A DNA stretch of 64,000 bases, from contig NZ_FQYY01000005.1 in assembly GCF_900141885.1 (NCBI RefSeq), positions 1 to 64,000 on the forward strand. Reading direction: 5' to 3'. The translations under genes were made by a program, and so were the position numbers. Positions 1-64,000 of the stretch are shown one piece after another (positions within the stretch are counted from its first letter, which is position 1; every line of letters starts with the position of its first letter). Under the pieces are notes generated by a model. The model was not told the origin of the DNA. It saw nothing but the letters and a program-made list of their open reading frames with translations, and made no database searches. The DNA comes from Mesonia phycicola. Its GTDB lineage: Bacteria; Bacteroidota; Bacteroidia; Flavobacteriales; Flavobacteriaceae.

Positions 1-206
1 TCTCTAGGTGCTAACCAACTAACACCTGTAACCGGAACTCCTAAAGCATCGTTAATTTGCATAGCTACATCCACAGTAGGGTCAACAATATAAACATTAT
101 TAGTGGGGTCTCCACACAACACGGGAGTTACCGAAACATCACATTGACTATGCATAGAAACATAGCTACCCAAAAACATGACTATTACTAGTAAAATTCT
201 TTTCAT
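1..206 (-). CDS. Secreted protein, N-terminal fragment
   Basis: An open frame runs leftward from an ATG at 206 off the window edge, giving the first 68 or so residues. It begins MKRILLVIVMFLGSYVSMHS, a clear Sec signal peptide, followed by CDVSVTPVLCGDP, a cysteine-containing mature start. The translated part then contains the phrase PTNNVYIVDPTVDVAMQIND. It is presumably a secreted or cell-surface protein of the kind common in gliding flavobacteria, but the rest lies outside the window and I do not recognise the family. The start is supported by the signal peptide. Function unknown. Confidence 0.7.
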   Translation of the reverse strand, partial: MKRILLVIVMFLGSYVSMHSQCDVSVTPVLCGDPTNNVYIVDPTVDVAMQINDALGVPVTGVSWLAPR

Positions 207-694
207 AAGTTAGGATTAAGGTTCTTTTATACAATTATAACAACTGACTATTAAAAATCCCCCTAAATATTAAATTTTTATTAAAAAAATGTAGTTAAAG
301 TTAATATTGTAAAAGTTTCTTAGGGAGGGATAGATTATGTTGCTGATTACGATATTTTTTAATTTTAGCCTTAAGTAAAGTGGTTTATACTAAAGAAAAA
401 GAAGTCGAGTTCATTATCTGTGAATACAATAGACAGGAGATTGGTTTTCAGCTTCTATGGCAGTTTTATATATCCAACAAGAAGATTGGTATGAAAGAGT
501 AATAGGTATCGTTACTTCTCGCTTCATAGAAACGTATTACCGTCTTACGTTAATATTTACTAAAAGTGGAGATAAACTAGAAGTATTTGCAAGCTCAGTA
601 AAAGGATTTTCACTGCTATCCTTTTTGCAATAAACCTTAATTTAATTTAGATTAATTCTAAACAATTAATATATTTGTTATAGATTTAAAATTT
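207..694. other. Gene-poor stretch with a decayed or tiny ORF
   Basis: About 490 bases without a convincing gene. On the plus strand an ATG at 457 opens a 58-codon frame ending at 633 (MAVLYIQQEDWYERVIGIVT...). A coding-looking stretch in another frame lies just upstream, around 380-500 (KVVYTKEKEVEFIICEYNRQ...). Two adjacent peptide-like stretches in different frames suggest a frameshifted remnant of one gene rather than an intact one. The final codons of the short ORF lie in a truncated copy of an interspersed repeat (604-633). No promoter of the TAnnTTTG type was identified. Confidence 0.4.
604..633 (+). repeat. Truncated copy of palindromic interspersed repeat
   Basis: GGATTTTCACTGCTATCC here matches GGATTTTCACTACTATCC in the full element at 30554-30656, with one difference. 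The bases after it (TTTTTGCAA against TTAACGCAA) are also similar. Only the 3' part of the element is recognisable; the start with the GGGTCAGGCT core is missing. Confidence 0.45.
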
Positions 695-1033
695 ATGGAC
701 GATATTAGAATTATATTTAGAAATGAATTTGGTATTGCTTTTTATTGGAAAAGTAAAAAAGACAAAATCCAAATTGTATTTAGAGACACAGGCTTTATTT
801 TGAATTTAGAAGAAATAAAAAGCTTTCAAAAAAATGTTTTAAACGTACAGGCAGAAAAATGCTGTAGTAAATGTAATTACACCAGAAGCTGTAAAAATTT
901 ATTACTAAAAACACCTTCTTCAAAAATAGATTTAGCTGTAAGTTTAGATGAGTTAGGAGAGATTAATGAGTTATTAGGCGCTACAATTTTTAAATTAGAG
1001 ATGAAAAACTACGTAAATAATAGCTTTAATTAA
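695..1033 (+). CDS. Small cysteine-containing hypothetical protein
   Basis: A 112-residue cytoplasmic protein without signal peptide or membrane segment. Four cysteines cluster near residues 56-66 (CCSKCNYTRSC), which could bind metal, although the spacing is not a standard zinc ribbon. The rest reads as an alpha/beta domain: IQIVFRDTGFILNLEEIKSF before the cluster and a stretch ending LDELGEINELLGAT after it. It faintly resembles a small family of uncharacterised Bacteroidota proteins (the DUF6686 type), but I cannot confirm this. It is transcribed alone, convergent with lpxH. Function unknown. Confidence 0.65.
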   Translation: MDDIRIIFRNEFGIAFYWKSKKDKIQIVFRDTGFILNLEEIKSFQKNVLNVQAEKCCSKCNYTRSCKNLLLKTPSSKIDLAVSLDELGEINELLGATIFKLEMKNYVNNSFN

Positions 1034-1128
1034 CATCATCACAAATAATATGCATTAAATAGTGTAAGTCTATCACAAAGCTAAATAATGTGCAGTTTTA
1101 AATGCAGTCACATGAAAAATGTAAATTT

Positions 1129-1893
1129 TTAGATTTTATTTTTAAACTCTTTTAGTTCAAAAGTAGTACCGTTAAAAACACCGTAGGTATAAAAATTTAT
1201 CCAATCACCTAGATTATGGTACATCGAGTTTTCACCAACTTTTATATGCATTGGTAAGTGACGGTGTCCAAAAATAAAATAATCGTAATGCTTGGTTTCT
1301 AATTTACGTTTAGCATATTGTGCTAGCCATTCGTTTTCTTCACCTAAAAATTTAGCATCATCATCACCAGAAATAAGCTTATTTTTTACAGATAAATGTT
1401 GTGCTAATGGCATACCAACATCTGGATGAAGCCAGCGGTATAACCATTTAGAAAACGGATTGGTAAATACCTTTTTCATTCGTTTGTAACCTTTATCACC
1501 AGGGCCTAAACCATCGCCGTGGCCAATTAAAAACGTTTTATTATTAAAGGTAAATTCTTTTGGTTTATGGTAAACAGGGATGCCAAGTTCTTTCTCAAAA
1601 TAATCATCCATCCATAAATCGTGGTTGCCTACAAAAAAATAAATAGGAATACCGCTATCTTTAATTTCTGCTAGTTTGCCTAAAACTCTTACAAAACCTT
1701 TGGGTACAACGTGTTTATATTCAAACCAAAAATCAAATAAATCTCCAAGTAAAAAAATAGCAGCAGCATCTTTTTTTACCTCATCTAACCACTTTACAAA
1801 TTTAAGTTCTCGTGGTTTACTAAGTTCTTGATTGGGAGCGCCTAAATGATTATCACTAGAGAAATATATTTTTTTTCCTTCAAGAATTTGCAT
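1129..1893 (-). CDS. lpxH: UDP-2,3-diacylglucosamine diphosphatase (LpxH type)
   Basis: Metallophosphoesterase that hydrolyses UDP-2,3-diacylglucosamine to lipid X and UMP, the fourth step of lipid A synthesis, at the cytoplasmic face of the inner membrane. In this 254-residue protein the calcineurin-type metal ligands are all visible: DNH (14-16), GDLFDFW (around 51), GNHD (89-92), GHGDG (from 124) and GHRH (209-212). I chose the ATG at 1893 (MQILEGKKIYF) over an in-frame ATG seven codons upstream because the conserved first strand begins directly after it. The length fits the Bacteroidota LpxH-like group. It lies downstream of queD in the same direction, separated by a repeat element. A general phosphoesterase role cannot be excluded. 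Confidence 0.85.
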   Translation of the reverse strand: MQILEGKKIYFSSDNHLGAPNQELSKPRELKFVKWLDEVKKDAAAIFLLGDLFDFWFEYKHVVPKGFVRVLGKLAEIKDSGIPIYFFVGNHDLWMDDYFEKELGIPVYHKPKEFTFNNKTFLIGHGDGLGPGDKGYKRMKKVFTNPFSKWLYRWLHPDVGMPLAQHLSVKNKLISGDDDAKFLGEENEWLAQYAKRKLETKHYDYFIFGHRHLPMHIKVGENSMYHNLGDWINFYTYGVFNGTTFELKEFKNKI

Positions 1894-1990
1894 AAAGTCT
1901 ATAGTATATAGCAAACAACTTGGTTTTTAAAGTCTTTGCGTTAAGGATTGAACGTTGTGTTTGAGCTCTTTTTATAATTGCTAAATTTTA

Positions 1991-2032
1991 AAAAAGCGAG
2001 TAGTGAAAGCCTGACCCGTAGGGAAACGCCCT
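1991..2032 (-). repeat. Palindromic interspersed repeat, short copy
   Basis: Read on the minus strand it starts at the queD stop codon and reads GGGCGTTTCCC, then TACGGGTCAGGCTTTC, then ACTACTCGCTTTTTT. The core GGGTCAGGCT is shared exactly with the element after scoB (30554-30656), and GGGTCGGGCT is found at 45759. It separates queD from lpxH. Confidence 0.55.
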
Positions 2033-2481
2033 TAATTATCACTAGCATACCACTCTGCAAAACTAGTTTCTGTTTCTTGTAATTTTAAAGAATGTAGTTG
2101 TATATTTTCTGGTAATCGGCTTTTAATTTTTTCGGCAAAATCTATCACCATCATTTCTGATGTTGGCTGGTAATCTACCAAAATTACGCTATGGTCACGC
2201 TTTTGTAGCTCTTTAGCAAGTTCTAGATGTGGCGTATTTTTGTTAAAGACGGTTGCGTGATCAAATTTATCTACAATTTCTTCTTTCACAATTTTTTTAA
2301 GGTCACCAAAATCTATTACCATACCAAATTTTACGTGGTTAGCATCATTTATTGGCTGGCCAATTACGGTAACATTTAGCTTATAGCTATGCCCATGAAC
2401 GTTTTTACATTTACCATCGTAGCCGTAAAGAGCGTGGCCGGTCTCAAAATTAAATTGCTTGGTTATACGAATATTGCTCAT
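2032..2481 (-). CDS. queD: 6-carboxytetrahydropterin synthase (QueD family)
   Basis: Converts dihydroneopterin triphosphate to 6-carboxy-tetrahydropterin in the pathway to queuosine and related deazapurines. The protein has 149 residues. The zinc ligands are H16 (in FETGHALYG) and H29/H31 (in NVHGHSY); C25 is the expected catalytic cysteine just before NVHGH. The C-terminal ETETSFAEWY carries the conserved pterin-anchoring glutamate. The start ATG overlaps the stop of a small membrane-peptide ORF (ATGA), so translation is probably coupled. A pyruvoyl-tetrahydropterin synthase-like role is possible within this family, but the CxxxHGH arrangement favours QueD. Confidence 0.9.
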   Translation of the reverse strand: MSNIRITKQFNFETGHALYGYDGKCKNVHGHSYKLNVTVIGQPINDANHVKFGMVIDFGDLKKIVKEEIVDKFDHATVFNKNTPHLELAKELQKRDHSVILVDYQPTSEMMVIDFAEKIKSRLPENIQLHSLKLQETETSFAEWYASDN

Positions 2482-2576
2482 CTGTTTCTAAATTTATTTA
2501 TCAAAAACACTACTACCAACACGATGGCAAGTAAGAGAAAAAGTCCGTTACCGCTTAAAAATTGTAAAATATCCAC
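2478..2576 (-). CDS. Small single-pass membrane protein upstream of queD
   Basis: A GTG-started frame of 32 codons plus stop: a short polar start (MDILQFLSGNG), a hydrophobic helix LFLLLAIVLVVVFLI, then the positively charged end NKFRNR. This is the layout of a small inner-membrane protein with its C-terminus inside. The stop TGA overlaps the queD start as ATGA. A -7 box TAACTTTG lies 24 bases upstream of the GTG, so this would be the first gene of the queD transcript. No family is recognised. The non-ATG start and short length leave some doubt, but hydrophobicity, overlap and promoter position agree. Confidence 0.55.
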   Translation of the reverse strand: MDILQFLSGNGLFLLLAIVLVVVFLINKFRNR

Positions 2577-2599
2577 TTTCTTGTAATTTAAGATTGATG

Positions 2600-2607
2600 C
2601 AAAGTTA
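2600..2607 (-). promoter_or_regulatory. -7 box of the queD promoter
   Basis: TAACTTTG on the minus strand fits the Bacteroidota -7 consensus TAnnTTTG. It lies 24 bases upstream of the GTG of the small membrane-peptide gene that precedes queD. No good -33 TTTG was seen at the usual 19-21 base spacing. Confidence 0.5.
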
Positions 2608-2672
2608 CGTATTTATGCTGTTGCTGAAATAAAAAATAAAGAGCAGTCTCTATATTTATTGCAAAATTATTT

Positions 2673-2680
2673 TACATTTG
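2673..2680 (+). promoter_or_regulatory. -7 box of the thiamine operon promoter
   Basis: TACATTTG matches TAnnTTTG and lies just upstream of the TPP riboswitch, so the transcript would start at about 2687, at the first stem of the aptamer. The -33 element is not clear. Confidence 0.55.
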
Positions 2681-2687
2681 AAATGTA

Positions 2688-2768
2688 AACTTTAGGGGTG
2701 CTAATTAATTTTGGCTGAGAAAAACCCTTAGAACCTGATCTGGTTAATACCAGCGAAGGGAAAAGTTA
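2688..2768 (+). ncRNA. TPP riboswitch (THI element)
   Basis: All conserved blocks of the TPP aptamer are present in order: the P1 arm AACTTT, AGGGGTGC, GGCTGAGA, ACCCTTAGAACCTGATC, TGGTTAATACCAGCG and AAGGGAA, closed by AAAGTT. It lies in the leader of thiS and the thiamine operon. Binding of thiamine pyrophosphate should repress the operon. The hairpin that follows (2782-2820) is the likely expression platform. Confidence 0.97.
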
Positions 2769-2781
2769 GAACTTGCATATT

Positions 2782-2820
2782 GATAAAAAACACCTGCCTA
2801 GCTAGGTTCGTTTTTTTATC
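2782..2820 (+). terminator. Riboswitch-controlled terminator
   Basis: A long hairpin: GATAAAAAAC on the left pairs with GTTTTTTTATC on the right around the near-palindrome CCTAGCTAGG, ending in a run of seven T. It lies between the TPP aptamer and thiS, 55 bases before the start codon, so ligand-dependent premature termination is the likely mechanism. Confidence 0.8.
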
Positions 2821-2875
2821 ATGATTCTTTTTTCTTAGGGCTTCTCCCTAAAGTTTACAGCTATAAAATTTAATT

Positions 2876-3079
2876 ATGATAACTGTAAACATTAATAACC
2901 AACCTCATTCTGTAAAAGAGCATAGCTCGATTAATCAACTGGTTAAACAATTAGAAATTAGTACCCAAGGTGTTGCTATTGCGGTAAACAACCAAGTAAT
3001 TTCACGTGCTACTTGGGACACTTTTCAAATTTCTGAAGGAGATAACCTTTTAATTATTCAGGCCACACAAGGAGGTTAA
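2876..3079 (+). CDS. thiS: Sulfur carrier protein ThiS
   Basis: A 67-residue ubiquitin-like protein that carries sulfur as a C-terminal thiocarboxylate to the thiazole synthase ThiG. It ends in the required Gly-Gly (IIQATQGG), and the body has the ThiS pattern, including GVAIAVNNQVI and the stretch leading to DNLLII. It is adenylated and sulfurated by ThiF, encoded at the end of this operon. It is the first gene after the TPP riboswitch; thiC follows 24 bases later. Length is normal for the family. Confidence 0.96.
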   Translation: MITVNINNQPHSVKEHSSINQLVKQLEISTQGVAIAVNNQVISRATWDTFQISEGDNLLIIQATQGG

Positions 3080-3100
3080 TGTTTTAATTCTAAAACTTGA

Positions 3101-4960
<1,860 letters not shown>

Positions 4961-4978
4961 CACTTTAAAAATTTACAA

Positions 4979-5575
4979 ATGCTAATTGTAATTACTTCGG
5001 AAGAATTTGTTGAAGATGAAATCAATATCATCAAAAGGTTGTTGAAAGAAGGGTTAACCACACTCCACGTGAGAAAACCCTTTTTTTCTTCGGAGGAAAT
5101 GAAACGATGGTTATTTAATTTTCATGCCGAAGAACATCAACAAATGATGCTTCATCAACATCATTTTTTAGCGGAAGATTTTCAGTTGAAGGGCATTCAT
5201 TTAAAAGAAGAACATCGTAAATCTATAAAAGGTAAAGAGCAAGATTTTCTAGAAAAAATAAAATCACAAGGTTGGGTGCTAAGTACTTCTTTTCATGAAC
5301 TTCAAGAGGTAGAAAATCAAACATTGTTTGATTATGCTTTTTTAAGTCCGGTGTTTACTTCCATTTCAAAACACAATTATGAAGGCAAAAAATTTTCTGT
5401 ACAGCAAAATAAGAGACCTGTTATTGCCTTAGGCGGAATTAAAACTGAAAATATAGAAAAAGCCTATCAATTAGGTTATCAGGGAGTAGCTGTTTTGGGT
5501 TGTGTTTGGCATCAAGAAAATGTTATAACTAGCTTTAAAAATATAAAAAAAGAATACAAACGTGTTTACCAATAA
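4979..5575 (+). CDS. ThiE/TenI-like thiamine phosphate synthase paralogue
   Basis: A 198-residue TIM-barrel protein of the ThiE/TenI superfamily. It has the phosphate-binding loop ALGGIKTENI and a conserved FLSPVFTS motif, but the classical ThiE substrate motifs are altered: HVRKP stands where ThiE has QLR(E/L)K, and the metal-binding ND pair seen in the next gene is absent. This pattern is closer to TenI, which catalyses aromatisation of the thiazole carboxylate in Bacillus. It lies between thiC and a complete thiE, so a TenI-like role in thiazole formation is more likely than a second coupling enzyme. Annotation pipelines would call it thiamine phosphate synthase. Confidence 0.8.
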   Translation: MLIVITSEEFVEDEINIIKRLLKEGLTTLHVRKPFFSSEEMKRWLFNFHAEEHQQMMLHQHHFLAEDFQLKGIHLKEEHRKSIKGKEQDFLEKIKSQGWVLSTSFHELQEVENQTLFDYAFLSPVFTSISKHNYEGKKFSVQQNKRPVIALGGIKTENIEKAYQLGYQGVAVLGCVWHQENVITSFKNIKKEYKRVYQ

Positions 5576-5579
5576 CAAA

Positions 5580-6203
5580 ATGAAAATGCCAAAGCTTTAT
5601 TATATATCTCAAGGAGAAACCAAAGAAGAACATTTAAAATATATTAAAAAAATGGTTTTGGCGGGAGTAGATTGGGTACAACTTCGGTTAAAAAATTATT
5701 CGGAAGCAGAGGTTGTACAAATTGCTTTACAGGCACAAGAATTTTGTACAAAACACCACACAAAATTTATTATTAACGATTATTTAGAAGTAGCTAAAAA
5801 GATAAATGCAGACGGAGTTCATTTAGGAAAAGAAGATATTTCTCCTAAAAAAGCAAGAACTATTCTAGGAGAAAATAAAATAATAGGTGGTACTGCAAAT
5901 ACCTTAGAAGATTGTAAAAATTTGATAGATAGTGGAGTAAATTATATAGGATTAGGTCCTTTTAAATTTACTAAAACCAAAAAGAAATTAAGTCCAGTTT
6001 TAGAAGTTGAAGGATATCAATCAATTATTGAAAGCCTAAAGAAAGAAAATATTGACACTCCAATTATTGCTATTGGCGGTATTACTCTAGAAGATCTCCC
6101 TAATTTAAAAAATGCTGGAGTTAGCGGAGTTGCTATTTCTGGTTTTTTGCATCGTCAAGAAAACTTAGCACAATGTATAATCACCTTAAAAGAACATTTT
6201 TAG
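5580..6203 (+). CDS. thiE: Thiamine phosphate synthase ThiE
   Basis: Joins hydroxymethylpyrimidine pyrophosphate and thiazole phosphate to give thiamine monophosphate. The 207-residue TIM barrel shows [39 protein letters not shown] and AIGGI, which together form the pyrophosphate, Mg and phosphate sites of real ThiE. I chose the ATG at 5580; an upstream in-frame TTG-type start would overlap the previous gene by 14 bases and adds no conserved sequence. An ATG two codons later (MPKLYYIS) is also possible. thiG follows after 10 bases. Confidence 0.93.
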
Positions 6204-6213
6204 TCAAAAAAAT

Positions 6214-6993
6214 ATGAATACAAAATCTAATTTAAGCATTGCAGGCAAAACATTTTCTTCTAGATTATTCACAGGCACAGGAAAATTTTCTTCTTCCCAA
6301 CTTATGGAAGAAGCACTTTTGGCAAGCGAAAGTGAGTTGGTAACTGTAGCTTTAAAAAGAGTAGATGTCGCTAGCAAAGAAGATGATATGTTGCAACATT
6401 TAAAGCAACCACACATTAATTTACTGCCTAATACTTCTGGTGTTAGAGATGCTAAAGAAGCAGTTTTTGCTGCAGAAATGGCGAGAGAAGCTTTAGAAAC
6501 TAATTGGGTAAAGGTAGAAATACATCCAGATCCTAAATATTTACTCCCAGATGCAATAGAAACTTTAAAAGCTTGTGAAACCTTGGTAAAAAAAGGTTTT
6601 GTGGTTATGCCATACATACACGCAGATCCTGTTTTATGTAAGCGTTTAGAAGATGTAGGCGCTCAATGTGTAATGCCTTTGGGGGCGCCAATTGGTACTA
6701 ACAAAGGCTTAAAAACAATCGATTTTCTAAAAATTATTATAGAGCAAAGTACCGTTCCAGTGATAGTAGATGCTGGTTTAGGAGCTCCTTCTCATGCAAG
6801 TTATGCTATGGAAATTGGTGCAGATGCTGTTTTAGTAAACACTGCTATTGCTGTTTCTCCAAACCCAATACAAATGGCAACCGCCTTTAAAATGTCAGTA
6901 GAAGCTGGAAGAATGGCTTATGAAGCAAAACTAGCAAACAGCAATTTAACAGCTTCGGCTAGTAGTCCGTTAACTCAATTTTTATATGAATAA
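6214..6993 (+). CDS. thiG: Thiazole synthase ThiG
   Basis: Forms the thiazole ring from deoxyxylulose phosphate, dehydroglycine (from ThiH) and ThiS thiocarboxylate. The 259-residue TIM barrel has the early motif RLFTGTGKF, the Schiff-base lysine K100 in [10 protein letters not shown], and the phosphate-binding segments [22 protein letters not shown] (split by loops). It sits in the standard order thiE-thiG-thiH, and the length is typical. Confidence 0.97.
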
Positions 6994-7017
6994 GCTTTAC
7001 CTAAACTGTGCACAGAT

Positions 7018-8130
7018 ATGAATAATAGCTTTAAAGAAGAATTAGATCAATATAACTGGGACAAAACATTAGAGAGTATTTTTTCTAAAACAGATAAAGA
7101 TGTTCAGTATGCATTAACAAGTGCTCACGTAAATTTAGAAGATTTTAAAGCACTAATCTCACCTGCGGCAAAACCTTACCTAGAGGTTATGGCACAAAAA
7201 AGTCAGTTACTTACCAGAAAGCGTTTTGGTAATACTATGCAAATGTATGCGCCAATGTATTTAAGTAATGAGTGTCATAATATTTGTACTTACTGCGGAT
7301 TTAGTTTTACCAATAAAATACCTAGAAGAACTTTAACAGATGCCGAAATTTTAAAAGAAGCAGAATTTTTAAGAAGTAAAGGCTACCAACATATTCTATT
7401 GGTAACAGGAGAAGCAAATAGAACTGTAGGTGTAAATTATTTATGCAACGCCATAAAGTTGTTACAGCCATATTTTGCTAATATTTCTATAGAAGTACAG
7501 CCATTAGAGCGAGAAGAATATGAACTTTTAAAAGAAGCAGGCCTTTATGCTACGCTAGTTTATCAAGAAACTTATCATAGAGAAACGTATAAAATACATC
7601 ACCCAAAAGGGAAAAAATCTAATTTTGATTACCGTTTAGAAACTCCAGATAGATTAGGAAAAGCAGGAATACATAAAATTGGGATAGGAGCACTCTTTGG
7701 CTTAGAAGATTGGCGTGCAGATAGTTTTTTTACCGCACTGCACTTAAAATACCTTCAAAAGCAATATTGGAAAACTAAGTATTCTATCTCTTTTCCTCGT
7801 TTACGCCCATTTAGTGGTGGTTTAGAGCCAAAAGTAGAAATGACAGATATAGATTTGGTACAGCTAATTTGTGCCTACCGTTTGTTAGATGAAGACGTAG
7901 AATTATCTATTTCTACCAGAGAAAGTGAAATTTTTAGAAACCACATTGTAGATTTAGGTATTACCTCTATGAGTGCAGAATCTAAAACAAACCCTGGTGG
8001 TTACGTGGTAGAGCCACAATCTTTAGAGCAGTTTGAAATTTCTGATGAACGTTCTACAGAAGTTATAGCGCAAATGCTTCAAGAAAATAATATTGAACCC
8101 CTTTGGAAAGATTGGGATAAAAACTGGTAA
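7018..8130 (+). CDS. thiH: 2-iminoacetate synthase ThiH
   Basis: Radical SAM enzyme that cleaves tyrosine to dehydroglycine and p-cresol, supplying the C-N unit of the thiazole. The cluster motif is C86-x3-C90-x2-C93 (CHNICTYCGF). The C-terminal half has the family phrases FPRLRPF and STRESE. The protein has 370 residues, normal length. It lies 24 bases after thiG and 6 bases before thiF. Use of ThiH rather than the oxygen-dependent glycine oxidase ThiO is usual in Bacteroidota. Confidence 0.97.
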   Translation: MNNSFKEELDQYNWDKTLESIFSKTDKDVQYALTSAHVNLEDFKALISPAAKPYLEVMAQKSQLLTRKRFGNTMQMYAPMYLSNECHNICTYCGFSFTNKIPRRTLTDAEILKEAEFLRSKGYQHILLVTGEANRTVGVNYLCNAIKLLQPYFANISIEVQPLEREEYELLKEAGLYATLVYQETYHRETYKIHHPKGKKSNFDYRLETPDRLGKAGIHKIGIGALFGLEDWRADSFFTALHLKYLQKQYWKTKYSISFPRLRPFSGGLEPKVEMTDIDLVQLICAYRLLDEDVELSISTRESEIFRNHIVDLGITSMSAESKTNPGGYVVEPQSLEQFEISDERSTEVIAQMLQENNIEPLWKDWDKNW

Positions 8131-8136
8131 AAAGCA

Positions 8137-9171
8137 ATGTTAACTTCAGAAGAAAAAAAACGCTACTCTAGACATCTTATTTTAGAAGAATTTGGAGAAG
8201 AAAAGCAGCAGAAATTAAAAAAAGCGAGAGTTTTAGTTATAGGCGCTGGTGGTTTAAGTTGTCCAGCTCTGCAATATTTAGCAGCAGCAGGAGTAGGTAC
8301 TTTAGCAATTATAGATAATGATAAGGTAGACCAAAGCAATTTACAACGCCAAATACTTTATACCCAAAAAGATATTGGTAGTTACAAAGTAGTGGCAGCA
8401 AAAAAAAGATTGCAAGCCATGAATCCGTTAATTGATGTAGTGATCTATAAAGAAAACTTAACGGTAAATAATGCAATAGAAATTTTTGAAAATTATGATT
8501 TAATAATTGAAGGAAGCGATAGTTTTGCCGCTAAATACCTAACCAATGATGCTGCGGTTTTAACTAAAAAACCTTTTGTATTAGCTTCTATTTCTAAATT
8601 TGAAGGGCAACTTTCTGTTTTTAATTACCAAGACGGGCCAACTTACCGCTGTCTTTTTCCAGAACCTGCTTCGTTGGAAATGCCTACTTGTAGTCAAATT
8701 GGAGTTTTGGGAGTTTTACCAGGAGTTTTAGGTACACTTATGGCAAATGAAGCAATTAAAATGCTTACTGGTTTAGAAGAAGTACTCTCTGGTAAATTAC
8801 TTACACTGAATTTATTAAGCTTAGAGCAGCAAATTTTTCCGTTTCAAAAAGATGTTAGTATACAAATTACTCAGTTAGAAGAATTGGTAGATAGTTGCTC
8901 TACACAAATTGCAGAAATTTCATATCAAGAATATGTACAGCAATTAGAAAATTATGCTTTACTAGACGTAAGAACTTTAGAAGAACGTAAAAAACACCAC
9001 ATAGGAGGTAAACATATTCCGTTAGATCAGTTAGAAAAATCTTCAGAAAAAATATCTGCAGAAAAAACTATTGTGTATTGTGCATCTGGAGTTAGAAGCA
9101 AAAAAGCAATAGAAATACTTCAAAGAAAATTCTCTAATCAACAATTTTTAAATTTAAAGGGAGGCTTGTAA
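8137..9171 (+). CDS. thiF: ThiF/MoeB-type adenylyltransferase fused to rhodanese
   Basis: Activates the C-terminus of ThiS by adenylation and very probably also transfers sulfur to it. The E1-like domain (about residues 1-235) has the nucleotide loop GAGGLS (36-41), the arginine finger region QRQILY and C185 in PTCSQIG. The C-terminal rhodanese domain (about 260-344) has the active-site loop C315-ASGVR. The zinc cysteines of MoeB are not complete: the usual PCYRC is PTYRC and no C-terminal CxxC follows. The fusion resembles eukaryotic MOCS3/Uba4. As it ends the thiamine operon, ThiS is its likely client, although a MoaD client is possible too. Confidence 0.92.
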   Translation: MLTSEEKKRYSRHLILEEFGEEKQQKLKKARVLVIGAGGLSCPALQYLAAAGVGTLAIIDNDKVDQSNLQRQILYTQKDIGSYKVVAAKKRLQAMNPLIDVVIYKENLTVNNAIEIFENYDLIIEGSDSFAAKYLTNDAAVLTKKPFVLASISKFEGQLSVFNYQDGPTYRCLFPEPASLEMPTCSQIGVLGVLPGVLGTLMANEAIKMLTGLEEVLSGKLLTLNLLSLEQQIFPFQKDVSIQITQLEELVDSCSTQIAEISYQEYVQQLENYALLDVRTLEERKKHHIGGKHIPLDQLEKSSEKISAEKTIVYCASGVRSKKAIEILQRKFSNQQFLNLKGGL

Positions 9172-9201
9172 AATTTTAGTATTTCATATCTAATTAGAAT
9201 A

Positions 9202-9209
9202 TATATTTG
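9202..9209 (+). promoter_or_regulatory. -7 box upstream of the 2OG oxygenase gene
   Basis: TATATTTG fits TAnnTTTG and lies 21 bases before the ATG at 9230, giving a leader of roughly 14 bases. No matching -33 element was found. It suggests the oxygenase gene is transcribed separately from the thiamine operon. Confidence 0.45.
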
Positions 9210-9229
9210 CTCGCATTTTAATTGGATAA

Positions 9230-9874
9230 ATGAATAAACTTTTTGAACAAGTAGTATTTGCTGAAAACCCTTTATACGAGAGTATAATAGAAGATTTATT
9301 GCAAAATAAATACAGCATTATTGATGGTTTTTTTACACCAGAAGAAGTAGAAATTTTAAGAAATGTTTTAGTAAGAAAGTATGAAGAAGATCAATTTAAA
9401 AAATCTGCTATAGGAAACCGCGTAAATGAAACGGTTGAAAAGGAGATTAGAGGAGATTTTATTTTATGGATTAATGAGGCTGAAACAGGAGCTGCAGAAA
9501 AAGTATTTTTTAATAAAATTAACCACTTAATAGAATATTTAAACAGAACTTGTTTTATGGGAATTTTGCATAAAGAATTTCATTATGCAGTTTACCCAGA
9601 AGGTACCTTTTATAAAAGGCATTTAGATACATTTCAAAATGATGGCAGAAGAAAACTTTCTGTAGTTTGTTATTTAAATGATGAAACTTGGCTAGAAGAA
9701 AATGGAGGTGAGTTAACCATTTATGTAAATAAAAATGGTGTAGAAAAACCTATAGATTTATACCCGTTTCCCGGGCGTGTAGTAATTTTTGAAAGCCAAG
9801 AGCTAGAGCACGAGGTGCAACGCGTAAAACATTCTCAACGTTTGAGTATAACTGGCTGGTTAAAAACAAGATAA
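9230..9874 (+). CDS. 2OG-Fe(II) oxygenase, prolyl 4-hydroxylase-like
   Basis: A 214-residue soluble dioxygenase with the double-stranded beta-helix iron site H131-x-D133 (KRHLDTF) and H194 (LEHEV), and R204 (QRLSITGW) placed to bind 2-oxoglutarate. The segment FHYAVYPEGTFYKRHLD is typical of prolyl 4-hydroxylase-like proteins in bacteria. The substrate is unknown; related enzymes hydroxylate a ribosomal protein, an elongation factor or free proline. It stands between the thiamine operon and a terminator, with its own probable promoter, so a link to thiamine is not implied. Confidence 0.85.
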   Translation: MNKLFEQVVFAENPLYESIIEDLLQNKYSIIDGFFTPEEVEILRNVLVRKYEEDQFKKSAIGNRVNETVEKEIRGDFILWINEAETGAAEKVFFNKINHLIEYLNRTCFMGILHKEFHYAVYPEGTFYKRHLDTFQNDGRRKLSVVCYLNDETWLEENGGELTIYVNKNGVEKPIDLYPFPGRVVIFESQELEHEVQRVKHSQRLSITGWLKTR

Positions 9875-9875
9875 T

Positions 9876-9907
9876 AAAAAGCCTGAAAATTATTTTTCAG
9901 GCTTTTT
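9876..9907. terminator. Bidirectional Rho-independent terminator
   Basis: AAAAAGCCTGAAAA and TTTTCAGGCTTTTT form a perfect 14-base stem around a short loop, with A and T runs on the two sides. It lies between the convergent oxygenase and MoxR-type ATPase genes and can serve both. Confidence 0.92.
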
Positions 9908-9911
9908 ATTT

Positions 9912-11375
9912 TTATAGATTTTTGATGTAATTTCCATATAAATCTTGAAATTGAACACCTTTTGAAAAACGATGCTTGCTTAGTTTGTTGTATGCGGTTA
10001 ATCCCCACAATACAAATTCAGCTACAAAATAGCGGTCTTCTTCGCTAATTTCTGGTTGATATTTTGCAATTAGGTTTTGTAGTGGTTTTATGGTTTTTAA
10101 TGTTTCTTGATATTCTTTTTCAGTTAAATCATCTGGTAATTCTACTCCGCTAGATTCAAAAAACCATTGAGTTACCTCGTCATACGGATTGGCTTCATTT
10201 TGTTTTTCTAGCTTTTCTATCTTCGGAAAAAGTTTTGGGAAAATCGTTTTAATCGAATTTTCAATGAGGTGTTGAGCCACAAATGCAGCACCTTCTTGTT
10301 CACCTTCATAAACCAACTCTACTTTACCGGTAATTGCAGGAATAACTCCCATAAAATCTCCTAGTCTCAGTGTAGTTTCTTTATCACTATTTTTAAGAGC
10401 GCGACGTTCTGCTGTACTTAATAAATTTTGAAATGCGGTGATACTCATTCTAGCACTAATCCCACTTTTTTCATCTACATATTCACTTTCTCTTGCTTCA
10501 AAGCTTATTTGTTCTAAAATTTCACGAGCCAAATCTGGCACTTTTACGTGTTCTTTTTGGTTGCTTTCTAAATTTGCTTCTTGCTCGGTAATGGTTTTGG
10601 CAATTTCTACAGTTTTTGGGTAATGTGTTAATATCTGCGAACCAATTCTATCTTTTAACGGCGTCACAATACTACCACGGTTGGTATAATCTTCTGGATT
10701 AGCAGTAAATATAAATTGAAGGTCTAAAGGCATCCTTAACTTAAATCCTCTAATTTGAATATCACCTTCCTGCAAAATATTGAATAATGCTACCTGAATT
10801 CTAGCTTGTAAATCTGGTAACTCATTAATTACAAAAATACTTCTGTTAGCACGCGGAATCATCCCAAAATGAATCACACGATCATCGGCATAACTCAGTT
10901 TTAAATTTGCTGCCTTAATAGGGTCTACATCCCCAATTAAATCGGCTACAGTTACATCTGGTGTCGCCAATTTTTCTGAAAAACGCTCGTCACGATGCAA
11001 CCAAGTAATAGGTGTAGCTTCTCCTTTTTCTTTTAAAATTTCTTGCGCATATCTAGAAATAGGATGAAAAGGATCGTCATTAATTTCTGAACCTTCTACC
11101 ACCGGAATATATTCATCTAAAAGCTTTACCATTAATCGGGCAAGACGTGTTTTTGCTTGTCCGCGCAAACCAAGTAAATTGATATTGTGTTTAGAAAGAA
11201 TTGCACGCTCTAACTCTGGTATAACAGAATCTTCATAACCGTGAACGCCTTCAAAAACAGTTTCGTTATTTTTTATTTTCTCAATTAAATTTTGGCGTAA
11301 TTCTTCTTTTATACTTTTGCTTTGGTAACCTGCTTTTTTAAGCTCACCAAAGGTTTTTATTTCTGTTAAGTTCAT
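9912..11375 (-). CDS. MoxR/magnesium chelatase-type AAA ATPase
   Basis: A 487-residue cytoplasmic ATPase often annotated as magnesium chelatase subunit I. The Walker A is GLRGQAKT (69-76), Walker B is the stretch around IFVINELPDL, followed by sensor 1 at FTANPEDY and arginine-rich sensor 2 near ISARMSITA. No bacteriochlorophyll or cobalamin genes are nearby. Its partner is the VWA protein encoded just upstream in the same direction, so the two form a MoxR/VWA-type pair, usually chaperones that insert metal cofactors or mature complexes. The ATG at 11375 (MNLTEIK) is preferred; a longer TTG-initiated frame would run into the repeat at 11414. Confidence 0.88.
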   Translation of the reverse strand: MNLTEIKTFGELKKAGYQSKSIKEELRQNLIEKIKNNETVFEGVHGYEDSVIPELERAILSKHNINLLGLRGQAKTRLARLMVKLLDEYIPVVEGSEINDDPFHPISRYAQEILKEKGEATPITWLHRDERFSEKLATPDVTVADLIGDVDPIKAANLKLSYADDRVIHFGMIPRANRSIFVINELPDLQARIQVALFNILQEGDIQIRGFKLRMPLDLQFIFTANPEDYTNRGSIVTPLKDRIGSQILTHYPKTVEIAKTITEQEANLESNQKEHVKVPDLAREILEQISFEARESEYVDEKSGISARMSITAFQNLLSTAERRALKNSDKETTLRLGDFMGVIPAITGKVELVYEGEQEGAAFVAQHLIENSIKTIFPKLFPKIEKLEKQNEANPYDEVTQWFFESSGVELPDDLTEKEYQETLKTIKPLQNLIAKYQPEISEEDRYFVAEFVLWGLTAYNKLSKHRFSKGVQFQDLYGNYIKNL

Positions 11376-11413
11376 AGCTTTTTTGTTTATTCTATATTCT
11401 TCTTTATTTCGCA

Positions 11414-11441
11414 ATGTCAGGTCGAGCGGAGTCGAGATCTA
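11414..11441. repeat. Short GTCGAG-type interspersed element between paired genes
   Basis: TGTCAGGTCGAGCGGAGTCG followed by AGATC. The phrase GTCGAGCGGAGTCGAG is a near-repeat of GTCGAG with partial dyad symmetry. Elements of the type GTC..TCGAGCG.AGTCGAGA are, as far as I know, frequent between genes in flavobacterial genomes. Here it sits in the gap between the VWA gene and the MoxR-type ATPase gene. Confidence 0.55.
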
Positions 11442-11445
11442 TATA

Positions 11446-12567
11446 TCAACGTATTCTCTTTTTTCTATTCAATTCATAATCTTCAAAAATCATTTCACCC
11501 AAACCACCAAGGCCAGTGTAATAAGCTTTTCCTTGGTTAGATTCGGTAAACTTATCTACAAATTGCTGTAAATACGGATCTGAGGTTATCATAAACGTCG
11601 TGATAGGAATATTTAACTTTCGGGCTTGAGCAGCCATATTATAGCATTTATTAGTAATGTACGGGTCAAGTCCCATAGAGTTTTTATAATATGTACCGTC
11701 TGGCATATTTAAACAACTAGGTTTACCATCGGTAATCATAAATATTTGTTTGTTGGCGTTGCGCTTTCTACGTAAAATATCCATAGCCAATTGCATTCCG
11801 GCAACAGTGTTGGTATGAAACGGACCAACTTGTAAATACGGTAAATCTTTAATTTGAATAGGCCAGGCATCGTTACCAAAAACAATAATATCAAGTGTAT
11901 CTTTTGGGTAACGTGTTAATATTAATTCTGAAAGAGCCATGGCTACTTTTTTGGCAGGAGTAATTCGGTCTTCGCCATACAAAATCATACTGTGACTAAT
12001 ATCAATCATTAGTACGGTACTCATTTGCGATTTAAACTGACTGTCTTCTACTACCAAATCATTTTCAGTAAGATTAAAATCTCCTACTCCGTGGTTAATC
12101 TGAGCGTTTTTTAAGCTTTCTGTCATAGAGATTCGGTCTAAACCATCTCCGTACTGATAATTTCTAAACTCTCCAGTGTTATCGTCGCTATTACCACTAT
12201 GTTTGGTCTTGTGATTACCCGAATTGCCTTTACGCATCTTACCAAAAATTTGATTGAGCGCTCGTTGACGTATGGCTTTTTCGGTTTTAGAAGTAATTTC
12301 CATACCGCCTTTACCGTCGGGTTTTACACGTTCTTGAATGTAACCTTTGTTTTTAAGATCTTCAATAAAATCGTCTATGGTGTAATCTGGCGTAGTAAGT
12401 TCGTACTCTTTATCAAGTTGACGCAACCAATCTATAGCCTCATCAAAATCTCCTGAAGTATAGGTAATAAGCTCTTTAAAAATATCAAAAAGCTTATCAA
12501 AAGGAGTTTGGTGGGGTGCTTTGTAGGTTTTAAAAATAAATCCTTTACTAACTTCTTTTCTGTTCAT
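11446..12567 (-). CDS. VWA-domain protein, partner of MoxR-type ATPase
   Basis: A 373-residue protein without signal peptide. The C-terminal half is a von Willebrand factor A domain with a complete MIDAS start, D189-x-S191-x-S193 (MIDISHSM), and later the threonine and aspartate positions (HTNTVAG and MITDGKPS). The N-terminal half (1-170) contains a helical region and a glycine/asparagine-rich hydrophilic linker around residues 113-135. It is probably the substrate-facing partner of the ATPase encoded downstream, 70 bases away. The client complex is not evident. Confidence 0.88.
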   Translation of the reverse strand: MNRKEVSKGFIFKTYKAPHQTPFDKLFDIFKELITYTSGDFDEAIDWLRQLDKEYELTTPDYTIDDFIEDLKNKGYIQERVKPDGKGGMEITSKTEKAIRQRALNQIFGKMRKGNSGNHKTKHSGNSDDNTGEFRNYQYGDGLDRISMTESLKNAQINHGVGDFNLTENDLVVEDSQFKSQMSTVLMIDISHSMILYGEDRITPAKKVAMALSELILTRYPKDTLDIIVFGNDAWPIQIKDLPYLQVGPFHTNTVAGMQLAMDILRRKRNANKQIFMITDGKPSCLNMPDGTYYKNSMGLDPYITNKCYNMAAQARKLNIPITTFMITSDPYLQQFVDKFTESNQGKAYYTGLGGLGEMIFEDYELNRKKRIR

Positions 12568-12644
12568 ATTCTAAAATTACAACTTTTTAAAAGTAATTGT
12601 AACTCTACAGATGTTAAACTGGTGTGAATAGAATATAATTAGAA

Positions 12645-13979
12645 TTAAAGAGATTCTTTTAAATATTTTCTTCGGAATTTAATAACTAAAGCAGAGCTTC
12701 TAATGAGCATCCAAACAAAAAAGCTAATCCAAATAGCATAAAGTTTTAGATTAAAATAATCTGCAATAAGAAGTGTGGGCGTAAAACCTAAAAAAGTAGC
12801 AATAAGTAAAACATTACGTAGGTATTTAGCTTCACCTAAACCTTTAAAAATCCCATCAAACATAAAAGCGATAGCGTTTATGGGTTGCATAAGAAGTACA
12901 ATCCAAAAAACAGAAGAAAACAAAGTTAAAACCGTTGCTTCTTTATTAAAAACAAGTCCTATTTCATTATAAAATAATGCGCAAATACCCATTAATATGA
13001 ATGCGATAAATACGGCATATTTACAAATGTCTTTACTTAAACTCCATAAGCGTACATAATCTTTAGCACCAAGTAAACGTCCACTAATAGCATTACCTGC
13101 ATTGGCATATCCATCAATAAAAAAAGAGAAAAACAGCCAAATATTCATGAGAATACTTTGTGCTGCGATATAATTTTTACCATAATCTGTAGCGTAGGCA
13201 TTAGCTAAATAAATAGCAAAATTAAGTGCTGTTGTTCGTACAAATAAATTGGCAGCCATTAATAGCAAAGGTTTCATCTGCGGATTAATATTGAAACTTA
13301 GTTTTAAGTGAAAAGGTGTTTTTTTAAAGAAATAATAAAAAGCCATGATTAACATGGTAGCTTGCGCGGCTAGACTAGCATAAGCTGCACCTTTTAAATG
13401 AAGCGGTTCTATAAAACCTTCAATACCATAAACAAGCGCGTAATCTAAACCAATATTTACTGCGGCACCGGCTAAACTGCATTTCATAGCCCAAAGGGTG
13501 TTTTGCAATCCACGGAAAACTCCAAAAATGGCAAAAGTTACTAGCGTTAATGGGTAACCAATAGCTCGAATGGTATAATACTCTTCTGTGTATTTTAAAA
13601 TTAAACCTTCTGCATTATAAGCACTAAAAATACTTTCAGCAAAAAAAGCGGTTAACGCAAAAATGAATAGACTCAATATAAAATTGAATAAAATAGCCTG
13701 CGGAATTAAGGTTTTTACTGCGTGAATACGATTTGCCCCTAAGTGTTGAGAAACGATTGCAGAAATAGCAGTTTTGGTTTGAGCAACAATCCAAATAATA
13801 GCAGATAGAAAAGAACCAACAATACCCGCTGCAGCCAAAGCCTCGATAGAATTATTTTCTACATTACCAATAACTGCAATATCGGTTAAAGAAATTAGTG
13901 GTTCGGCAATGCCCGCAATTATAGCTGGGATTGCAATTTTATTAATTTCTTGAAAAGAAACTTTAGAAGTTTGTGCCAT
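12645..13979 (-). CDS. MATE-family efflux transporter (DinF type)
   Basis: A 444-residue inner-membrane protein with about twelve hydrophobic segments in the two-lobe MATE arrangement. It begins with the typical first helix and loop, containing IAIPAIIAGIAEPLISLTDI, and later GLQNTLWAMK. It expels cationic drugs or metabolites in exchange for Na or H. The DinF-like branch is common in Bacteroidota. It follows the thioesterase gene by 14 bases in the same direction, probably in one transcript. The substrate cannot be predicted. Confidence 0.9.
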   Translation of the reverse strand: MAQTSKVSFQEINKIAIPAIIAGIAEPLISLTDIAVIGNVENNSIEALAAAGIVGSFLSAIIWIVAQTKTAISAIVSQHLGANRIHAVKTLIPQAILFNFILSLFIFALTAFFAESIFSAYNAEGLILKYTEEYYTIRAIGYPLTLVTFAIFGVFRGLQNTLWAMKCSLAGAAVNIGLDYALVYGIEGFIEPLHLKGAAYASLAAQATMLIMAFYYFFKKTPFHLKLSFNINPQMKPLLLMAANLFVRTTALNFAIYLANAYATDYGKNYIAAQSILMNIWLFFSFFIDGYANAGNAISGRLLGAKDYVRLWSLSKDICKYAVFIAFILMGICALFYNEIGLVFNKEATVLTLFSSVFWIVLLMQPINAIAFMFDGIFKGLGEAKYLRNVLLIATFLGFTPTLLIADYFNLKLYAIWISFFVWMLIRSSALVIKFRRKYLKESL

Positions 13980-13993
13980 AGGTAATGGCTTTA

Positions 13994-14506
13994 TTAATCT
14001 TCAAATAAAGCTTTAAGCTCCGTTGCTTCGCTTGGTTTCATTTTACCAGCAAGAACTAAACTTAATTGTTTTCTACGTAGAGCAGCATCAAAACGTTCTT
14101 TCTCATCTGCAGATTCTGGTTCTATTGGTGGTACAGGAACCGGGTTACCAGAATCATCTACCGCTACAAAAGTATAAATAGCATCGTTTGCTTTAGAGCG
14201 TAGTCCGCTTTCTCTATCTTCTACCCAAACATCTATTACCACTTCCATAGAACTTTTAAAAGCACGAGAAAGATTAGCTTCTACAGTAACAACACTACCT
14301 AACGGAATCATTTTTTTAAATGCGACATGGTTTACAGAAGCAGTAACCACAATTCTTCGGCTGTGCCTTCTGGCAGCAATACTAGCGGCACGATCCATAC
14401 GTGCTAACAATTCGCCTCCAAATAAATTGTTTAGCGGATTAGTTTCACTAGGTAAAACTAAATCGGTTAAAATGGTGCGAGATTCTTTAGGATGTTTTGG
14501 CTGCAT
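13994..14506 (-). CDS. Acyl-CoA thioesterase, hotdog fold
   Basis: A 170-residue single hotdog-domain protein of the YciA/ACOT type, which hydrolyses acyl-CoA thioesters in the cytoplasm. Visible motifs are PLNNLFGGELLARMD, with the active-site aspartate, and NHVAFKKMIPLGSVV. The C-terminal tail (DALRRKQLSLVLAG) is common in Bacteroidota members. It is followed after 14 bases by a MATE transporter. A TACCTTTG -7 box lies 12 bases upstream of the start, implying a leader of only a few bases. Confidence 0.9.
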   Translation of the reverse strand: MQPKHPKESRTILTDLVLPSETNPLNNLFGGELLARMDRAASIAARRHSRRIVVTASVNHVAFKKMIPLGSVVTVEANLSRAFKSSMEVVIDVWVEDRESGLRSKANDAIYTFVAVDDSGNPVPVPPIEPESADEKERFDAALRRKQLSLVLAGKMKPSEATELKALFED

Positions 14507-14517
14507 TTTTTTTTCTG

Positions 14518-14525
14518 CAAAGGTA
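14518..14525 (-). promoter_or_regulatory. -7 box of the thioesterase-MATE transcript
   Basis: TACCTTTG on the minus strand fits TAnnTTTG. Its last base is 12 bases upstream of the thioesterase ATG, so the message would have a leader of about five bases. Confidence 0.5.
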
Positions 14526-14599
14526 ATCTTTTGAGTTAAAACAAAAATAGATGCTTAGTAAAAGCATCTATTTTAAATAAATTTTATGAGTAAAAAACC

Positions 14600-15592
14600 T
14601 TATAATTCTTGTACTAATAACCAAGCTTCTTGGTTTTCGGTAGATTTGATAGTTCTTAAAGTTTCTAAAGCTTGTAAACGATCTTCGTGGCTGCTATAAA
14701 TTACTTGGTGTAAACCATATTTGTTAGTGCCAATTTCGCGAGCATTAAACCCTTTTTGTATTAATTGCTCAACTTTTTTTGCAGCATTTTCTTTCTCTCT
14801 AAATGCTCCTGCTACAATATGGTAATTACCGTTTTCTCTAGCCACTTTAAAAGTAACTTCTGGTAACGGATTGCTAATCATAAAAGTAGCTTCTTGTATT
14901 TGAGACTCTATTTGCTGTTCTGCTTTTTGTTGCTCTGCAATATTATGCTCTTCAATAGTATTTACATAATAGTTAGAACCTAATAAACCTGCAATACCTA
15001 AAGCAATAACACCTACTGCAGCATATCGCCATATTGGAGTTTTGTTTTGCTCTTTCTCTTCTTCTACTGCTGAAATTTCTTCAGAAATAGTAGAGGTGTC
15101 ATTTTCTTTTTCTGAAGCGATAGTTTCTTCAACTTTAGCTAAAACATGAGCCACTTCTTCTACAATCTCTTCTTCTCTTTCTATAACTGGTGAAGTAAAA
15201 GTAGATAGCCCAAACGATTCTGCTAAATAGTTATTATGGTAAAAAGGTTGAAATAAAACCTTACCTTCTTCTAAAGAAAAAGTTCCTATTTCTTTTAAAA
15301 CAATTTCTTGATAAGCGTTAAGGGTAGATTGTAGTTCTTGTACAAATAAAACTACTTTTTCACTTGCTTCGCTGTAAGAAATATTTTCTGCCTTAGCAAT
15401 ATAGTTAGTAAGCACACCATCATTTTCTGATAGTTGCTTATTAAAAGAAATTACTTTTTTTGGCGGATAAAAAGCGTGGGTAGTTTCATGAATTTCTGCT
15501 GATTTACGTTGTGCTAAAAAAGCACCAAAACCAGGCATTACTACGCACTCGTAACGATATAATAATTCTTGTAAGTATTGTTCTACTCTCAT
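14600..15592 (-). CDS. HU-like domain / transmembrane / SPOR-domain protein
   Basis: A 330-residue protein with three parts. Residues 1-125 resemble the HU/CCDC81-like DNA-binding fold of Bacteroidota (MPGFGAFLAQRKSA, later LKEIGTFSL). Residues 135-185 are an acidic, low-complexity linker. A single transmembrane helix lies at 188-208 (YAAVGVIALGIAGLLGSNYY). Residues 255-330 form a SPOR domain (HIVAGAFREKENA...), which binds denuded peptidoglycan at division sites. The N-terminus would be cytoplasmic and the SPOR domain periplasmic. It is divergent from dprA. A link between nucleoid and septum is a reasonable inference, but the HU-like part may serve in protein contacts instead. Confidence 0.85.
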   Translation of the reverse strand: MRVEQYLQELLYRYECVVMPGFGAFLAQRKSAEIHETTHAFYPPKKVISFNKQLSENDGVLTNYIAKAENISYSEASEKVVLFVQELQSTLNAYQEIVLKEIGTFSLEEGKVLFQPFYHNNYLAESFGLSTFTSPVIEREEEIVEEVAHVLAKVEETIASEKENDTSTISEEISAVEEEKEQNKTPIWRYAAVGVIALGIAGLLGSNYYVNTIEEHNIAEQQKAEQQIESQIQEATFMISNPLPEVTFKVARENGNYHIVAGAFREKENAAKKVEQLIQKGFNAREIGTNKYGLHQVIYSSHEDRLQALETLRTIKSTENQEAWLLVQEL

Positions 15593-15597
15593 AAATT

Positions 15598-15605
15598 CAA
15601 AGTTA
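15598..15605 (-). promoter_or_regulatory. -7 box of the HU-like/SPOR gene
   Basis: TAACTTTG on the minus strand; its last base is only six bases from the ATG at 15592. The predicted transcript would start at or next to the start codon and be leaderless or nearly so. Confidence 0.45.
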
Positions 15606-15691
15606 ATTTTTTTTGAGATTTTATGAAATTCAAACTTCAGATTTTATTAACAAATCTTTTTCTCTATTTTTAAAGATATATATTCTTTATA

Positions 15692-16789
15692 ATGAGTGAG
15701 TCAGAGTTAATTTATTTGTTAGCATTACAACGAATACCTAATGTAGGTGATATAACTGCAAAGAAATTATTGCTTCATTTTGGCTCTGCAGAAGAAATTT
15801 TTTGTGCAAAAAAGTCTACAATTTTAAACGTAGATGGTATTGGAGAAAGAACTGCCAAGCTATTAGATTTTTCTACCTATGAGCGAGAAGTTTTACAAGA
15901 ATTAAGTTTTATAAAAGACAATAATATACAGGTTACCTATTTTCAAGAAAACAATTACCCAGAAAATTTGAAGCATTGCATAGATGCTCCCGTTTTACTT
16001 TTTCAGAAAGGAAATATAGATTTACAGCAAAAAAAATTACTAAGTATTGTTGGTACTAGAAAAGTAACTAATCACGGTATTGCATTTTGTGAGCAATTAA
16101 TAGAAGAATTGGCGCCGCTTAACCCTGTTATTATTTCTGGTTTTGCTTACGGTGTAGATATTTGTGCCCATAAAAGTGCATTAGCAAATAATTTGCAAAC
16201 CATAGGTTGTTTAGCGCACGGTTTAAATCAGATCTATCCTAAAGTGCACAAGAAATATGAAGCTGAGGTAATGAAAAATGGAGGTTTTTTAACCGATTTT
16301 TGGAGTGATGCAAAATTTGATAGAAAGAATTTTTTAAAAAGAAATAGAGTAATAGCAGGTCTTAGTCAAGCTACTTTAGTGATAGAAAGTGCAGAGAAAG
16401 GAGGCTCTTTAGTAACTGCAGATATTGCAAATTCTTATAACCGAGAAGTTTTTGCAGTGCCAGGAAGATCTACAGATTTATTGAGTAAAGGTTGTAACAA
16501 TTTAATAAAGCAACAACAAGCACAAATGATTACTTCTGCAGCAGATCTTATTTATTATTTAGGTTGGGAAGTAGAAGAAAAGAAACCACAACAAACACAA
16601 TTATTTGTCAACCTTTCTATAGAAGAAGAAAAAATATTATCCAAATTGAAAGAGCTTGGTAAGGTAGAGCTAGATATTTTAGCTTTAGCATGCCAAATGC
16701 CAACTTTTGAAATAACAAGCCACTTATTAAGTCTTGAATTAAATGGTCTGGTAAGACCGTTACCAGGAAAACAGTTTGAAGCTATATAA
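15692..16789 (+). CDS. dprA: DNA-processing protein DprA
   Basis: Loads RecA onto incoming single-stranded DNA during natural transformation. The 365-residue protein has an N-terminal helix-hairpin-helix region (RIPNVGDITAKKLLLHFG, 14-31), the Rossmann-like DprA core with SIVGTRKVTNHG and SGFAYGVDICAH, and a C-terminal winged-helix part (around 300-360). This is the common Bacteroidota layout. It is divergent from the HU-like/SPOR gene. Other competence genes are absent from the window. Confidence 0.95.
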   Translation: MSESELIYLLALQRIPNVGDITAKKLLLHFGSAEEIFCAKKSTILNVDGIGERTAKLLDFSTYEREVLQELSFIKDNNIQVTYFQENNYPENLKHCIDAPVLLFQKGNIDLQQKKLLSIVGTRKVTNHGIAFCEQLIEELAPLNPVIISGFAYGVDICAHKSALANNLQTIGCLAHGLNQIYPKVHKKYEAEVMKNGGFLTDFWSDAKFDRKNFLKRNRVIAGLSQATLVIESAEKGGSLVTADIANSYNREVFAVPGRSTDLLSKGCNNLIKQQQAQMITSAADLIYYLGWEVEEKKPQQTQLFVNLSIEEEKILSKLKELGKVELDILALACQMPTFEITSHLLSLELNGLVRPLPGKQFEAI

Positions 16790-16851
16790 TTTTATATACA
16801 ACTGTTGTTTTTAAGTTTTTAAAAACTATTTTTGATTTTAAACAATTCAAG

Positions 16852-17442
16852 ATGAAAAAAATATTCTTTTTACTCAGCTTAATTTTATTTAATTCAAGTT
16901 TAATAGCTCAAAACGAAATAGAAACTTTAGAAAGTGTAGAGTCTTCTATTTTTGGTGTTCAAGCGGGTTTTTTAGGAGTTTGGGTAAATAATGAAGCTAA
17001 AATATCTAATACTATTGCACTAAAAACAGAGGTTGGTTTAGACGCAGCTCTTTTTGGTGGTAGTATTTATTATGAAGAAGATGAGGTAAATTATGCATTT
17101 GCACCCGTAATTACTGCAGAACCTCGATGGTATTATAATATAAGTAAAAGAGCAAATAAAGGTAAGAGAACAGCTAAAAATACTGCAAACTTTGTAGGGC
17201 TTGAGGTAAGTTATAATCCTAATTTATTTGTAATTTCTAATGTAGATGTAGATGTGTATAACCAAATAAGAATAATACCTAAATGGGCAATTAGAAGAAC
17301 CATTGGTAATCATTTTACTTATGAAACAGGATTAGGTTTGGGTTATCGTAGAGCTTTTTTCGATGAGTCTGATTATCTTTTTCCTCCAGATAAAGGCGAA
17401 GTGATTTTAGATTTACATATTAGGTTAGGTTATACATTTTAG
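16852..17442 (+). CDS. Small outer-membrane beta-barrel protein
   Basis: A 196-residue protein with a signal peptide (MKKIFFLLSLILFNSSLIAQ, cleaved after the last residues). The mature part alternates polar and hydrophobic residues in short strands (IALKTEVGLDAALFGG, FTYETGLGLGYRRAFF) and ends in an aromatic residue (LHIRLGYTF), as outer-membrane barrels do. About eight strands are likely. It lies alone after dprA, 62 bases away, and before a terminator. Function unknown. Confidence 0.8.
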   Translation: MKKIFFLLSLILFNSSLIAQNEIETLESVESSIFGVQAGFLGVWVNNEAKISNTIALKTEVGLDAALFGGSIYYEEDEVNYAFAPVITAEPRWYYNISKRANKGKRTAKNTANFVGLEVSYNPNLFVISNVDVDVYNQIRIIPKWAIRRTIGNHFTYETGLGLGYRRAFFDESDYLFPPDKGEVILDLHIRLGYTF

Positions 17443-17468
17443 CAGTAAATTACCGCCTGCAGATAGGT

Positions 17469-17505
17469 AACAAAAATGGCAGCTTTTTTAAGCTGCCTTT
17501 TTTGT
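17469..17505. terminator. Bidirectional terminator
   Basis: GGCAGCTT and AAGCTGCC pair around TTTT, and the flanks AACAAAAA and TTTTTTGTT extend the stem. It separates the barrel-protein gene from the convergent trpS. Confidence 0.9.
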
Positions 17506-17519
17506 TATAGAAATAAAGA

Positions 17520-18491
17520 TTAGTAACCTAATTTTGTTCGAACACGGTCTAAAACATCGTTAGCTACTTTTCTAGCTTTTTCAGCTCCCTTTTCTAAAGC
17601 AGCATCTACTTCTTGAAGGTTATTCATATAATAATGGTAAAGCTCTCTTTCTTTCGCATATTTTTCAACTAAAAGCTCGTATAAAGCTTGTTTAGCATGA
17701 CCATAACCATAATTTCCGCCTAAGTAATTTTTGCGCATTTCTGCGGTTTGTTCTTCCGAAGCAATAATTTTATAAAGATTAAATACATTACAAGCATCTG
17801 GATCTTTAGGTTCTTCTAGCGGGGTGCTATCGGTTTGAATACCCATCACTTGTTTTCTTAATTTTTTATCTGGTAAAAATAAATTGATAAAGTTATCACG
17901 AGATTTACTCATTTTCTCTCCGTCGGTTCCTGGAATGTATTTTGAGTTTTCTTCAATTTTAGCTTCTGGCAATACAAAAACATCTTCACCCATTTGTGCG
18001 TGAAAACGAGAAGCAACATCACGTGTCATCTCAATGTGTTGTAATTGATCTTTGCCTACCGGAACAAATTCTGCATCATAAGCCAAAATATCTGCCGCCA
18101 TTAACATGGGGTATGTAAAAAGCCCAGAGTTTACATCGGCTAAACGATCTGCTTTATCTTTAAATGAATGCGCAAGCGTTAATCGTTGATACGGGAAAAA
18201 GCAACTTAAATACCAAGAAAGTTCGGTTACCTGTGGTACATCACTCTGTCTATAAAAAACTGTTTTTTCGATATCTAAACCAAAGGCCAGCCAGGTTGCC
18301 GCCACAGAATAGGTGTTTTCTCTTAAAGTGGGAGCGTCTTTTATTTGCGTAAGCGTATGCAAGTTTGCAATAAATAAAAAAGATTCGTTATTAGAATCGT
18401 TTGCCATGTTGATGGCAGGAATAATGGCTCCTAGTAAGTTTCCTAAGTGTGGAGTTCCTGTACTTTGTACTCCTGTTAGTATTCTAGACAT
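17520..18491 (-). CDS. trpS: Tryptophanyl-tRNA synthetase
   Basis: Charges tRNA-Trp with tryptophan. The 323-residue class I synthetase has the HIGH-type motif PHLGNLLGA (14-22) and the KMSKS motif in GEKMSKSRDN. GVQSTGTPHLG is the family N-terminus, and the mid part has VGKDQLQHIEMTRD, the tryptophan pocket and dimer region. Normal length for the bacterial enzyme. Monocistronic between a terminator and the divergent plsC. Confidence 0.97.
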   Translation of the reverse strand: MSRILTGVQSTGTPHLGNLLGAIIPAINMANDSNNESFLFIANLHTLTQIKDAPTLRENTYSVAATWLAFGLDIEKTVFYRQSDVPQVTELSWYLSCFFPYQRLTLAHSFKDKADRLADVNSGLFTYPMLMAADILAYDAEFVPVGKDQLQHIEMTRDVASRFHAQMGEDVFVLPEAKIEENSKYIPGTDGEKMSKSRDNFINLFLPDKKLRKQVMGIQTDSTPLEEPKDPDACNVFNLYKIIASEEQTAEMRKNYLGGNYGYGHAKQALYELLVEKYAKERELYHYYMNNLQEVDAALEKGAEKARKVANDVLDRVRTKLGY

Positions 18492-18549
18492 TTTAAATAA
18501 TTTTTTTGTAAAGGTAAATGTTTTATCATTTTCAAAGCATACATTTTAT

Positions 18550-18557
18550 TACTTTTG
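18550..18557 (+). promoter_or_regulatory. -7 box of plsC, very close to start
   Basis: TACTTTTG fits TAnnTTTG and ends eight bases before the plsC ATG at 18565, so the predicted transcript would be nearly leaderless. No convincing -33 element. Confidence 0.4.
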
Positions 18558-18564
18558 AATTCTT

Positions 18565-19305
18565 ATGAGCTTTTTTAGAAAAATTTTAATCACATTATGG
18601 CGAGTATGGTTTTACATACTTATGGCTGTGCCTATAATTATTATGTTTCCGTTATTGCTATTGTTTACGGCAAAAGAGAAATATTATCCGCAGTTTTTCT
18701 ATTTAGCTAGATTTTGGGCAAAAATTATTTTATACGGAATGGGCTTTTACCCTAAGGTGAAAAAGCTACAAATACCTGATAGAAATAAAAGCTATATGTT
18801 TATAGCAAACCATACTTCTATGACGGATATTATGTTGATGCTACTTATTATTAAAAATCCGTTTGTTTTTGTGGGAAAAAAAGAGCTTTCTAAAATTCCT
18901 ATTTTCGGATTTTTCTATAAACGTACTTGCATTTTGGTAGATAGAGCAAATGTAAAAAGCAGAAAAGAAGTTTTTGAACAAGCGCAAAGAAGATTAAACC
19001 AAGGAGTGAGTATTTGTATTTTTCCGGAAGGAGGAGTGCCAGACGATGAGTCTGTTTTATTAGATAATTTTAAAGATGGAGCTTTTAGATTAGCTATAAC
19101 TCATCAAATACCTATTGTACCATTGGTTTTTTACGATAATAAACAACGATTTTCTTATACTTTTATGAGTGGTAGCTTAGGAATAATGCGAGCTAAAATT
19201 TTACCTTTTGTATCTACCAAAAATTTAGAACAACAAGATAAACGAAAACTAAAAGAAGAAATTAGGCAATCTCTATTAAAAGAGTTATTAGAAAATAAAC
19301 TTTAA
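18565..19305 (+). CDS. plsC: 1-acyl-sn-glycerol-3-phosphate acyltransferase (PlsC family)
   Basis: Acylates lysophosphatidic acid to phosphatidic acid at the inner membrane. The 246-residue protein has an N-terminal hydrophobic helix (about 10-35), the catalytic H83-x4-D88 motif (NHTSMTD) and the substrate-binding FPEGG segment. Related acyltransferases act on ornithine lipids or other acceptors, so the exact acceptor is inferred. It is divergent from trpS and convergent with the barrel-protein gene at 19326, with only 20 bases between them and no visible terminator. Confidence 0.88.
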   Translation: MSFFRKILITLWRVWFYILMAVPIIIMFPLLLLFTAKEKYYPQFFYLARFWAKIILYGMGFYPKVKKLQIPDRNKSYMFIANHTSMTDIMLMLLIIKNPFVFVGKKELSKIPIFGFFYKRTCILVDRANVKSRKEVFEQAQRRLNQGVSICIFPEGGVPDDESVLLDNFKDGAFRLAITHQIPIVPLVFYDNKQRFSYTFMSGSLGIMRAKILPFVSTKNLEQQDKRKLKEEIRQSLLKELLENKL

Positions 19306-19325
19306 ATTTTCACAGCGTTTTTATT

Positions 19326-20954
19326 CTAAAATTTAAAACTAAACCCAGTATACACACCAAAGAAATAAGGCTTAAAATTGTTAATGTTATTATTATAGGT
19401 GTTAAGTTGATATTTAAAAGTAGGCTCTAAATTTAAATCGAAACTTTTACTTAAACTATAATCAAAACCTAGCCCAACGTTAGTGGTAAAACTTACCTTA
19501 TTAAGGTTGTTAGCTTCACCTAAAGATAAATGACTGTCTTGAGAATTTATATAAACATCGTTATCGTTTAAAAACAGGGTACTTGCTCCTCCAATTATAT
19601 TCACGCCAAAACGTTTGTCTATTAAAGCGTACTCAATTTCAACAGGTACTTCTAAATATCCTAATTGTTGGTTTAAAGCTCCTTCAGTAAAAGATGAATT
19701 TGTACTTCTGTCAAACTCACCACTGCTTATAGTTGTTGGTTTTGGTGAGCTATTATCAAGACTAATTATTTCAATTGTCTCGTTAGAAGGTGTAGTAGTA
19801 ATACCCTCTAATTGTATAGAGTTAACTCCTGCAGAATAAGCAATATTGTTTACATTATAGCTCATGTTAACTTTACTAACACCAGATCTTACTTTAAATT
19901 TTTCTGAAATTGCATAAGCAAAATTCACCCCGTAAGCCATAGTGATATTACTCTCACTAGAGTTGCTAGCAAGGCTTTTATCTATATTGTTACCTCCGTT
20001 TAAGCTACTGTAATAGATAGGAGAAACATTTGGTTTTATTAACCATTTAGATAAGTTTGTTTCCTCATTATCATCATCATTTTTATTGAGCTTTTCTTCT
20101 TCAATTTTTTTAGCTTCTTCTACCAGAGATTTTTTTTGATTTAATTCTTCTTCTAAAATTTCTTCACTATTGAGCTTTTCTTCTGAATTATTTTTTTCTA
20201 CAGAAACAATTGCAGAGTTGTCTTTACTTGAAGTTGAATTATTTTTATTTTCTTCTGTTGAAATCTGATTGTTTTTACCAAAAATTTTCTCTTTTTTATT
20301 TACAGATTCTGCAACTAACGATTTATTTGTGTTGCTTGTATTTATTTCTTCATTTTGTTTTTTGTTTACAGCAAGCTTCGTTGCAGAAGAAGATTTTTTA
20401 TTGGTGTGATTTAAACTTTCTGAAGTAGATATGCTTGAGTTTTTAGGCGAAGAAACAAGTTTGCCTGTAGAGGTTGAGTTCGCTTTTAGTGCAGGTTTTT
20501 TATCACTACTAACTAAAGATTTTGCATTGTTGTTAGTGATAGAAGGCGTATTTTTTTCTGAATTTAAAGTATTGTTTTTTATAATAGGCGTTGTTGTGTT
20601 TTCTTCATTTACATAAGATTTATTAGTATTTATACCATCTATGGGGTTATTTTCTGTATTGGTAAATGGTTTATCTGCTTTTTTTATGTTTTTAGGAGAA
20701 ATGGTAGTATTCTCTTTTGTATTTACCACCTTGGTATTATTGTTTGTAGGCAAAATAAAATTTGCCGCTAAAAATATAATAGCCAATACAGCTGCAACTC
20801 CAGCAGCTTTATACCACCAAAAAGGAATGACTTTTTTGTCTTTCTTTTTTTGTAATTCTTGCTCTATATTTTTCCAGACATGGTTTTTGGGAGCAGCTTC
20901 AAAATCTTTGAAACTTTCCTGAAAGAGTCTGTCTATTTTTTTCTTTTCTTTCAT
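19326..20954 (-). CDS. Putative anti-sigma-like/outer-membrane barrel hybrid
   Basis: A 542-residue protein of unusual layout. Residues 1-46 are charged and helical (FQESFKDFEAAPKNHVWKNI), like the cytoplasmic tail of proteins encoded beside ECF sigma factors. Residues 48-68 form one transmembrane helix. Residues 70-300 are a low-complexity linker rich in Lys, Asn, Ser, Thr and later Glu. Residues about 301-542 read as an outer-membrane beta-barrel ending in phenylalanine (YTGFSFKF). The start overlaps the end of the sigma-factor gene by four bases. It could therefore reach from cytoplasm to outer membrane and control the sigma factor. The anti-sigma role is inferred from position and layout only. 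Confidence 0.8.
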   Translation of the reverse strand: MKEKKKIDRLFQESFKDFEAAPKNHVWKNIEQELQKKKDKKVIPFWWYKAAGVAAVLAIIFLAANFILPTNNNTKVVNTKENTTISPKNIKKADKPFTNTENNPIDGINTNKSYVNEENTTTPIIKNNTLNSEKNTPSITNNNAKSLVSSDKKPALKANSTSTGKLVSSPKNSSISTSESLNHTNKKSSSATKLAVNKKQNEEINTSNTNKSLVAESVNKKEKIFGKNNQISTEENKNNSTSSKDNSAIVSVEKNNSEEKLNSEEILEEELNQKKSLVEEAKKIEEEKLNKNDDDNEETNLSKWLIKPNVSPIYYSSLNGGNNIDKSLASNSSESNITMAYGVNFAYAISEKFKVRSGVSKVNMSYNVNNIAYSAGVNSIQLEGITTTPSNETIEIISLDNSSPKPTTISSGEFDRSTNSSFTEGALNQQLGYLEVPVEIEYALIDKRFGVNIIGGASTLFLNDNDVYINSQDSHLSLGEANNLNKVSFTTNVGLGFDYSLSKSFDLNLEPTFKYQLNTYNNNINNFKPYFFGVYTGFSFKF

Positions 20955-21496
20955 TGCGCTGTACTTGCGTTATTTTTATTAGAATGTTCTTCTACTTTTA
21001 CTTTCAAGATTTGCCTAGCTCTTGCTAAATTAGATTTTGAAGTACCCACAGTAATTTTCATCATCTCTGCAATTTCTTTGTGAGAAAATCCATCTAAAGC
21101 ATATAAATTAAACACCATTCTGTATCTATCTGGTAAATCTTGAATAATTTGTAGTAAAAAAGGAAGAGGTATTTGTTCTTCATCTATTTCGATGTCAGGC
21201 TCTTCTAAAGCTTGTTCGTCTATTATTTGAAATACATTTTGTTTTCTATAGCGTTGTAAAGAAGTATTAATAACAATACGTTTCATCCAACCTTCAAAAG
21301 ATCCTGTATTTTTGTATTGTTCTATTTTTTTAAAAATAGTTAAAAAAGCATCTTGTAAGTTATCTTCTGCTTCTTGGTAATTTCGAGAATATTTTAGGCT
21401 AACCGCAAAGAGTTTATTAGCGTATAGCTTATAAAGTTGCTCTTGCGATTTTAAATCTTGCTTTTTGCACTTTTGTATAAGTTGCTCAATACTCAA
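20951..21496 (-). CDS. ECF-family RNA polymerase sigma factor
   Basis: A 181-residue sigma-70-family factor with regions 2 and 4 only. Region 2 spans about residues 20-95 (LYANKLFAVSLKYSRNYQEA, then EDNLQDAFLTIFKKI) and region 4 about 115-170, including the helix-turn-helix DGFSHKEIAEMMKITVGTSK. It directs polymerase to a private set of promoters in response to envelope signals. Its stop overlaps the start of the membrane/barrel hybrid gene by four bases, so the two are translationally coupled. Promoter targets are not evident here. Confidence 0.93.
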   Translation of the reverse strand: MSIEQLIQKCKKQDLKSQEQLYKLYANKLFAVSLKYSRNYQEAEDNLQDAFLTIFKKIEQYKNTGSFEGWMKRIVINTSLQRYRKQNVFQIIDEQALEEPDIEIDEEQIPLPFLLQIIQDLPDRYRMVFNLYALDGFSHKEIAEMMKITVGTSKSNLARARQILKVKVEEHSNKNNASTAQ

Positions 21497-21509
21497 TTTA
21501 TACGTCTAA

Positions 21510-21932
21510 TTAGTTTACCCTAACAGGTATTTCTTTAATTAAATAAATATACTCCCCTACATCATCTATTCCTTGCCAAAATTTAAAAATATAATTGTCT
21601 TCTCTTAAAACTTCAAAAGGTAAAGTTTCAGACTCTATTTCTTCTTCTAGAGTTGTACAGTCGGTGTTTTCGTCGAAATAAACACTATTTACAACTGCTA
21701 TTACTCTAGTGTTTCCCTCTTGATTGTAATCAAAACCACTAAAAGTATGGCAAGTGGAAGGTTTTATATAAGAGATTTCAAAATCATATTGTTCTCCGTA
21801 ATCTAATGTATCAGGGATATTTACATTATTTACAGGAACCAATTCATAAGACAGATATTCTGTATCATTATCATCTAAATTACAACTTACTGCAATAATT
21901 GTTATTAAGATATATAATAAATATTTTTTCAT
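21510..21932 (-). CDS. Small lipoprotein of unknown function
   Basis: A 140-residue protein with a lipoprotein signal (MKKYLLYILITIIAVSC, lipobox AVSC, Cys17). Mature protein is acidic with three further cysteines (CHTFSGFDY, DCTTLEEE), possibly disulfide-bonded. No known domain is recognised. It lies 13 bases upstream of the ECF sigma-factor gene on the same strand, so it probably heads the transcript and could act with the sigma/barrel pair, for example as a sensor. This link is inferred from position only. Confidence 0.75.
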   Translation of the reverse strand: MKKYLLYILITIIAVSCNLDDNDTEYLSYELVPVNNVNIPDTLDYGEQYDFEISYIKPSTCHTFSGFDYNQEGNTRVIAVVNSVYFDENTDCTTLEEEIESETLPFEVLREDNYIFKFWQGIDDVGEYIYLIKEIPVRVN

Positions 21933-22013
21933 TTTTAATAATTAATTTAAAACTAAACTTAGTGGGGATGTGTTAATTAGATACAATTAAATGTAAATGG
22001 TTGCGTCTTAAAC

Positions 22014-22043
22014 AAAAAAAAACCTGCGAAAGCAGGTTTTTTT
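22014..22043. terminator. recA terminator
   Basis: AACCTGC-GAAA-GCAGGTT hairpin with a GNRA-like tetraloop, flanked by seven A on one side and seven T on the other. It lies downstream of recA and upstream of the lipoprotein-sigma transcript, both on the minus strand. Confidence 0.93.
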
Positions 22044-22063
22044 ATTAAAAATTTATTTTACGT

Positions 22064-23077
22064 TTAAGATTTTGCTAATTTAATAGCATCTGTAATCTTA
22101 GTTTCTAGTTCTTCCATTAATTCTGGATTGTCTTTTAGTAGAGTTTTTACAGCATCTCTACCTTGCCCTAATTTAGTGTCTTCATAACTAAACCAAGATC
22201 CGCTCTTCTTTACAATCTCATAGTCTACACCTATGTCTATAATTTCACCTACTTTAGAAACCCCTTCACCATACATAATATCAAATTCTGCAGTTTTAAA
22301 AGGCGGAGCAACTTTGTTTTTTACAACTTTTACACGGGTTTTGTTACCCATAACATCGCTGTTACTATTTTTAATTTGCGTAGATCTTCTAATATCTAAT
22401 CTAACAGAAGCGTAAAATTTAAGTGCGTTACCACCAGTAGTGGTTTCTGGATTTCCAAACATTACTCCAATTTTTTCTCTTAATTGGTTAATAAAAATCA
22501 CAGTACAATTAGTCTTGCTAATAGAAGCGGTAAGTTTTCTTAATGCTTGAGACATTAATCTAGCGTGAAGTCCCATTTTAGAGTCTCCCATTTCTCCCTC
22601 AATTTCACTTTTAGGAGTTAATGCAGCAACAGAATCTACTACTATAATATCTATTGCCCCAGAACGTATAAGGTTATCTGCAATTTCTAAAGCTTGCTCT
22701 CCGTGATCTGGTTGAGAGATTATTAAATTTTCAATATCTACTCCTAGCTTTTCAGCATAAAAACGATCAAAAGCATGCTCTGCATCAATAAATGCAGCAA
22801 TACCTCCAGCTTTTTGTGCTTCTGCAATAGCATGAAGTGTTAATGTAGTTTTACCAGAAGATTCTGGACCGTAAATTTCTATTACTCTACCTCTTGGGTA
22901 ACCGCCTACACCTAACGCTAAATCTAAACCAAGTGATCCAGATGATATTGCATCTACATCTTGCACTGCTTGATCACTCATTTTCATCACAGTACCCTTA
23001 CCGTAAGTCTTGTCTAATTTATCTAGCGTTAATTTTAACGCCTTTAATTTAGCTTCTTTCTCGTTGTCTTTACTCAT
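22064..23077 (-). CDS. recA: Recombinase RecA
   Basis: Forms filaments on single-stranded DNA for homologous recombination and SOS induction. The 337-residue protein has Walker A GPESSGKT (70-77), Walker [11 protein letters not shown], loop L1 near [16 protein letters not shown] and loop L2 at [17 protein letters not shown]. The length is normal. Monocistronic: a terminator lies directly downstream. No LexA-type box could be named with confidence in its upstream region. Confidence 0.99.
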
Positions 23078-23239
23078 ATCTTTAAAAGGCTTTCTTATTT
23101 CATTTGAAGAAATGCTAAAATACTACAAGTTTTTGTGATTTTGATTGGTCACGCAACCTTTTTTGTTTTTTTACATCTTCTTTATAGAAAGGATAATTTC
23201 ATGAAATATCTTAAGCAAAATATTATTTTAAATTCTATG

Positions 23240-23386
23240 AGCTCTACAATTACAGTAACTTACACTTGTAATTGTAAGCTTGACGGCGGTTAGCGTTATT
23301 GTTTTTTGAAGTAAAATTTAAAAAAATTAATAACGAATTAGCCGTTCGAAAAAATGCCTGAAAAAACTATTTTTCAGGCATTTTTT
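23240..23386 (+). ncRNA. Candidate structured small RNA ending in a terminator
   Basis: Three consecutive hairpins. The first has arms AGCT-C-TACAATTACA (23240-23254) and TGTAATTGTA-AGCT (23267-23280), 14 pairs with one bulge. The second pairs ACGGC...CGTTATT (23283-23300) with AATAACG...GCCGT (23329-23345) around an internal loop. The third is a strong terminator (23349-23386). A terminator upstream of trhO, facing away from recA, implies a short transcript ends here. No promoter box was found, and part of the second stem recalls the interspersed repeats (GCGTTA), so a repeat remnant is an alternative. Confidence 0.35.
23349..23386 (+). terminator. Strong terminator upstream of trhO
   Basis: AAAAAATGCCTGAAAAA and TTTTTCAGGCATTTTTT form a 17-base perfect stem around ACTA. 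It lies between recA and trhO, which diverge, so it has no obvious coding gene to terminate. Confidence 0.88.
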
Positions 23387-23399
23387 GTAGATAATGCTT

Positions 23400-23407
23400 T
23401 ATATTTG
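23400..23407 (+). promoter_or_regulatory. -7 box of trhO
   Basis: TATATTTG fits TAnnTTTG and lies 37 bases before the trhO ATG. The -33 element is not clear; the expected position falls in the preceding terminator stem. Confidence 0.45.
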
Positions 23408-23444
23408 CAGCTTAACTTTTGTTTAACTTATAAATTAGTATAGC

Positions 23445-24476
23445 ATGCAACTGTACAACAAATTAAGTGCAAAAGAAAGAGAAGCACTCTTAGAAGAAGC
23501 CGGGGAAGATAGGCTTACCATCTCTTTCTATCAATATGCCAAAATAGGAAATCCAGAACTTTTTAGAAATCATTTATTTGTTGCTTGGGATCAACTAGAT
23601 GTTTTAGGAAGAATTTATGTTGCCCACGAGGGGATTAATGCACAACTCTCTGTGCCAGCAAAAAAGTTTAATGATTTTAAAGAGTTTTTAGACGGCATAT
23701 ACTTTTTAAAAGATATAAGACTAAATATTGCAATAGAGCAAGATTTAAAATCTTTTTTAAAGCTGAAAGTGAAAGTAAGATCTAAAATTTTAGCAGACGG
23801 TTTAAACGATAAGAGTTTTGATGTTACTAAAAAAGGAGAGCACGTTAATGCAGAGAAATTTAATGAGCTTATTAGTGACCCAAATACCATATTGGTAGAT
23901 ATGCGTAACCATTATGAAAGTGAAATAGGTCATTTTCAAGGTGCAATTACTCCAGATGTAGATACTTTTAGAGATTCTTTAGATATTATAGAAGAAGATT
24001 TACAAGAACATAAAGAAGATAAAAACCTAGTAATGTACTGTACAGGTGGTATTAGATGTGAAAAAGCTAGTGCTTATTACAAACATAAAGGGTTTAAAAA
24101 TGTTTTTCAGCTTGAAGGGGGTATTATAGAATATACACGACAAGTAAAAGAAAAAGAGCTAGAGAATAAATTTATTGGTAAAAATTTTGTTTTTGATCAT
24201 CGTAGAGCAGAGCGTATCTCAGATGATGTAATTGCCCAATGTCACCAATGCGGTAAGTCCTGTGATGTACACGTAAATTGTGCTAATGAAGCTTGTCATT
24301 TATTATTTATTCAGTGTAAAGAATGTGCCGCTAAGATGGATAATTGTTGTTCAGATAATTGTAAAGAAATAAATGCTTTACCATACGAAGAACAAAAAGC
24401 ACTTAGAAAAGGAAAAAAGAATAGCAATAAGATTTTTAAAAAAGGAAGATCTGAAGTTTTAAAATTTAAACAATAA
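23445..24476 (+). CDS. trhO: tRNA uridine 5-hydroxylase TrhO, rhodanese family
   Basis: Hydroxylates uridine 34 of certain tRNAs to 5-hydroxyuridine using oxygen. The 343-residue protein has an N-terminal acylphosphatase-like part (SFYQYAKIGNPELFR...), a central rhodanese domain with the loop YCTGGIRCEKA, and a C-terminal cysteine-rich segment (CHQCGKSC, CKECAAK, CCSDNC) that could bind metal. This is the YceA/TrhO arrangement. A small membrane-protein gene follows after eight bases. Confidence 0.93.
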   Translation: MQLYNKLSAKEREALLEEAGEDRLTISFYQYAKIGNPELFRNHLFVAWDQLDVLGRIYVAHEGINAQLSVPAKKFNDFKEFLDGIYFLKDIRLNIAIEQDLKSFLKLKVKVRSKILADGLNDKSFDVTKKGEHVNAEKFNELISDPNTILVDMRNHYESEIGHFQGAITPDVDTFRDSLDIIEEDLQEHKEDKNLVMYCTGGIRCEKASAYYKHKGFKNVFQLEGGIIEYTRQVKEKELENKFIGKNFVFDHRRAERISDDVIAQCHQCGKSCDVHVNCANEACHLLFIQCKECAAKMDNCCSDNCKEINALPYEEQKALRKGKKNSNKIFKKGRSEVLKFKQ

Positions 24477-24484
24477 CTAGCAAG

Positions 24485-24832
24485 TTGATAAGCTCAGAAA
24501 ACATATCAAGTAGACAAAAAAGTCAAATAAGACTACTCGCCTTTATGGTGGGTAGTTTTATTTTGCTACTTGCTTTTTTAAATCTAGCAGTTTTGTTTTA
24601 TAAGTTTGATAACTTAGGCTCTTTTTATGAAACTAAACAAAGCTATTTAAATCACTTCCCTTTTTTTTTAAGAAACCCTTATATTATAAATGCAATAGCG
24701 TTAACAGGTTTAGTATTTGCTATGTTTTTCTTCAGACTTTCTGCAAAGCAAGATGAACTTAGATTTTTAAGTATTATAGGTATTATGGGTAATATTATTT
24801 TTATAGGAGCCAGTGTTTGGGTGATGTTATAA
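24485..24832 (+). CDS. Small three-helix membrane protein
   Basis: A 115-residue inner-membrane protein with three predicted helices at about 17-40 (LLAFMVGSFILLLAFLNLAV), 60-80 (IINAIALTGLVFAMFFF) and 93-115 (FLSIIGIMGNIIFIGASVWV). The proposed start is TTG at 24485, which keeps a hydrophilic 16-residue lead; the first ATG (24545) would begin inside the first helix. It is eight bases downstream of trhO and probably cotranscribed. No family recognised. Confidence 0.65.
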   Translation: MISSENISSRQKSQIRLLAFMVGSFILLLAFLNLAVLFYKFDNLGSFYETKQSYLNHFPFFLRNPYIINAIALTGLVFAMFFFRLSAKQDELRFLSIIGIMGNIIFIGASVWVML

Positions 24833-25013
24833 TTTTTGTAGCTAACTTTTCTAGAAAAAAAAGCATCTAAATTAGATAAATTTAGTTTTCTATCTCCCAT
24901 ACATTTTCCTTTCTCCTCACAATAAATTGGTATATTTACCCTTTAAATAAAGAATATTAATTTTTCAACACAGTAGTTTTTTTAACCTCTTGTGTTTCAA
25001 TATATATAATTTT

Positions 25014-26192
25014 ATGGCGTGTGGAAGTTGCTCGACCGGTAAAGACGGTCAGCCAAAAGGATGTAAGAGTAATGGTAATTGCGGTACAGATAGCTGCAAT
25101 AAATTAAGTGTTTTTGATTGGTTATCCAATATGTCACTTCCTGGTGGGGTAGAACCTTTTAATTACGTAGAAATTCGTTTTAAAAACGGAAGAAAACACT
25201 TTTTTAAGAATACAGAAAATTTAACGTTAAACATTGGTGATGTAGTGGCTACAGAGGCTTCTCCAGGTCATGATGTTGGAGTAATTACGTTAACAGGAGA
25301 ACTTGTAAAAGTTCAAATGAAAAAAAAGAAAGTAAAAAAAGATAGTGAAGAGGTAAAGAAAATTTACCGTAAGGCTAGCCAAAAAGATATAGATATTTGG
25401 CAAGAATGTAGAGAGAGAGAAGAAACCATGAAGGTTACTGCTCGTGAAATTGCAATTAAGCTAAAATTAAAAATGAAAATTAGCGATATTGAATTTCAAG
25501 GAGACGGTTCTAAAGCTACTTTTTACTACACAGCAGAAGATCGAGTAGATTTTAGACAATTAATTAAAGAATTTGCAAGAGAGTTTAAAACAAGAATAGA
25601 AATGCGCCAAATAGGCTTTCGTCAAGAAGCCGCTAGATTAGGTGGTATTGGTTCTTGTGGTAGAGAATTATGTTGTTCTACTTGGCTTACAGATTTTAGA
25701 TCTGTAACTACTTCTGCAGCAAGATACCAACAGTTATCTTTAAACCCGCAAAAGCTTGCAGGGCAATGTGGTAAACTAAAGTGTTGCTTAAATTATGAGT
25801 TAGACGCATATTTAGACGCTTTAAAAGCCTTCCCAAGGCAAGATGTAAAACTACAAACTCAAAAAGGAAGAGCTGTTTGCCAAAAAATAGATATTTTTAA
25901 AGGTAGTTTATGGTATGCTTACGAAGGTGAGTGGATGAACTGGCACGAGCTTACAACAGATCAAGTACAGCAAATTATAAAAGCATCTAAAGCAAAAAAA
26001 CCAGTTGCTAGTTTAGAAGAGTTTGCAGTACAGCATCAAGCAGAAGAAAGTGCAGATTTTGGAGATGTAGTTGGGCAAGATAGTTTAACTAGATTTGATA
26101 AGCCTAAAAACTCAACTCAGGCCAATAAAAAACGAAGAAGAAAGAAAAGAAATCATAAACCAAGAAGTAAAAAACCTAATAATAATGCATAA
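25014..26192 (+). CDS. ricT: RicT/PSP1-domain protein (Fe-S regulatory complex subunit)
   Basis: A 392-residue member of the PSP1/RicT family; in Bacillus, RicT works with RicA and RicF in an iron-sulfur complex that promotes RNase Y processing. The N-terminus is cysteine-rich (ACGSCSTG, GCKSNGNCGTDSC). The PSP1 domain (about 160-280) has CGRELCCSTWL and GQCGKLKCCLNYE, the four-cysteine cluster region. The C-terminus is basic and low complexity. I chose the ATG at 25014 (MACGSCS) over a longer TTG frame. Its end overlaps gldH by eight bases, an order common in flavobacteria. Confidence 0.9.
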   Translation: MACGSCSTGKDGQPKGCKSNGNCGTDSCNKLSVFDWLSNMSLPGGVEPFNYVEIRFKNGRKHFFKNTENLTLNIGDVVATEASPGHDVGVITLTGELVKVQMKKKKVKKDSEEVKKIYRKASQKDIDIWQECREREETMKVTAREIAIKLKLKMKISDIEFQGDGSKATFYYTAEDRVDFRQLIKEFAREFKTRIEMRQIGFRQEAARLGGIGSCGRELCCSTWLTDFRSVTTSAARYQQLSLNPQKLAGQCGKLKCCLNYELDAYLDALKAFPRQDVKLQTQKGRAVCQKIDIFKGSLWYAYEGEWMNWHELTTDQVQQIIKASKAKKPVASLEEFAVQHQAEESADFGDVVGQDSLTRFDKPKNSTQANKKRRRKKRNHKPRSKKPNNNA

Positions 26193-26676
26193 GTATTTAG
26201 CATTTTTTTTAGTGATAATGGTTTGTATTATCTCGTGTGACTCTAACCGCATCTATGATCAATACCAATCTATTCCTGAAAAAGGGTGGAATAAAGATTC
26301 TATTGTCAAGTTTCAAGTTAGTGGTTTAGACACAATACAACCTTATCATTTATATATTAATTTAAGAAATAATAGTCAGTATAATTACAGTAATATATTT
26401 TTAATAACAGAAATGAACTTCCCTAACGGTAAAGTAATTTCAGATACCTTAGAGTATGAAATGGCTTACCCTAACGGAGATTGGATGGGCACTGGATTTG
26501 GAGAAATAAAAGAAAGTAAACTCTGGTATAAAGCGGGAGTAAAATTTCCAGAAAAAGGCACTTACCAAATTAATATAAGACAAGCGATGCGTAAAAACGG
26601 AAAAGTAGATGGTATCGCTAATTTAAAAGGAATAACAGATATAGGTTTCAGAATAGAAAAACCTTTATCTAACTAA
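26185..26676 (+). CDS. gldH: Gliding motility lipoprotein GldH
   Basis: A 163-residue lipoprotein required for gliding in Flavobacterium johnsoniae. The signal is MHKYLAFFLVIMVCIISC (lipobox IISC, Cys18), followed by DSNRIYDQYQSIPEKGWNKD, the family signature. The ATG at 26185 is supported by the signal peptide; the frame stays open upstream only because it runs within ricT. It overlaps ricT by eight bases and is followed after 12 bases by the PBP1A gene. It is located in the envelope; its exact role is not known. Confidence 0.93.
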   Translation: MHKYLAFFLVIMVCIISCDSNRIYDQYQSIPEKGWNKDSIVKFQVSGLDTIQPYHLYINLRNNSQYNYSNIFLITEMNFPNGKVISDTLEYEMAYPNGDWMGTGFGEIKESKLWYKAGVKFPEKGTYQINIRQAMRKNGKVDGIANLKGITDIGFRIEKPLSN

Positions 26677-26688
26677 TTAGCATAACAA

Positions 26689-29007
26689 GTGGCAACAAAA
26701 AAAGCAACAAACAAACCAGCCCAAAAAACTTCATTTAAAAAGTATATTTTTTGGTTTTGGGCATTATTTATAGGCGGAATTTCAATAATAGTTTTACTGT
26801 TTTGTATGGCAAGTTGGGGATTTTTTGGAGAAATGCCAGAATTTGATCAATTAGAAAACCCAGAAACTAATTTAGCTACAGAAGTATTCTCTTCAGATGG
26901 AGAAACGCTCGGTAAATATTATAATGAAAATAGAACCCCTATAAAGTATGAAGATCTTCCTGAAAATTTAATAAATGCTTTAGTAGCTACAGAAGATGTT
27001 AGGTATTACGATCATTCTGGGATAGATGCTTTTGGTACACTTAGGGCTTTTGTTTATTTAGGGTCTAAGGGTGGAGCAAGTACATTATCTCAACAATTGG
27101 CAAAGCAATTATTTCATGGAGAAGGTTCTCAAAATATAATAGCTAGGGTAAGCCAAAAAATGAAAGAATGGATCATAGCTGTTAGATTAGAAGAAAATTA
27201 TACCAAACAAGAAATACTAGCAATGTATTTTAACGTGTATGATTTTAACAATAACGCAGTAGGAGTAAGATCTGCTTCTAGAATTTATTTTGGAAAAGAA
27301 CCTAACGAGTTAGAAATAGAAGAAGCAGCAGTTTTAGCAGGAATGTTTAAAAACTCATCACTTTACAACCCTAGAAGAAACCCAGAAGGGGTAACCAACA
27401 GAAGAAATGTGGTTTTAAGTCAAATGGCTAAAGCAAATTACATTACAGAAGAAGAAAAGGTAGAGTTACAAGCTAAACCTTTAAAAATAGATTACCACCC
27501 CGAGAGTCACCAATCAGGTATTGCTACTTATTTTAGAATGTATTTGAGAGACTTTTTAAAAGATTGGGCAAAAGAAAACCCAACTCCAGATGGTGGAACT
27601 TATAATATTTATAGAGACGGACTAAAAGTATATACTAGTATAGATTCTAGAATGCAAAAATATGCAGAAGATGCTGTTTCTAAACACATGAAAAATCTTC
27701 AAGCAAAATTTGACGAGCAAAACAAAAAAAATAAAGGAGTAGCTTTTAGAGGTATTAGTCAAGATGCTATTGATAAAATAGTAACTAGAGCGATGAAAAA
27801 TAGTGACCGTTGGTACCAAATGAAAGAAAAAAATATCGATGAAGAAAAAATTATTGCATCATTTGATAAAAAAACTGAAATGCGTGTTTTCTCTTGGAAA
27901 AATGAGAAGGGAATAGATACTTTAATGACGCCAAGAGACTCGATAATATATTACAAATCATTTTTAAATGCAGGAATGATGTCTATGACTCCACAAACAG
28001 GTGAAGTAAAAGCTTGGGTTGGAGGTATTAATTTTAAACACTTTAAATACGAGCACGTAAAACAAGCCAAAAGGCAAGTTGGTTCTACTTTTAAGCCATT
28101 TTTGTATGCAACTGCAATAGATCAGTTACACCTATCTCCTTGTTATGAGTTACCAAATACTATCCATACAATTCCGGCAGGAAAGCATGGAGTAACCAAA
28201 GACTGGTCTCCAAAAAATTCTGGAGGAGAATATGGAGGTATGGTTAGTTTAAAAGATGCATTGGCAAACTCATTAAACACTATTAGCGCAAGATTAATGG
28301 ATAAAGTAGGTCCAGAGCCAGTAATAGATTTAATAGGTAAATTAGGTGTAGATACAGAAAATATACCACCAGTAGCAGCAATAGCACTAGGTTCTGTAGA
28401 TTTAAGTGTTTTTGAAATGGTTTCGGCATACAGTACGTTTGCCAATAAAGGTGTTTATGTAAAACCTGTCATTGTAACTCGTATAGAAGATAAAAATGGT
28501 ACCATTCTTTACCAGCACGTGCCTGAAAGTCGTGATGTTATGAGTGAAGAAGCCGCCTATGTAACAATCAATTTAATGGAAGGTGTAACTCACGGAGGTT
28601 CTGGTACACGTTTAAGAACAACTTGGTCTCCACCTTACTATAAAGATGTAGTAACAGGTCACCCGTATGGATTTAAGAATGCAATTGCCGGTAAAACAGG
28701 AACTACGCAAAACCAAAGTGATGGTTGGTTTATGGGCATAGTACCAAATTTAACCACAGGAGTTTGGGTTGGTGCAGAAGATAGATCTGTGCACTTCCCA
28801 ACTATAACTTACGGGCAAGGGGCAACTATGGCATTACCAATTTGGGGATTATACATGAAAGAGGTGTATGAAGATAAAGATTTAGATATTTCTAAATCTG
28901 AGTTTGAAAAACCAAAAGACCTTAGTATAGAGGTAGATTGTGACGAAGTAAAAGAAAATCAAGATAATGAAAACCAAGATAATACAGGAGAAAATTTAGA
29001 TTTCTAA
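26689..29007 (+). CDS. Penicillin-binding protein 1A
   Basis: Bifunctional murein synthase in the inner membrane. The 772-residue protein has an N-terminal membrane helix (about 20-47), a glycosyltransferase-51 domain with EDVRYYDHSGID and GASTLSQQLAKQL, then a transpeptidase domain with the serine motif STFK, the SLN motif (NSLNTIS) and KTGTT. An extended Lys/Glu-rich insertion lies before the transpeptidase. The start is GTG at 26689; the Lys/Ala-rich lead is typical. It is in one transcript with ricT and gldH. Confidence 0.95.
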   Translation: MATKKATNKPAQKTSFKKYIFWFWALFIGGISIIVLLFCMASWGFFGEMPEFDQLENPETNLATEVFSSDGETLGKYYNENRTPIKYEDLPENLINALVATEDVRYYDHSGIDAFGTLRAFVYLGSKGGASTLSQQLAKQLFHGEGSQNIIARVSQKMKEWIIAVRLEENYTKQEILAMYFNVYDFNNNAVGVRSASRIYFGKEPNELEIEEAAVLAGMFKNSSLYNPRRNPEGVTNRRNVVLSQMAKANYITEEEKVELQAKPLKIDYHPESHQSGIATYFRMYLRDFLKDWAKENPTPDGGTYNIYRDGLKVYTSIDSRMQKYAEDAVSKHMKNLQAKFDEQNKKNKGVAFRGISQDAIDKIVTRAMKNSDRWYQMKEKNIDEEKIIASFDKKTEMRVFSWKNEKGIDTLMTPRDSIIYYKSFLNAGMMSMTPQTGEVKAWVGGINFKHFKYEHVKQAKRQVGSTFKPFLYATAIDQLHLSPCYELPNTIHTIPAGKHGVTKDWSPKNSGGEYGGMVSLKDALANSLNTISARLMDKVGPEPVIDLIGKLGVDTENIPPVAAIALGSVDLSVFEMVSAYSTFANKGVYVKPVIVTRIEDKNGTILYQHVPESRDVMSEEAAYVTINLMEGVTHGGSGTRLRTTWSPPYYKDVVTGHPYGFKNAIAGKTGTTQNQSDGWFMGIVPNLTTGVWVGAEDRSVHFPTITYGQGATMALPIWGLYMKEVYEDKDLDISKSEFEKPKDLSIEVDCDEVKENQDNENQDNTGENLDF

Positions 29008-29024
29008 AAATCACTTCATATTAT

Positions 29025-29080
29025 AAAAAAGAAACCCTTTTTTTGCTAATTATTAAATTAGTGATAAAGGGTTCTTTTAT
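29025..29080. terminator. Terminator after PBP1A
   Basis: AACCCTTT pairs with AAAGGGTT, enclosing a second small stem CTAATT/AATTAG, followed by CTTTT. It lies between the PBP1A gene and scoA. Confidence 0.75.
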
Positions 29081-29127
29081 TGTTATAATCTTGTAAATTC
29101 CTTATTTTTAGAGAAAATTTTTAACAA

Positions 29128-29829
29128 ATGATTAAAAAAACGGTTAATAATGTTCAAGAAGCATTAAAAGGGGTTCAAAACGGAATGACCTTTATGCTAG
29201 GAGGTTTTGGCCTTTGTGGTATTCCAGAAAATGCCATTACAGAACTTGTACAAAAAAACATAAAAGATATTACTTGTATTTCTAACAATGCAGGAGTAGA
29301 TGATTTTGGTTTAGGTTTATTACTTCAAAAAAAGCAAATCAAAAAAATGATTTCTTCTTACGTAGGAGAAAATGCAGAGTTTGAACGTCAAATGCTTAGC
29401 GGAGAGTTAGAGGTAGAGCTAACCCCACAAGGTACTTTAGCAGCCAAATGCCAAGCTGCGCAACAAGGTTTTCCTGCTATTTATACACCTGCTGGTTACG
29501 GTACAGAAGTAGCTATGGGTAAAGAAACGCGTGAGTTTGATGGTAAAATGTATGTGTTAGAAGAAGCTTTTAAAGCAGATTTTGCTTTTGTAAAAGCTTG
29601 GAAAGGTGATGAAGCGGGTAATCTTATTTTTAAAGGAACTGCCAGAAACTTTAATCCCTGTATGTGTGGCGCTGCAAAAGTGACCGTAGTTGAGGTTGAA
29701 GAATTAGTTCCTGCTGGTGAGTTAGATCCTAATCAAATTCATATTCCAGGGATTTTTGTACAACGCATTTTTCAAGGAAAAGATTACGAAAAACGAATTG
29801 AACAACGAACCGTTAGACCAAAAAGTTAG
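29128..29829 (+). CDS. scoA: 3-oxoacid CoA-transferase subunit A
   Basis: Alpha subunit of succinyl-CoA:3-ketoacid CoA-transferase, which moves CoA from succinyl-CoA to acetoacetate. In this 233-residue protein the family phrases are [32 protein letters not shown] and [14 protein letters not shown]. The catalytic residue is on the partner subunit. scoB follows 73 bases later, an unusually wide gap for this pair. Its base composition is like its neighbours. Confidence 0.95.
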
Positions 29830-29902
29830 TAGTTATCAGTTAAAAGTAAACCGTAATTTTTCTGAATAACAAATAACTCATCATCAAACCAACACATTAA
29901 TT

Positions 29903-30556
29903 ATGTTAGATAAAAACGGAATAGCACAACGCATCGCCAAAGAAGTAAAAGACGGCTTTTACGTAAATCTCGGTATCGGGATTCCTACCTTGGTGGCCAA
30001 CTTTGTGCGCGACGATATAGAAGTAGAATTTCAAAGTGAAAACGGAATTTTAGGAATGGGACCTTTCCCTTTTGAAGGCGAAGAAGATGCAGACCTAATT
30101 AATGCCGGTAAACAAACCATCACCGCTTTGCCAGGCGCAAGTTTCTTCGATTCTGCCACCAGTTTCGGGATGATTCGCGGTCAACACGTAGACCTTACTA
30201 TTCTTGGCGCGATGGAAGTTGCCGAAAACGGAGACATTGCCAACTGGAAAATACCAGGAAAAATGGTAAAAGGTATGGGCGGCGCTATGGATTTGGTAGC
30301 CTCTGCAGAAAATATTATTGTCGCGATGATGCACACCAATAAAGCAGGAGAATCTAAACTACTTAAAAAATGCAGCTTACCATTAACCGGAGTAGGTTGT
30401 GTAACTAAAATAGTAACCAATCTTGCTGTTATAGAAGTAACCACAGAAGGTTTTAAACTCTTAGAACGCGCACCAGGAGTAAGCGTAGAAGAGATAGAAA
30501 AAGCCACCGAAGGCAAATTAATTATAGAAGGTGAAATACCAGAAATGGTTTTGTAA
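29903..30556 (+). CDS. scoB: 3-oxoacid CoA-transferase subunit B
   Basis: Beta subunit of the same enzyme. It has 217 residues; the catalytic glutamate is in EFQSENGILGMG, and later conserved parts are INAGKQTITALPGASFFDSA and MDLVASAENIIVAM. Its first two thirds have markedly higher G+C than the rest of the window, with GGC, GCC and ATC codons. The 30121-30180 line is 34/60 G+C, against 20/60 in a comparable scoA line. This hints at recombination or transfer of this part. The stop codon abuts a palindromic repeat. Confidence 0.95.
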   Translation: MLDKNGIAQRIAKEVKDGFYVNLGIGIPTLVANFVRDDIEVEFQSENGILGMGPFPFEGEEDADLINAGKQTITALPGASFFDSATSFGMIRGQHVDLTILGAMEVAENGDIANWKIPGKMVKGMGGAMDLVASAENIIVAMMHTNKAGESKLLKKCSLPLTGVGCVTKIVTNLAVIEVTTEGFKLLERAPGVSVEEIEKATEGKLIIEGEIPEMVL

Positions 30557-30656
30557 GGCGTTACCCTCACGGGTCAGGCTATTCGTTACAATTCCTCACA
30601 AGTTTTGCTGCCGCTACAACTTGCTGCGGGATTTTCACTACTATCCTTAACGCAAA
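30554..30656 (+). repeat. Full-length palindromic interspersed repeat
   Basis: It begins at the scoB stop codon: TAAGGCGTTACCC, then CACGGGTCAGGCTATTCG, and ends GGATTTTCACTACTATCC, TTAACGC. The outermost arms GCGTTA and TAACGC are inverted, and inner stretches CAAGTTTTGCTGCCGC and CAACTTGCTGCGGG are related. It is the most complete of four copies in the window. Confidence 0.6.
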
Positions 30657-30679
30657 AACAAAAGATAAGAATTAAAAAG

Positions 30680-30769
30680 GCTGTTTAGAAAGTATAGAAA
30701 AGCGTCATTCTAAATTTATTTCAGAACCTCATCCGGTTCAGGTTGACGAAAATATACTATCTAAACAGC
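30680..30769. repeat. Long nested palindrome reaching into the next gene
   Basis: Outer arms GCTGTTTAGAAAGTATA (30680-30696) and TATACTATCTAAACAGC (30753-30769) pair at 16 of 17 positions. Inner arms CGTCA (30703-30707) and TGACG (30744-30748) pair too. Between them is GTCATTCTAAATTTATTTC, then AGAACCTCATC. The right arm encodes the last codons and stop of the convergent hydroxylase. It may also work as a terminator for both genes, but the repeat-like middle suggests a small mobile palindrome. Confidence 0.6.
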
Positions 30770-31663
30770 TTCTTGTTTCTTTTGATGAGGATTGTTTAAT
30801 TTACTTTTTTTATCTTCATACAAAGCATCAGGAGGTAAAAATAATAGCTTAACCGCCTTAATTGGGTTTTTTGATTTTGCCATTTTTTTAAAAATATCTC
30901 CCCAAACGTGAAAAACCAATTTCACCGGATTGTAATGCTTCGGTTGGTCTAAAATACCGTAGATAGCTTGTTCATCCTCTGGCTGAAAAGTACCAAACAT
31001 TCTGTCCCAAATAATAAAAGTAGAACCGTAATTTTTGTCTAAATAATGTTCGTTTGTTCCGTGATGCACTCGGTGATGAGAAGGCGTTACAAAAATATAG
31101 CTAAACCATTTAGGCATTTTTCTAATGTATTCAGTATGAATCCAAAATTGGTATAAAACAGCAATTTGGTGACATATAAAAAATATTACTGGGTGAAAAC
31201 CCAATAGGCTTATAGGTAAAAAGAAAACTACCTTAATTTGTTGCGTCCAAGAAAGTCTAAAAGAGGTAGATAGGTTATACTTCTCAGAGTTATGGTGTGT
31301 TACGTGCGTAGCCCAAAATATACTAGTTTCGTGGCCAAATCTGTGTGCCCAATACCTACAAAAATCTAAAGTAATAAAGCATAAAATAGTTGTCCACCAA
31401 GTGACAGGGATACCCCAAGGCACAATGTTGTAAAACCAAATTACAGAACCAAATAGTAGTGATTTAATAAGTAAGTTTTGAAAAACAGATACTAAACCAA
31501 TACTAAGAGAGGCTATAAAATCTTTTTTCTCGTAGTATTCTTTCTTCTGTCTCCAGCTAAAATAGAACTCAAAGAGAGCTAAACCAATCATAATTGGTGC
31601 TGCATACAGAATTAAATCTGGCGCATTAGATACAACGTCGTCTAAGCTTATTTTTTGTTTCAT
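30761..31663 (-). CDS. Sterol desaturase/fatty acid hydroxylase family protein
   Basis: A 300-residue integral membrane di-iron oxygenase. The histidine boxes are HRFGHE, HVTHHNS and HHRVHHG, spaced as in the ERG3/ERG25 superfamily. Several hydrophobic helices surround them. In bacteria such enzymes hydroxylate carotenoids, fatty acids, ornithine lipids or hopanoids; the substrate cannot be read here. The last three residues and stop (EAV then TAG) lie in the arm of a palindromic element, so the C-terminus may have been replaced. It has a good promoter, at 31733-31765. Confidence 0.9.
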   Translation of the reverse strand: MKQKISLDDVVSNAPDLILYAAPIMIGLALFEFYFSWRQKKEYYEKKDFIASLSIGLVSVFQNLLIKSLLFGSVIWFYNIVPWGIPVTWWTTILCFITLDFCRYWAHRFGHETSIFWATHVTHHNSEKYNLSTSFRLSWTQQIKVVFFLPISLLGFHPVIFFICHQIAVLYQFWIHTEYIRKMPKWFSYIFVTPSHHRVHHGTNEHYLDKNYGSTFIIWDRMFGTFQPEDEQAIYGILDQPKHYNPVKLVFHVWGDIFKKMAKSKNPIKAVKLLFLPPDALYEDKKSKLNNPHQKKQEAV

Positions 31664-31732
31664 AAGAATTAATATAACAGAATAAATTTAGAATGAAAAT
31701 CTAAGGCGAGTTAATTTTTAATTATTAAACTA

Positions 31733-31765
31733 CAAACGTATTCAAAATTAAAAAATTGCCTCAAA
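31733..31765 (-). promoter_or_regulatory. Complete Bacteroidota-type promoter of the hydroxylase gene
   Basis: On the minus strand TTTG (31765-31762), a 21-base spacer, then TACGTTTG (31740-31733). Both elements and spacing fit the -33/-7 consensus. It lies 70 bases before the start at 31663. Confidence 0.7.
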
Positions 31766-31899
31766 TTTATTGAAAGACAATTGTTAAAGAATATGTTGAA
31801 AAGTAATTAAAAACGCTTTCTTGTTCTGTATGAGATTCAGACTTTAAGTGTACGTCAAAATTTAAATGAAGTTATTTAACAGAGAAATAGTATTACTAC

Positions 31900-32421
31900 C
31901 TAGAAAGCAACAAGCTCTTTTTCTATAATTTTTAATAGTTGAAGAAAATGTTCAAATTGGTTAACGTTTTCAATTCCTTTTTTCGGAGTTAAAACAAGTT
32001 GATTTTTCTCTGGGTAAAGCCGAATATAAACTTCATCTTGTTCTAAAATTTTACAGAAGTTTTTATGTTTAATAAATTTTAAAAACAGCTTTTCGTCAGT
32101 TTTAAAACAATAATTAATTGCTAATTTTTTAGTGATATACTTATTATTTTTATACAAAAACCGATTCCAAAAACTTGCAGGATAGATTTCTAATCTAGGT
32201 TTTACAGAGCTTTTTAAATGAAGCGTTATACGATAAGGTTCACCTACCAAATGAGCTCCTGTTGTTACATTTATAGAGATTGTAATTTTGGTATCGTCAA
32301 TAAATAAGACGCTGTTTTGTGGTTGAAAGTTTAACTTACCCAGCGGAGAATTGATGCTTTTTAGGTTTTCTTCCGCATATTTTCCTTGATATTTTTGAGT
32401 AAGTTCTCTAAGAATATTCAT
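31900..32421 (-). CDS. Hypothetical protein downstream of ABC ATPase
   Basis: A 173-residue soluble protein (start MNILRELTQKYQGKYAEENL). It is predicted as alpha/beta with many short strands; no signal peptide or known motif is recognised. The ATG at 32421 is preferred over an upstream ATG that would overlap the ABC gene by 26 bases. It begins 10 bases after the ABC ATPase stop and is likely cotranscribed. Function unknown. Confidence 0.75.
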   Translation of the reverse strand: MNILRELTQKYQGKYAEENLKSINSPLGKLNFQPQNSVLFIDDTKITISINVTTGAHLVGEPYRITLHLKSSVKPRLEIYPASFWNRFLYKNNKYITKKLAINYCFKTDEKLFLKFIKHKNFCKILEQDEVYIRLYPEKNQLVLTPKKGIENVNQFEHFLQLLKIIEKELVAF

Positions 32422-32431
32422 CTTTAAACAC

Positions 32432-34117
32432 TTAAATCCCTTTCGGGATGGCATCAATTAATTTTTGTGTGTATTCTTGTTCTGGGTGAGCATAAATCTT
32501 ATCTGCGTCACCTTGTTCCACAATTTTACCTTTATTCATTACTAAAAGTTGATCGGCCATATATTTTACGACCGCCAAATCGTGCGATATAAAAATATAG
32601 GTAAAGCCAAATTTCTCTTTTAACTCGTTTAATAAATTCAATACTTGTGCTTGTACAGAAATATCTAAGGCAGAAACCGACTCGTCACACACAATTAATT
32701 TGGGTTCTACGGCAATCGTTCTCGCAATCCCGATACGTTGGCGTTGCCCGCCACTAAACTCGTGTGGGTAACGATTAAAATGGGTTTCATCTAAACCTAC
32801 GCGCTTCAATAATTCTATTGTTTTTTGTTTACGCTCTTTGTTGTTTTTGTAAAGTTTGTGCACTTCCATCGGTTCCATAATCGCTTTGCCTACAGGAATA
32901 CGCGGATTTAAAGAAGAAAACGGATCTTGAAAAATAAGTTGAATTTCTTTGCGTAGTTTTCTTAATTCGGTTTTAGAAATTTTTGTAATGTCATTTCCCC
33001 GATATAAAACCTTTCCAGCAGTGGCTTTATCAAGTTGAAGAATAACGTTACCTAAAGTAGATTTTCCGCAGCCTGATTCACCCACCAAGCCTAAAGTTTC
33101 TCCTTCGTAAATTTTAAAACTTACATCGTTTACCGCTTTTACAGAGGTTTTTGGTTGAAATAATCCGGGATTGCTCACAAATTCTTTTTCAACATTTACC
33201 ACTTCCAGTAAAGGAGATTGTGCATAAATTTCTTGGTGACGTTTTTCTCGCTCGCTTTTTATTTCAATTGCTGCAGAAATGGTATTTTCTAAGAAATTTT
33301 TAACCGTAGGCAGTTTTTTTAAACGTTCTGTTGTAGATGGTTTAGATGCTAAAAGTGCTTTGGTGTAGGTTTCTTTAGGTTGAAGAAATAATGCTGAAGC
33401 TGAGTTTTGTTCCACTATCTTCCCTTGATACATCACCACCACCCGATCGGATATTTCTGAAACTAGCGCCAAATCGTGAGAAATAAAAATAATACTCATT
33501 TCTGTTTCTTGCTGAAGAGATTTTAGTAATAATAAAATCTCTTTTTGCACGGTAACATCTAACGCAGTAGTAGGTTCATCTGCAATTAAAATTTTAGGTT
33601 TACAAGCAATTGCCATTGCTATCATGACGCGCTGTTTTTGCCCGCCACTAATTTGGTGCGGATATACGTCGTAAATACTTTCTGGTCTAGGGAGTTTTAC
33701 TTTCTCGAACAACCGAAGCGTTTCTGCTTTAGCTTCTTTTGTTGAAAGTTTGGTGTGTTCTAATAAAATTTCGGTGACTTGCGGTCCGCATTTCATAGAA
33801 GGATTTAAAGAACTCATTGGTTCTTGAAAAATCATAGAAATTTCATTTCCTCTAATTTTTCTTAATTCCTTATTAGAGAAAAGAGAAAGGTTTTTATTTT
33901 CATACAAAATTTCTCCCTCTGTAATTTTTGCAGAAGTAGGTAATAAGCCTAAAATAGCCAAAGAGGTAAGAGATTTACCAGAACCCGACTCACCAACAAT
34001 ACCTAATATTTCATTTTTATTTAAATGAAAGTCAATATTTTTTAAGGTGTCCCTAAAACCATTTTCTGTTTGAAAACCTAGAGATAATTTTTTAATATTT
34101 AGAATGTATGGAGACAT
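32432..34117 (-). CDS. Fused dual ABC ATPase, oligopeptide/dipeptide type
   Basis: A 561-residue cytoplasmic protein with two ATPase domains joined in one chain, as in YejF or a DppD-DppF fusion. The first has Walker A GESGSGKS and signature SGGQKQR; the second has GESGCGKS and SGGQRQR. Each is followed by a DEP/DES Walker B region (IADEPTTALDVT, VCDESVSALDIS). It should energise uptake of peptides or another solute. No permease or binding-protein gene is next to it, so the partners are elsewhere. The ATG at 34117 fits the family start; an upstream frame is ignored. Confidence 0.92.
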   Translation of the reverse strand: MSPYILNIKKLSLGFQTENGFRDTLKNIDFHLNKNEILGIVGESGSGKSLTSLAILGLLPTSAKITEGEILYENKNLSLFSNKELRKIRGNEISMIFQEPMSSLNPSMKCGPQVTEILLEHTKLSTKEAKAETLRLFEKVKLPRPESIYDVYPHQISGGQKQRVMIAMAIACKPKILIADEPTTALDVTVQKEILLLLKSLQQETEMSIIFISHDLALVSEISDRVVVMYQGKIVEQNSASALFLQPKETYTKALLASKPSTTERLKKLPTVKNFLENTISAAIEIKSEREKRHQEIYAQSPLLEVVNVEKEFVSNPGLFQPKTSVKAVNDVSFKIYEGETLGLVGESGCGKSTLGNVILQLDKATAGKVLYRGNDITKISKTELRKLRKEIQLIFQDPFSSLNPRIPVGKAIMEPMEVHKLYKNNKERKQKTIELLKRVGLDETHFNRYPHEFSGGQRQRIGIARTIAVEPKLIVCDESVSALDISVQAQVLNLLNELKEKFGFTYIFISHDLAVVKYMADQLLVMNKGKIVEQGDADKIYAHPEQEYTQKLIDAIPKGI

Positions 34118-34402
34118 GAAAAAGGTTAGCTTTTTTCTACTTATTTCAAATCTAAACAATTTAAGTTGTTTTGGTTTATTTTCATTTTTTTAAAAGGTAG
34201 GAAATCAGAAAATAAACTAGAATGTTTTTAAAATTTCAAGAAGGTGACGCTAAATTATTTCTTCAAAAAAAGATCAAAATAAGTTTCAGTTTTCAAACTA
34301 ATTAACTGTTATGGCTTCTTACTTAACTTAATTTTATATGTTTTTTTTAGAAGATTAGTTATCTTAATCAAAACAATTGTGTTGAATATCAATAAATTAA
34401 CT

Positions 34403-36031
34403 ATGATAAAAAAAACTACTTTGTTTTTAATGCTTATTTGTGTAACATTAAGTATGATTGAATGCAGACAAACTACAAGTGTTAATAACAAAGATGCAGT
34501 TAATATTTCTTCACCGGAGAAACTTTACGGAGAGCTGTTTTATGAAGTACAAAAAAACCATCTTATTTTTGAGGATAGTAAAACTTTTGTAGACGCAATC
34601 CCTAAATTTGAAGTAAGTGCGATTAATGCTAAATTTAAAGAGCTAGTTAATCCAACAGATGAAGAGTTAACTACTTTTATACAGCAAAATTTTGTGCTGC
34701 CTCAAGAAAATCCATCTTACAAAGCAGATTCGTCTTCTATCAATCAGCATATAACCAAACTTTGGGAGGTATTAAAAAAGCCGGCAGATGAGGTGAAATC
34801 TGGTACATTAATTCCGTTGCCGTATTCTTATATAATTCCTGGTGGGCGATTTAGAGAAGTGTATTATTGGGATAGTTATTTTACTATTTTGGGTTTACAA
34901 GAAGATGGTAAAATTCAGCAAATAGAAAATATTGTAAATAATTTTTCTTATTTAATAGATGAATATGGTTTTATTCCTAATGGAAATAGAACTTATTATT
35001 TAAGCAGATCACAACCGCCATTTTATGCATTAATGATTTCTGTTTTAGCTGAAGAAAAAGGCGATGAGGTTTATAAAAAATATTTACCACAATTAGTGAA
35101 AGAATATAATTTTTGGATGAAAGGAGAAGATAAACTTTCTGCTAGTAATTCAGAAAATTTGAGAGTAGTGAGAATGGCCAATGGTGAGATTTTAAATAGA
35201 TATTGGGATAATGAAAACACACCAAGACCAGAGAGTTATATAGAAGATATTGAAACAGCAGAGAAAGCAATTAAGCTTTATCCTAACAAAACAAAAGAAG
35301 AGGTTTATAGAGATATTAGAGCAGCTGCAGAGTCTGGTTGGGATTTTTCTAGTAGGTGGTTTTATAATGATGGCAATAAAGAGGCAGGTTTGTCTAACAT
35401 ACATACTACCAATATAATTCCTGTAGATTTAAATTGTTTGCTTTATAATTTAGAACAAACAATTTCTAAGGCTTATCAAATTACGGGTAATGCAGATAAA
35501 GCAACTTATTTTACTTCTCTTGCAGAAAAAAGAAAAAATGCAATTCAGAAATATTTTTGGAATGATAAGTTAGGCTTTTATTTTGATTATAACTTTCAAG
35601 AAAAAGAGCATACTAATATTTGGTCATTGGCAGCAGTTTACCCTTTGTTTTTTAACATTAGTAGCTCACCTCAGGCAGTAAATTTAAAAAATAACTTAGA
35701 AGAAAAATTTTTGGTACCAGGTGGTTTATTAGCCTCAACTAATTTTACCAATCAGCAATGGGATGCGCCTAACGGTTGGGCTCCATTACACTTTTTAGCT
35801 ATAAAAGGTTTACAAAATTATAAGCAATTTGCTTTTGCAAATGAAGTTAAAAAGCGTTGGTTGGGTTTAAATAAAAAAGTATACCAGAGAGAATATAAAA
35901 TTTTAGAAAAATACCACGTTATCAATATCAACAAAGAAGGTGGCGGTGGTGAGTACCCTAACCAAGACGGATTTGGGTGGACAAACGGTGTCTACAAGAA
36001 ATTATCTTCAGAAAAAATTAAACAACCGTAA
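34403..36031 (+). CDS. treA: Trehalase (GH37)
   Basis: Hydrolyses trehalose to glucose in the periplasm or on the surface. The 542-residue protein has both family signatures: PGGRFREVYYWDSYF (146-160) and QWDAPNGWAP (452-461), with a glycine-rich GGGGEYPNQDGFGW segment near the end. The N-terminus is a signal peptide; Cys21 could be lipidated, although the preceding residues (MIEC) are not a standard lipobox. The 3' end overlaps the convergent regulator by 14 bases. No sugar transporter gene is adjacent. Confidence 0.93.
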   Translation: MIKKTTLFLMLICVTLSMIECRQTTSVNNKDAVNISSPEKLYGELFYEVQKNHLIFEDSKTFVDAIPKFEVSAINAKFKELVNPTDEELTTFIQQNFVLPQENPSYKADSSSINQHITKLWEVLKKPADEVKSGTLIPLPYSYIIPGGRFREVYYWDSYFTILGLQEDGKIQQIENIVNNFSYLIDEYGFIPNGNRTYYLSRSQPPFYALMISVLAEEKGDEVYKKYLPQLVKEYNFWMKGEDKLSASNSENLRVVRMANGEILNRYWDNENTPRPESYIEDIETAEKAIKLYPNKTKEEVYRDIRAAAESGWDFSSRWFYNDGNKEAGLSNIHTTNIIPVDLNCLLYNLEQTISKAYQITGNADKATYFTSLAEKRKNAIQKYFWNDKLGFYFDYNFQEKEHTNIWSLAAVYPLFFNISSSPQAVNLKNNLEEKFLVPGGLLASTNFTNQQWDAPNGWAPLHFLAIKGLQNYKQFAFANEVKKRWLGLNKKVYQREYKILEKYHVININKEGGGGEYPNQDGFGWTNGVYKKLSSEKIKQP

Positions 36032-36770
36032 TTTTTATACCTCTTGCTTTTATACGATTTACTACAGTGTTAGATATACCTTTGTCTGTAATAATATGAT
36101 GTACTGCGTCTAAGCTACAAATTTTGCCAAAACTCTTTTTTCCGAATTTAGAAGAATCTGCCAAAACAATAGTTTTTTGCGCAGATTGAATCATTTTTTT
36201 ATTTAAGGCAGCTTCTTCTAAACTGGTAGTGGTACAACCAAAATCTAAATCTATACCGTCTACACCAATAAATAGTTGGTTGCAAGAAATGTCATTTAGT
36301 ATAAAATTAGCATAATGCCCAGTAACAGAAGAAGAACTATGTCTTACATTGCCACCAAGTTGAATCACGTCATAATCTTTATTTTTAAGAAGCTCAACAG
36401 CTACATTTAAAGACGAAGTGATAATATTTAGCTTTCCTTGTATATTAATTGCTTTGGCTAAGGCTTGTACGGTGGTGCCAGAAGCAATCATAAAAGAGTC
36501 ATTTTCAGAAATTAAGGCAGCAGCAGCATTTGCAATTCCGTTTTTCTCTTCAATAAAAATCTTTTCTTTTTCATTAATGGGTCTATCTTTCATATACGGA
36601 TTTTCAGAAGAAGCTCCTCCGTGGGTCCTGTAAAGTAAACCTTTGTCTTCTAAACGTTTCAAGTCTTTTCGTATAGTTACGGCAGAAACATTCAATTTAT
36701 TACATAAATAAGATACATCAACATATTTATCTTTATTCAAAATGTCTAGTATTTCTTGATGCCTTTTCAT
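36018..36770 (-). CDS. glpR: DeoR-family regulator, probably GlpR
   Basis: A 251-residue transcriptional repressor. The N-terminal helix-turn-helix carries the DeoR signature (residues about 20-55, VSAVTIRKDLKRLEDKGLLY, then RTHGG). The C-terminal part is the sugar-phosphate-binding domain with VNRIKARGIKI near the end. It is divergent from glpD-glpK-glpF, so glycerol 3-phosphate is the likely effector. The ATG at 36770 (MKRHQEIL) is the family start. Two matched motifs between it and glpD are candidate operators. Regulation of the convergent trehalase is less likely. Confidence 0.85.
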   Translation of the reverse strand: MKRHQEILDILNKDKYVDVSYLCNKLNVSAVTIRKDLKRLEDKGLLYRTHGGASSENPYMKDRPINEKEKIFIEEKNGIANAAAALISENDSFMIASGTTVQALAKAINIQGKLNIITSSLNVAVELLKNKDYDVIQLGGNVRHSSSSVTGHYANFILNDISCNQLFIGVDGIDLDFGCTTTSLEEAALNKKMIQSAQKTIVLADSSKFGKKSFGKICSLDAVHHIITDKGISNTVVNRIKARGIKITVV

Positions 36771-36868
36771 GAAAGATATTTTTTTTGATTCGCAAATATA
36801 GAAATTACACATTCAAATTACCTATTTGCACTAAATATTAGAAAATCACTGATGAATATTTATTAATT

Positions 36869-36883
36869 GAAACTAAATGAAAG
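36869..36883 (-). promoter_or_regulatory. Candidate GlpR operator, copy 1
   Basis: CTTTCATTTAGTTTC on the minus strand, with TTTC repeated at 10-base spacing. It matches the second copy at 36933-36947 at 13 of 15 positions and is inverted to it. It is on the regulator side of the divergent region. Confidence 0.55.
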
Positions 36884-36932
36884 TAATTATTGCGTAATTT
36901 TTTCTGAATTTTATCAATATCACATTTTTAAG

Positions 36933-36947
36933 CTTTCTTTTTGTTTC
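36933..36947 (+). promoter_or_regulatory. Candidate GlpR operator, copy 2
   Basis: CTTTCTTTTTGTTTC on the plus strand. The stretch TTTCTTTTTG/TTTCGTTTTG (36934-36953) is a 10-base tandem repeat, a pattern used by several DeoR-family repressors. It overlaps the putative -33 TTG of the glpD promoter, so binding would block it. Confidence 0.55.
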
Positions 36948-36973
36948 GTTTTGTAATATTTTTATTATTTTTG
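36941..36973 (+). promoter_or_regulatory. glpD promoter
   Basis: TTG (36941-36943), a 22-base spacer, and TATTTTTG (36966-36973) fit the Bacteroidota -33/-7 pattern. The glpD ATG is 28 bases further on. The -33 part lies inside the candidate operator. Confidence 0.5.
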
Positions 36974-37000
36974 CTTTGCATTCGTAATTTAATAAAAGAA

Positions 37001-38578
37001 ATGAAGAATCAAAATTTATATTCAAGAGAAGCTATTTTAAATAACCTTGACCAAACACAAGAGTGGGATGTTATTGTTATTGGTGGTGGAGCATCAGGAT
37101 TAGGAACCGCGTTAGATAGTGTAACTCGTGGTTACAAGACTTTGTTGTTAGAGATGGTAGATTATGCAAAAGGAACTTCAAGTAGAAGTACAAAACTAGT
37201 TCATGGTGGGGTAAGGTACTTAGCTCAGGGAGATGTAGATTTGGTTAGAGAAGCATTACATGAAAGAGGTCTTTTAGCAAAAAACGCTCCGCATTTGGTT
37301 AAAAATCAAACATTTATAATACCTAATTATAAATGGTGGGATGGTATTTTTTATACAGTAGGTCTTAAGGTATACGATTTCTTATCTGGGAAATTAAGTT
37401 TAGGTAAATCTACCCATATCAAGAAAAAAGAAACTCTTCAAAGATTAGAAACTTTAAAGAAAGAAAACTTGAGAGGTGGTGTGGTTTATAGAGATGGTCA
37501 GTTTGATGATTCTAGGTTAGCAATTAATGTTGCTCAATCTTGTATTGAAGAAGGTGCCACGCTACTTAATTATGTAAAAGTAAATGGTCTTTTAAAAGAT
37601 AAAAGCGGAAATATTAATGGTGTAAAGGCGGTAGATACAGAAACTAATAAAGAATATTCATTTAAATGTAAAGCAGTAGTTAATGCTACAGGAGTATTTA
37701 CAGATGAAATATTAAAATTAGATAATCCTGAAGGAAGAAAAATGGTAAGACCAAGCCAAGGGGTACATTTGGTGTTTGATAAATCTTTCTTACCAGGTAA
37801 TGACGCTATCATGATACCTAAAACAGATGATGGTCGTGTATTATTTGCAGTGCCGTGGCATGATAAAGTAATTGTGGGTACTACAGACACAATGTTAGAT
37901 GATCATAGTTTAGAGCCGCAAGCACAAGAACAAGAAATTGAGTTTATACTTAAAACCTTTAACAAGTATATTGCTAAACAAGCTTCAAGAAAAGATGTTC
38001 TAAGTATTTATGCTGGACTTAGACCATTAGCAGCTCCAAAAGACGATTCAGAAAAAACAAAAGAAATTTCTAGAAGCCATAAAATTATAGTTTCTAAAAC
38101 AGGGCTAATCACCATTACTGGTGGTAAGTGGACTACCTTTAGAAGAATGGCGCAAGACACCGTAGATAAAGCAATAAGTTTAGGTAAAGTGCCTAAAAAA
38201 GCTTGTAAAACAGAAAATTATGCATATCACGGTGCAAAAGAAACTACCAATAGAGAAAACCATTTATATATCTATGGTAGCGATATAGAAAACATAGAAA
38301 AGATAAGCCAAGAAAACCCTGAGTACGCTAAGAAATTACATGCAAGACTTCCATTTATTCTTGCAGAAGTAGTTTGGGCAGCAAGAAGTGAAATGGCGAG
38401 AACTGTTGAAGATGTTTTAGCAAGAAGAGTAAGAGCATTGTTTTTAGATGCTCACGCAGCAATAGAAAGTGCTCCGGTAGTGGCTCAAATTTTAGCGAAA
38501 GAACTAAACAAATCAGAAGAGTGGCAAAAAGAACAAATAGCTGCTTTTACAAGTGTAGCAAAAAATTATACAATTTAA
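37001..38578 (+). CDS. glpD: Glycerol-3-phosphate dehydrogenase GlpD
   Basis: FAD-dependent enzyme that oxidises glycerol 3-phosphate to dihydroxyacetone phosphate and passes electrons to the quinone pool. The 525-residue protein has the FAD dinucleotide motif VIGGGASGLGTALDS (from residue 26), STKLVHGGVRYL, and the C-terminal GlpD domain (REN..., EMARTVEDVLARR). I chose the ATG at 37001 over a longer frame starting in the promoter. First gene of the glp transcript, divergent from the regulator. Confidence 0.95.
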   Translation: MKNQNLYSREAILNNLDQTQEWDVIVIGGGASGLGTALDSVTRGYKTLLLEMVDYAKGTSSRSTKLVHGGVRYLAQGDVDLVREALHERGLLAKNAPHLVKNQTFIIPNYKWWDGIFYTVGLKVYDFLSGKLSLGKSTHIKKKETLQRLETLKKENLRGGVVYRDGQFDDSRLAINVAQSCIEEGATLLNYVKVNGLLKDKSGNINGVKAVDTETNKEYSFKCKAVVNATGVFTDEILKLDNPEGRKMVRPSQGVHLVFDKSFLPGNDAIMIPKTDDGRVLFAVPWHDKVIVGTTDTMLDDHSLEPQAQEQEIEFILKTFNKYIAKQASRKDVLSIYAGLRPLAAPKDDSEKTKEISRSHKIIVSKTGLITITGGKWTTFRRMAQDTVDKAISLGKVPKKACKTENYAYHGAKETTNRENHLYIYGSDIENIEKISQENPEYAKKLHARLPFILAEVVWAARSEMARTVEDVLARRVRALFLDAHAAIESAPVVAQILAKELNKSEEWQKEQIAAFTSVAKNYTI

Positions 38579-38609
38579 CAACAACCTAATAATAGTAATT
38601 AACTTGAGA

Positions 38610-38645
38610 TTTCTCTCTAAATAAACTCGAGTATTTAGAGAGAAA
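38610..38645 (+). promoter_or_regulatory. Perfect hairpin between glpD and glpK
   Basis: TTTCTCTCTAAATA and TATTTAGAGAGAAA form a 14-base perfect inverted repeat around ACTCGA-like loop bases. There is no T run afterwards, so it is not a plain terminator. It may stabilise or process the glp mRNA, or act as an attenuator before glpK, which starts 22 bases later. Confidence 0.55.
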
Positions 38646-38667
38646 AATCACCTAAACCTTTAATTTT

Positions 38668-40173
38668 ATGGATAAATATATTTTAGCGATAGATCAAGGA
38701 ACAACAAGTTCTAGAGCTATCCTGTTCAACAAAAAAGGAGAAATCTATTCTGTTGCACAAAAAGAGTTTACACAATATTTCCCTAAGCCAGGATGGGTAG
38801 AGCATGATCCTGCAGAAATTTGGGCAACCCAAGCAGGGGTAGCGGCAGAAGCTACTACCAAGAAGGGACTTAATGGTACAAACATAGAAGCAATTGGTAT
38901 TACGAATCAACGCGAAACCGTTGTAGTTTGGGATAAGAATACTGGTAAAGCTATTTACAACGCTATTGTTTGGCAAGATAAGAGAACTGCAAAATACTGT
39001 ACACAGCTAAAAGCAGACGGTAAAGCCAAAATGATTCAAGAAAAAACAGGATTAGTTATAGATTCTTATTTTTCTGGTACTAAAGTAAAATGGATCTTAG
39101 ATAATGTAGAAGGAGCTAGAGAAAAAGCAGAAGCAGGAGATTTAATTTTAGGTACTATTGATACTTGGTTAATCTGGAATTTTACTAAAGGAGAACTTCA
39201 CGTAACCGATGTAACTAACGCATCTAGAACTTTACTTTTCAATATTAACACGATGGACTGGGATGATGAGCTTTTAGAGCTTTTTGATATTCCAAGAAGT
39301 ATGTTACCAGAAGTAAGAGATTCTAGTGAAGTTTATGGGCATACAAAAACTACCATTTTTGCATCTAAAGTGCCAATTGCAGGTATTGCTGGAGACCAAA
39401 TGGCTGCGTTATTTGGGCAAATGTGTACCAAAAAAGGGATGGTAAAAAGCACCTATGGTACAGGTTGTTTTATGTTAATGAATATTGGTGAAAAACCAAT
39501 TATTTCTAAAAATAACCTACTTACCTCTGTAGCGTGGAGAATTAACGGAAAAACAGAGTACTGTTTAGAAGGAAGCATATTTATAGGTGGTGCCGTTGTT
39601 CAATGGTTAAGAGACGGATTAGGAATTATCAATAAATCGTCTCAAGTAGAAGATTTAGCTAGTTCTGTAGAAGATACAGAAGGAGTTTATTTTATTCCTG
39701 CATTTGCTGGTTTGGGAGCTCCTTACTGGAACCAAGATGCAAGAGGTACTATTTTTGGAATGACAAGAGGTACTACAGATGCACACATAGCAAGAGCATC
39801 TCTAGAAGCAATTGCTTACCAAACGATGGATATTTTAACTTCAATGAAGGCAGACTCTAAAATAGAAATAAAAGAACTTCGTGTAGATGGTGGTGCATCT
39901 GTAAATAATATGTTGATGCAATTTCAATCAAATGTGTTAAATACTACTACCGTTAGACCAAAAGTAACAGAAACTACTGCTCTTGGAGCGGCTTATTTAG
40001 CAGGTTTAGCTGTTGGTTATTGGAAAGATACAGATGAAATTCAAGAGACTTGGCAAGAAGACCTTAAATTTCAACCAACAGAAAATCAAGATGACGTAAA
40101 AGACGGAATCAAAGGATGGTATAGAGCTATTGAAGCCTTACAACACTGGAGCAATACTAACGAAGAAAAATAA
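38668..40173 (+). CDS. glpK: Glycerol kinase GlpK
   Basis: Phosphorylates glycerol to glycerol 3-phosphate, trapping it in the cell. The 501-residue FGGY-family kinase has [12 protein letters not shown] at the N-terminus, the phosphate loop [10 protein letters not shown], and the C-terminal FGGY-type segments [11 protein letters not shown] and [10 protein letters not shown]. It lies 89 bases after glpD and eight bases before glpF. Confidence 0.98.
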
Positions 40174-40181
40174 TATTTAAT

Positions 40182-40922
40182 ATGACACCATTTATTGCAG
40201 AAATTTTAGGAACTGCTATTTTAATTTTACTCGGAGGCGGAGTAGTAGCCAATGTGAGTTTAAACAAAACCATTGGTCAAGGCAGTGACTGGATAGTAGT
40301 AACTACTGGTTGGGCTCTTGCTGTATTTGCAGGAGTTGTAGTGGCAGGTCCATATAGTGGAGCTCACCTTAACCCTGCTGTGACTATAGGTTTAGCAATT
40401 GCTGGACTTTTCCCTTGGGAAGATGCTCCAACCTATATTGCAGGAGAGTTTTTAGGGGCTATGTTAGGTGCCACATTGGTTTACGTAATGTATAAAAATC
40501 ATTTTGACGAAACAGAAGATGGTGGAGCAAAAAGAGCTGTGTTTTGTACAGCTCCAGCAATACCTGATACGTTTAGAAACGTAATTAGTGAGGTTATAGG
40601 TACGTTTGTTTTGCTTATTACTGTATTTTATTTTGCAGATGCAAGTTTTGAAACAGAAACTGGCACTACTACAAAAGTTGGTTTGGGAGCGCTTGGCGCT
40701 ATACCTGTAGCTTTTATTGTATGGGCTATTGGTCTTTCTTTAGGTGGTACTACTGGGTATGCAATTAATCCAGCCAGAGATTTGGGTCCAAGAATAATGC
40801 ACGCAATTCTACCAATTAAAGGTAAAATAGATAGTAACTGGGGATATGCCTGGGTACCAGTAGTAGCTCCACTTATAGGTGCAGCTTTGGCAGCATTAGT
40901 ATTTTTAACTTTAGGTAAATAA
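40182..40922 (+). CDS. glpF: Glycerol facilitator GlpF
   Basis: Aquaglyceroporin of the inner membrane allowing glycerol to enter. The 246-residue protein has both NPA motifs: LNPAVTIG (64-66) and INPARDLG (196-198), the latter with the arginine and aspartate typical of glycerol-conducting members. Six hydrophobic helices are visible. It is eight bases after glpK and two bases before the outer-membrane protein gene. A GlpF specificity rather than water-only AqpZ fits both motif and operon. Confidence 0.96.
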   Translation: MTPFIAEILGTAILILLGGGVVANVSLNKTIGQGSDWIVVTTGWALAVFAGVVVAGPYSGAHLNPAVTIGLAIAGLFPWEDAPTYIAGEFLGAMLGATLVYVMYKNHFDETEDGGAKRAVFCTAPAIPDTFRNVISEVIGTFVLLITVFYFADASFETETGTTTKVGLGALGAIPVAFIVWAIGLSLGGTTGYAINPARDLGPRIMHAILPIKGKIDSNWGYAWVPVVAPLIGAALAALVFLTLGK

Positions 40923-40924
40923 AA

Positions 40925-41716
40925 ATGAAAAAAATTAAATATATATTCTTTTTCTTCGGAATTATTTCTTGTCAAATGACATTTGCACAAGATCAAGACA
41001 ATGTTATTGAAGAAAGAAATGAAGAGAAATTAGAAGAAAATGACGAGGAAGAAGAAAAGTTGTTTGACTTTAATCTTTCTTTAAAAAATATGCACTTGTG
41101 GAGAGGTTTACACGTAACTAATTCTCCAGTTACTACTGCAGATATTAATTATACTTCTAAAAACGGATTTTTCAAGGCTGGTCTTTGGGGAGGTAGATCT
41201 TTTACAGGAGAGTACACCGAGTATGATTATTACGTAAGTTTTATGCATAAAGGTTTTACCCTTGCTATTTGGGATATTAACAATACAAGTGATTTTCCAG
41301 ATGTTGGATTTTTTAATTATGATAGAACAGAAACTTCACATTTTATAGATGTAAGTCTTGCGTATAGTTTTAAGAAAATACCTTTAAATCTTTCTTGGGC
41401 AACCGTAGTACAAGGTAGAGATTATTACTATGATGATAATGGAGACTCAAAAAATGCATTTACCAACTACGTAGAAGCTAGTTATATCTTTTTAGATAAA
41501 AAAGATTGGTCTCTTGCTGGTTTTGTAGGAGGTTCATTCTCTTTTTTAAATGAAGCTCATTTCTATGGAGATCATCCTAACGTAAGTAACGTGGGAGTTA
41601 TCTATAACAAAGAAGTAAAAATTTTAAAAGAATATACATTACCTGTATCGGCAACCGCTTCATGGAATCCGTTACAAGAATATGGTGCAATTCAAGTTGC
41701 TGTTAACCTTTTTTAA
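40925..41716 (+). CDS. Putative outer-membrane protein of the glp operon
   Basis: A 263-residue exported protein, signal peptide MKKIKYIFFFFGIISC..TFAQ, followed by an acidic segment (NEEKLEENDEEEEK) and then amphipathic strands (GFFKAGLWGGRSFTGEYTEY, FIDVSLAYSFKKIP). It ends in an aromatic residue (QVAVNLF), as barrels do. It begins two bases after glpF and ends before a terminator, so it belongs to the operon. A channel for glycerol or a glycerol phosphodiester across the outer membrane is plausible. This is inference from context; it is not a recognised named family. Confidence 0.75.
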   Translation: MKKIKYIFFFFGIISCQMTFAQDQDNVIEERNEEKLEENDEEEEKLFDFNLSLKNMHLWRGLHVTNSPVTTADINYTSKNGFFKAGLWGGRSFTGEYTEYDYYVSFMHKGFTLAIWDINNTSDFPDVGFFNYDRTETSHFIDVSLAYSFKKIPLNLSWATVVQGRDYYYDDNGDSKNAFTNYVEASYIFLDKKDWSLAGFVGGSFSFLNEAHFYGDHPNVSNVGVIYNKEVKILKEYTLPVSATASWNPLQEYGAIQVAVNLF

Positions 41717-41754
41717 TTGTGTGAGTAAGGAGGTTATTTTTTAAATTTGAACGT

Positions 41755-41780
41755 AAAAGTCGGCTAATTGCCGACTTTTT
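41755..41780. terminator. End of the glp operon
   Basis: AAAAGTCGGC-TAATT-GCCGACTTTT is a perfect 10-base stem with T run. It ends the glp operon and also serves the convergent SDR gene. Confidence 0.93.
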
Positions 41781-41784
41781 ACTT

Positions 41785-42672
41785 TTATAAATAATTTATA
41801 CCAACTAATTTCTCAGAAATTTTCCAAAGACGTTTTGCTTTCACTTCATCTTTTGAAATGTAATTTGAAGAAACAATAGTTGGATCGCCAGAAAATTCTT
41901 GAAAACCAGAAGGTCCAATATATTCTCCTCCGATCAAACTTTTGTCTAAAGCTGCTTTAATTTGAGATTGGGCGCCACAAGCAGCAGATTGGGTAAAAGG
42001 ATATACAAACGGAATGAATATTTTGTAAAAGCCAGATAAATACTGAAATAATCCAGTTCTAGAAAGTCCTGGATGAGCCACAACAGATAGTATAGAGCTA
42101 TTAGTTTTCTTTAATCTTCGGTCTAACTCATAAGCAAACATTAAACAAGCCAATTTACTTTGTCCGTAAGCTTTTTGTTTATCGTACTCTTTTTCAAATT
42201 GCAAATCTTCAAAATAGATATCTCCCCATTTATGTGCTAAACTACTTAGGTTAACCACTCTTCCTCCAAAGGCAGATTTTTCTAAAAGTTCAATTAGTAA
42301 ACCAGTTAGTAAAAAATGCCCTAAATAGTTAATACCAAATTGCAACTCAAATCCGTCTTCGGTTTTTTCATAAGGAGGAAACATCAATCCGGCATTATTC
42401 ACCAATATATCTAAATGGCTAAAATTTTGTTTCACTTCTTCAGCAAATTCATTTACAGAGCTTAAACTTGCTAAATCTAATGGTAGAATTACCAAATTTG
42501 CTTTTGGGTATACATTTACAATTTTTTGCTTCGCTTCTTTAGCTTTATCAATATTTCTACAAGCCATTATTACTTGTATTCCTTTTTCGGCTAAAAATTT
42601 AGTGGTTTCAAATCCTAAACCTGTATTAGCACCAGTTACTAATGCTATTTTATTTCCAGTTGTATTTGTCAT
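41785..42672 (-). CDS. Short-chain dehydrogenase/reductase
   Basis: A 295-residue classical SDR of the retinol dehydrogenase-like group. The cofactor motif is TGANTGLG (13-20), the early NNAG element is in LVNNAGLMFPP, and the catalytic YxxxK is in AYGQSKLACLM. The NAD(P) and alcohol substrate are not predictable. It is transcribed alone, convergent with the glp operon and divergent from poxB. Confidence 0.9.
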   Translation of the reverse strand: MTNTTGNKIALVTGANTGLGFETTKFLAEKGIQVIMACRNIDKAKEAKQKIVNVYPKANLVILPLDLASLSSVNEFAEEVKQNFSHLDILVNNAGLMFPPYEKTEDGFELQFGINYLGHFLLTGLLIELLEKSAFGGRVVNLSSLAHKWGDIYFEDLQFEKEYDKQKAYGQSKLACLMFAYELDRRLKKTNSSILSVVAHPGLSRTGLFQYLSGFYKIFIPFVYPFTQSAACGAQSQIKAALDKSLIGGEYIGPSGFQEFSGDPTIVSSNYISKDEVKAKRLWKISEKLVGINYL

Positions 42673-42799
42673 AGTTATCTCTCTACACTTGGAAGTTAAG
42701 ATTTATTTATCATTTACGGCTATAAAGTTTACCATGGCCTTAACACCAATTGTTACGGTCAGGTAGTAAATTTAGGTACTAATTAAAAATGAGCTAGTT

Positions 42800-44539
42800 A
42801 TGAAAAAAAATGTTGCAGATGTTTTAGTAGAAATGTTGGTGAATGCGGGCGTTAAAAGAGTGTATGCAGTAACGGGAGATAGTTTAAACCCAGTAAATGA
42901 TGCTGTAAGAAGAGACGGACGCCTAAAATGGATTCATGTAAGACATGAAGAAGCTGGAGCTTATGCAGCATCTATGGATGCAGAACTAGATGGTATTGGT
43001 TGTTGTATGGGAAGTAGCGGTCCTGGGCACGTACATTTAGTGAATGGTTTGTATGATGCCAACCGTGCAGGAAATCCCGTAATTGCAATTGCATCTACGG
43101 TAGAAACAGATAAATTAGGAACAGAAAATTTTCAAGAAACCAATGTAACTAAGCTTTTTGACGATTGCAGCAAATATTGTTTTATGGCAAATACACCAGT
43201 ACAAGCAGTACACGGTTTTCAAGCAGCTATTCAACATGCAATTCAAGATAAAGGAGTTGGTGTAGTAGGTCTGCCAGGAGATATTGCCTCTGCAGAAGCT
43301 CAAGAATCTACTACCTCATTGCAAAACTACTTTACTACTTCTAGTATAATACCTACTCAAGATAAAATTAAAGAATTAGCAGAAGTGCTTAACTCTAATA
43401 AAAAAGTAATGCTTTTTGCGGGTCACGGCTGTAGAGAAGCAGAGGTAGAAGTAATGCAACTAGCTAAAAAATTAAAAGCACCAATAGGTTTTAGTTTCCG
43501 CGGAAAAATTTTCTTTGATAAAACTTCTAATCCTTATGCGGTAGGTTTAAATGGCTTATTAGGTAGTAAATCAGGTTTTAAAGCCATGCACGAGGCAGAT
43601 GCAGTAGTGTTGTTGGGTACAGATTTTCCTTACACAGATTTTCTTCCAGAGAAAAATACATTAATTCAAATAGATATAAAGCCAGAACGTATAGGTAGAA
43701 GAGCTAAAGTAGATTATGGTTACCACGGTACTATAAAAGATACGCTTCAGGCAGTACTACCTCATGTTGAGGTAAATGAAGATGATGAATTTTTAAAAGA
43801 AATGCGAGAAGTACATCAAGATTTAGAAGAAAAATACCAAAGTTACGTAACGCAAAAAGCCGAAGAAGAAAAAATACATCCAGAGTATGTAGCTTCAGTA
43901 ATTGATAAAATTGCTACAGACGATGCAATTTTCACGGTAGACACCGGTATGTCTGCAGTTTGGGCAGCTCGCTACCTAAAAGGTAAAACAAATAGATATT
44001 TAACAGGCTCTTTTAATCATGGTTCTATGGCAAATGCTATGCCTATGGCTATGGGAGCGGGTTTAGGTCATCCAAATAGACAAGTAATAGCACTTTGCGG
44101 TGATGGCGGACTCACCATGTTATTAGGAGATTTAATGACGATAAGTCAATACAACATACCTGTAAAAATAGTGGTTTTCAATAATCGTAGTTTAGGGATG
44201 GTAAAGTTAGAGATGGAAGTAGAAGGTTACCCAGACTGGCAAACAGATTTAGAAAACCCAGATTTTGTAAAGGTTGCAGAAGCTATGAATATAAAAGCTT
44301 GGGAGGCTAAATGTGGTAAAGATGTAAAAACGGCATTACAAGAAGCATTTTTTCACGATGGACCTGCATTAATTAATATTTATACAGATCCGTCTGCGCT
44401 GGCTATGCCGCCAGAAATTAAATTTAATCAAATTAAAGGCTTTGCAAAAAGCATGAGTAAATTAATGATTAATGGCAGAAGTGCAGAGGTAATAGATAGT
44501 GCAAAATCTAATTTTAAATACCTTAAAGAATTATTTTAA
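42800..44539 (+). CDS. poxB: Pyruvate oxidase/dehydrogenase, PoxB type
   Basis: Thiamine-diphosphate enzyme that decarboxylates pyruvate and passes electrons, in the E. coli enzyme, to ubiquinone with acetate as product. The 579-residue protein has the TPP-binding core GDGGLTMLLGDLMTIS...NN, the activating glutamate region VRHEEAGAYAAS, and a FAD-type middle domain. The C-terminal end (SAEVIDSAKSNFKYLKELF) is amphipathic, as in PoxB. It precedes an alcohol dehydrogenase gene with a 101-base gap. Oxidase versus quinone dehydrogenase cannot be told from this alone. Confidence 0.88.
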   Translation: MKKNVADVLVEMLVNAGVKRVYAVTGDSLNPVNDAVRRDGRLKWIHVRHEEAGAYAASMDAELDGIGCCMGSSGPGHVHLVNGLYDANRAGNPVIAIASTVETDKLGTENFQETNVTKLFDDCSKYCFMANTPVQAVHGFQAAIQHAIQDKGVGVVGLPGDIASAEAQESTTSLQNYFTTSSIIPTQDKIKELAEVLNSNKKVMLFAGHGCREAEVEVMQLAKKLKAPIGFSFRGKIFFDKTSNPYAVGLNGLLGSKSGFKAMHEADAVVLLGTDFPYTDFLPEKNTLIQIDIKPERIGRRAKVDYGYHGTIKDTLQAVLPHVEVNEDDEFLKEMREVHQDLEEKYQSYVTQKAEEEKIHPEYVASVIDKIATDDAIFTVDTGMSAVWAARYLKGKTNRYLTGSFNHGSMANAMPMAMGAGLGHPNRQVIALCGDGGLTMLLGDLMTISQYNIPVKIVVFNNRSLGMVKLEMEVEGYPDWQTDLENPDFVKVAEAMNIKAWEAKCGKDVKTALQEAFFHDGPALINIYTDPSALAMPPEIKFNQIKGFAKSMSKLMINGRSAEVIDSAKSNFKYLKELF

Positions 44540-44640
44540 GCTCAGTTAGTTAACTTAGGTTAATATTGTGCGTTAAATATGGTTAAACGGTACAATTATC
44601 TAATTATGAATTTTAAAATTGCACTAAAAAAGAATAGATA

Positions 44641-45696
44641 ATGAGTAAAACAGAAGTTAAAGCATATGCTGCACACGCCAATGATGCAGATTTAGAACCT
44701 TTCACGCTATCAAGAAGAGAAGTTTTAGAAAATGATGTAAAAATAGATATATTATATTGTGGTGTTTGCCATAGCGATATTCACCAAGTAAGAAACGATT
44801 GGAAAAATTCTAGATATCCTGTAGTTCCTGGACATGAAATTATTGGTCGTGTTTTACAAACAGGAAGTAAAGTAAACAAATTTAAAGAAGGAGACCTAGT
44901 TGGGGTAGGTTGTATGGTAGATTCTTGTCAAGAGTGTAGCTCCTGCCAAGAAGGTTTAGAGCAGTATTGTGAAAATGGATTTGTAGGTACTTACAATGGT
45001 AAAGATAAACACCTTGGAGGTCATACTTTTGGTGGGTATTCAGAAAATATTGTAGTTAGAGAAGAGTTTGTACTCAAAGTACCAGAAAATATAGACGCCA
45101 AAGCAGCAGCACCACTTTTATGTGCAGGAATCACAACTTGGTCGCCACTAACCCATTGGAAAGTAAAAAAAGGAGATAAAGTTGGTGTAATTGGCTTAGG
45201 TGGTCTTGGGCATATGGGCGTAAAATTTGCGCACGCAATGGGAGCTCACGTAGTAATGATAACCACTTCTCCTGGCAAGAGTGAAGACGCAAAAAACTTA
45301 GGAGCAGACGAAGTTTTAATTTCTAAAGATGCAGTCCAAATGAAAGAACATGCCAATTCTTTCGATTTTTTATTAAACACCGTACCCGTAGGTCACGACG
45401 TTAACCCTTATGTAAGTCTACTAAAAAGAGATGCAACTATGGTATTGGTTGGCGCTATAGAGCCATTAGACCCAATTCACGGAGGCGGACTAATTATTAA
45501 AAGAAAAAATATAGCAGGTTCTGTAATTGGCGGAATAAAAGAAACACAAGAAATGTTAGATTTCTGCGGAGAGCATAATATAGTTTCAGATGTAGAAATG
45601 ATTGATATACAAAATATCAATCAAGCCTTTGAGCGTGTTACAAAATCTGATGTAAAATATCGTTTTGTAATAGATATGAAATCGCTTAAAAATTAA
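44641..45696 (+). CDS. Zinc-dependent alcohol dehydrogenase (YahK/CAD type)
   Basis: NAD(P)-dependent medium-chain alcohol/aldehyde dehydrogenase of 351 residues. The catalytic zinc ligands are in CGVCHSD and PGHEIIGRV. The structural zinc cysteines are in CQECSSCQEGLEQYC. The coenzyme loop is GLGGLGHMGVKFA. It is close to cinnamyl-alcohol-dehydrogenase-like YahK, which reduces many aldehydes. It follows poxB and precedes a terminator. A role in detoxifying or recycling aldehydes is likely. Confidence 0.92.
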   Translation: MSKTEVKAYAAHANDADLEPFTLSRREVLENDVKIDILYCGVCHSDIHQVRNDWKNSRYPVVPGHEIIGRVLQTGSKVNKFKEGDLVGVGCMVDSCQECSSCQEGLEQYCENGFVGTYNGKDKHLGGHTFGGYSENIVVREEFVLKVPENIDAKAAAPLLCAGITTWSPLTHWKVKKGDKVGVIGLGGLGHMGVKFAHAMGAHVVMITTSPGKSEDAKNLGADEVLISKDAVQMKEHANSFDFLLNTVPVGHDVNPYVSLLKRDATMVLVGAIEPLDPIHGGGLIIKRKNIAGSVIGGIKETQEMLDFCGEHNIVSDVEMIDIQNINQAFERVTKSDVKYRFVIDMKSLKN

Positions 45697-45719
45697 AGTA
45701 GTTAAGTTAGGTTAAGTTG

Positions 45720-45757
45720 AAAAAGCCTGAACTCTTAGTAGAGATCAGGCTTTTTTT
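45720..45757 (+). terminator. Terminator after alcohol dehydrogenase
   Basis: AAAAAGCCTGA and TCAGGCTTTTT form a stem, extended by CTC/GAG inside, with a T run. It lies at the end of the alcohol dehydrogenase gene. Confidence 0.9.
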
Positions 45758-45758
45758 A

Positions 45759-45803
45759 TGGCGCAACCCCAAAGGGTCGGGCTATCGGCAGTCGCTTTTT
45801 TAT
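45759..45803 (+). repeat. Palindromic interspersed repeat, short copy
   Basis: GGCGCAACCCC, AAAGGGTCGGGCTATC, GGCAGTCGCTTTTTT. The GGGTCGGGCT core matches the scoB and queD copies apart from one base, and the TCGCTTTTTT end matches the queD copy. It lies directly after the terminator. Confidence 0.55.
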
Positions 45804-45921
45804 TTTTTACATTTATTAACGTTAAAAAAAATAAAAAGAGCTTCAACAAATGCCTCTATCCCTTGCGCAAAACACATGCAAAACCTTACCTTACACTTTA
45901 TAACATTCATCAATACAAATT

Positions 45922-46302
45922 ATGGGTATACTATCGTCATTATTAGGTAACGCAGGAGCAATAGATAAAGAAACAATTCAGCAAAAATATGGTAAACTTC
46001 TACTAGATACAGAAACTATAGAGGTAGGGTTTACTGTTTTTAGAGACACCTTTATTTTTACAAATAAAAGATTAATTTTAGTAGACGTACAAGGTCTTAC
46101 CGGTAGCAAAACTTCTTATTTTTCTGTAAATTATAAAAGTATTACTCGTTTTAGCATAGAAACAGCTGGTAGTTTTGATTTAGATGCAGAACTAAAAATA
46201 TGGATCTCTAGTGAGCAGCACCCTAGTATTTCTAAGAAATTCAACAAGAAAGTAGATATTTATGAAGTACAAAAAATTTTAGCAGCACACACTTTAAACT
46301 AA
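45922..46302 (+). CDS. Bacterial PH-domain protein
   Basis: A 126-residue cytoplasmic protein of the bacterial pleckstrin-homology type (the YvbH/bPH group). Strands FRDTFIFTNKRLILVDVQGL and KTSYFSVNYKSITRFSIETA are followed by DLDAELKIW and the last helix (VYEV-like VDIYEVQKILAAH). It has no signal peptide or membrane segment. It is four bases upstream of a GNAT gene and is probably cotranscribed. Cellular role unknown. Confidence 0.85.
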   Translation: MGILSSLLGNAGAIDKETIQQKYGKLLLDTETIEVGFTVFRDTFIFTNKRLILVDVQGLTGSKTSYFSVNYKSITRFSIETAGSFDLDAELKIWISSEQHPSISKKFNKKVDIYEVQKILAAHTLN

Positions 46303-46306
46303 TTAC

Positions 46307-46762
46307 ATGGTTAAAGTTTTATATACAGACTCTAAAAATAAAGATTTTCAAAAACTAGTTGAGTTATTAGATAATGAGTTAGCCAAGATAGACGGAGAAG
46401 AGCACGCATTTTATCATCAATTTAATGCGATAGATCACTTAAACCATGTAGTTGTTTTTTATCAAAATAATATAGCCGTAAGTTGCGGAGCTATAAAAGC
46501 TTTAGATCATGAAACGGTAGAGGTAAAACGCATGTACACTCTACAAGAATATAGAGGTAAAGGTATTGCAACTCAAGTTTTATTGGCTTTAGAAAAATGG
46601 GCAAAAAAACTTAATTACCACAAATGCAGATTAGAAACAGGAGTTAGACAACCAGACGCTATTAGACTTTACCAAAAAAATGGCTATCAAATAATAGAAA
46701 ACTACGGGCAATATATGGGCGTAGAAAACAGTAAATGTTTTGAGAAAACTTTAACCAAATAA
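46307..46762 (+). CDS. GNAT-family N-acetyltransferase
   Basis: A 151-residue acetyltransferase of the GCN5 fold. The acetyl-CoA loop is YRGKGIATQVLLALE (the Q/R-x-x-G-x-G/A motif), preceded by VEVKRMYTLQ. The C-terminal strand KCRLETGVRQPDAIRLYQKN is also typical, with the NGYQIIENYG hairpin. The acceptor is not predictable. It lies four bases after the PH-domain gene. Confidence 0.9.
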   Translation: MVKVLYTDSKNKDFQKLVELLDNELAKIDGEEHAFYHQFNAIDHLNHVVVFYQNNIAVSCGAIKALDHETVEVKRMYTLQEYRGKGIATQVLLALEKWAKKLNYHKCRLETGVRQPDAIRLYQKNGYQIIENYGQYMGVENSKCFEKTLTK

Positions 46763-46819
46763 GGCTATAAAAGTTAACTTATAATCTTAATACACCTGTA
46801 AATCATCGTTAGTTTTTAT

Positions 46820-46827
46820 TAACTTTG
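46820..46827 (+). promoter_or_regulatory. -7 box of hflX
   Basis: TAACTTTG fits TAnnTTTG and lies 24 bases before the hflX ATG; the -33 element is unclear. Confidence 0.45.
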
Positions 46828-46850
46828 AAAGATTACATGGAAATAAAAAT

Positions 46851-48083
46851 ATGATAGAGAAAGAAGAGATTGAATATGAAAAATCTGTGTTAATAGGTAT
46901 TATTACACAACATCAGGATGAAGAAAAATCAAATGAATATTTAGATGAATTAGAATTTCTTACCTACACAGCAGGAGGAGAAGTTTTAAAAAGATTCACC
47001 CAAAAATTAGACACGCCAAATCCTAAAACCTTTATAGGTACTGGGAAGATGGAAGATGTAAGACAATTTGTAGAAGAAAATGATATTGGTTCTGCCATTT
47101 TTGATGATGAACTAAGCCCTGCGCAACAAAAAAATATTGAAAAAATATTAAAATGTAAAGTTGTAGATAGAACCTATTTAATTCTAGATATTTTTGCACA
47201 ACGCGCTCAAACAAGTTACGCTAGAACACAAGTAGAGCTTGCACAGTACGAATATTTATTACCAAGACTTACCGGTTTATGGACGCACCTTGAGCGCCAA
47301 AGAGGGGGTATTGGTATGCGCGGACCTGGAGAAACAGAAATAGAAACAGATAGACGTATTGTAAGAGATAAAATTAAGTTGCTTAAAGATAAACTTAAGA
47401 TTATAGACAAGCAGATGTCTGTACAACGAGGTAACCGTGGGCAACTAGTAAGAGTATCTTTAGTGGGTTATACCAATGTGGGTAAATCTACTTTAATGAA
47501 TGTGATTAGCAAAAGTGATGTTTTTGCAGAAAATAAACTGTTTGCAACATTAGACACTACAGTTAGAAAGGTGGTAATTAAAAACCTTCCGTTTTTATTA
47601 ACAGATACGGTTGGTTTTATAAGAAAGTTACCTACACAGTTGGTAGAGTCTTTTAAATCTACCTTAGATGAGGTAAGAGAATCAGATTTAGTGTTGCACA
47701 TTGTAGATATTTCTCACCCTAATTTTGAAGAACACATAGCCTCTGTAAATCAAATTTTAGATGAAATAGGAGCATCAGATAAACCAACAGTAATGGTTTT
47801 TAATAAGATTGATGCTTATGAGCCAGAAGAAATTGAAGAAGATGATTTAATGACAGAAAGAACACCTGCGCATTATACCTTAGAAGAGTGGGAACGCACT
47901 TGGATGAATAGAATTGGAGATAATGCTTTATTTATTTCAGCAATTAATAAAGAGAATATTGAAGATTTTAGAAAGAAGGTTTACGAAGAAGTAAGGCAAA
48001 TACATATTACCAGATTCCCTTACAATAACTTTCTTTACCCAGAATATGATGAGTTTACGGGAGAAATTAAAGATGATGAATAG
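46851..48083 (+). CDS. hflX: GTPase HflX
   Basis: Ribosome-associated GTPase that splits stalled 70S ribosomes under stress. The 410-residue protein has the HflX N-terminal domain with FIGTGKMEDV and RRGIGMRGPGETEIETDRR-like motif (here RGGIGMRGPGETEIETDRR), then the GTPase domain with G1 GYTNVGKST, G3 DTVGF and G4 NKID. An acidic insertion lies near residues 320-340. Monocistronic between a -7 box and a terminator. Confidence 0.97.
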   Translation: MIEKEEIEYEKSVLIGIITQHQDEEKSNEYLDELEFLTYTAGGEVLKRFTQKLDTPNPKTFIGTGKMEDVRQFVEENDIGSAIFDDELSPAQQKNIEKILKCKVVDRTYLILDIFAQRAQTSYARTQVELAQYEYLLPRLTGLWTHLERQRGGIGMRGPGETEIETDRRIVRDKIKLLKDKLKIIDKQMSVQRGNRGQLVRVSLVGYTNVGKSTLMNVISKSDVFAENKLFATLDTTVRKVVIKNLPFLLTDTVGFIRKLPTQLVESFKSTLDEVRESDLVLHIVDISHPNFEEHIASVNQILDEIGASDKPTVMVFNKIDAYEPEEIEEDDLMTERTPAHYTLEEWERTWMNRIGDNALFISAINKENIEDFRKKVYEEVRQIHITRFPYNNFLYPEYDEFTGEIKDDE

Positions 48084-48100
48084 TTAAAATGTTTTATAAT

Positions 48101-48134
48101 AAAAAAAGCCACTTCAATTGAAGTGGCTTTTTTT
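48101..48134. terminator. Bidirectional terminator
   Basis: AAAAAAAGCCACTTCAATTG and its complement AAGTGGCTTTTTTT form a strong stem. It separates hflX from the convergent lipoprotein gene. Confidence 0.94.
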
Positions 48135-48157
48135 ATGAAAATTTATTTTAAATTTAA

Positions 48158-49537
48158 TTAATTCGCAGTTAGAGATACATTATCTATTTGATAAGTAGTA
48201 GTTGTATTTGGATCACCTCCTAAGTATTTAAATGCAATGTATACAGTTTGCCCTGCATAAGCAGATAAATCTATATCTCCTGAAGGAACAAAGTTGTCTG
48301 CGTAACCACTTGAGTTACCTGATGAATAATTAATACCTGTTAATTCTGTCCAAATAGAATTATTGATATCGCCATCAAAACTAGTTGTTATATAAGTGGT
48401 TAATGCAGCCCCGTTATTATAGCCATCTTTAGTGTCGAAAGATAAGGTTGCAGTAGTTGAACTTGTTAAATCAACACCAGGAGTAATTAACCAAGCTTCA
48501 TAAGGGTTTTCATCTGAATTATAGGCAGAAGTTTGTGCATATTTATTTCCTCCAAATTCAGCTACTGTATATACACGCTCACCATAATTGGCATTAACGT
48601 TTACCCAACCATCAATTGCTAGATCACTGCTAGAGTTTTGGCTTTCAAAGTCTTCATTAAATGGAGGTTGAACTAGTCCTGGTTCAGCAGGTTCAGGGTC
48701 ACATCTTTCTCCTTCCATATTTATAGTGCTACTATCTACAGTATTTACAGAGATAATATAAGCATCGTCTTCAAAAGTTCTAGATAAAATTCCAGAAATA
48801 CTACCACTACCTTGAGGTACGCTTATAGATGCAAAATCTGCAAAAGTACTTGTGCTAAAAATAGTTGTGTTGTCTGTGGTACAGCTCTCTAAAGTTCTTT
48901 CTCCGTCATATTCATCTGTAGCTTCAGAAGCAAAAGAAAGTTTTAATTCGCTTTTTGCAAACTGAACATTATTTAACTGAATAAATAGATTTTCGTAAGC
49001 GTCAGTAAATTCGCTAATTTCCAATTCTAATGGTACAATTTCTGCAACTTCAGCGCTTCTAAAAATTTTATTTTCAAATTGTGCTGGAGCAGGATCAATA
49101 TAGATTCTGTCAGGTATACCTAATGTTACTACTCCGTTAGAAGTACCTACGGTGAAGCCTTCTAAAGCAATGTATATTTTTCTTCCTATTTCATATTTAG
49201 TATACAAATCGTTTACGGTAATAGACACTTTTAAACCAGCAGTAGGGTTTTCTGGGTTATCTTGTATGATTAGTTCTCTATAAAAGTTACCAGCTTCATC
49301 AGAAGAAATTACATAACCTTCTACATAAAGGTCTGTTTCTTCATACGTATAAAGATCTCCTTCATTTTGAGCAGCGGTTCCTAAAACAGAAGAGATAGAT
49401 ATAACTTCACCTTCAAGTTCTGGTTCGGTAACTGTAGTGTTAGGAGTTTCAAAATCGTCATCTTGCACACAAGAAGCTAAAAAGCTTACCGCAAGAACCA
49501 TTAGAATAAATCTTCTGTACATTGTAGTTGTTTTCAT
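48158..49537 (-). CDS. Lipoprotein with DUF5689-like OB and choice-of-anchor J domains
   Basis: A 459-residue surface lipoprotein with lipobox LASC (Cys23). Residues about 40-270 look like a DUF5689-type OB-fold (LYVEGYVISSDEAGNFYREL followed by IIQDNP), which resembles domains found next to secreted nucleases. Residues about 290-459 are a choice-of-anchor J domain (PPFNEDFESQ, DGWVNVN, WLITPGVDLTSS, YQIDNVSLTAN), a jelly-roll fold common on surface proteins. It is 21 bases downstream of the TonB-dependent receptor and in the same transcript. A role as a substrate-binding partner is inferred. Confidence 0.85.
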   Translation of the reverse strand: MKTTTMYRRFILMVLAVSFLASCVQDDDFETPNTTVTEPELEGEVISISSVLGTAAQNEGDLYTYEETDLYVEGYVISSDEAGNFYRELIIQDNPENPTAGLKVSITVNDLYTKYEIGRKIYIALEGFTVGTSNGVVTLGIPDRIYIDPAPAQFENKIFRSAEVAEIVPLELEISEFTDAYENLFIQLNNVQFAKSELKLSFASEATDEYDGERTLESCTTDNTTIFSTSTFADFASISVPQGSGSISGILSRTFEDDAYIISVNTVDSSTINMEGERCDPEPAEPGLVQPPFNEDFESQNSSSDLAIDGWVNVNANYGERVYTVAEFGGNKYAQTSAYNSDENPYEAWLITPGVDLTSSTTATLSFDTKDGYNNGAALTTYITTSFDGDINNSIWTELTGINYSSGNSSGYADNFVPSGDIDLSAYAGQTVYIAFKYLGGDPNTTTTYQIDNVSLTAN

Positions 49538-49558
49538 ATCAGTAATAATTTCTTTTTT

Positions 49559-52432
49559 TTAAAATCTAATGTATAAGTTTAAGTAATAAGTGGTTCCGTA
49601 CCCGTAGAAATATCTATTCCCGAATAAAGATCCGTTTTCACGAGATTGATCTTCGTTTAGGTTCGTGTAGTTAGAGTTTCTTGACTGCTCAAAACCACCC
49701 GTTTTATATTCTTGGTTAAAAACATTGTTTATGGTAGCAAAGAAACCAATATAGTAATCATCTATTCTCCAAGACTTACCTCCTACGATGTTGAATAACA
49801 TATAGTCATCAAATTGTTCTTGTTCTAATAAGTTTCTAGCGTTATCTGCATCATAATCGTTAATTAACAATCCGTCATAATCTCTAGCAAAGTTGCTAGA
49901 TCTATTTAAAGCAGAAATATCTATATACGCATTAGAGAAGTAATTAGATGTTGCTCCAACCCACCAGTAGTTAGGGTCTCTATATTCAAAACCAAACTGT
50001 AAAGCTCTTTCTGGTCCTCCAGCAACGTGATAGTCTTTTAAATTAGTTTTTCCGTCTCCAAACCTAACTTCTCCGTTTGCATTTACTTGATTAGTATTTG
50101 GAATAAAATCATCACTAGTTAAGTAAATATCAGGATTATTAGTATAAACATACTGGCCTATAGAACCCGCAGCTTTTAATTTGATAGTAGGTGTAACTTG
50201 AGCCTCAATTCCAAATTCTGCACCCATATTTCTTCTATCAATACCATTTACAATTTCTTGTACAAATGCATCTCCCTCATCTATACCAAAACCAGAAAGG
50301 TCTTGTGTAAAGTAAAAACCGATGTCTGTACCATCTTGAAACTGTGTATAAAAACCAGTAAGTCTAGCTTTTATGGTAGGCGTTCTAAAAATATAACTTA
50401 AATCTACAGATTGTACTTTTTCTGACTCTAAGCCAGCAACTGTATTGTGGTTTTGTCTAGCATTGCTATAAGAGTTTCTAATGCTAGGTGCTGTAGTGTA
50501 ATAACCTGTATTTAAATCTAAAAGGTGTCTACCTGTAATTTTGTATGTTGCTCCTGCTTTAGCTCCATAGTTGGTAAAATCTAATTTTTCTCCTTTACCA
50601 AAACTATTACCCATAAAGTAACCATTTTCATAAAGACCTGTTCTTTGGTAGGTGGTGTTAGATAGGTTACCTGCTACATAAAAATCTACTTTATTGTATT
50701 TAAATTGAGCCTGTGCAAATGCTGTAGCTACGTTAGCTTCAATTTCATAATTGTATTTGTAACGTTCTCCTTCTTGTACTATTCGGTTTGGATTGTTAAC
50801 ATCACTCTGCGCAATGTTATCTATATCTGTATCTTCTTGTGTTTCTTCTGCAAAGAAATCTACATCTAAATAACCTGTGCCGCCTAATAAGTCATTCAAT
50901 TCCGCAAAATACTCACTCTTTAAATGTCTGTAGTTTAGAGAACTATTAAAAGTGATATTTTCATTAATATCTGAAGTTAAAATGGTATTTGCAGTAAATT
51001 GAGTATCGTCTTGGCGATCTTCTTGAATAGCATAAATAGAATTACCACCATTTCTTACAGCTATAGTATTAGCCTCATAAAGAGCATTCCAATCTAACTG
51101 TCCGTCATTTTGAAATTCTTCTCTTGCTAAATATGCTGCTTGATAGTTAGCAGCGGTTAAATCTGTATATCTTAAATGATAACTAGGAAGATTTTGGTAG
51201 TAAATTGGGCTAGGGTTGCTGGCACCCCCTGCATAATAGGTTTGTCCATCTGTAGTTTCAACTAATTTTGTACCCCCATTATCTATTCTGGTGTTTCCTA
51301 TTTTACCAAATTGGTAAGCAACGTTGGTATTTAATTTTGTTTTATTAGAAATATCCCAATAATGGTTTAACATTAAAACAGGTTCTGCTATTTCTTTATG
51401 TCTAGCGTTTCTTTTATCGCCATCTAAATAACCCCAATTAGGGTTGTAGTCTATACCTTTTAATTCTTTTACCTCTTCTGTTATTGCAGTAGACTTACCT
51501 CTTCTGTTAGGAGTAAAGAAACCTGTAAAGTTTAAACTATGTTTTTCTGATAATTGTTTTTCAACAGAAGCAAAAAATGAGTTGGCATCGTAAGAAGTAC
51601 CTTCAGTAAAACCTTCTTCTCCAAATCTTCTAGAAGCTAAAAAGCTAAAAGCCCATCCACCTTGCATTAAGCCAGTATTGTAAGAAGCCATCACTCTACC
51701 CGTGTAACTTCTGTTGGCTGCCGCATAAGAAACTCTACCACCTTCTCTGTATTGAGAGGCTCTCATTACAATATTATTAGTACCAGATAGGCCACCAAAT
51801 GTGTACTCATTTGCTTTAAGCCCCATCGTAAATTCTTGATTTCTTTGCGCATCATTTAAACCTCCCCAGCTACTCCATTGTGGGCGACCGTCATATTGCT
51901 TATTCATTTCAATACCATTAATCAAAACTTTTCCGTTTTCATTATCGTATCCTCTAGGTCTAAAAAAAGTAGCGCTAAAATCAAAAGATGCTGCATTTAA
52001 AAACACATCTTTAGAAGCTTGTAGAAGTCCAGACATATTATCTGCAGTACTTTCGTCACTACTTAATTCATTATCAGACAAGCTAATGGTACCTATCTGA
52101 AAATTTTCTTCATTAATATCTGCCTCCATTTCTAGAACATCTAGATCTAGAGCTTCACCTTCATTAATAATTACTGGGTAACGTCTTTTTATGTATCCCT
52201 GTTTTTCTAGTGTAATAATTTGCTCTCCAAGAGGAACACTAAAAGTATTGAAGTTGAAATTACCTTCTGCATCGGTGTCTACTGAAAAGATAGTATTTTC
52301 AATAGAGACTTGAGTATTAGGTAATGCTTCATTGTTGCTAGCATCTACCACCTTACCTTTTATGGTAGTTTGCTGTGCAAAAGCAACAATAGAACAACAT
52401 AAAAATGTTAAAAAGAAGTAAACTTTTTTCAT
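49559..52432 (-). CDS. TonB-dependent receptor with carboxypeptidase-like N-terminal domain
   Basis: A 957-residue outer-membrane active transporter. After the signal peptide (MKKVYFFLTFLCCSIVAFAQ) comes a beta-sandwich regulatory domain (about 22-105, TTIKGKVVDASNNEALPNTQ), then the plug and a large barrel ending in phenylalanine (YYLNLYIRF). No SusD-type gene accompanies it; the partner is the DUF5689-like lipoprotein encoded after it. The substrate is unknown; the neighbouring nuclease suggests nucleotide or phosphate compounds. A TACATTTG -7 box lies at 52488-52495. Confidence 0.95.
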   Translation of the reverse strand: MKKVYFFLTFLCCSIVAFAQQTTIKGKVVDASNNEALPNTQVSIENTIFSVDTDAEGNFNFNTFSVPLGEQIITLEKQGYIKRRYPVIINEGEALDLDVLEMEADINEENFQIGTISLSDNELSSDESTADNMSGLLQASKDVFLNAASFDFSATFFRPRGYDNENGKVLINGIEMNKQYDGRPQWSSWGGLNDAQRNQEFTMGLKANEYTFGGLSGTNNIVMRASQYREGGRVSYAAANRSYTGRVMASYNTGLMQGGWAFSFLASRRFGEEGFTEGTSYDANSFFASVEKQLSEKHSLNFTGFFTPNRRGKSTAITEEVKELKGIDYNPNWGYLDGDKRNARHKEIAEPVLMLNHYWDISNKTKLNTNVAYQFGKIGNTRIDNGGTKLVETTDGQTYYAGGASNPSPIYYQNLPSYHLRYTDLTAANYQAAYLAREEFQNDGQLDWNALYEANTIAVRNGGNSIYAIQEDRQDDTQFTANTILTSDINENITFNSSLNYRHLKSEYFAELNDLLGGTGYLDVDFFAEETQEDTDIDNIAQSDVNNPNRIVQEGERYKYNYEIEANVATAFAQAQFKYNKVDFYVAGNLSNTTYQRTGLYENGYFMGNSFGKGEKLDFTNYGAKAGATYKITGRHLLDLNTGYYTTAPSIRNSYSNARQNHNTVAGLESEKVQSVDLSYIFRTPTIKARLTGFYTQFQDGTDIGFYFTQDLSGFGIDEGDAFVQEIVNGIDRRNMGAEFGIEAQVTPTIKLKAAGSIGQYVYTNNPDIYLTSDDFIPNTNQVNANGEVRFGDGKTNLKDYHVAGGPERALQFGFEYRDPNYWWVGATSNYFSNAYIDISALNRSSNFARDYDGLLINDYDADNARNLLEQEQFDDYMLFNIVGGKSWRIDDYYIGFFATINNVFNQEYKTGGFEQSRNSNYTNLNEDQSRENGSLFGNRYFYGYGTTYYLNLYIRF

Positions 52433-52487
52433 TCTAAAATCCTTAATTAATAATTGTTTGAGTTAAGAAAATATTATTTTCGGGCAG

Positions 52488-52495
52488 CAAATGTA
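52488..52495 (-). promoter_or_regulatory. -7 box of the TonB-dependent receptor transcript
   Basis: TACATTTG on the minus strand fits TAnnTTTG, about 56 bases before the start codon. No clear -33 TTTG at normal spacing. Confidence 0.45.
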
Positions 52496-52569
52496 CATTA
52501 TTTATCTACATTACCTACTTTTGGCATCCCAATTGCATAATTGTTTACATTAACATAATATTAATATAC

Positions 52570-53631
52570 ATGCATAAGCTAAGATACTCAATTTTAATTG
52601 TTTGTTTTTTATTTTTAAATTTTTCTAATGCGCAAGAAGAGAAAATATACAAGGTAAATACAGTTGCTTTTTATAATTTAGAAAATCTTTTTGATCCAGT
52701 AGATGACCCAGAGAAATTTGATGAAGCCAGCCCAATAATGGAAATGGCAGAAAGTCTTAGAGCCGATGTTTATGTTAATAAACTTAAAAATATGGCTAAA
52801 GTTATTGCAGAAATTGGAACAGATGTTACAGGCAATGCACCAGCAGTTATTGGAGTTTGTGAAATAGAAAATATAAAGGTGCTAGAAGATTTGGTTAACG
52901 AGCCAGCATTAATTAATGAAAATTATGGTATTGTGCATTATGACTCTCCAGATGCAAGAGGAATAGATGTAGCATTACTTTATAAAAAATCTTTATTTAA
53001 GCCCACTCATACTTCTTCTCACGAGTTATTAATTTATGATAAATCTAATCCAGATAAAAGAGTTTATACTCGTGATCAATTATTAGTTACAGGCTTATTA
53101 GACGGAGATAAAATGCATTTTATAGTAAACCACTGGCCATCTAGAAGTGGTGGTGAAGCAAGAAGCCGTTTTAAAAGAGAAAAAGCAGCAGCTTTAAACA
53201 AAAAGATTATAGACTCTTTACAAGCAGAAGATCCTTATGCAAAGATAATTACTATGGGAGATTTAAACGATGGACCTTATAATACAAGTGTAAAAAAAGT
53301 GTTAGGTGCTAAAGCAGAAAAAGAGCAAGTAAAGTTAAAAGGCTTATACAACCCTATGGAAAGTATGCATAAAAAAGGTATTGGTACTATTGCTTACCGT
53401 GATAGTTGGGATCTTTTTGATCAAATGATTCTTTCTAAAGCATTTTTAGATAACGATTATAGCTCTTATAGATATTACAAAGCAGGTGTTTTTAATCCGC
53501 ATTACTTAGCTAACCCTAGAGGAAAGTATAAAGGTTATCCTTTTAGAAGTTTTTCTGATGGTAGTTTTTCTGGAGGTTATAGTGATCACTTTCCTGTTTA
53601 TGTTCTTTTAGTAAAAGAAGTAGAAAAATAA
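52570..53631 (+). CDS. Secreted endonuclease/exonuclease/phosphatase-family protein
   Basis: A 353-residue exported hydrolase (signal peptide MHKLRYSILIVCFLFLNFSNAQ). The EEP-fold active-site parts are FYNLENLFDP, CEIEN (catalytic Glu), IVNHWPSR, MGDLNDGPY and SDHFPVY (Asp-His pair). Such proteins cleave nucleic acids or phosphodiesters. It diverges from the TonB-dependent receptor operon, with 137 bases between, and could feed products to it. Exact substrate not known. Confidence 0.92.
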   Translation: MHKLRYSILIVCFLFLNFSNAQEEKIYKVNTVAFYNLENLFDPVDDPEKFDEASPIMEMAESLRADVYVNKLKNMAKVIAEIGTDVTGNAPAVIGVCEIENIKVLEDLVNEPALINENYGIVHYDSPDARGIDVALLYKKSLFKPTHTSSHELLIYDKSNPDKRVYTRDQLLVTGLLDGDKMHFIVNHWPSRSGGEARSRFKREKAAALNKKIIDSLQAEDPYAKIITMGDLNDGPYNTSVKKVLGAKAEKEQVKLKGLYNPMESMHKKGIGTIAYRDSWDLFDQMILSKAFLDNDYSSYRYYKAGVFNPHYLANPRGKYKGYPFRSFSDGSFSGGYSDHFPVYVLLVKEVEK

Positions 53632-53650
53632 AAAAATATTAACTTATTAT

Positions 53651-53685
53651 AAAAAAGGCTTCCGTATTTGCGGAAGCCTTTTTTA
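53651..53685. terminator. Bidirectional terminator
   Basis: AAAAAAGGCTTCCG-TATTTG-CGGAAGCCTTTTTT, a perfect 14-base stem with a short loop. It serves the nuclease gene and the convergent lipoprotein gene. Confidence 0.94.
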
Positions 53686-54162
53686 TTATTCTTCATTTAA
53701 AGAGTAGATGTATTTTACAATTTCACTTAGCTCTTCAGGAGGAGTTTTTTTGTCAAAAACAGAAGAAGTATAAGTTTTTTCATCAGAAATAAAAGAAATT
53801 GTGGTAGCCAAATCACCATCAAACATTCTATTTTCTGTAGGAGATTTAAGAGAATTGATTTGGTTTAAGTCAATTTTAGAAATCATTTCTGTGATGATAG
53901 CCCATTCTTTAGCAGTAAGGGTCATCGTGTTTCTAACCTTATTTGTGTTGTTCATAGAGTTACTATGAAATGTGTATAACGCAGAGTTTACCGTAACTTC
54001 TTCTTTATGGCCACGAGTAATTGCATTAATTTTTACTTCAGAAATAATAATATTTTCTTTTATCAATTCAATTTCTGGTTCAACTTCAGAAGGTTTTTCT
54101 ACGCTTTTGCATCCAACTTGAACGAGAAATATTAGAATTATAAATTTTAAAGAATTGGCCAT
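53686..54162 (-). CDS. Small lipoprotein of unknown function
   Basis: A 158-residue lipoprotein (signal MANSLKFIILIFLVQVGC, Cys18 after VQVG). The mature protein is charged, with a central region containing TMTLTAKEWAIITEMISKID and a final helix with EELSEIVKYIYSL. It shows no recognised domain. It is transcribed from a position 57 bases downstream of the large outer-membrane protein gene and may be cotranscribed with it. Function unknown. Confidence 0.75.
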   Translation of the reverse strand: MANSLKFIILIFLVQVGCKSVEKPSEVEPEIELIKENIIISEVKINAITRGHKEEVTVNSALYTFHSNSMNNTNKVRNTMTLTAKEWAIITEMISKIDLNQINSLKSPTENRMFDGDLATTISFISDEKTYTSSVFDKKTPPEELSEIVKYIYSLNEE

Positions 54163-54219
54163 TGTGTTGTTTTTTGACGAAAATTACTACTTTTTAAATA
54201 AGAAAGTGAAAAAAGCTAT

Positions 54220-57200
54220 TTAAAAATATGCTCTTAATTGCACTGTACCTGTATGTATGGTAGTAGAACCTTCACTTTTTCTGCCAAAATAAGAGAGGTT
54301 TAAATCTAAATAATCGGTCAGTTTCTTTTGTGCTAATAGTGACCAAGTGTAGTTTTTACCTGCTTGTAAGCCTTGAAGCATTTGGTAACCTACGGTAGAA
54401 AAAGAGTCTCCTTCAAAGTTATTGTAAATATAATTAAGCTCTCCGTTAAAAGAATATTTTTGAGTGTTATTAAATGTAAACGAAGTACCTAATTTGTTTT
54501 GTTGAAGTTTTTCTAAATCTCCTATTTTGTTGTCTTGAGATTGAAATTGATAAAAGACATTGAACCGAGTATTTTGTGAAAGCAAATAAGACAACTCTGG
54601 ATTAATAGTAAATCCATTAATCTTGTAATTTTGACTCTCATAATTTTCTGAAGTATTTTTAGTCTCGGTTAATTTATCTGTAAATGATACTAGCCAACTA
54701 TTATTAAACTTGTGATTAAAGTTAACTTGATGGCTTTTTATTTCACTTTCCTGTAAACCTGTAGATAATAAATTTTTATTTCTAGTAGAAATGTAAGAAT
54801 AAGAGGTGGTGTAATTTTGCTTACCTCTATTAAAATAAATAGTGTTTTTAAAGTTAAAATTAACGGCTAGTTCATCTTCTGTATCATTAAAAGGGTTTAA
54901 ATCAAAATTATCTTCTTCGCGTTCAATTTTTCTGTCAATTAAATAAGAGGTTTGGTTATAAAATTTAGATAAAAATTTCTTGAAATTTTTATCGCCACTC
55001 CACTGCTGAAAGTTTAAAGTAACAATTTGACTAAATTTATTTTGGTGAGTGTTTAAGTAAATTTGATTAGGAAGTAATACCCTAGTATATTTTGCTTCAT
55101 CTGAATAAGAAGCTATTTCAAACTCATTAAGTTCTTGTACTCCGTTGCCATTATAATCTAACCAAGTGTAGGTTCCCTCTCCAGCATTAACTTCTACATA
55201 AGTAAATTCTTGTTGAGCGAGCGTTCCGCTACTTGTTTCGTAAGTAGTGTTGAGGTTTACAATTTTGTTAAATAAAAATTGATTGTAAAGTATTCTAGAG
55301 TTTAAAGATTGCTCGTCTTCTGTGTCTTCATCTTCATTGCTTAACTTTCTATAATTAGCATAGAGGGATAATTTGGTATCGTTAGAGTTAATTAGTGTAG
55401 ATTTTATATAATAGGTATTAGAGCTATTTACTCGCTTTAAAGAAACGTCTCTTAAACTATCATTCACACGGTGTGTGTAACCTATTTCTGCATACAAATT
55501 AGTGCTGTCTCCTACACCGGTATACACCTCGTAACTTTTATATTTTTGACTTGTGTTGGTTATTTCACCTGTCTCGCTATCTTCTTGTAAATTATCTTCT
55601 AATTCAAATTTTAAGCCACTCCAAGCTTTTTTAAAGCTGTAAACAGTATTGGTATAAATTCTTAAAAACTCAGAGTTATAATTATTAGCTTCACTTTTTA
55701 AATAACTACTATTGGTTTGTATTTGTAGTTTCCCAAATCTAGATTTAGATTGAAGTAGTTGCCGGTTACCATTGTAGCTGTCTGTATATTTTAAATTCTG
55801 AAAACTATATTGTATTGTACCATAATCTTTGCTTGAGTATTGCAAGCCAGTATTTAAGTAGTTTTGATCTCCATTAGTAGTTGTGGGTAAATTCCAATCT
55901 CTATCAAACTCAATATTGTATAAAAGTTCTATGCTATTAAAATTTTCTTGTAGGTAATTAAAATTTGCAAAAGCATTAAGTTGGCTTTTTTCTGAAGCTA
56001 ATACTGTTTGCTTAACATTTATTCGCGTAGCAACACCATCATTATCATCATCATCTAAATCAGAATATAAATTCTCATCATTTTTACTTCCGGCCAATTC
56101 AAAATCTATACTTGTTTTTTTAGAAGGTAGGTAAGAACCATTAATTACACCAATTTGTAATTTTGTAGGAGCAAATAATTGCGTTAATGGTGCATAATTT
56201 CCTTGTTTAACGCCATCTATTGGCGCTACATACTCGTAAATATTACTTATTGCAGAAGAGCTGGTAAGCACATAATCGCCAAGATTATTACCTACTAGTG
56301 TAAAGCTTACATTATAAAGATCATCTTCCGGATTAATAGAGTATATATAAATAGTTTCTCCGTTAATTATTTCTTTTTTGTAAAGCACTTTGCCTTCGTC
56401 AAAAGTATCTTCGATAGCACTTTCAGCATACATAGCTGTAGCATCGTCTCCTGCATCAGATAAAATTTGCTTTTGCTCATCACTTAAACTTTGTTGAAGT
56501 TCTTGGTTTTTTAAATCATTTTCAGAATATAAAAAACCACCAATTTGTAATTTTTCTGAATTATGTTTTGCTCCAGCCATAGCTATAATACGAGAGTAAT
56601 TTTGATCTGAATATTGAAATTCTACCGTAATTCTCATTTCTGAAGTAATAGGAAAGGTAGAATTAAATATAATTTCCCCCGCATTGTAATCAATAATATA
56701 ATCTTCATTTTCACCCCGTTGCAACTGTATACCATTTACAAATACAGATTCACTCCCAGATACAATTACTACATATAACTCACCATTAGCTCCATTTAAT
56801 TTATAAGGCCCTTGGTTACCTTCTTGCCCGTCAAACTTATCTCTTGTAAATACCCCTTTTACCAAGGCCCCAGCAGCATAGACATTAGTACTATTACCTG
56901 TAGGGTTTAAAGTGGCGCCTACAGATAAACCTTGCACTTTTTTAGTAAAACTAGCAAAATAAGATTCACTTTGTACTAGATCTACATCTCCAGCTCTTAC
57001 ATTCCAGTTTTTACCATAAAGCTCAATAAATATTTGGTCAAATTCATCTAAATTTTGAGAATAACCACTTTCTTGAATAGGGATATTGGAGTCTTGAATA
57101 GATGCACGTAAATTTACTTGCGGGGCTATTTTACCAGAAATTTGTAAATCTAACTCAGAGTCTAATACCGTGTTTTGATTGGTGCCAGTAGTAATACCTC

Positions 57201-57630
57201 TAGAAATACTACCACTTGTATTTAAACCTTCAAACGGAGTGAACGTGGAAGCTTTATTTTTTTGTCCCATCGTATAAATCCGTTGATTTAAACTTCCATT
57301 TGTAATTACTTTTGGATCAAATTGATAATAACGACGAGTTAAAAAATCTGGATATTTTTTATATTCTATAATTAAAGAATCATTTTTTTGTTTTAGGCTA
57401 TCTGTAATTATTAATATAGATTTTGCAAAATCTACTTTATAATTAGAAGAGGCTATTTCTTGATTTTTAAAGTTACTTAATTTAAAAAAAGATGGATTTA
57501 TGCTTACCGTATCTATAACAATAGTGTCTTTTACTGAAACTCTCTTTTTTTGAAAGTCAGTAGAAATTTCTTGAGCTTTCATACACATAGAAAAGCCAAA
57601 GAGAAAAAACAAAAGAGTAAAGATTCTCAT
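54220..57630 (-). CDS. Very large uncharacterised outer-membrane protein
   Basis: A 1136-residue exported protein, signal peptide MRIFTLLFFLFGFSMCMKAQ. Residues about 20-300 contain beta-rich domains, among them VFVNGIQLQRGENEDYIID, then YNAGEIIF, a small repeating beta motif also seen in big surface proteins such as SprA. The remaining part consists of many amphipathic strands and ends in phenylalanine (VQLRAYF), so a large barrel is likely. Function unknown. It is divergent from xth, with its own -7 box TATTTTTG at 57653-57660. The translated segments show no TonB box that I can identify. Confidence 0.8.
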   Translation of the reverse strand: MRIFTLLFFLFGFSMCMKAQEISTDFQKKRVSVKDTIVIDTVSINPSFFKLSNFKNQEIASSNYKVDFAKSILIITDSLKQKNDSLIIEYKKYPDFLTRRYYQFDPKVITNGSLNQRIYTMGQKNKASTFTPFEGLNTSGSISRGITTGTNQNTVLDSELDLQISGKIAPQVNLRASIQDSNIPIQESGYSQNLDEFDQIFIELYGKNWNVRAGDVDLVQSESYFASFTKKVQGLSVGATLNPTGNSTNVYAAGALVKGVFTRDKFDGQEGNQGPYKLNGANGELYVVIVSGSESVFVNGIQLQRGENEDYIIDYNAGEIIFNSTFPITSEMRITVEFQYSDQNYSRIIAMAGAKHNSEKLQIGGFLYSENDLKNQELQQSLSDEQKQILSDAGDDATAMYAESAIEDTFDEGKVLYKKEIINGETIYIYSINPEDDLYNVSFTLVGNNLGDYVLTSSSAISNIYEYVAPIDGVKQGNYAPLTQLFAPTKLQIGVINGSYLPSKKTSIDFELAGSKNDENLYSDLDDDDNDGVATRINVKQTVLASEKSQLNAFANFNYLQENFNSIELLYNIEFDRDWNLPTTTNGDQNYLNTGLQYSSKDYGTIQYSFQNLKYTDSYNGNRQLLQSKSRFGKLQIQTNSSYLKSEANNYNSEFLRIYTNTVYSFKKAWSGLKFELEDNLQEDSETGEITNTSQKYKSYEVYTGVGDSTNLYAEIGYTHRVNDSLRDVSLKRVNSSNTYYIKSTLINSNDTKLSLYANYRKLSNEDEDTEDEQSLNSRILYNQFLFNKIVNLNTTYETSSGTLAQQEFTYVEVNAGEGTYTWLDYNGNGVQELNEFEIASYSDEAKYTRVLLPNQIYLNTHQNKFSQIVTLNFQQWSGDKNFKKFLSKFYNQTSYLIDRKIEREEDNFDLNPFNDTEDELAVNFNFKNTIYFNRGKQNYTTSYSYISTRNKNLLSTGLQESEIKSHQVNFNHKFNNSWLVSFTDKLTETKNTSENYESQNYKINGFTINPELSYLLSQNTRFNVFYQFQSQDNKIGDLEKLQQNKLGTSFTFNNTQKYSFNGELNYIYNNFEGDSFSTVGYQMLQGLQAGKNYTWSLLAQKKLTDYLDLNLSYFGRKSEGSTTIHTGTVQLRAYF

Positions 57631-57652
57631 TAAGTTTAAAACTAAAGGTTTT

Positions 57653-57660
57653 CAAAAATA
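57653..57660 (-). promoter_or_regulatory. -7 box of the large outer-membrane protein gene
   Basis: TATTTTTG on the minus strand; the start codon is 23 bases downstream. No clear -33 element. Confidence 0.4.
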
Positions 57661-57742
57661 TTTTATTTTAAATGCTTTTAGCTTAAAATGAATTTATTTT
57701 TATGAATAATACCTAGTCAAGGTGAAGCTTATTAAAAAATTC

Positions 57743-57750
57743 TATTTTTG
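57743..57750 (+). promoter_or_regulatory. -7 box of xth
   Basis: TATTTTTG fits TAnnTTTG, and the xth ATG at 57766 follows 16 bases later. This places the longer TTG-initiated frame (57748) inside the promoter and supports 57766 as the start. Confidence 0.45.
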
Positions 57751-57765
57751 TTTAAAAAACAATTC

Positions 57766-58533
57766 ATGGTAATTATCTCTTATAATGTTAACGGAGTTAG
57801 AGCAGCACTACGTAAAGATTTTGCAACCTGGCTTTCTCAAGCAAATCCAGATGTAGTTTGTCTTCAAGAAATTAAAGCCAATCCAGATCAATTTGATGAG
57901 TCTGTTTTTCACGATTTAGGCTATAAATATTGTTATTGGTATCCTGCGCAAAAAAAAGGATATAGCGGAGTAGCTATTTTAAGTAAAATTGAGCCAAACA
58001 AAGTAACTTATGGTACTGGGATAGATTATATGGATTTTGAAGGTAGAAATATTAGAGCAGATTTTGATGGCGTATCTGTAATGAGTCTTTATTTACCGTC
58101 TGGCACTAATATTAAAAGATTAGAGCATAAGCTACAATACATGGCAGATTTTCAAGAGTACATTAACACACTTAAAGTAGAAAAACCTAATTTGGTAATT
58201 GGAGGAGATTATAATATTTGTCACGAAGCTATAGATATTCACGATCCTGTAAGACTAAAAAACACCTCTGGGTTTTTACCTGTAGAAAGGGAGTGGATAG
58301 GTAATTTTATAGATAGCGGATTTGTAGATTCTTTTCGCTATTTAAATTCAGAAAAAATAGAATACTCTTGGTGGAGCTATCGTGCAAATGCGCGTGCAAA
58401 TAATAAAGGTTGGCGTATAGATTATAATATGGTATCTGCTCCTTTACAAGAAAAAATAAAAAGAGCCGTTATATTACCAGAGGCATATCATAGTGATCAT
58501 TGCCCTATATTAGTAGAATTAAATAATTTATAA
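57766..58533 (+). CDS. xth: Exodeoxyribonuclease III
   Basis: AP endonuclease/3'-5' exonuclease of base-excision repair. In 255 residues the active site is complete: NVNGVRAA (Asn7), CLQEIKA (catalytic Glu), YSGVAILSK, GGDYNICH (Asp/Asn pair) and SDHCPI (Asp-His). I chose the ATG at 57766 because the family starts at this strand (MVIISYNVNG) and the upstream frame overlaps the -7 box. The OmpA-like gene follows after six bases. Confidence 0.97.
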   Translation: MVIISYNVNGVRAALRKDFATWLSQANPDVVCLQEIKANPDQFDESVFHDLGYKYCYWYPAQKKGYSGVAILSKIEPNKVTYGTGIDYMDFEGRNIRADFDGVSVMSLYLPSGTNIKRLEHKLQYMADFQEYINTLKVEKPNLVIGGDYNICHEAIDIHDPVRLKNTSGFLPVEREWIGNFIDSGFVDSFRYLNSEKIEYSWWSYRANARANNKGWRIDYNMVSAPLQEKIKRAVILPEAYHSDHCPILVELNNL

Positions 58534-58539
58534 TAAATA

Positions 58540-59502
58540 ATGATGAAAAAAGCTTTTATTATTCCTGCAGTTGCTTTTGCGTTAACCACTGCTTGTGTGC
58601 CAGCTAAAAAATATAAAGAATTAGAAGACCGTTTAGCAGTAGCTACAGAAGAAAACTCTAGTTTAAAAAATAATCTTAATGATTGTGAAGATGTAAATAA
58701 TGTACACTCAGAAGAGTTAGCGGTGTTAGGAGAGCAATTAACAGAGTTGAAAAATGAATATGATAAATTAGCTAGCGCTAACACTTCTACACAGGCAAAA
58801 TATGAAAACTTGCAAAATTCTTATAATGCTTTAGAGAAAAATAGCTCATCTGCATTGGCAGAAAACTCAAAGCAAAATAGAGAACTTCTTAAAGAATTAG
58901 AAGAAAAACAAAAGGCTTTAGGTAGAGAGAAAGAAGAGCTAGAAAGAATAAGTAAATCTTTACAACAAAAATCTAGAAGAATAGATGAGCTTGAAGCTAT
59001 GATTGAAGAAAAAGAGGCAAAAATGAACTCTCTTAAAAACAGTCTTTCTGCGGCACTTACCAATTTTGAAGGTAAAGGTTTAACTGTAGAAAGAAGAGAT
59101 GGTAAAGTTTATGTTTCTATGGAAAATAAATTATTGTTCGATTCTGGTAGTTGGGCTGTAGGTAGTCAAGGTCAGCAGGCAGTAAAACAGTTAGGGTATG
59201 TATTAGCAGAGAATAAAGATATAGATATTTTAATAGAAGGACACACAGACAATGTACCTTATGGAGGTAATGGTGCTTTAAGCGATAATTGGGATCTTTC
59301 TACTAAAAGGGCTACTGCAATTGTACATATATTAGAAGAAAACAAAGGTATAAGTCAAGAAAGGTTAACTGCAGCAGGTAGAGGAGAGCATAACCCTATT
59401 GCAACTAATGAAACTGCAGAAGGAAAAGCAAAAAACAGAAGAATAGAGGTGATATTAACCCCTCGTCTAGATGAAATTTCAAGACTACTTACAGAGCAGT
59501 AA
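58540..59502 (+). CDS. OmpA-family lipoprotein with coiled coil
   Basis: A 320-residue lipoprotein (lipobox TTAC, Cys19) anchored in the outer membrane. Residues about 25-180 are a long coiled coil rich in Glu, Lys and Leu. Residues about 195-310 are an OmpA peptidoglycan-binding domain with IEGHTDNVPY and NWDLSTKRATAIVHIL. The combination links the outer membrane to the cell wall. The first codon could be either of two adjacent ATGs. It begins six bases after xth and ends before a terminator. Confidence 0.92.
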   Translation: MMKKAFIIPAVAFALTTACVPAKKYKELEDRLAVATEENSSLKNNLNDCEDVNNVHSEELAVLGEQLTELKNEYDKLASANTSTQAKYENLQNSYNALEKNSSSALAENSKQNRELLKELEEKQKALGREKEELERISKSLQQKSRRIDELEAMIEEKEAKMNSLKNSLSAALTNFEGKGLTVERRDGKVYVSMENKLLFDSGSWAVGSQGQQAVKQLGYVLAENKDIDILIEGHTDNVPYGGNGALSDNWDLSTKRATAIVHILEENKGISQERLTAAGRGEHNPIATNETAEGKAKNRRIEVILTPRLDEISRLLTEQ

Positions 59503-59515
59503 GAGTATTCATATT

Positions 59516-59551
59516 AAAAAAAAGCCACTCATTTTAAGAGTGGCTTTTTTT
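59516..59551. terminator. Bidirectional terminator
   Basis: AAAAAAAGCCACTC and GAGTGGCTTTTTTT pair around ATTTTAA. It separates the OmpA-like gene and the convergent radA. Confidence 0.93.
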
Positions 59552-59577
59552 ATTTTATGTCTGTAAATATTTACTGC

Positions 59578-60945
59578 TTACCCAAATAAATATTCTACGA
59601 CTTCTTCTATACGAGAAACTTTTTGAATATGAATATTAAAATTTTTCTTTGGAAGTTTAACTTGTTTAGAAACCATAATGGTGGCAAAACCTAATTTTTC
59701 TGCTTCGATAATGCGTTGGTCAGCTCTAGTTACAGGTCTAATTTCTCCTGCTAAACCTACTTCTGCAGCAAAACAAATATCTCGTGCTATAGAAATATCT
59801 TCATTAGAAGATAATATGGCGGCAATTACAGCTAAATCTATTGCGGGATCATCTACAGAAATTCCGCCAGTTATATTTAAAAATACATCTTTTGCTCCTA
59901 ATCTAAATCCGGCACGCTTTTCTAATACAGCTAGTAACATATTTAGCCTTTTAGCGTTATACCCAGTGGTAGATCGTTGCGGAGTACCGTACACAGCGCT
60001 ACTTACTAAGGCTTGAATTTCTATCATTAGAGGGCGCATACCTTCTAAAGTTGCGGCAATTGAAGTACCACTAAGTTCTTGATCACTTTTAGATATTAAT
60101 ATTTCTGAAGGATTGCTTACTTCGCGTAAGCCTTCTCCTTGCATTTCATAAATTCCTAATTCATTAGTAGAGCCAAAACGATTTTTGTGCGCACGCAAAA
60201 TTCTATATACGTGATTACGGTCACCTTCAAATTGAAGAACAGTATCTACCATATGTTCTAAAATTTTAGGCCCAGCTATACTTCCTTCTTTAGTTATATG
60301 TCCAATTAAAAGAACAGGAGTATGCGTTTCTTTAGCAAATTTAATAAGCTCTGTTGTACATTCTCTAATTTGAGAGATACTACCAGGAGAGCTTTCAATA
60401 AAATCACTATGCAAGGTTTGTATAGAATCTATAATCACCACTTCTGGTTCTATTGTTTCTACTTGCCTAAATATATTTTGTGTTTTTGTTTCTGTAAGAA
60501 TGTAGCAGTTTGCAGGGTTGGGGTTAATACGTTCTGCTCGCATTTTAATTTGCTGTGCACTTTCTTCTCCAGAAACATAGAGAGTTTTATGTTTTAAGTT
60601 TAATGATATTTGAAGAAGCAATGTACTCTTCCCAATACCTGGTTCACCTCCAAGAAGTGTTAACGAGCCAGGAACAAGCCCTCCGCCTAATACACGATTT
60701 AACTCATTATTATTAGTGTTTAAGCGAGATTCTTGCTCGTATTTAATTTCATTTACTAAAGTTGGTTTAGCAACTCGTTTAGCATTTGAGCTAGATGAGG
60801 ATGCTTTCCAATCTTTCTTGTCTTCTTTTTGTATTACTTCTTCAGCAATAGTATTCCATTGTTTGCAAGAAGAACATTGCCCCTGCCATTTAGCATATTG
60901 CGCACCGCAATTTTGACAATAAAAAGACGTTTTAGTTTTTGCCAT
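59578..60945 (-). CDS. radA: DNA repair protein RadA
   Basis: RecA-like helicase that extends recombination intermediates. The 455-residue protein has the N-terminal zinc finger (CQNCGAQYAKWQGQCSSC), Walker A GEPGIGKST, the RadA-specific KNRFG motif, and a C-terminal Lon-like domain (about 290-455, AYGTPQRSTTG-type region, VGLAGEIRPV). Length is normal. It is five bases downstream of the alpha/beta-hydrolase-fold gene. Confidence 0.97.
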   Translation of the reverse strand: MAKTKTSFYCQNCGAQYAKWQGQCSSCKQWNTIAEEVIQKEDKKDWKASSSSSNAKRVAKPTLVNEIKYEQESRLNTNNNELNRVLGGGLVPGSLTLLGGEPGIGKSTLLLQISLNLKHKTLYVSGEESAQQIKMRAERINPNPANCYILTETKTQNIFRQVETIEPEVVIIDSIQTLHSDFIESSPGSISQIRECTTELIKFAKETHTPVLLIGHITKEGSIAGPKILEHMVDTVLQFEGDRNHVYRILRAHKNRFGSTNELGIYEMQGEGLREVSNPSEILISKSDQELSGTSIAATLEGMRPLMIEIQALVSSAVYGTPQRSTTGYNAKRLNMLLAVLEKRAGFRLGAKDVFLNITGGISVDDPAIDLAVIAAILSSNEDISIARDICFAAEVGLAGEIRPVTRADQRIIEAEKLGFATIMVSKQVKLPKKNFNIHIQKVSRIEEVVEYLFG

Positions 60946-60950
60946 ATATT

Positions 60951-62099
60951 TTATTCTCCGAAATCTGCTTTAATTTGATCCATTTTTTCAATCATAAAAT
61001 CTTGGTTCAAAAATGCAATTTTTTCTTTAGAATAAGCGGCTTGGTATTCTTTTAATGCTTTTTTAGGTTTTCCTTCTTGTTCATAATAATATCCCATTAA
61101 ATAATTACCTAACATAGTTTCACCGTGTTCTCTTTCTGCAACTTTAGATAAATCTTTTAATTGCTCCCATTTTTCTTTTTCTATAATTATGTTTGATATC
61201 CCTAAAATATCATTTGGTCTTACTTTTATACTTAAACCATACAAGTCCTGTATCTCTTTGTATTTATTTTCTAAAAAATTACAATACTCTGTTATTTTTT
61301 CATTTTCTCTTAGTTTTTTATAATCATACTGAGTAATAGGTCTGTATACAGAAAATATTTGCTCTAAAGACGAGGGGATAGCATTACCAACTAGATTGTA
61401 GTGGTTTTGGCCTTCAAAATCATCATAATAATAATTGACAAGGTCGTTATTTAAACCAGATAGTCTAGTGTTGAGTTTTGTGATGTCTGTTCTTAGTTTA
61501 CCTACATCTTGGGTTCCCGTAGCGATGTAGTACCATATTTTTTCTTGAGAAGTTTCTAAGATATTGAAAATTCTATCATGCATTTCTGGTGCATAGTCAG
61601 GACTTAAGTTAATGTAGCCTTTAAATAATGGATTTTCTTTAAACAAATAGTAGTTTATAAAGTTTGCAGTAAGGTCATGGCCAATTGCAATAGAGAATTT
61701 TGCGGTTCTATACTCTTCATCTATCAATGGCATTAACTCCATCCCCAAAAATTCAAAAAAATTAGCACCTCCGTCTACAGGCAAGTAACTAGATTGATCG
61801 TATGTAGTATCGTCTAATCTTAATCCGTTTTGGTTAATACCTACTACAATAGCTTCAGGAATATCTTCCCAATAGCTATAATAATCTACGTTACCTGCCA
61901 CGGGTTCGAATAAGTAATCACCGTCTAGAACATAAACTACAGGGTACGATTTTTTTGTATTGTAGCTGTAATTCCTTGGTAATTGTATTTTTATGTTTCT
62001 TTTTTGATTAAGTATTTTTGATTCAACAGATAAATATTTGGGCTGAGAAACAGCTAAAACTGGTATAGCCAGAATTAGCAAGAGTAGATATTTTTTCAT
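60951..62099 (-). CDS. Exported alpha/beta-hydrolase-fold protein lacking the serine nucleophile
   Basis: A 382-residue protein with signal peptide (MKKYLLLLILAIPVLAVSQ). Residues about 22-260 resemble the esterase-D/enterochelin-esterase family (YPVVYVLDGDYLFEP; FIINYYL-like helix). The nucleophile elbow, normally GHSLGG, reads G140-H-D-L-T-A here, so the serine is replaced by aspartate (D142). Residues about 320-382 resemble a TPR pair (YLMGYYYEQEGKPKKALKEY). It may be a binding protein or an enzyme using another nucleophile. It lies upstream of radA in a possible operon with the panCD genes. Confidence 0.8.
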   Translation of the reverse strand: MKKYLLLLILAIPVLAVSQPKYLSVESKILNQKRNIKIQLPRNYSYNTKKSYPVVYVLDGDYLFEPVAGNVDYYSYWEDIPEAIVVGINQNGLRLDDTTYDQSSYLPVDGGANFFEFLGMELMPLIDEEYRTAKFSIAIGHDLTANFINYYLFKENPLFKGYINLSPDYAPEMHDRIFNILETSQEKIWYYIATGTQDVGKLRTDITKLNTRLSGLNNDLVNYYYDDFEGQNHYNLVGNAIPSSLEQIFSVYRPITQYDYKKLRENEKITEYCNFLENKYKEIQDLYGLSIKVRPNDILGISNIIIEKEKWEQLKDLSKVAEREHGETMLGNYLMGYYYEQEGKPKKALKEYQAAYSKEKIAFLNQDFMIEKMDQIKADFGE

Positions 62100-62143
62100 A
62101 ATATAAATTGCTTATTTCTTACCTAGCAATTTAAGAAAAATAA

Positions 62144-63112
62144 TTATTTAATTTTGTTAAGAAGAGGCAAAAATAACAACGACAAACTACCTAAAACCAC
62201 GTTTAAAAGGGTTTGAGAGCCCCATACTAGCCAACCAAACGCCTCGCCGTCTTGTTGAGGTACCTCAAAAAATATTAAAATAGCACCAATAGCAATTGGG
62301 AATACTCCAATACCGCCATTGGTTAAAGAAATTGCAAATGAGCCTACAATAAAAGCAATTAAAATATATGAAAAACTAAGGTTCTCTGTGCCTGGTACAG
62401 CAAATTTTATAATCCAAAACATGGCAATGTACATTACCCAGATAAAAACAGTATGTATTAAAAAAGCGGCAGTATTTTTAATTCTAAAAATACTAGTTAC
62501 TCCTTCTAAAATACCATTAAGAAAGTTTCTTAGTTTAGCGAGTTTATTGCTTTTAGAGCCTTTAATTAGTTTAAGAGTGTATATGCCTATAAAAATAAGG
62601 AAGATTAAAGCAGTAAGACTTAAAATAGGATTGATATTGTACTCGTTAAAAAAGAAGAATAATAAATCATATTGAAAAAATAAAGCTAGCATTATAACTA
62701 GAAGTAACATGATTAAATCTGCAACTCTTTCAGAAATAATAGTTCCAAAAACTTTTTGAAAAGGTATATTTTCATAAGATGCTACTGTAGCACCTCGTAA
62801 TACCTCTCCAGATCTAGGTATACCTAAGTTGGCAAGGTAGCCAGCCATCACAGCCATAAAGCTATTAGATAGTTTTACTTTATAACCAAGCGGTTGTAGT
62901 AAATATTTCCAACGGTAAGCGCGAGAAAGATGAGAAAAAACTCCAAAAATTAGAGATAAACCAATCCATAAAGGGTTAGCTTGTTTTATGTTTCTCCATA
63001 AAATTTGTCGTTCTTCTGGAGTGGCACTTTGAAAAGAATATATAACGAAAAAAACTCCCAGCATTAGTGGGAGTATAGTTTTTAATAGCTTTATTAATTT
63101 CTTTCTCTTCAA
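62144..63112 (-). CDS. Lysylphosphatidylglycerol synthase-type/flippase-like membrane protein
   Basis: A 322-residue inner-membrane protein with about eight hydrophobic helices, of the family that contains the membrane part of MprF and related flippases. Motifs include SHLSRAYRWKYLLQPLG and NLGIPRSGEVLRGATVASYE. The C-terminal helices contain SFAISLTNGGIGVFPIAIGA. It carries no aminoacyl-transferase domain, so it may move lipid or glycan across the membrane. It is directly after panD (no gap). Confidence 0.88.
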   Translation of the reverse strand: MKRKKLIKLLKTILPLMLGVFFVIYSFQSATPEERQILWRNIKQANPLWIGLSLIFGVFSHLSRAYRWKYLLQPLGYKVKLSNSFMAVMAGYLANLGIPRSGEVLRGATVASYENIPFQKVFGTIISERVADLIMLLLVIMLALFFQYDLLFFFFNEYNINPILSLTALIFLIFIGIYTLKLIKGSKSNKLAKLRNFLNGILEGVTSIFRIKNTAAFLIHTVFIWVMYIAMFWIIKFAVPGTENLSFSYILIAFIVGSFAISLTNGGIGVFPIAIGAILIFFEVPQQDGEAFGWLVWGSQTLLNVVLGSLSLLFLPLLNKIK

Positions 63113-63463
63113 TTAATTTAAAAGATTGTTTTCTTCATTAGGGAAAAGAATAGCTGGTTTAAATTTCTTAGCCTCTTCTATATCCATTATAGCGTAAGTA
63201 ATTAAAATCAAAACGTCACCTTTAGCTACTTTTCTTGCTGCAGCACCATTAAGAGTGATTTCTCCACTATTTCTAGGTCCAGGAATAGCGTAAGTCTCTA
63301 AACGCTCTCCGTTATTGTTATTCACAATCTGAACTTTTTCACCTTCAACAATGTTGGCTGCATCCATTAAATCTTCATCTATAGTGATACTTCCAATATA
63401 GTTAAGATCTGCTCCTGTAACCTTAACGCGATGAATTTTAGATTTTACAACGTGTATTTGCAT
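63113..63463 (-). CDS. panD: Aspartate 1-decarboxylase
   Basis: Makes beta-alanine from aspartate for pantothenate. The 116-residue proenzyme has the self-cleavage site G24-S25 in NYIGSITID, which gives the pyruvoyl group on the large chain. K9 and the [10 protein letters not shown] segment are also conserved. It is preceded by panC (24 bases) and followed immediately by the flippase-like gene. Normal length. Confidence 0.97.
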
Positions 63464-63487
63464 TTTCTTTTTTTTAAACTTTCGTTT

Positions 63488-64000
63488 TTAATTTAGTGCA
63501 ATATTATCAATTAACCTTACATCATTTGCATATGCAGCAATAAATGCTCGGTATTTTTTATTACTATCAATAGTTTCTCCCACGGGTTCTAATGTGTTGG
63601 CATCAGAAATTTCAAAATATTCTAGCTTTAAAAAGTCTTGTTCACTTTTAAAAAGATTTTCTATCTCTTCTTTTAAAACTAGTGCATTTTTTGTGCCAAA
63701 TTCACTTCTAGCTTTTTCTAGAGTTTTATAGATAAACGTAGCTTGGTCTTGTTCTTTAGAAGTAAGCCTTTTGTTTCTAGAACTTCTTGCTAAACCATTT
63801 TCTTCCCTGCTTATTGGGCAGCCAATAATCTCCACATCTTGCTGTGTTAATTCTATCAGTTTTTTTACGATTTGCAATTGCTGATAGTCTTTTTCTCCAA
63901 AAAATGCTTTATCTGGATTAGTGACGTCAAATAATCGTTTTAAAATTGTGCCAACACCATCAAAATGACCGCTTCTGTGTTTGCCTTCCATTTGAGTTTC
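63488..64000 (-). CDS. panC: Pantothenate synthetase, C-terminal part
   Basis: Joins pantoate and beta-alanine with ATP. Only the C-terminal 170 residues are in the window; the frame runs past the right edge without a start (the internal ATG at 63991 is not the start). Visible motifs are EGKHRSGHFDGVGTIL, FFGEKDYQQLQI and ARSSRNKRL, which form the ATP and pantoate sites. It lies 24 bases upstream of panD, in the expected panC-panD order. The missing N-terminus has the HIGH-type motif. Confidence 0.95.
   Translation of the reverse strand, partial: ETQMEGKHRSGHFDGVGTILKRLFDVTNPDKAFFGEKDYQQLQIVKKLIELTQQDVEIIGCPISREENGLARSSRNKRLTSKEQDQATFIYKTLEKARSEFGTKNALVLKEEIENLFKSEQDFLKLEYFEISDANTLEPVGETIDSNKKYRAFIAAYANDVRLIDNIALN

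Follow-up and report, generated by a model that had tools for sequence, protein, structure and literature searches.

FecI/FecR/FecA-type systems comprise an ECF sigma factor, a membrane anti-sigma factor, and an outer-membrane sensor. Another kind of regulator, the Dma/Reo proteins, is also known and was described in 2022-2026 for gut Bacteroidales. Anti-sigma factors spanning both membranes have already been published for P. vulgatus (PMC9308784) and, as Dma1-3, for B. thetaiotaomicron (PMC13088901), and in both species loss of the anti-sigma factor turns the regulon on (PMC9308784, PMC13088901). The same literature places nigD1 of B. thetaiotaomicron under the control of Dma1 and not of Dma2 (PMC13088901), and three nigD genes of P. 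vulgatus under the control of EcfO (PMC13114119); the trigger of the Dma/Reo proteins is still called unknown there (PMC13088901, PMC13114119). No paper on a form of this system from Flavobacteriaceae, on its promoter, or on its regulon was found, which is weak evidence, subscription papers being mostly outside the search.

Organization of the locus

The window analyzed here, that is, the whole 64,000-nucleotide stretch of Mesonia phycicola DNA (contig NZ_FQYY01000005.1, positions 1 to 64,000), contains an ECF sigma factor gene followed by the gene of a 542-aa protein, which, judged by its anatomy, is an anti-sigma factor of the Dma/Reo type, all of the anatomical features tested being present. 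The sigma gene (20951..21496, minus strand) encodes 181 aa and has a TTG start; with an in-frame stop four codons before it, no ATG, GTG, or TTG is available further upstream. Its product matches the Pfam domains Sigma70_r2 and Sigma70_r4_2 (5.5e-14 and 1.8e-16), corresponding to regions 2 and 4, and clears the general sigma70-ECF cut-off (85 vs. 42.9 bits); its score for the Bacteroidetes subfamily TIGR02985 is below the cut-off (92.3 vs. 126.4 bits). The anti-sigma gene (19326..20954, minus strand), identified from its open reading frame, homologues, and structural model, has an ATG start and a product with the C-terminus GVYTGFSFKF. The two genes overlap by the four bases ATGA, and the open reading frame list reproduces this overlap as reported in the initial annotation. 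In Pfam the 542-aa protein has no match above the cut-off: OMP_b-brl scores 16.9 vs. 28.7 bits, and the one further match is at chance level.

The FecIR reading of the pair was rejected, as no FecR or TonB-receptor match was found in the 542-aa protein in Pfam and NCBIfam at E up to 1. Nor does a receptor-sized gene adjoin the pair, because the 542-aa gene is itself the longest open reading frame overlapping positions 15000-26000.

A lipoprotein gene (21510..21932, minus strand) precedes the sigma gene, with 13 bases between the two; its product has NLDDND after the lipobox Cys17, and a homologue is found upstream in 64 of 80 loci (the best 80 of at least 510 relatives). This lipoprotein may serve as an additional sensor, as the initial annotation proposed. 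Its identification as NigD was rejected. None of the 32 members scanned matches NigD in Pfam, where the commonest match is the lipobox (7/32) and the others occur in one or two members; the NigD profile match of this lipoprotein is due to the signal peptide alone and is gone for the mature part. The best match of the lipoprotein to solved structures has E 0.1.

The pair is accompanied by recA, dprA, and genes for an acyltransferase, a tRNA synthetase of class I (Trp/Tyr type), and a rhodanese-type protein. A 196-aa protein with a signal-peptide-like start is encoded between the synthetase gene and dprA (16852-17442, plus strand); it is present in some relatives and is without a Pfam match above the cut-off. 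The same genome has a second sigma/anti-sigma pair of 192 and 441 aa (L058, G000:C15), whose similarity to the pair studied here is weak.

Predicted domain architecture of the anti-sigma factor

The AlphaFold2 model of the 542-aa protein, built from a 26-row alignment, divides it into four parts. Residues 1-44 (20823..20954, minus strand) form a charged tail, the proposed sigma-binding domain according to model and alignment, with helices at residues 7-16 and 24-35; the tail is followed by a single membrane helix at residues 45-67 (20754..20822, minus strand), preceded by a Lys-rich stretch on the tail side. The initial annotation had a charged N-terminal tail and a single helix at 48-68, close to the modelled position. 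Next comes a low-complexity linker, residues 69-303 (20046..20750, minus strand), estimated previously at about 230 residues and here measured at 235, of which 72% are K/N/S/E/T/D; its residues 69-274 are modelled as disordered, with pLDDT below 50 almost throughout. Finally, residues 304-542 (19329..20045, minus strand) are predicted to form an outer-membrane-type barrel with a C-terminal Phe, whose eight long strands lie within residues 304-541 and have pLDDT mostly about 90 or more. The whole model has a mean pLDDT of 62.5 and a pTM of 0.47, both pulled down by the disordered linker.

Conservation follows the same division. Compared with 25 relatives, the window protein shows a mean identity of 59% for the tail, 49% for the barrel, and 18% for the linker, whose length ranges from 103 to 234 residues among the 26 sequences and whose sequence varies freely, and the C-terminal residue is Phe in 80/80 loci of the best 80 of at least 510 relatives. 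The higher identity of the tail and the barrel than of the linker, together with the invariant terminal Phe, indicates that the layout is not due to chance.

In the barrel model the turns after strands 2, 4, and 6 consist of 4, 2, and 4 residues, and the loops after strands 1, 3, 5, and 7 of 19, 47, 15, and 11 residues, three of these loops containing a short extra strand. This pattern matches that of outer-membrane barrels, so both ends of the modelled barrel probably face the periplasm, and it fits the need of a tether coming from the inner membrane to have both barrel ends in that compartment. Foldseek comparison with solved structures places outer-membrane barrels on top (Ail, OmpA, OprG, OmpT, OmpW, and NspA); the eight-stranded ones (Ail, OmpA, OprG, OmpW, and NspA) have E from 4e-7 to 8e-6 and target-normalised TM-scores of just about 0.5-0.65, and larger barrels (OmpT, NalP, and FadL) match the C-terminal model as well. 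As sequence identities are about 10%, these matches speak for the fold and not for kinship. An ordinary one-membrane anti-sigma factor with a soluble periplasmic beta domain at its C-terminus would be consistent with the OMP_b-brl score below the Pfam cut-off, but the strand count, the loop pattern, the final Phe, and the solved-structure matches all fit an outer-membrane barrel, which makes such a protein very improbable. The initial annotation proposed a barrel-like C-terminal domain ending in Phe and named structure prediction as its check; the eight-stranded model, which looks unlike a soluble domain, the Foldseek matches, and the Phe in 80/80 loci are in agreement with that proposal. The proposal that a single polypeptide joins a putative sigma-binding tail to an outer-membrane sensor is well supported, as none of the tests run on it refuted it.

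Possible sigma binding by the N-terminal tail

The sigma and anti-sigma genes share a reading frame in 18 of 80 loci (the best 80 of at least 510 relatives). For 16 of these 18 loci, read-through chains were derived by reading the intergenic TAA as Gly, each chain consisting of the sigma factor and anti-sigma residues 1-75. The model of one such chain (L089, 77 rows) has a pTM of 0.74, and the successive 10-residue blocks of the tail have pLDDT 69, 91, 94, and 80; the corresponding values of the window protein modelled by itself are 61, 66, 78, and 61. The co-model represents the protein of another species with a deeper alignment, and since species and alignment depth differ between the two models, this rise in pLDDT is merely suggestive. 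The best solved matches of the L089 chain are the sigma factors of the SigW-RsiW, SigE-RseA, and AlgU-MucA complexes. Sigma factors bound to anti-sigma factors rank above most of those bound to RNA polymerase, the aligned part being the sigma chain only. As the co-model suggests, the tail of the 542-aa protein may hold the sigma factor.

Linkage to the sigma gene across genomes

Among 40 related genomes, M. phycicola included, 28 matched the anti-sigma factor at E <= 0.001, three of them weakly. The sigma gene adjoins the anti-sigma homologue in 31 of the 32 loci fetched (31 from relatives, including paralogues, and the second pair of the same genome); the exception starts near a contig end. 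A search of the genome collection confirmed at least 510 relatives. In the best 80 of these, the sigma gene is directly upstream in every case (80/80), at a distance of -31 to +105 bases (most commonly -4), RecA is found in 79/80, and a PlsC-type acyltransferase in 77/80. At the level of the class, a profile search matched 151 of 247 genomes, a count that takes in short barrel-less relatives and single-domain matches; the 29 loci taken from the best class-wide matches all have the sigma gene upstream (29/29). Within Flavobacteriaceae, 125 of 149 genomes have an anti-sigma match at E <= 1e-10. The initial annotation had named homologues without any sigma gene as evidence against its proposal. 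None was found in the three sets of loci examined (31/32, 80/80, and 29/29), apart from the lone exception near the contig end.

The short relatives L061-L063 (228-238 aa) and L169 (279 aa) have the tail and the membrane helix with no room for a barrel, and by this the two halves of the protein look modular. These relatives, in which the tail can work without a barrel, bear on another explanation, namely that the linker is normally cut to yield a free barrel and a separate tail/helix anti-sigma factor, the signal being transmitted by regulated proteolysis and not through a continuous tether. The linker itself, with its 235 residues modelled as disordered and its 18% mean identity, would be an easy protease target. 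Against such cutting, a long open frame ending in Phe is retained in all of the best 80 of at least 510 relatives, and the linker is at least 103 residues long in the 26 sequences, as a physical tether would need. We consider such cleavage doubtful, if still a serious alternative to the continuous two-membrane protein preferred here.

Candidate promoter of the operon

A predicted autoregulatory ECF promoter, ACGCAACC-N15-TATCTA, is located between recA and the operon (21978..22006, minus strand). To our reading of the literature searched, where it was not found, the promoter-like element ACGCAACC-N15-YATCTA is new. In the 81 operon loci formed by the best 80 of at least 510 relatives and the window, the looser core GCAAC(C/T/A)-ATC(T/C) occurs at one spacing (N16) in 79, with a spacer one base shorter in one further locus, and only as a variant in L126; the strict form CGCAACC-N16-ATCT occurs in 72. 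Conservation of the motif ahead of the operon would be consistent with autoregulation.

Reversed patterns served as the control for genome-wide counts. In 16 Mesonia genomes, GCAACC-N15-YATCTA has 58 sites vs. 4 for the reversed pattern. The longer form ACGCAACC-N15-YATCTA is present in 22 of the 40 related genomes, all of which have the anti-sigma gene, and its reversed control in none; three of the 40 (G004, G018, and G026) have the anti-sigma gene without the longer form, one of them, G004, carrying three copies of the shorter pattern. Across 149 family genomes, 282 sites of the longer form were found in 104 genomes vs. 1 site of the reversed pattern; 44 of the 149 have three or more sites, and some up to eight. 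Motif and anti-sigma gene are both present in 103 of these genomes, the gene alone in 22, the motif alone in 1, and neither in 23 (Fisher 1e-13, not corrected for kinship and genome size). Genomes lacking the gene are mostly small, so genome size and kinship partly confound this association. In G103, the only genome with the motif alone, a distant Dma-like pair is present, and about 1.9 kb separates its anti-sigma match from the site upstream.

No such element was detected in the bases searched upstream of the second pair of M. phycicola (L058) or upstream of the paralogues L056 and L060. More distantly, 6 of the 29 class loci (L146, L147, L149, L151, L167, and L169) have GCAACC-CATC variants no more than 300 bases upstream of the sigma gene, some with spacers one base longer; most of the other 23 class loci have no GCAACC-CATC variant, and several of these had little upstream sequence.

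We infer that the sigma factor of the pair reads ACGCAACC-N15-YATCTA. The assignment of the motif draws on position and co-occurrence alone, up to eight sites occur in some genomes, and related sigma genes are present in the same genomes, all of which would also agree with recognition by another sigma factor, for which the dual-spanning pair is merely one target. Yet the motif stands ahead of the operon in 80 of 81 loci, in one of them with a spacer a base shorter; it is absent from 23 of the 24 genomes lacking the gene, the 24th being G103 with its distant Dma-like pair; and its GCAACC-CATC variants lie near the sigma genes of 6/29 distant class loci. Recognition by a different sigma factor is for these reasons improbable, and we retain the cognate sigma factor as the reader of the motif.

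A second promoter-like copy, in which the next base is T and not A, is located at 23151..23178 (plus strand), divergent from recA. It is followed after 22 bases by a conserved open reading frame for a 30-residue peptide, MKYLKQNIILN...CKLDGG (23201..23293, plus strand). Of 106 loci, with some genomes counted twice, 24 have an open reading frame of the 30-residue type, and at least two sites are present in 59. For 14 distinct DNA versions encoding 30 residues, the ratio of nonsynonymous to synonymous rates is 0.27 (0.26 if the odd L041 is left out), a value that favours translation of the peptide. A known RNA family near recA was rejected, all Rfam matches in 21900-23500 being below the gathering scores, and the feature at 23.2 kb is accordingly read as a small peptide gene.

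Promoter sites were also seen to adjoin genes of DNA repair, namely recA (22064-23077 in the window; 79/80 loci of the best 80 of at least 510 relatives) and, downstream of some Mesonia sites (L213, L221, and L247), genes that we take to be MutS2-like and UvrC-like.

Predicted regulon

Of the 58 Mesonia sites, 36 were fetched, the other 22 being at the recA locus. An open reading frame starts within 60 bases of 25 of the 36, and 13 of these 25 encode products that satisfy a simple lipoprotein rule (at least two acidic residues among the eight following the lipobox Cys); eight of the 36 sites are inside long open frames and look like chance occurrences. The first genes downstream encode lipoproteins of several families and a family-2 glycosyltransferase (10 proteins were scanned against Pfam), and an operon of a lipoprotein and a barrel follows a Mesonia promoter site, also in M. 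phycicola itself. A 57-aa single-helix protein is encoded 28-30 bases 3' of the element at L247 (G000:C37:68392), L213, L222, L236, and L241; the gene after it is, in several Mesonia genomes, presumably MutS2-like.

Sixty further sites in 23 genomes were hand-picked among the sites listed, at a distance from the anti-sigma gene and regardless of the product; one of them (L300) is the recA-divergent site. At 47 of the 60 an open reading frame starts within 60 bases, and 38 of these 47 encode lipoproteins with acidic signals, compared with 4 of the 53 window open reading frames of at least 130 aa (Fisher 1.5e-14). In a second background set, which holds the operon lipoprotein many times, 138 of 1253 satisfy the rule. 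Five of the nine first genes failing it look like lipoprotein genes by eye. Acidic signals after the lipobox send lipoproteins to the cell surface.

The regulon lipoproteins L212, L223, L232, and L237, to whose family L280, L286, L310, and L328 belong by eye, match the small NigD_C lipoproteins L175 and L176 (hhalign probability 95.8). The latter two clear the Pfam NigD_C cut-off and match full NigD (hhalign 94.4). The relation to NigD is indirect, since direct comparison of the L212/L223/L232/L237 family with full NigD gives hhalign 0.1, from profiles of two to four sequences, and Pfam assigns no family to the three members scanned.

Proposed mechanism and comparison with known systems

Taken as a whole, the observations are very probably best explained by a two-membrane anti-sigma factor that releases a sigma factor acting on its own promoter and on a lipoprotein regulon. 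The tail would keep the sigma factor at the inner membrane, and a change at the outer membrane, which might be ligand binding to the long barrel loops, disturbance of the barrel, or cleavage in the linker, would set it free. The freed sigma factor would then use ACGCAACC-N15-YATCTA to raise its own operon, with the lipoprotein, sigma, and anti-sigma genes, and also a small regulon in which genes for lipoproteins with acidic signals of the surface-export type are frequent. The entire system may in this way watch over the outer membrane and remodel the cell surface. Matches in 125/149 Flavobacteriaceae and 151/247 class genomes lend weight to the idea that single proteins carrying signals across both membranes, from the surface to the cytoplasm, are widespread. 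The promoter would offer a ready reporter for use in free-living marine bacteria, and the surface lipoproteins of the predicted regulon point to what the cell may produce in response.

Like FecI/FecR/FecA, the Mesonia system has an ECF sigma factor, a membrane anti-sigma factor, and a putative outer-membrane sensor, but here the sensor is predicted to be fused to the anti-sigma factor. It shares with Dma1/Das1 and Dma2/Das2 of B. thetaiotaomicron an anti-sigma domain, a membrane helix, a disordered tether, a barrel, and an adjacent ECF sigma gene (PMC13088901). The same source lists the own operon of Dma2 among its strongest targets (PMC13088901), and in Mesonia the motif is found ahead of the operon. 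Unlike those pairs, to which it is likened by anatomy, the Mesonia pair is linked to recA, belongs to an operon that begins with a lipoprotein gene, and has a predicted regulon of surface-type lipoproteins.

The anti-sigma factor of the EcfO/Reo systems of P. vulgatus and B. fragilis is similarly predicted to reach across the periplasm to a barrel in the outer membrane (PMC9308784, PMC13114119). The EcfO/Reo regulon, as given there, includes NigD lipoproteins and a glycosyltransferase gene of the LPS region, and the system is described as probably answering envelope stress (PMC9308784, PMC13114119). In contrast to EcfO/Reo, the Mesonia pair comes from a different order and family with different neighbours, and its link to NigD is indirect, via NigD_C profiles. 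The predicted Mesonia regulon likewise has NigD_C-like lipoproteins and a family-2 glycosyltransferase. On balance we favour, with some reserve, the broader proposal that throughout Flavobacteriaceae one polypeptide reaching from the cytoplasm to the surface is the dedicated switch, via ACGCAACC-N15-YATCTA, of its own recA-linked operon and of a regulon of NigD_C-like and many other surface lipoproteins with acidic signals, some barrels, and micropeptides of 30 and 57 residues. If so, gut Bacteroidales and marine Flavobacteriia would have this surveillance of the outer membrane and its NigD-type output in common.
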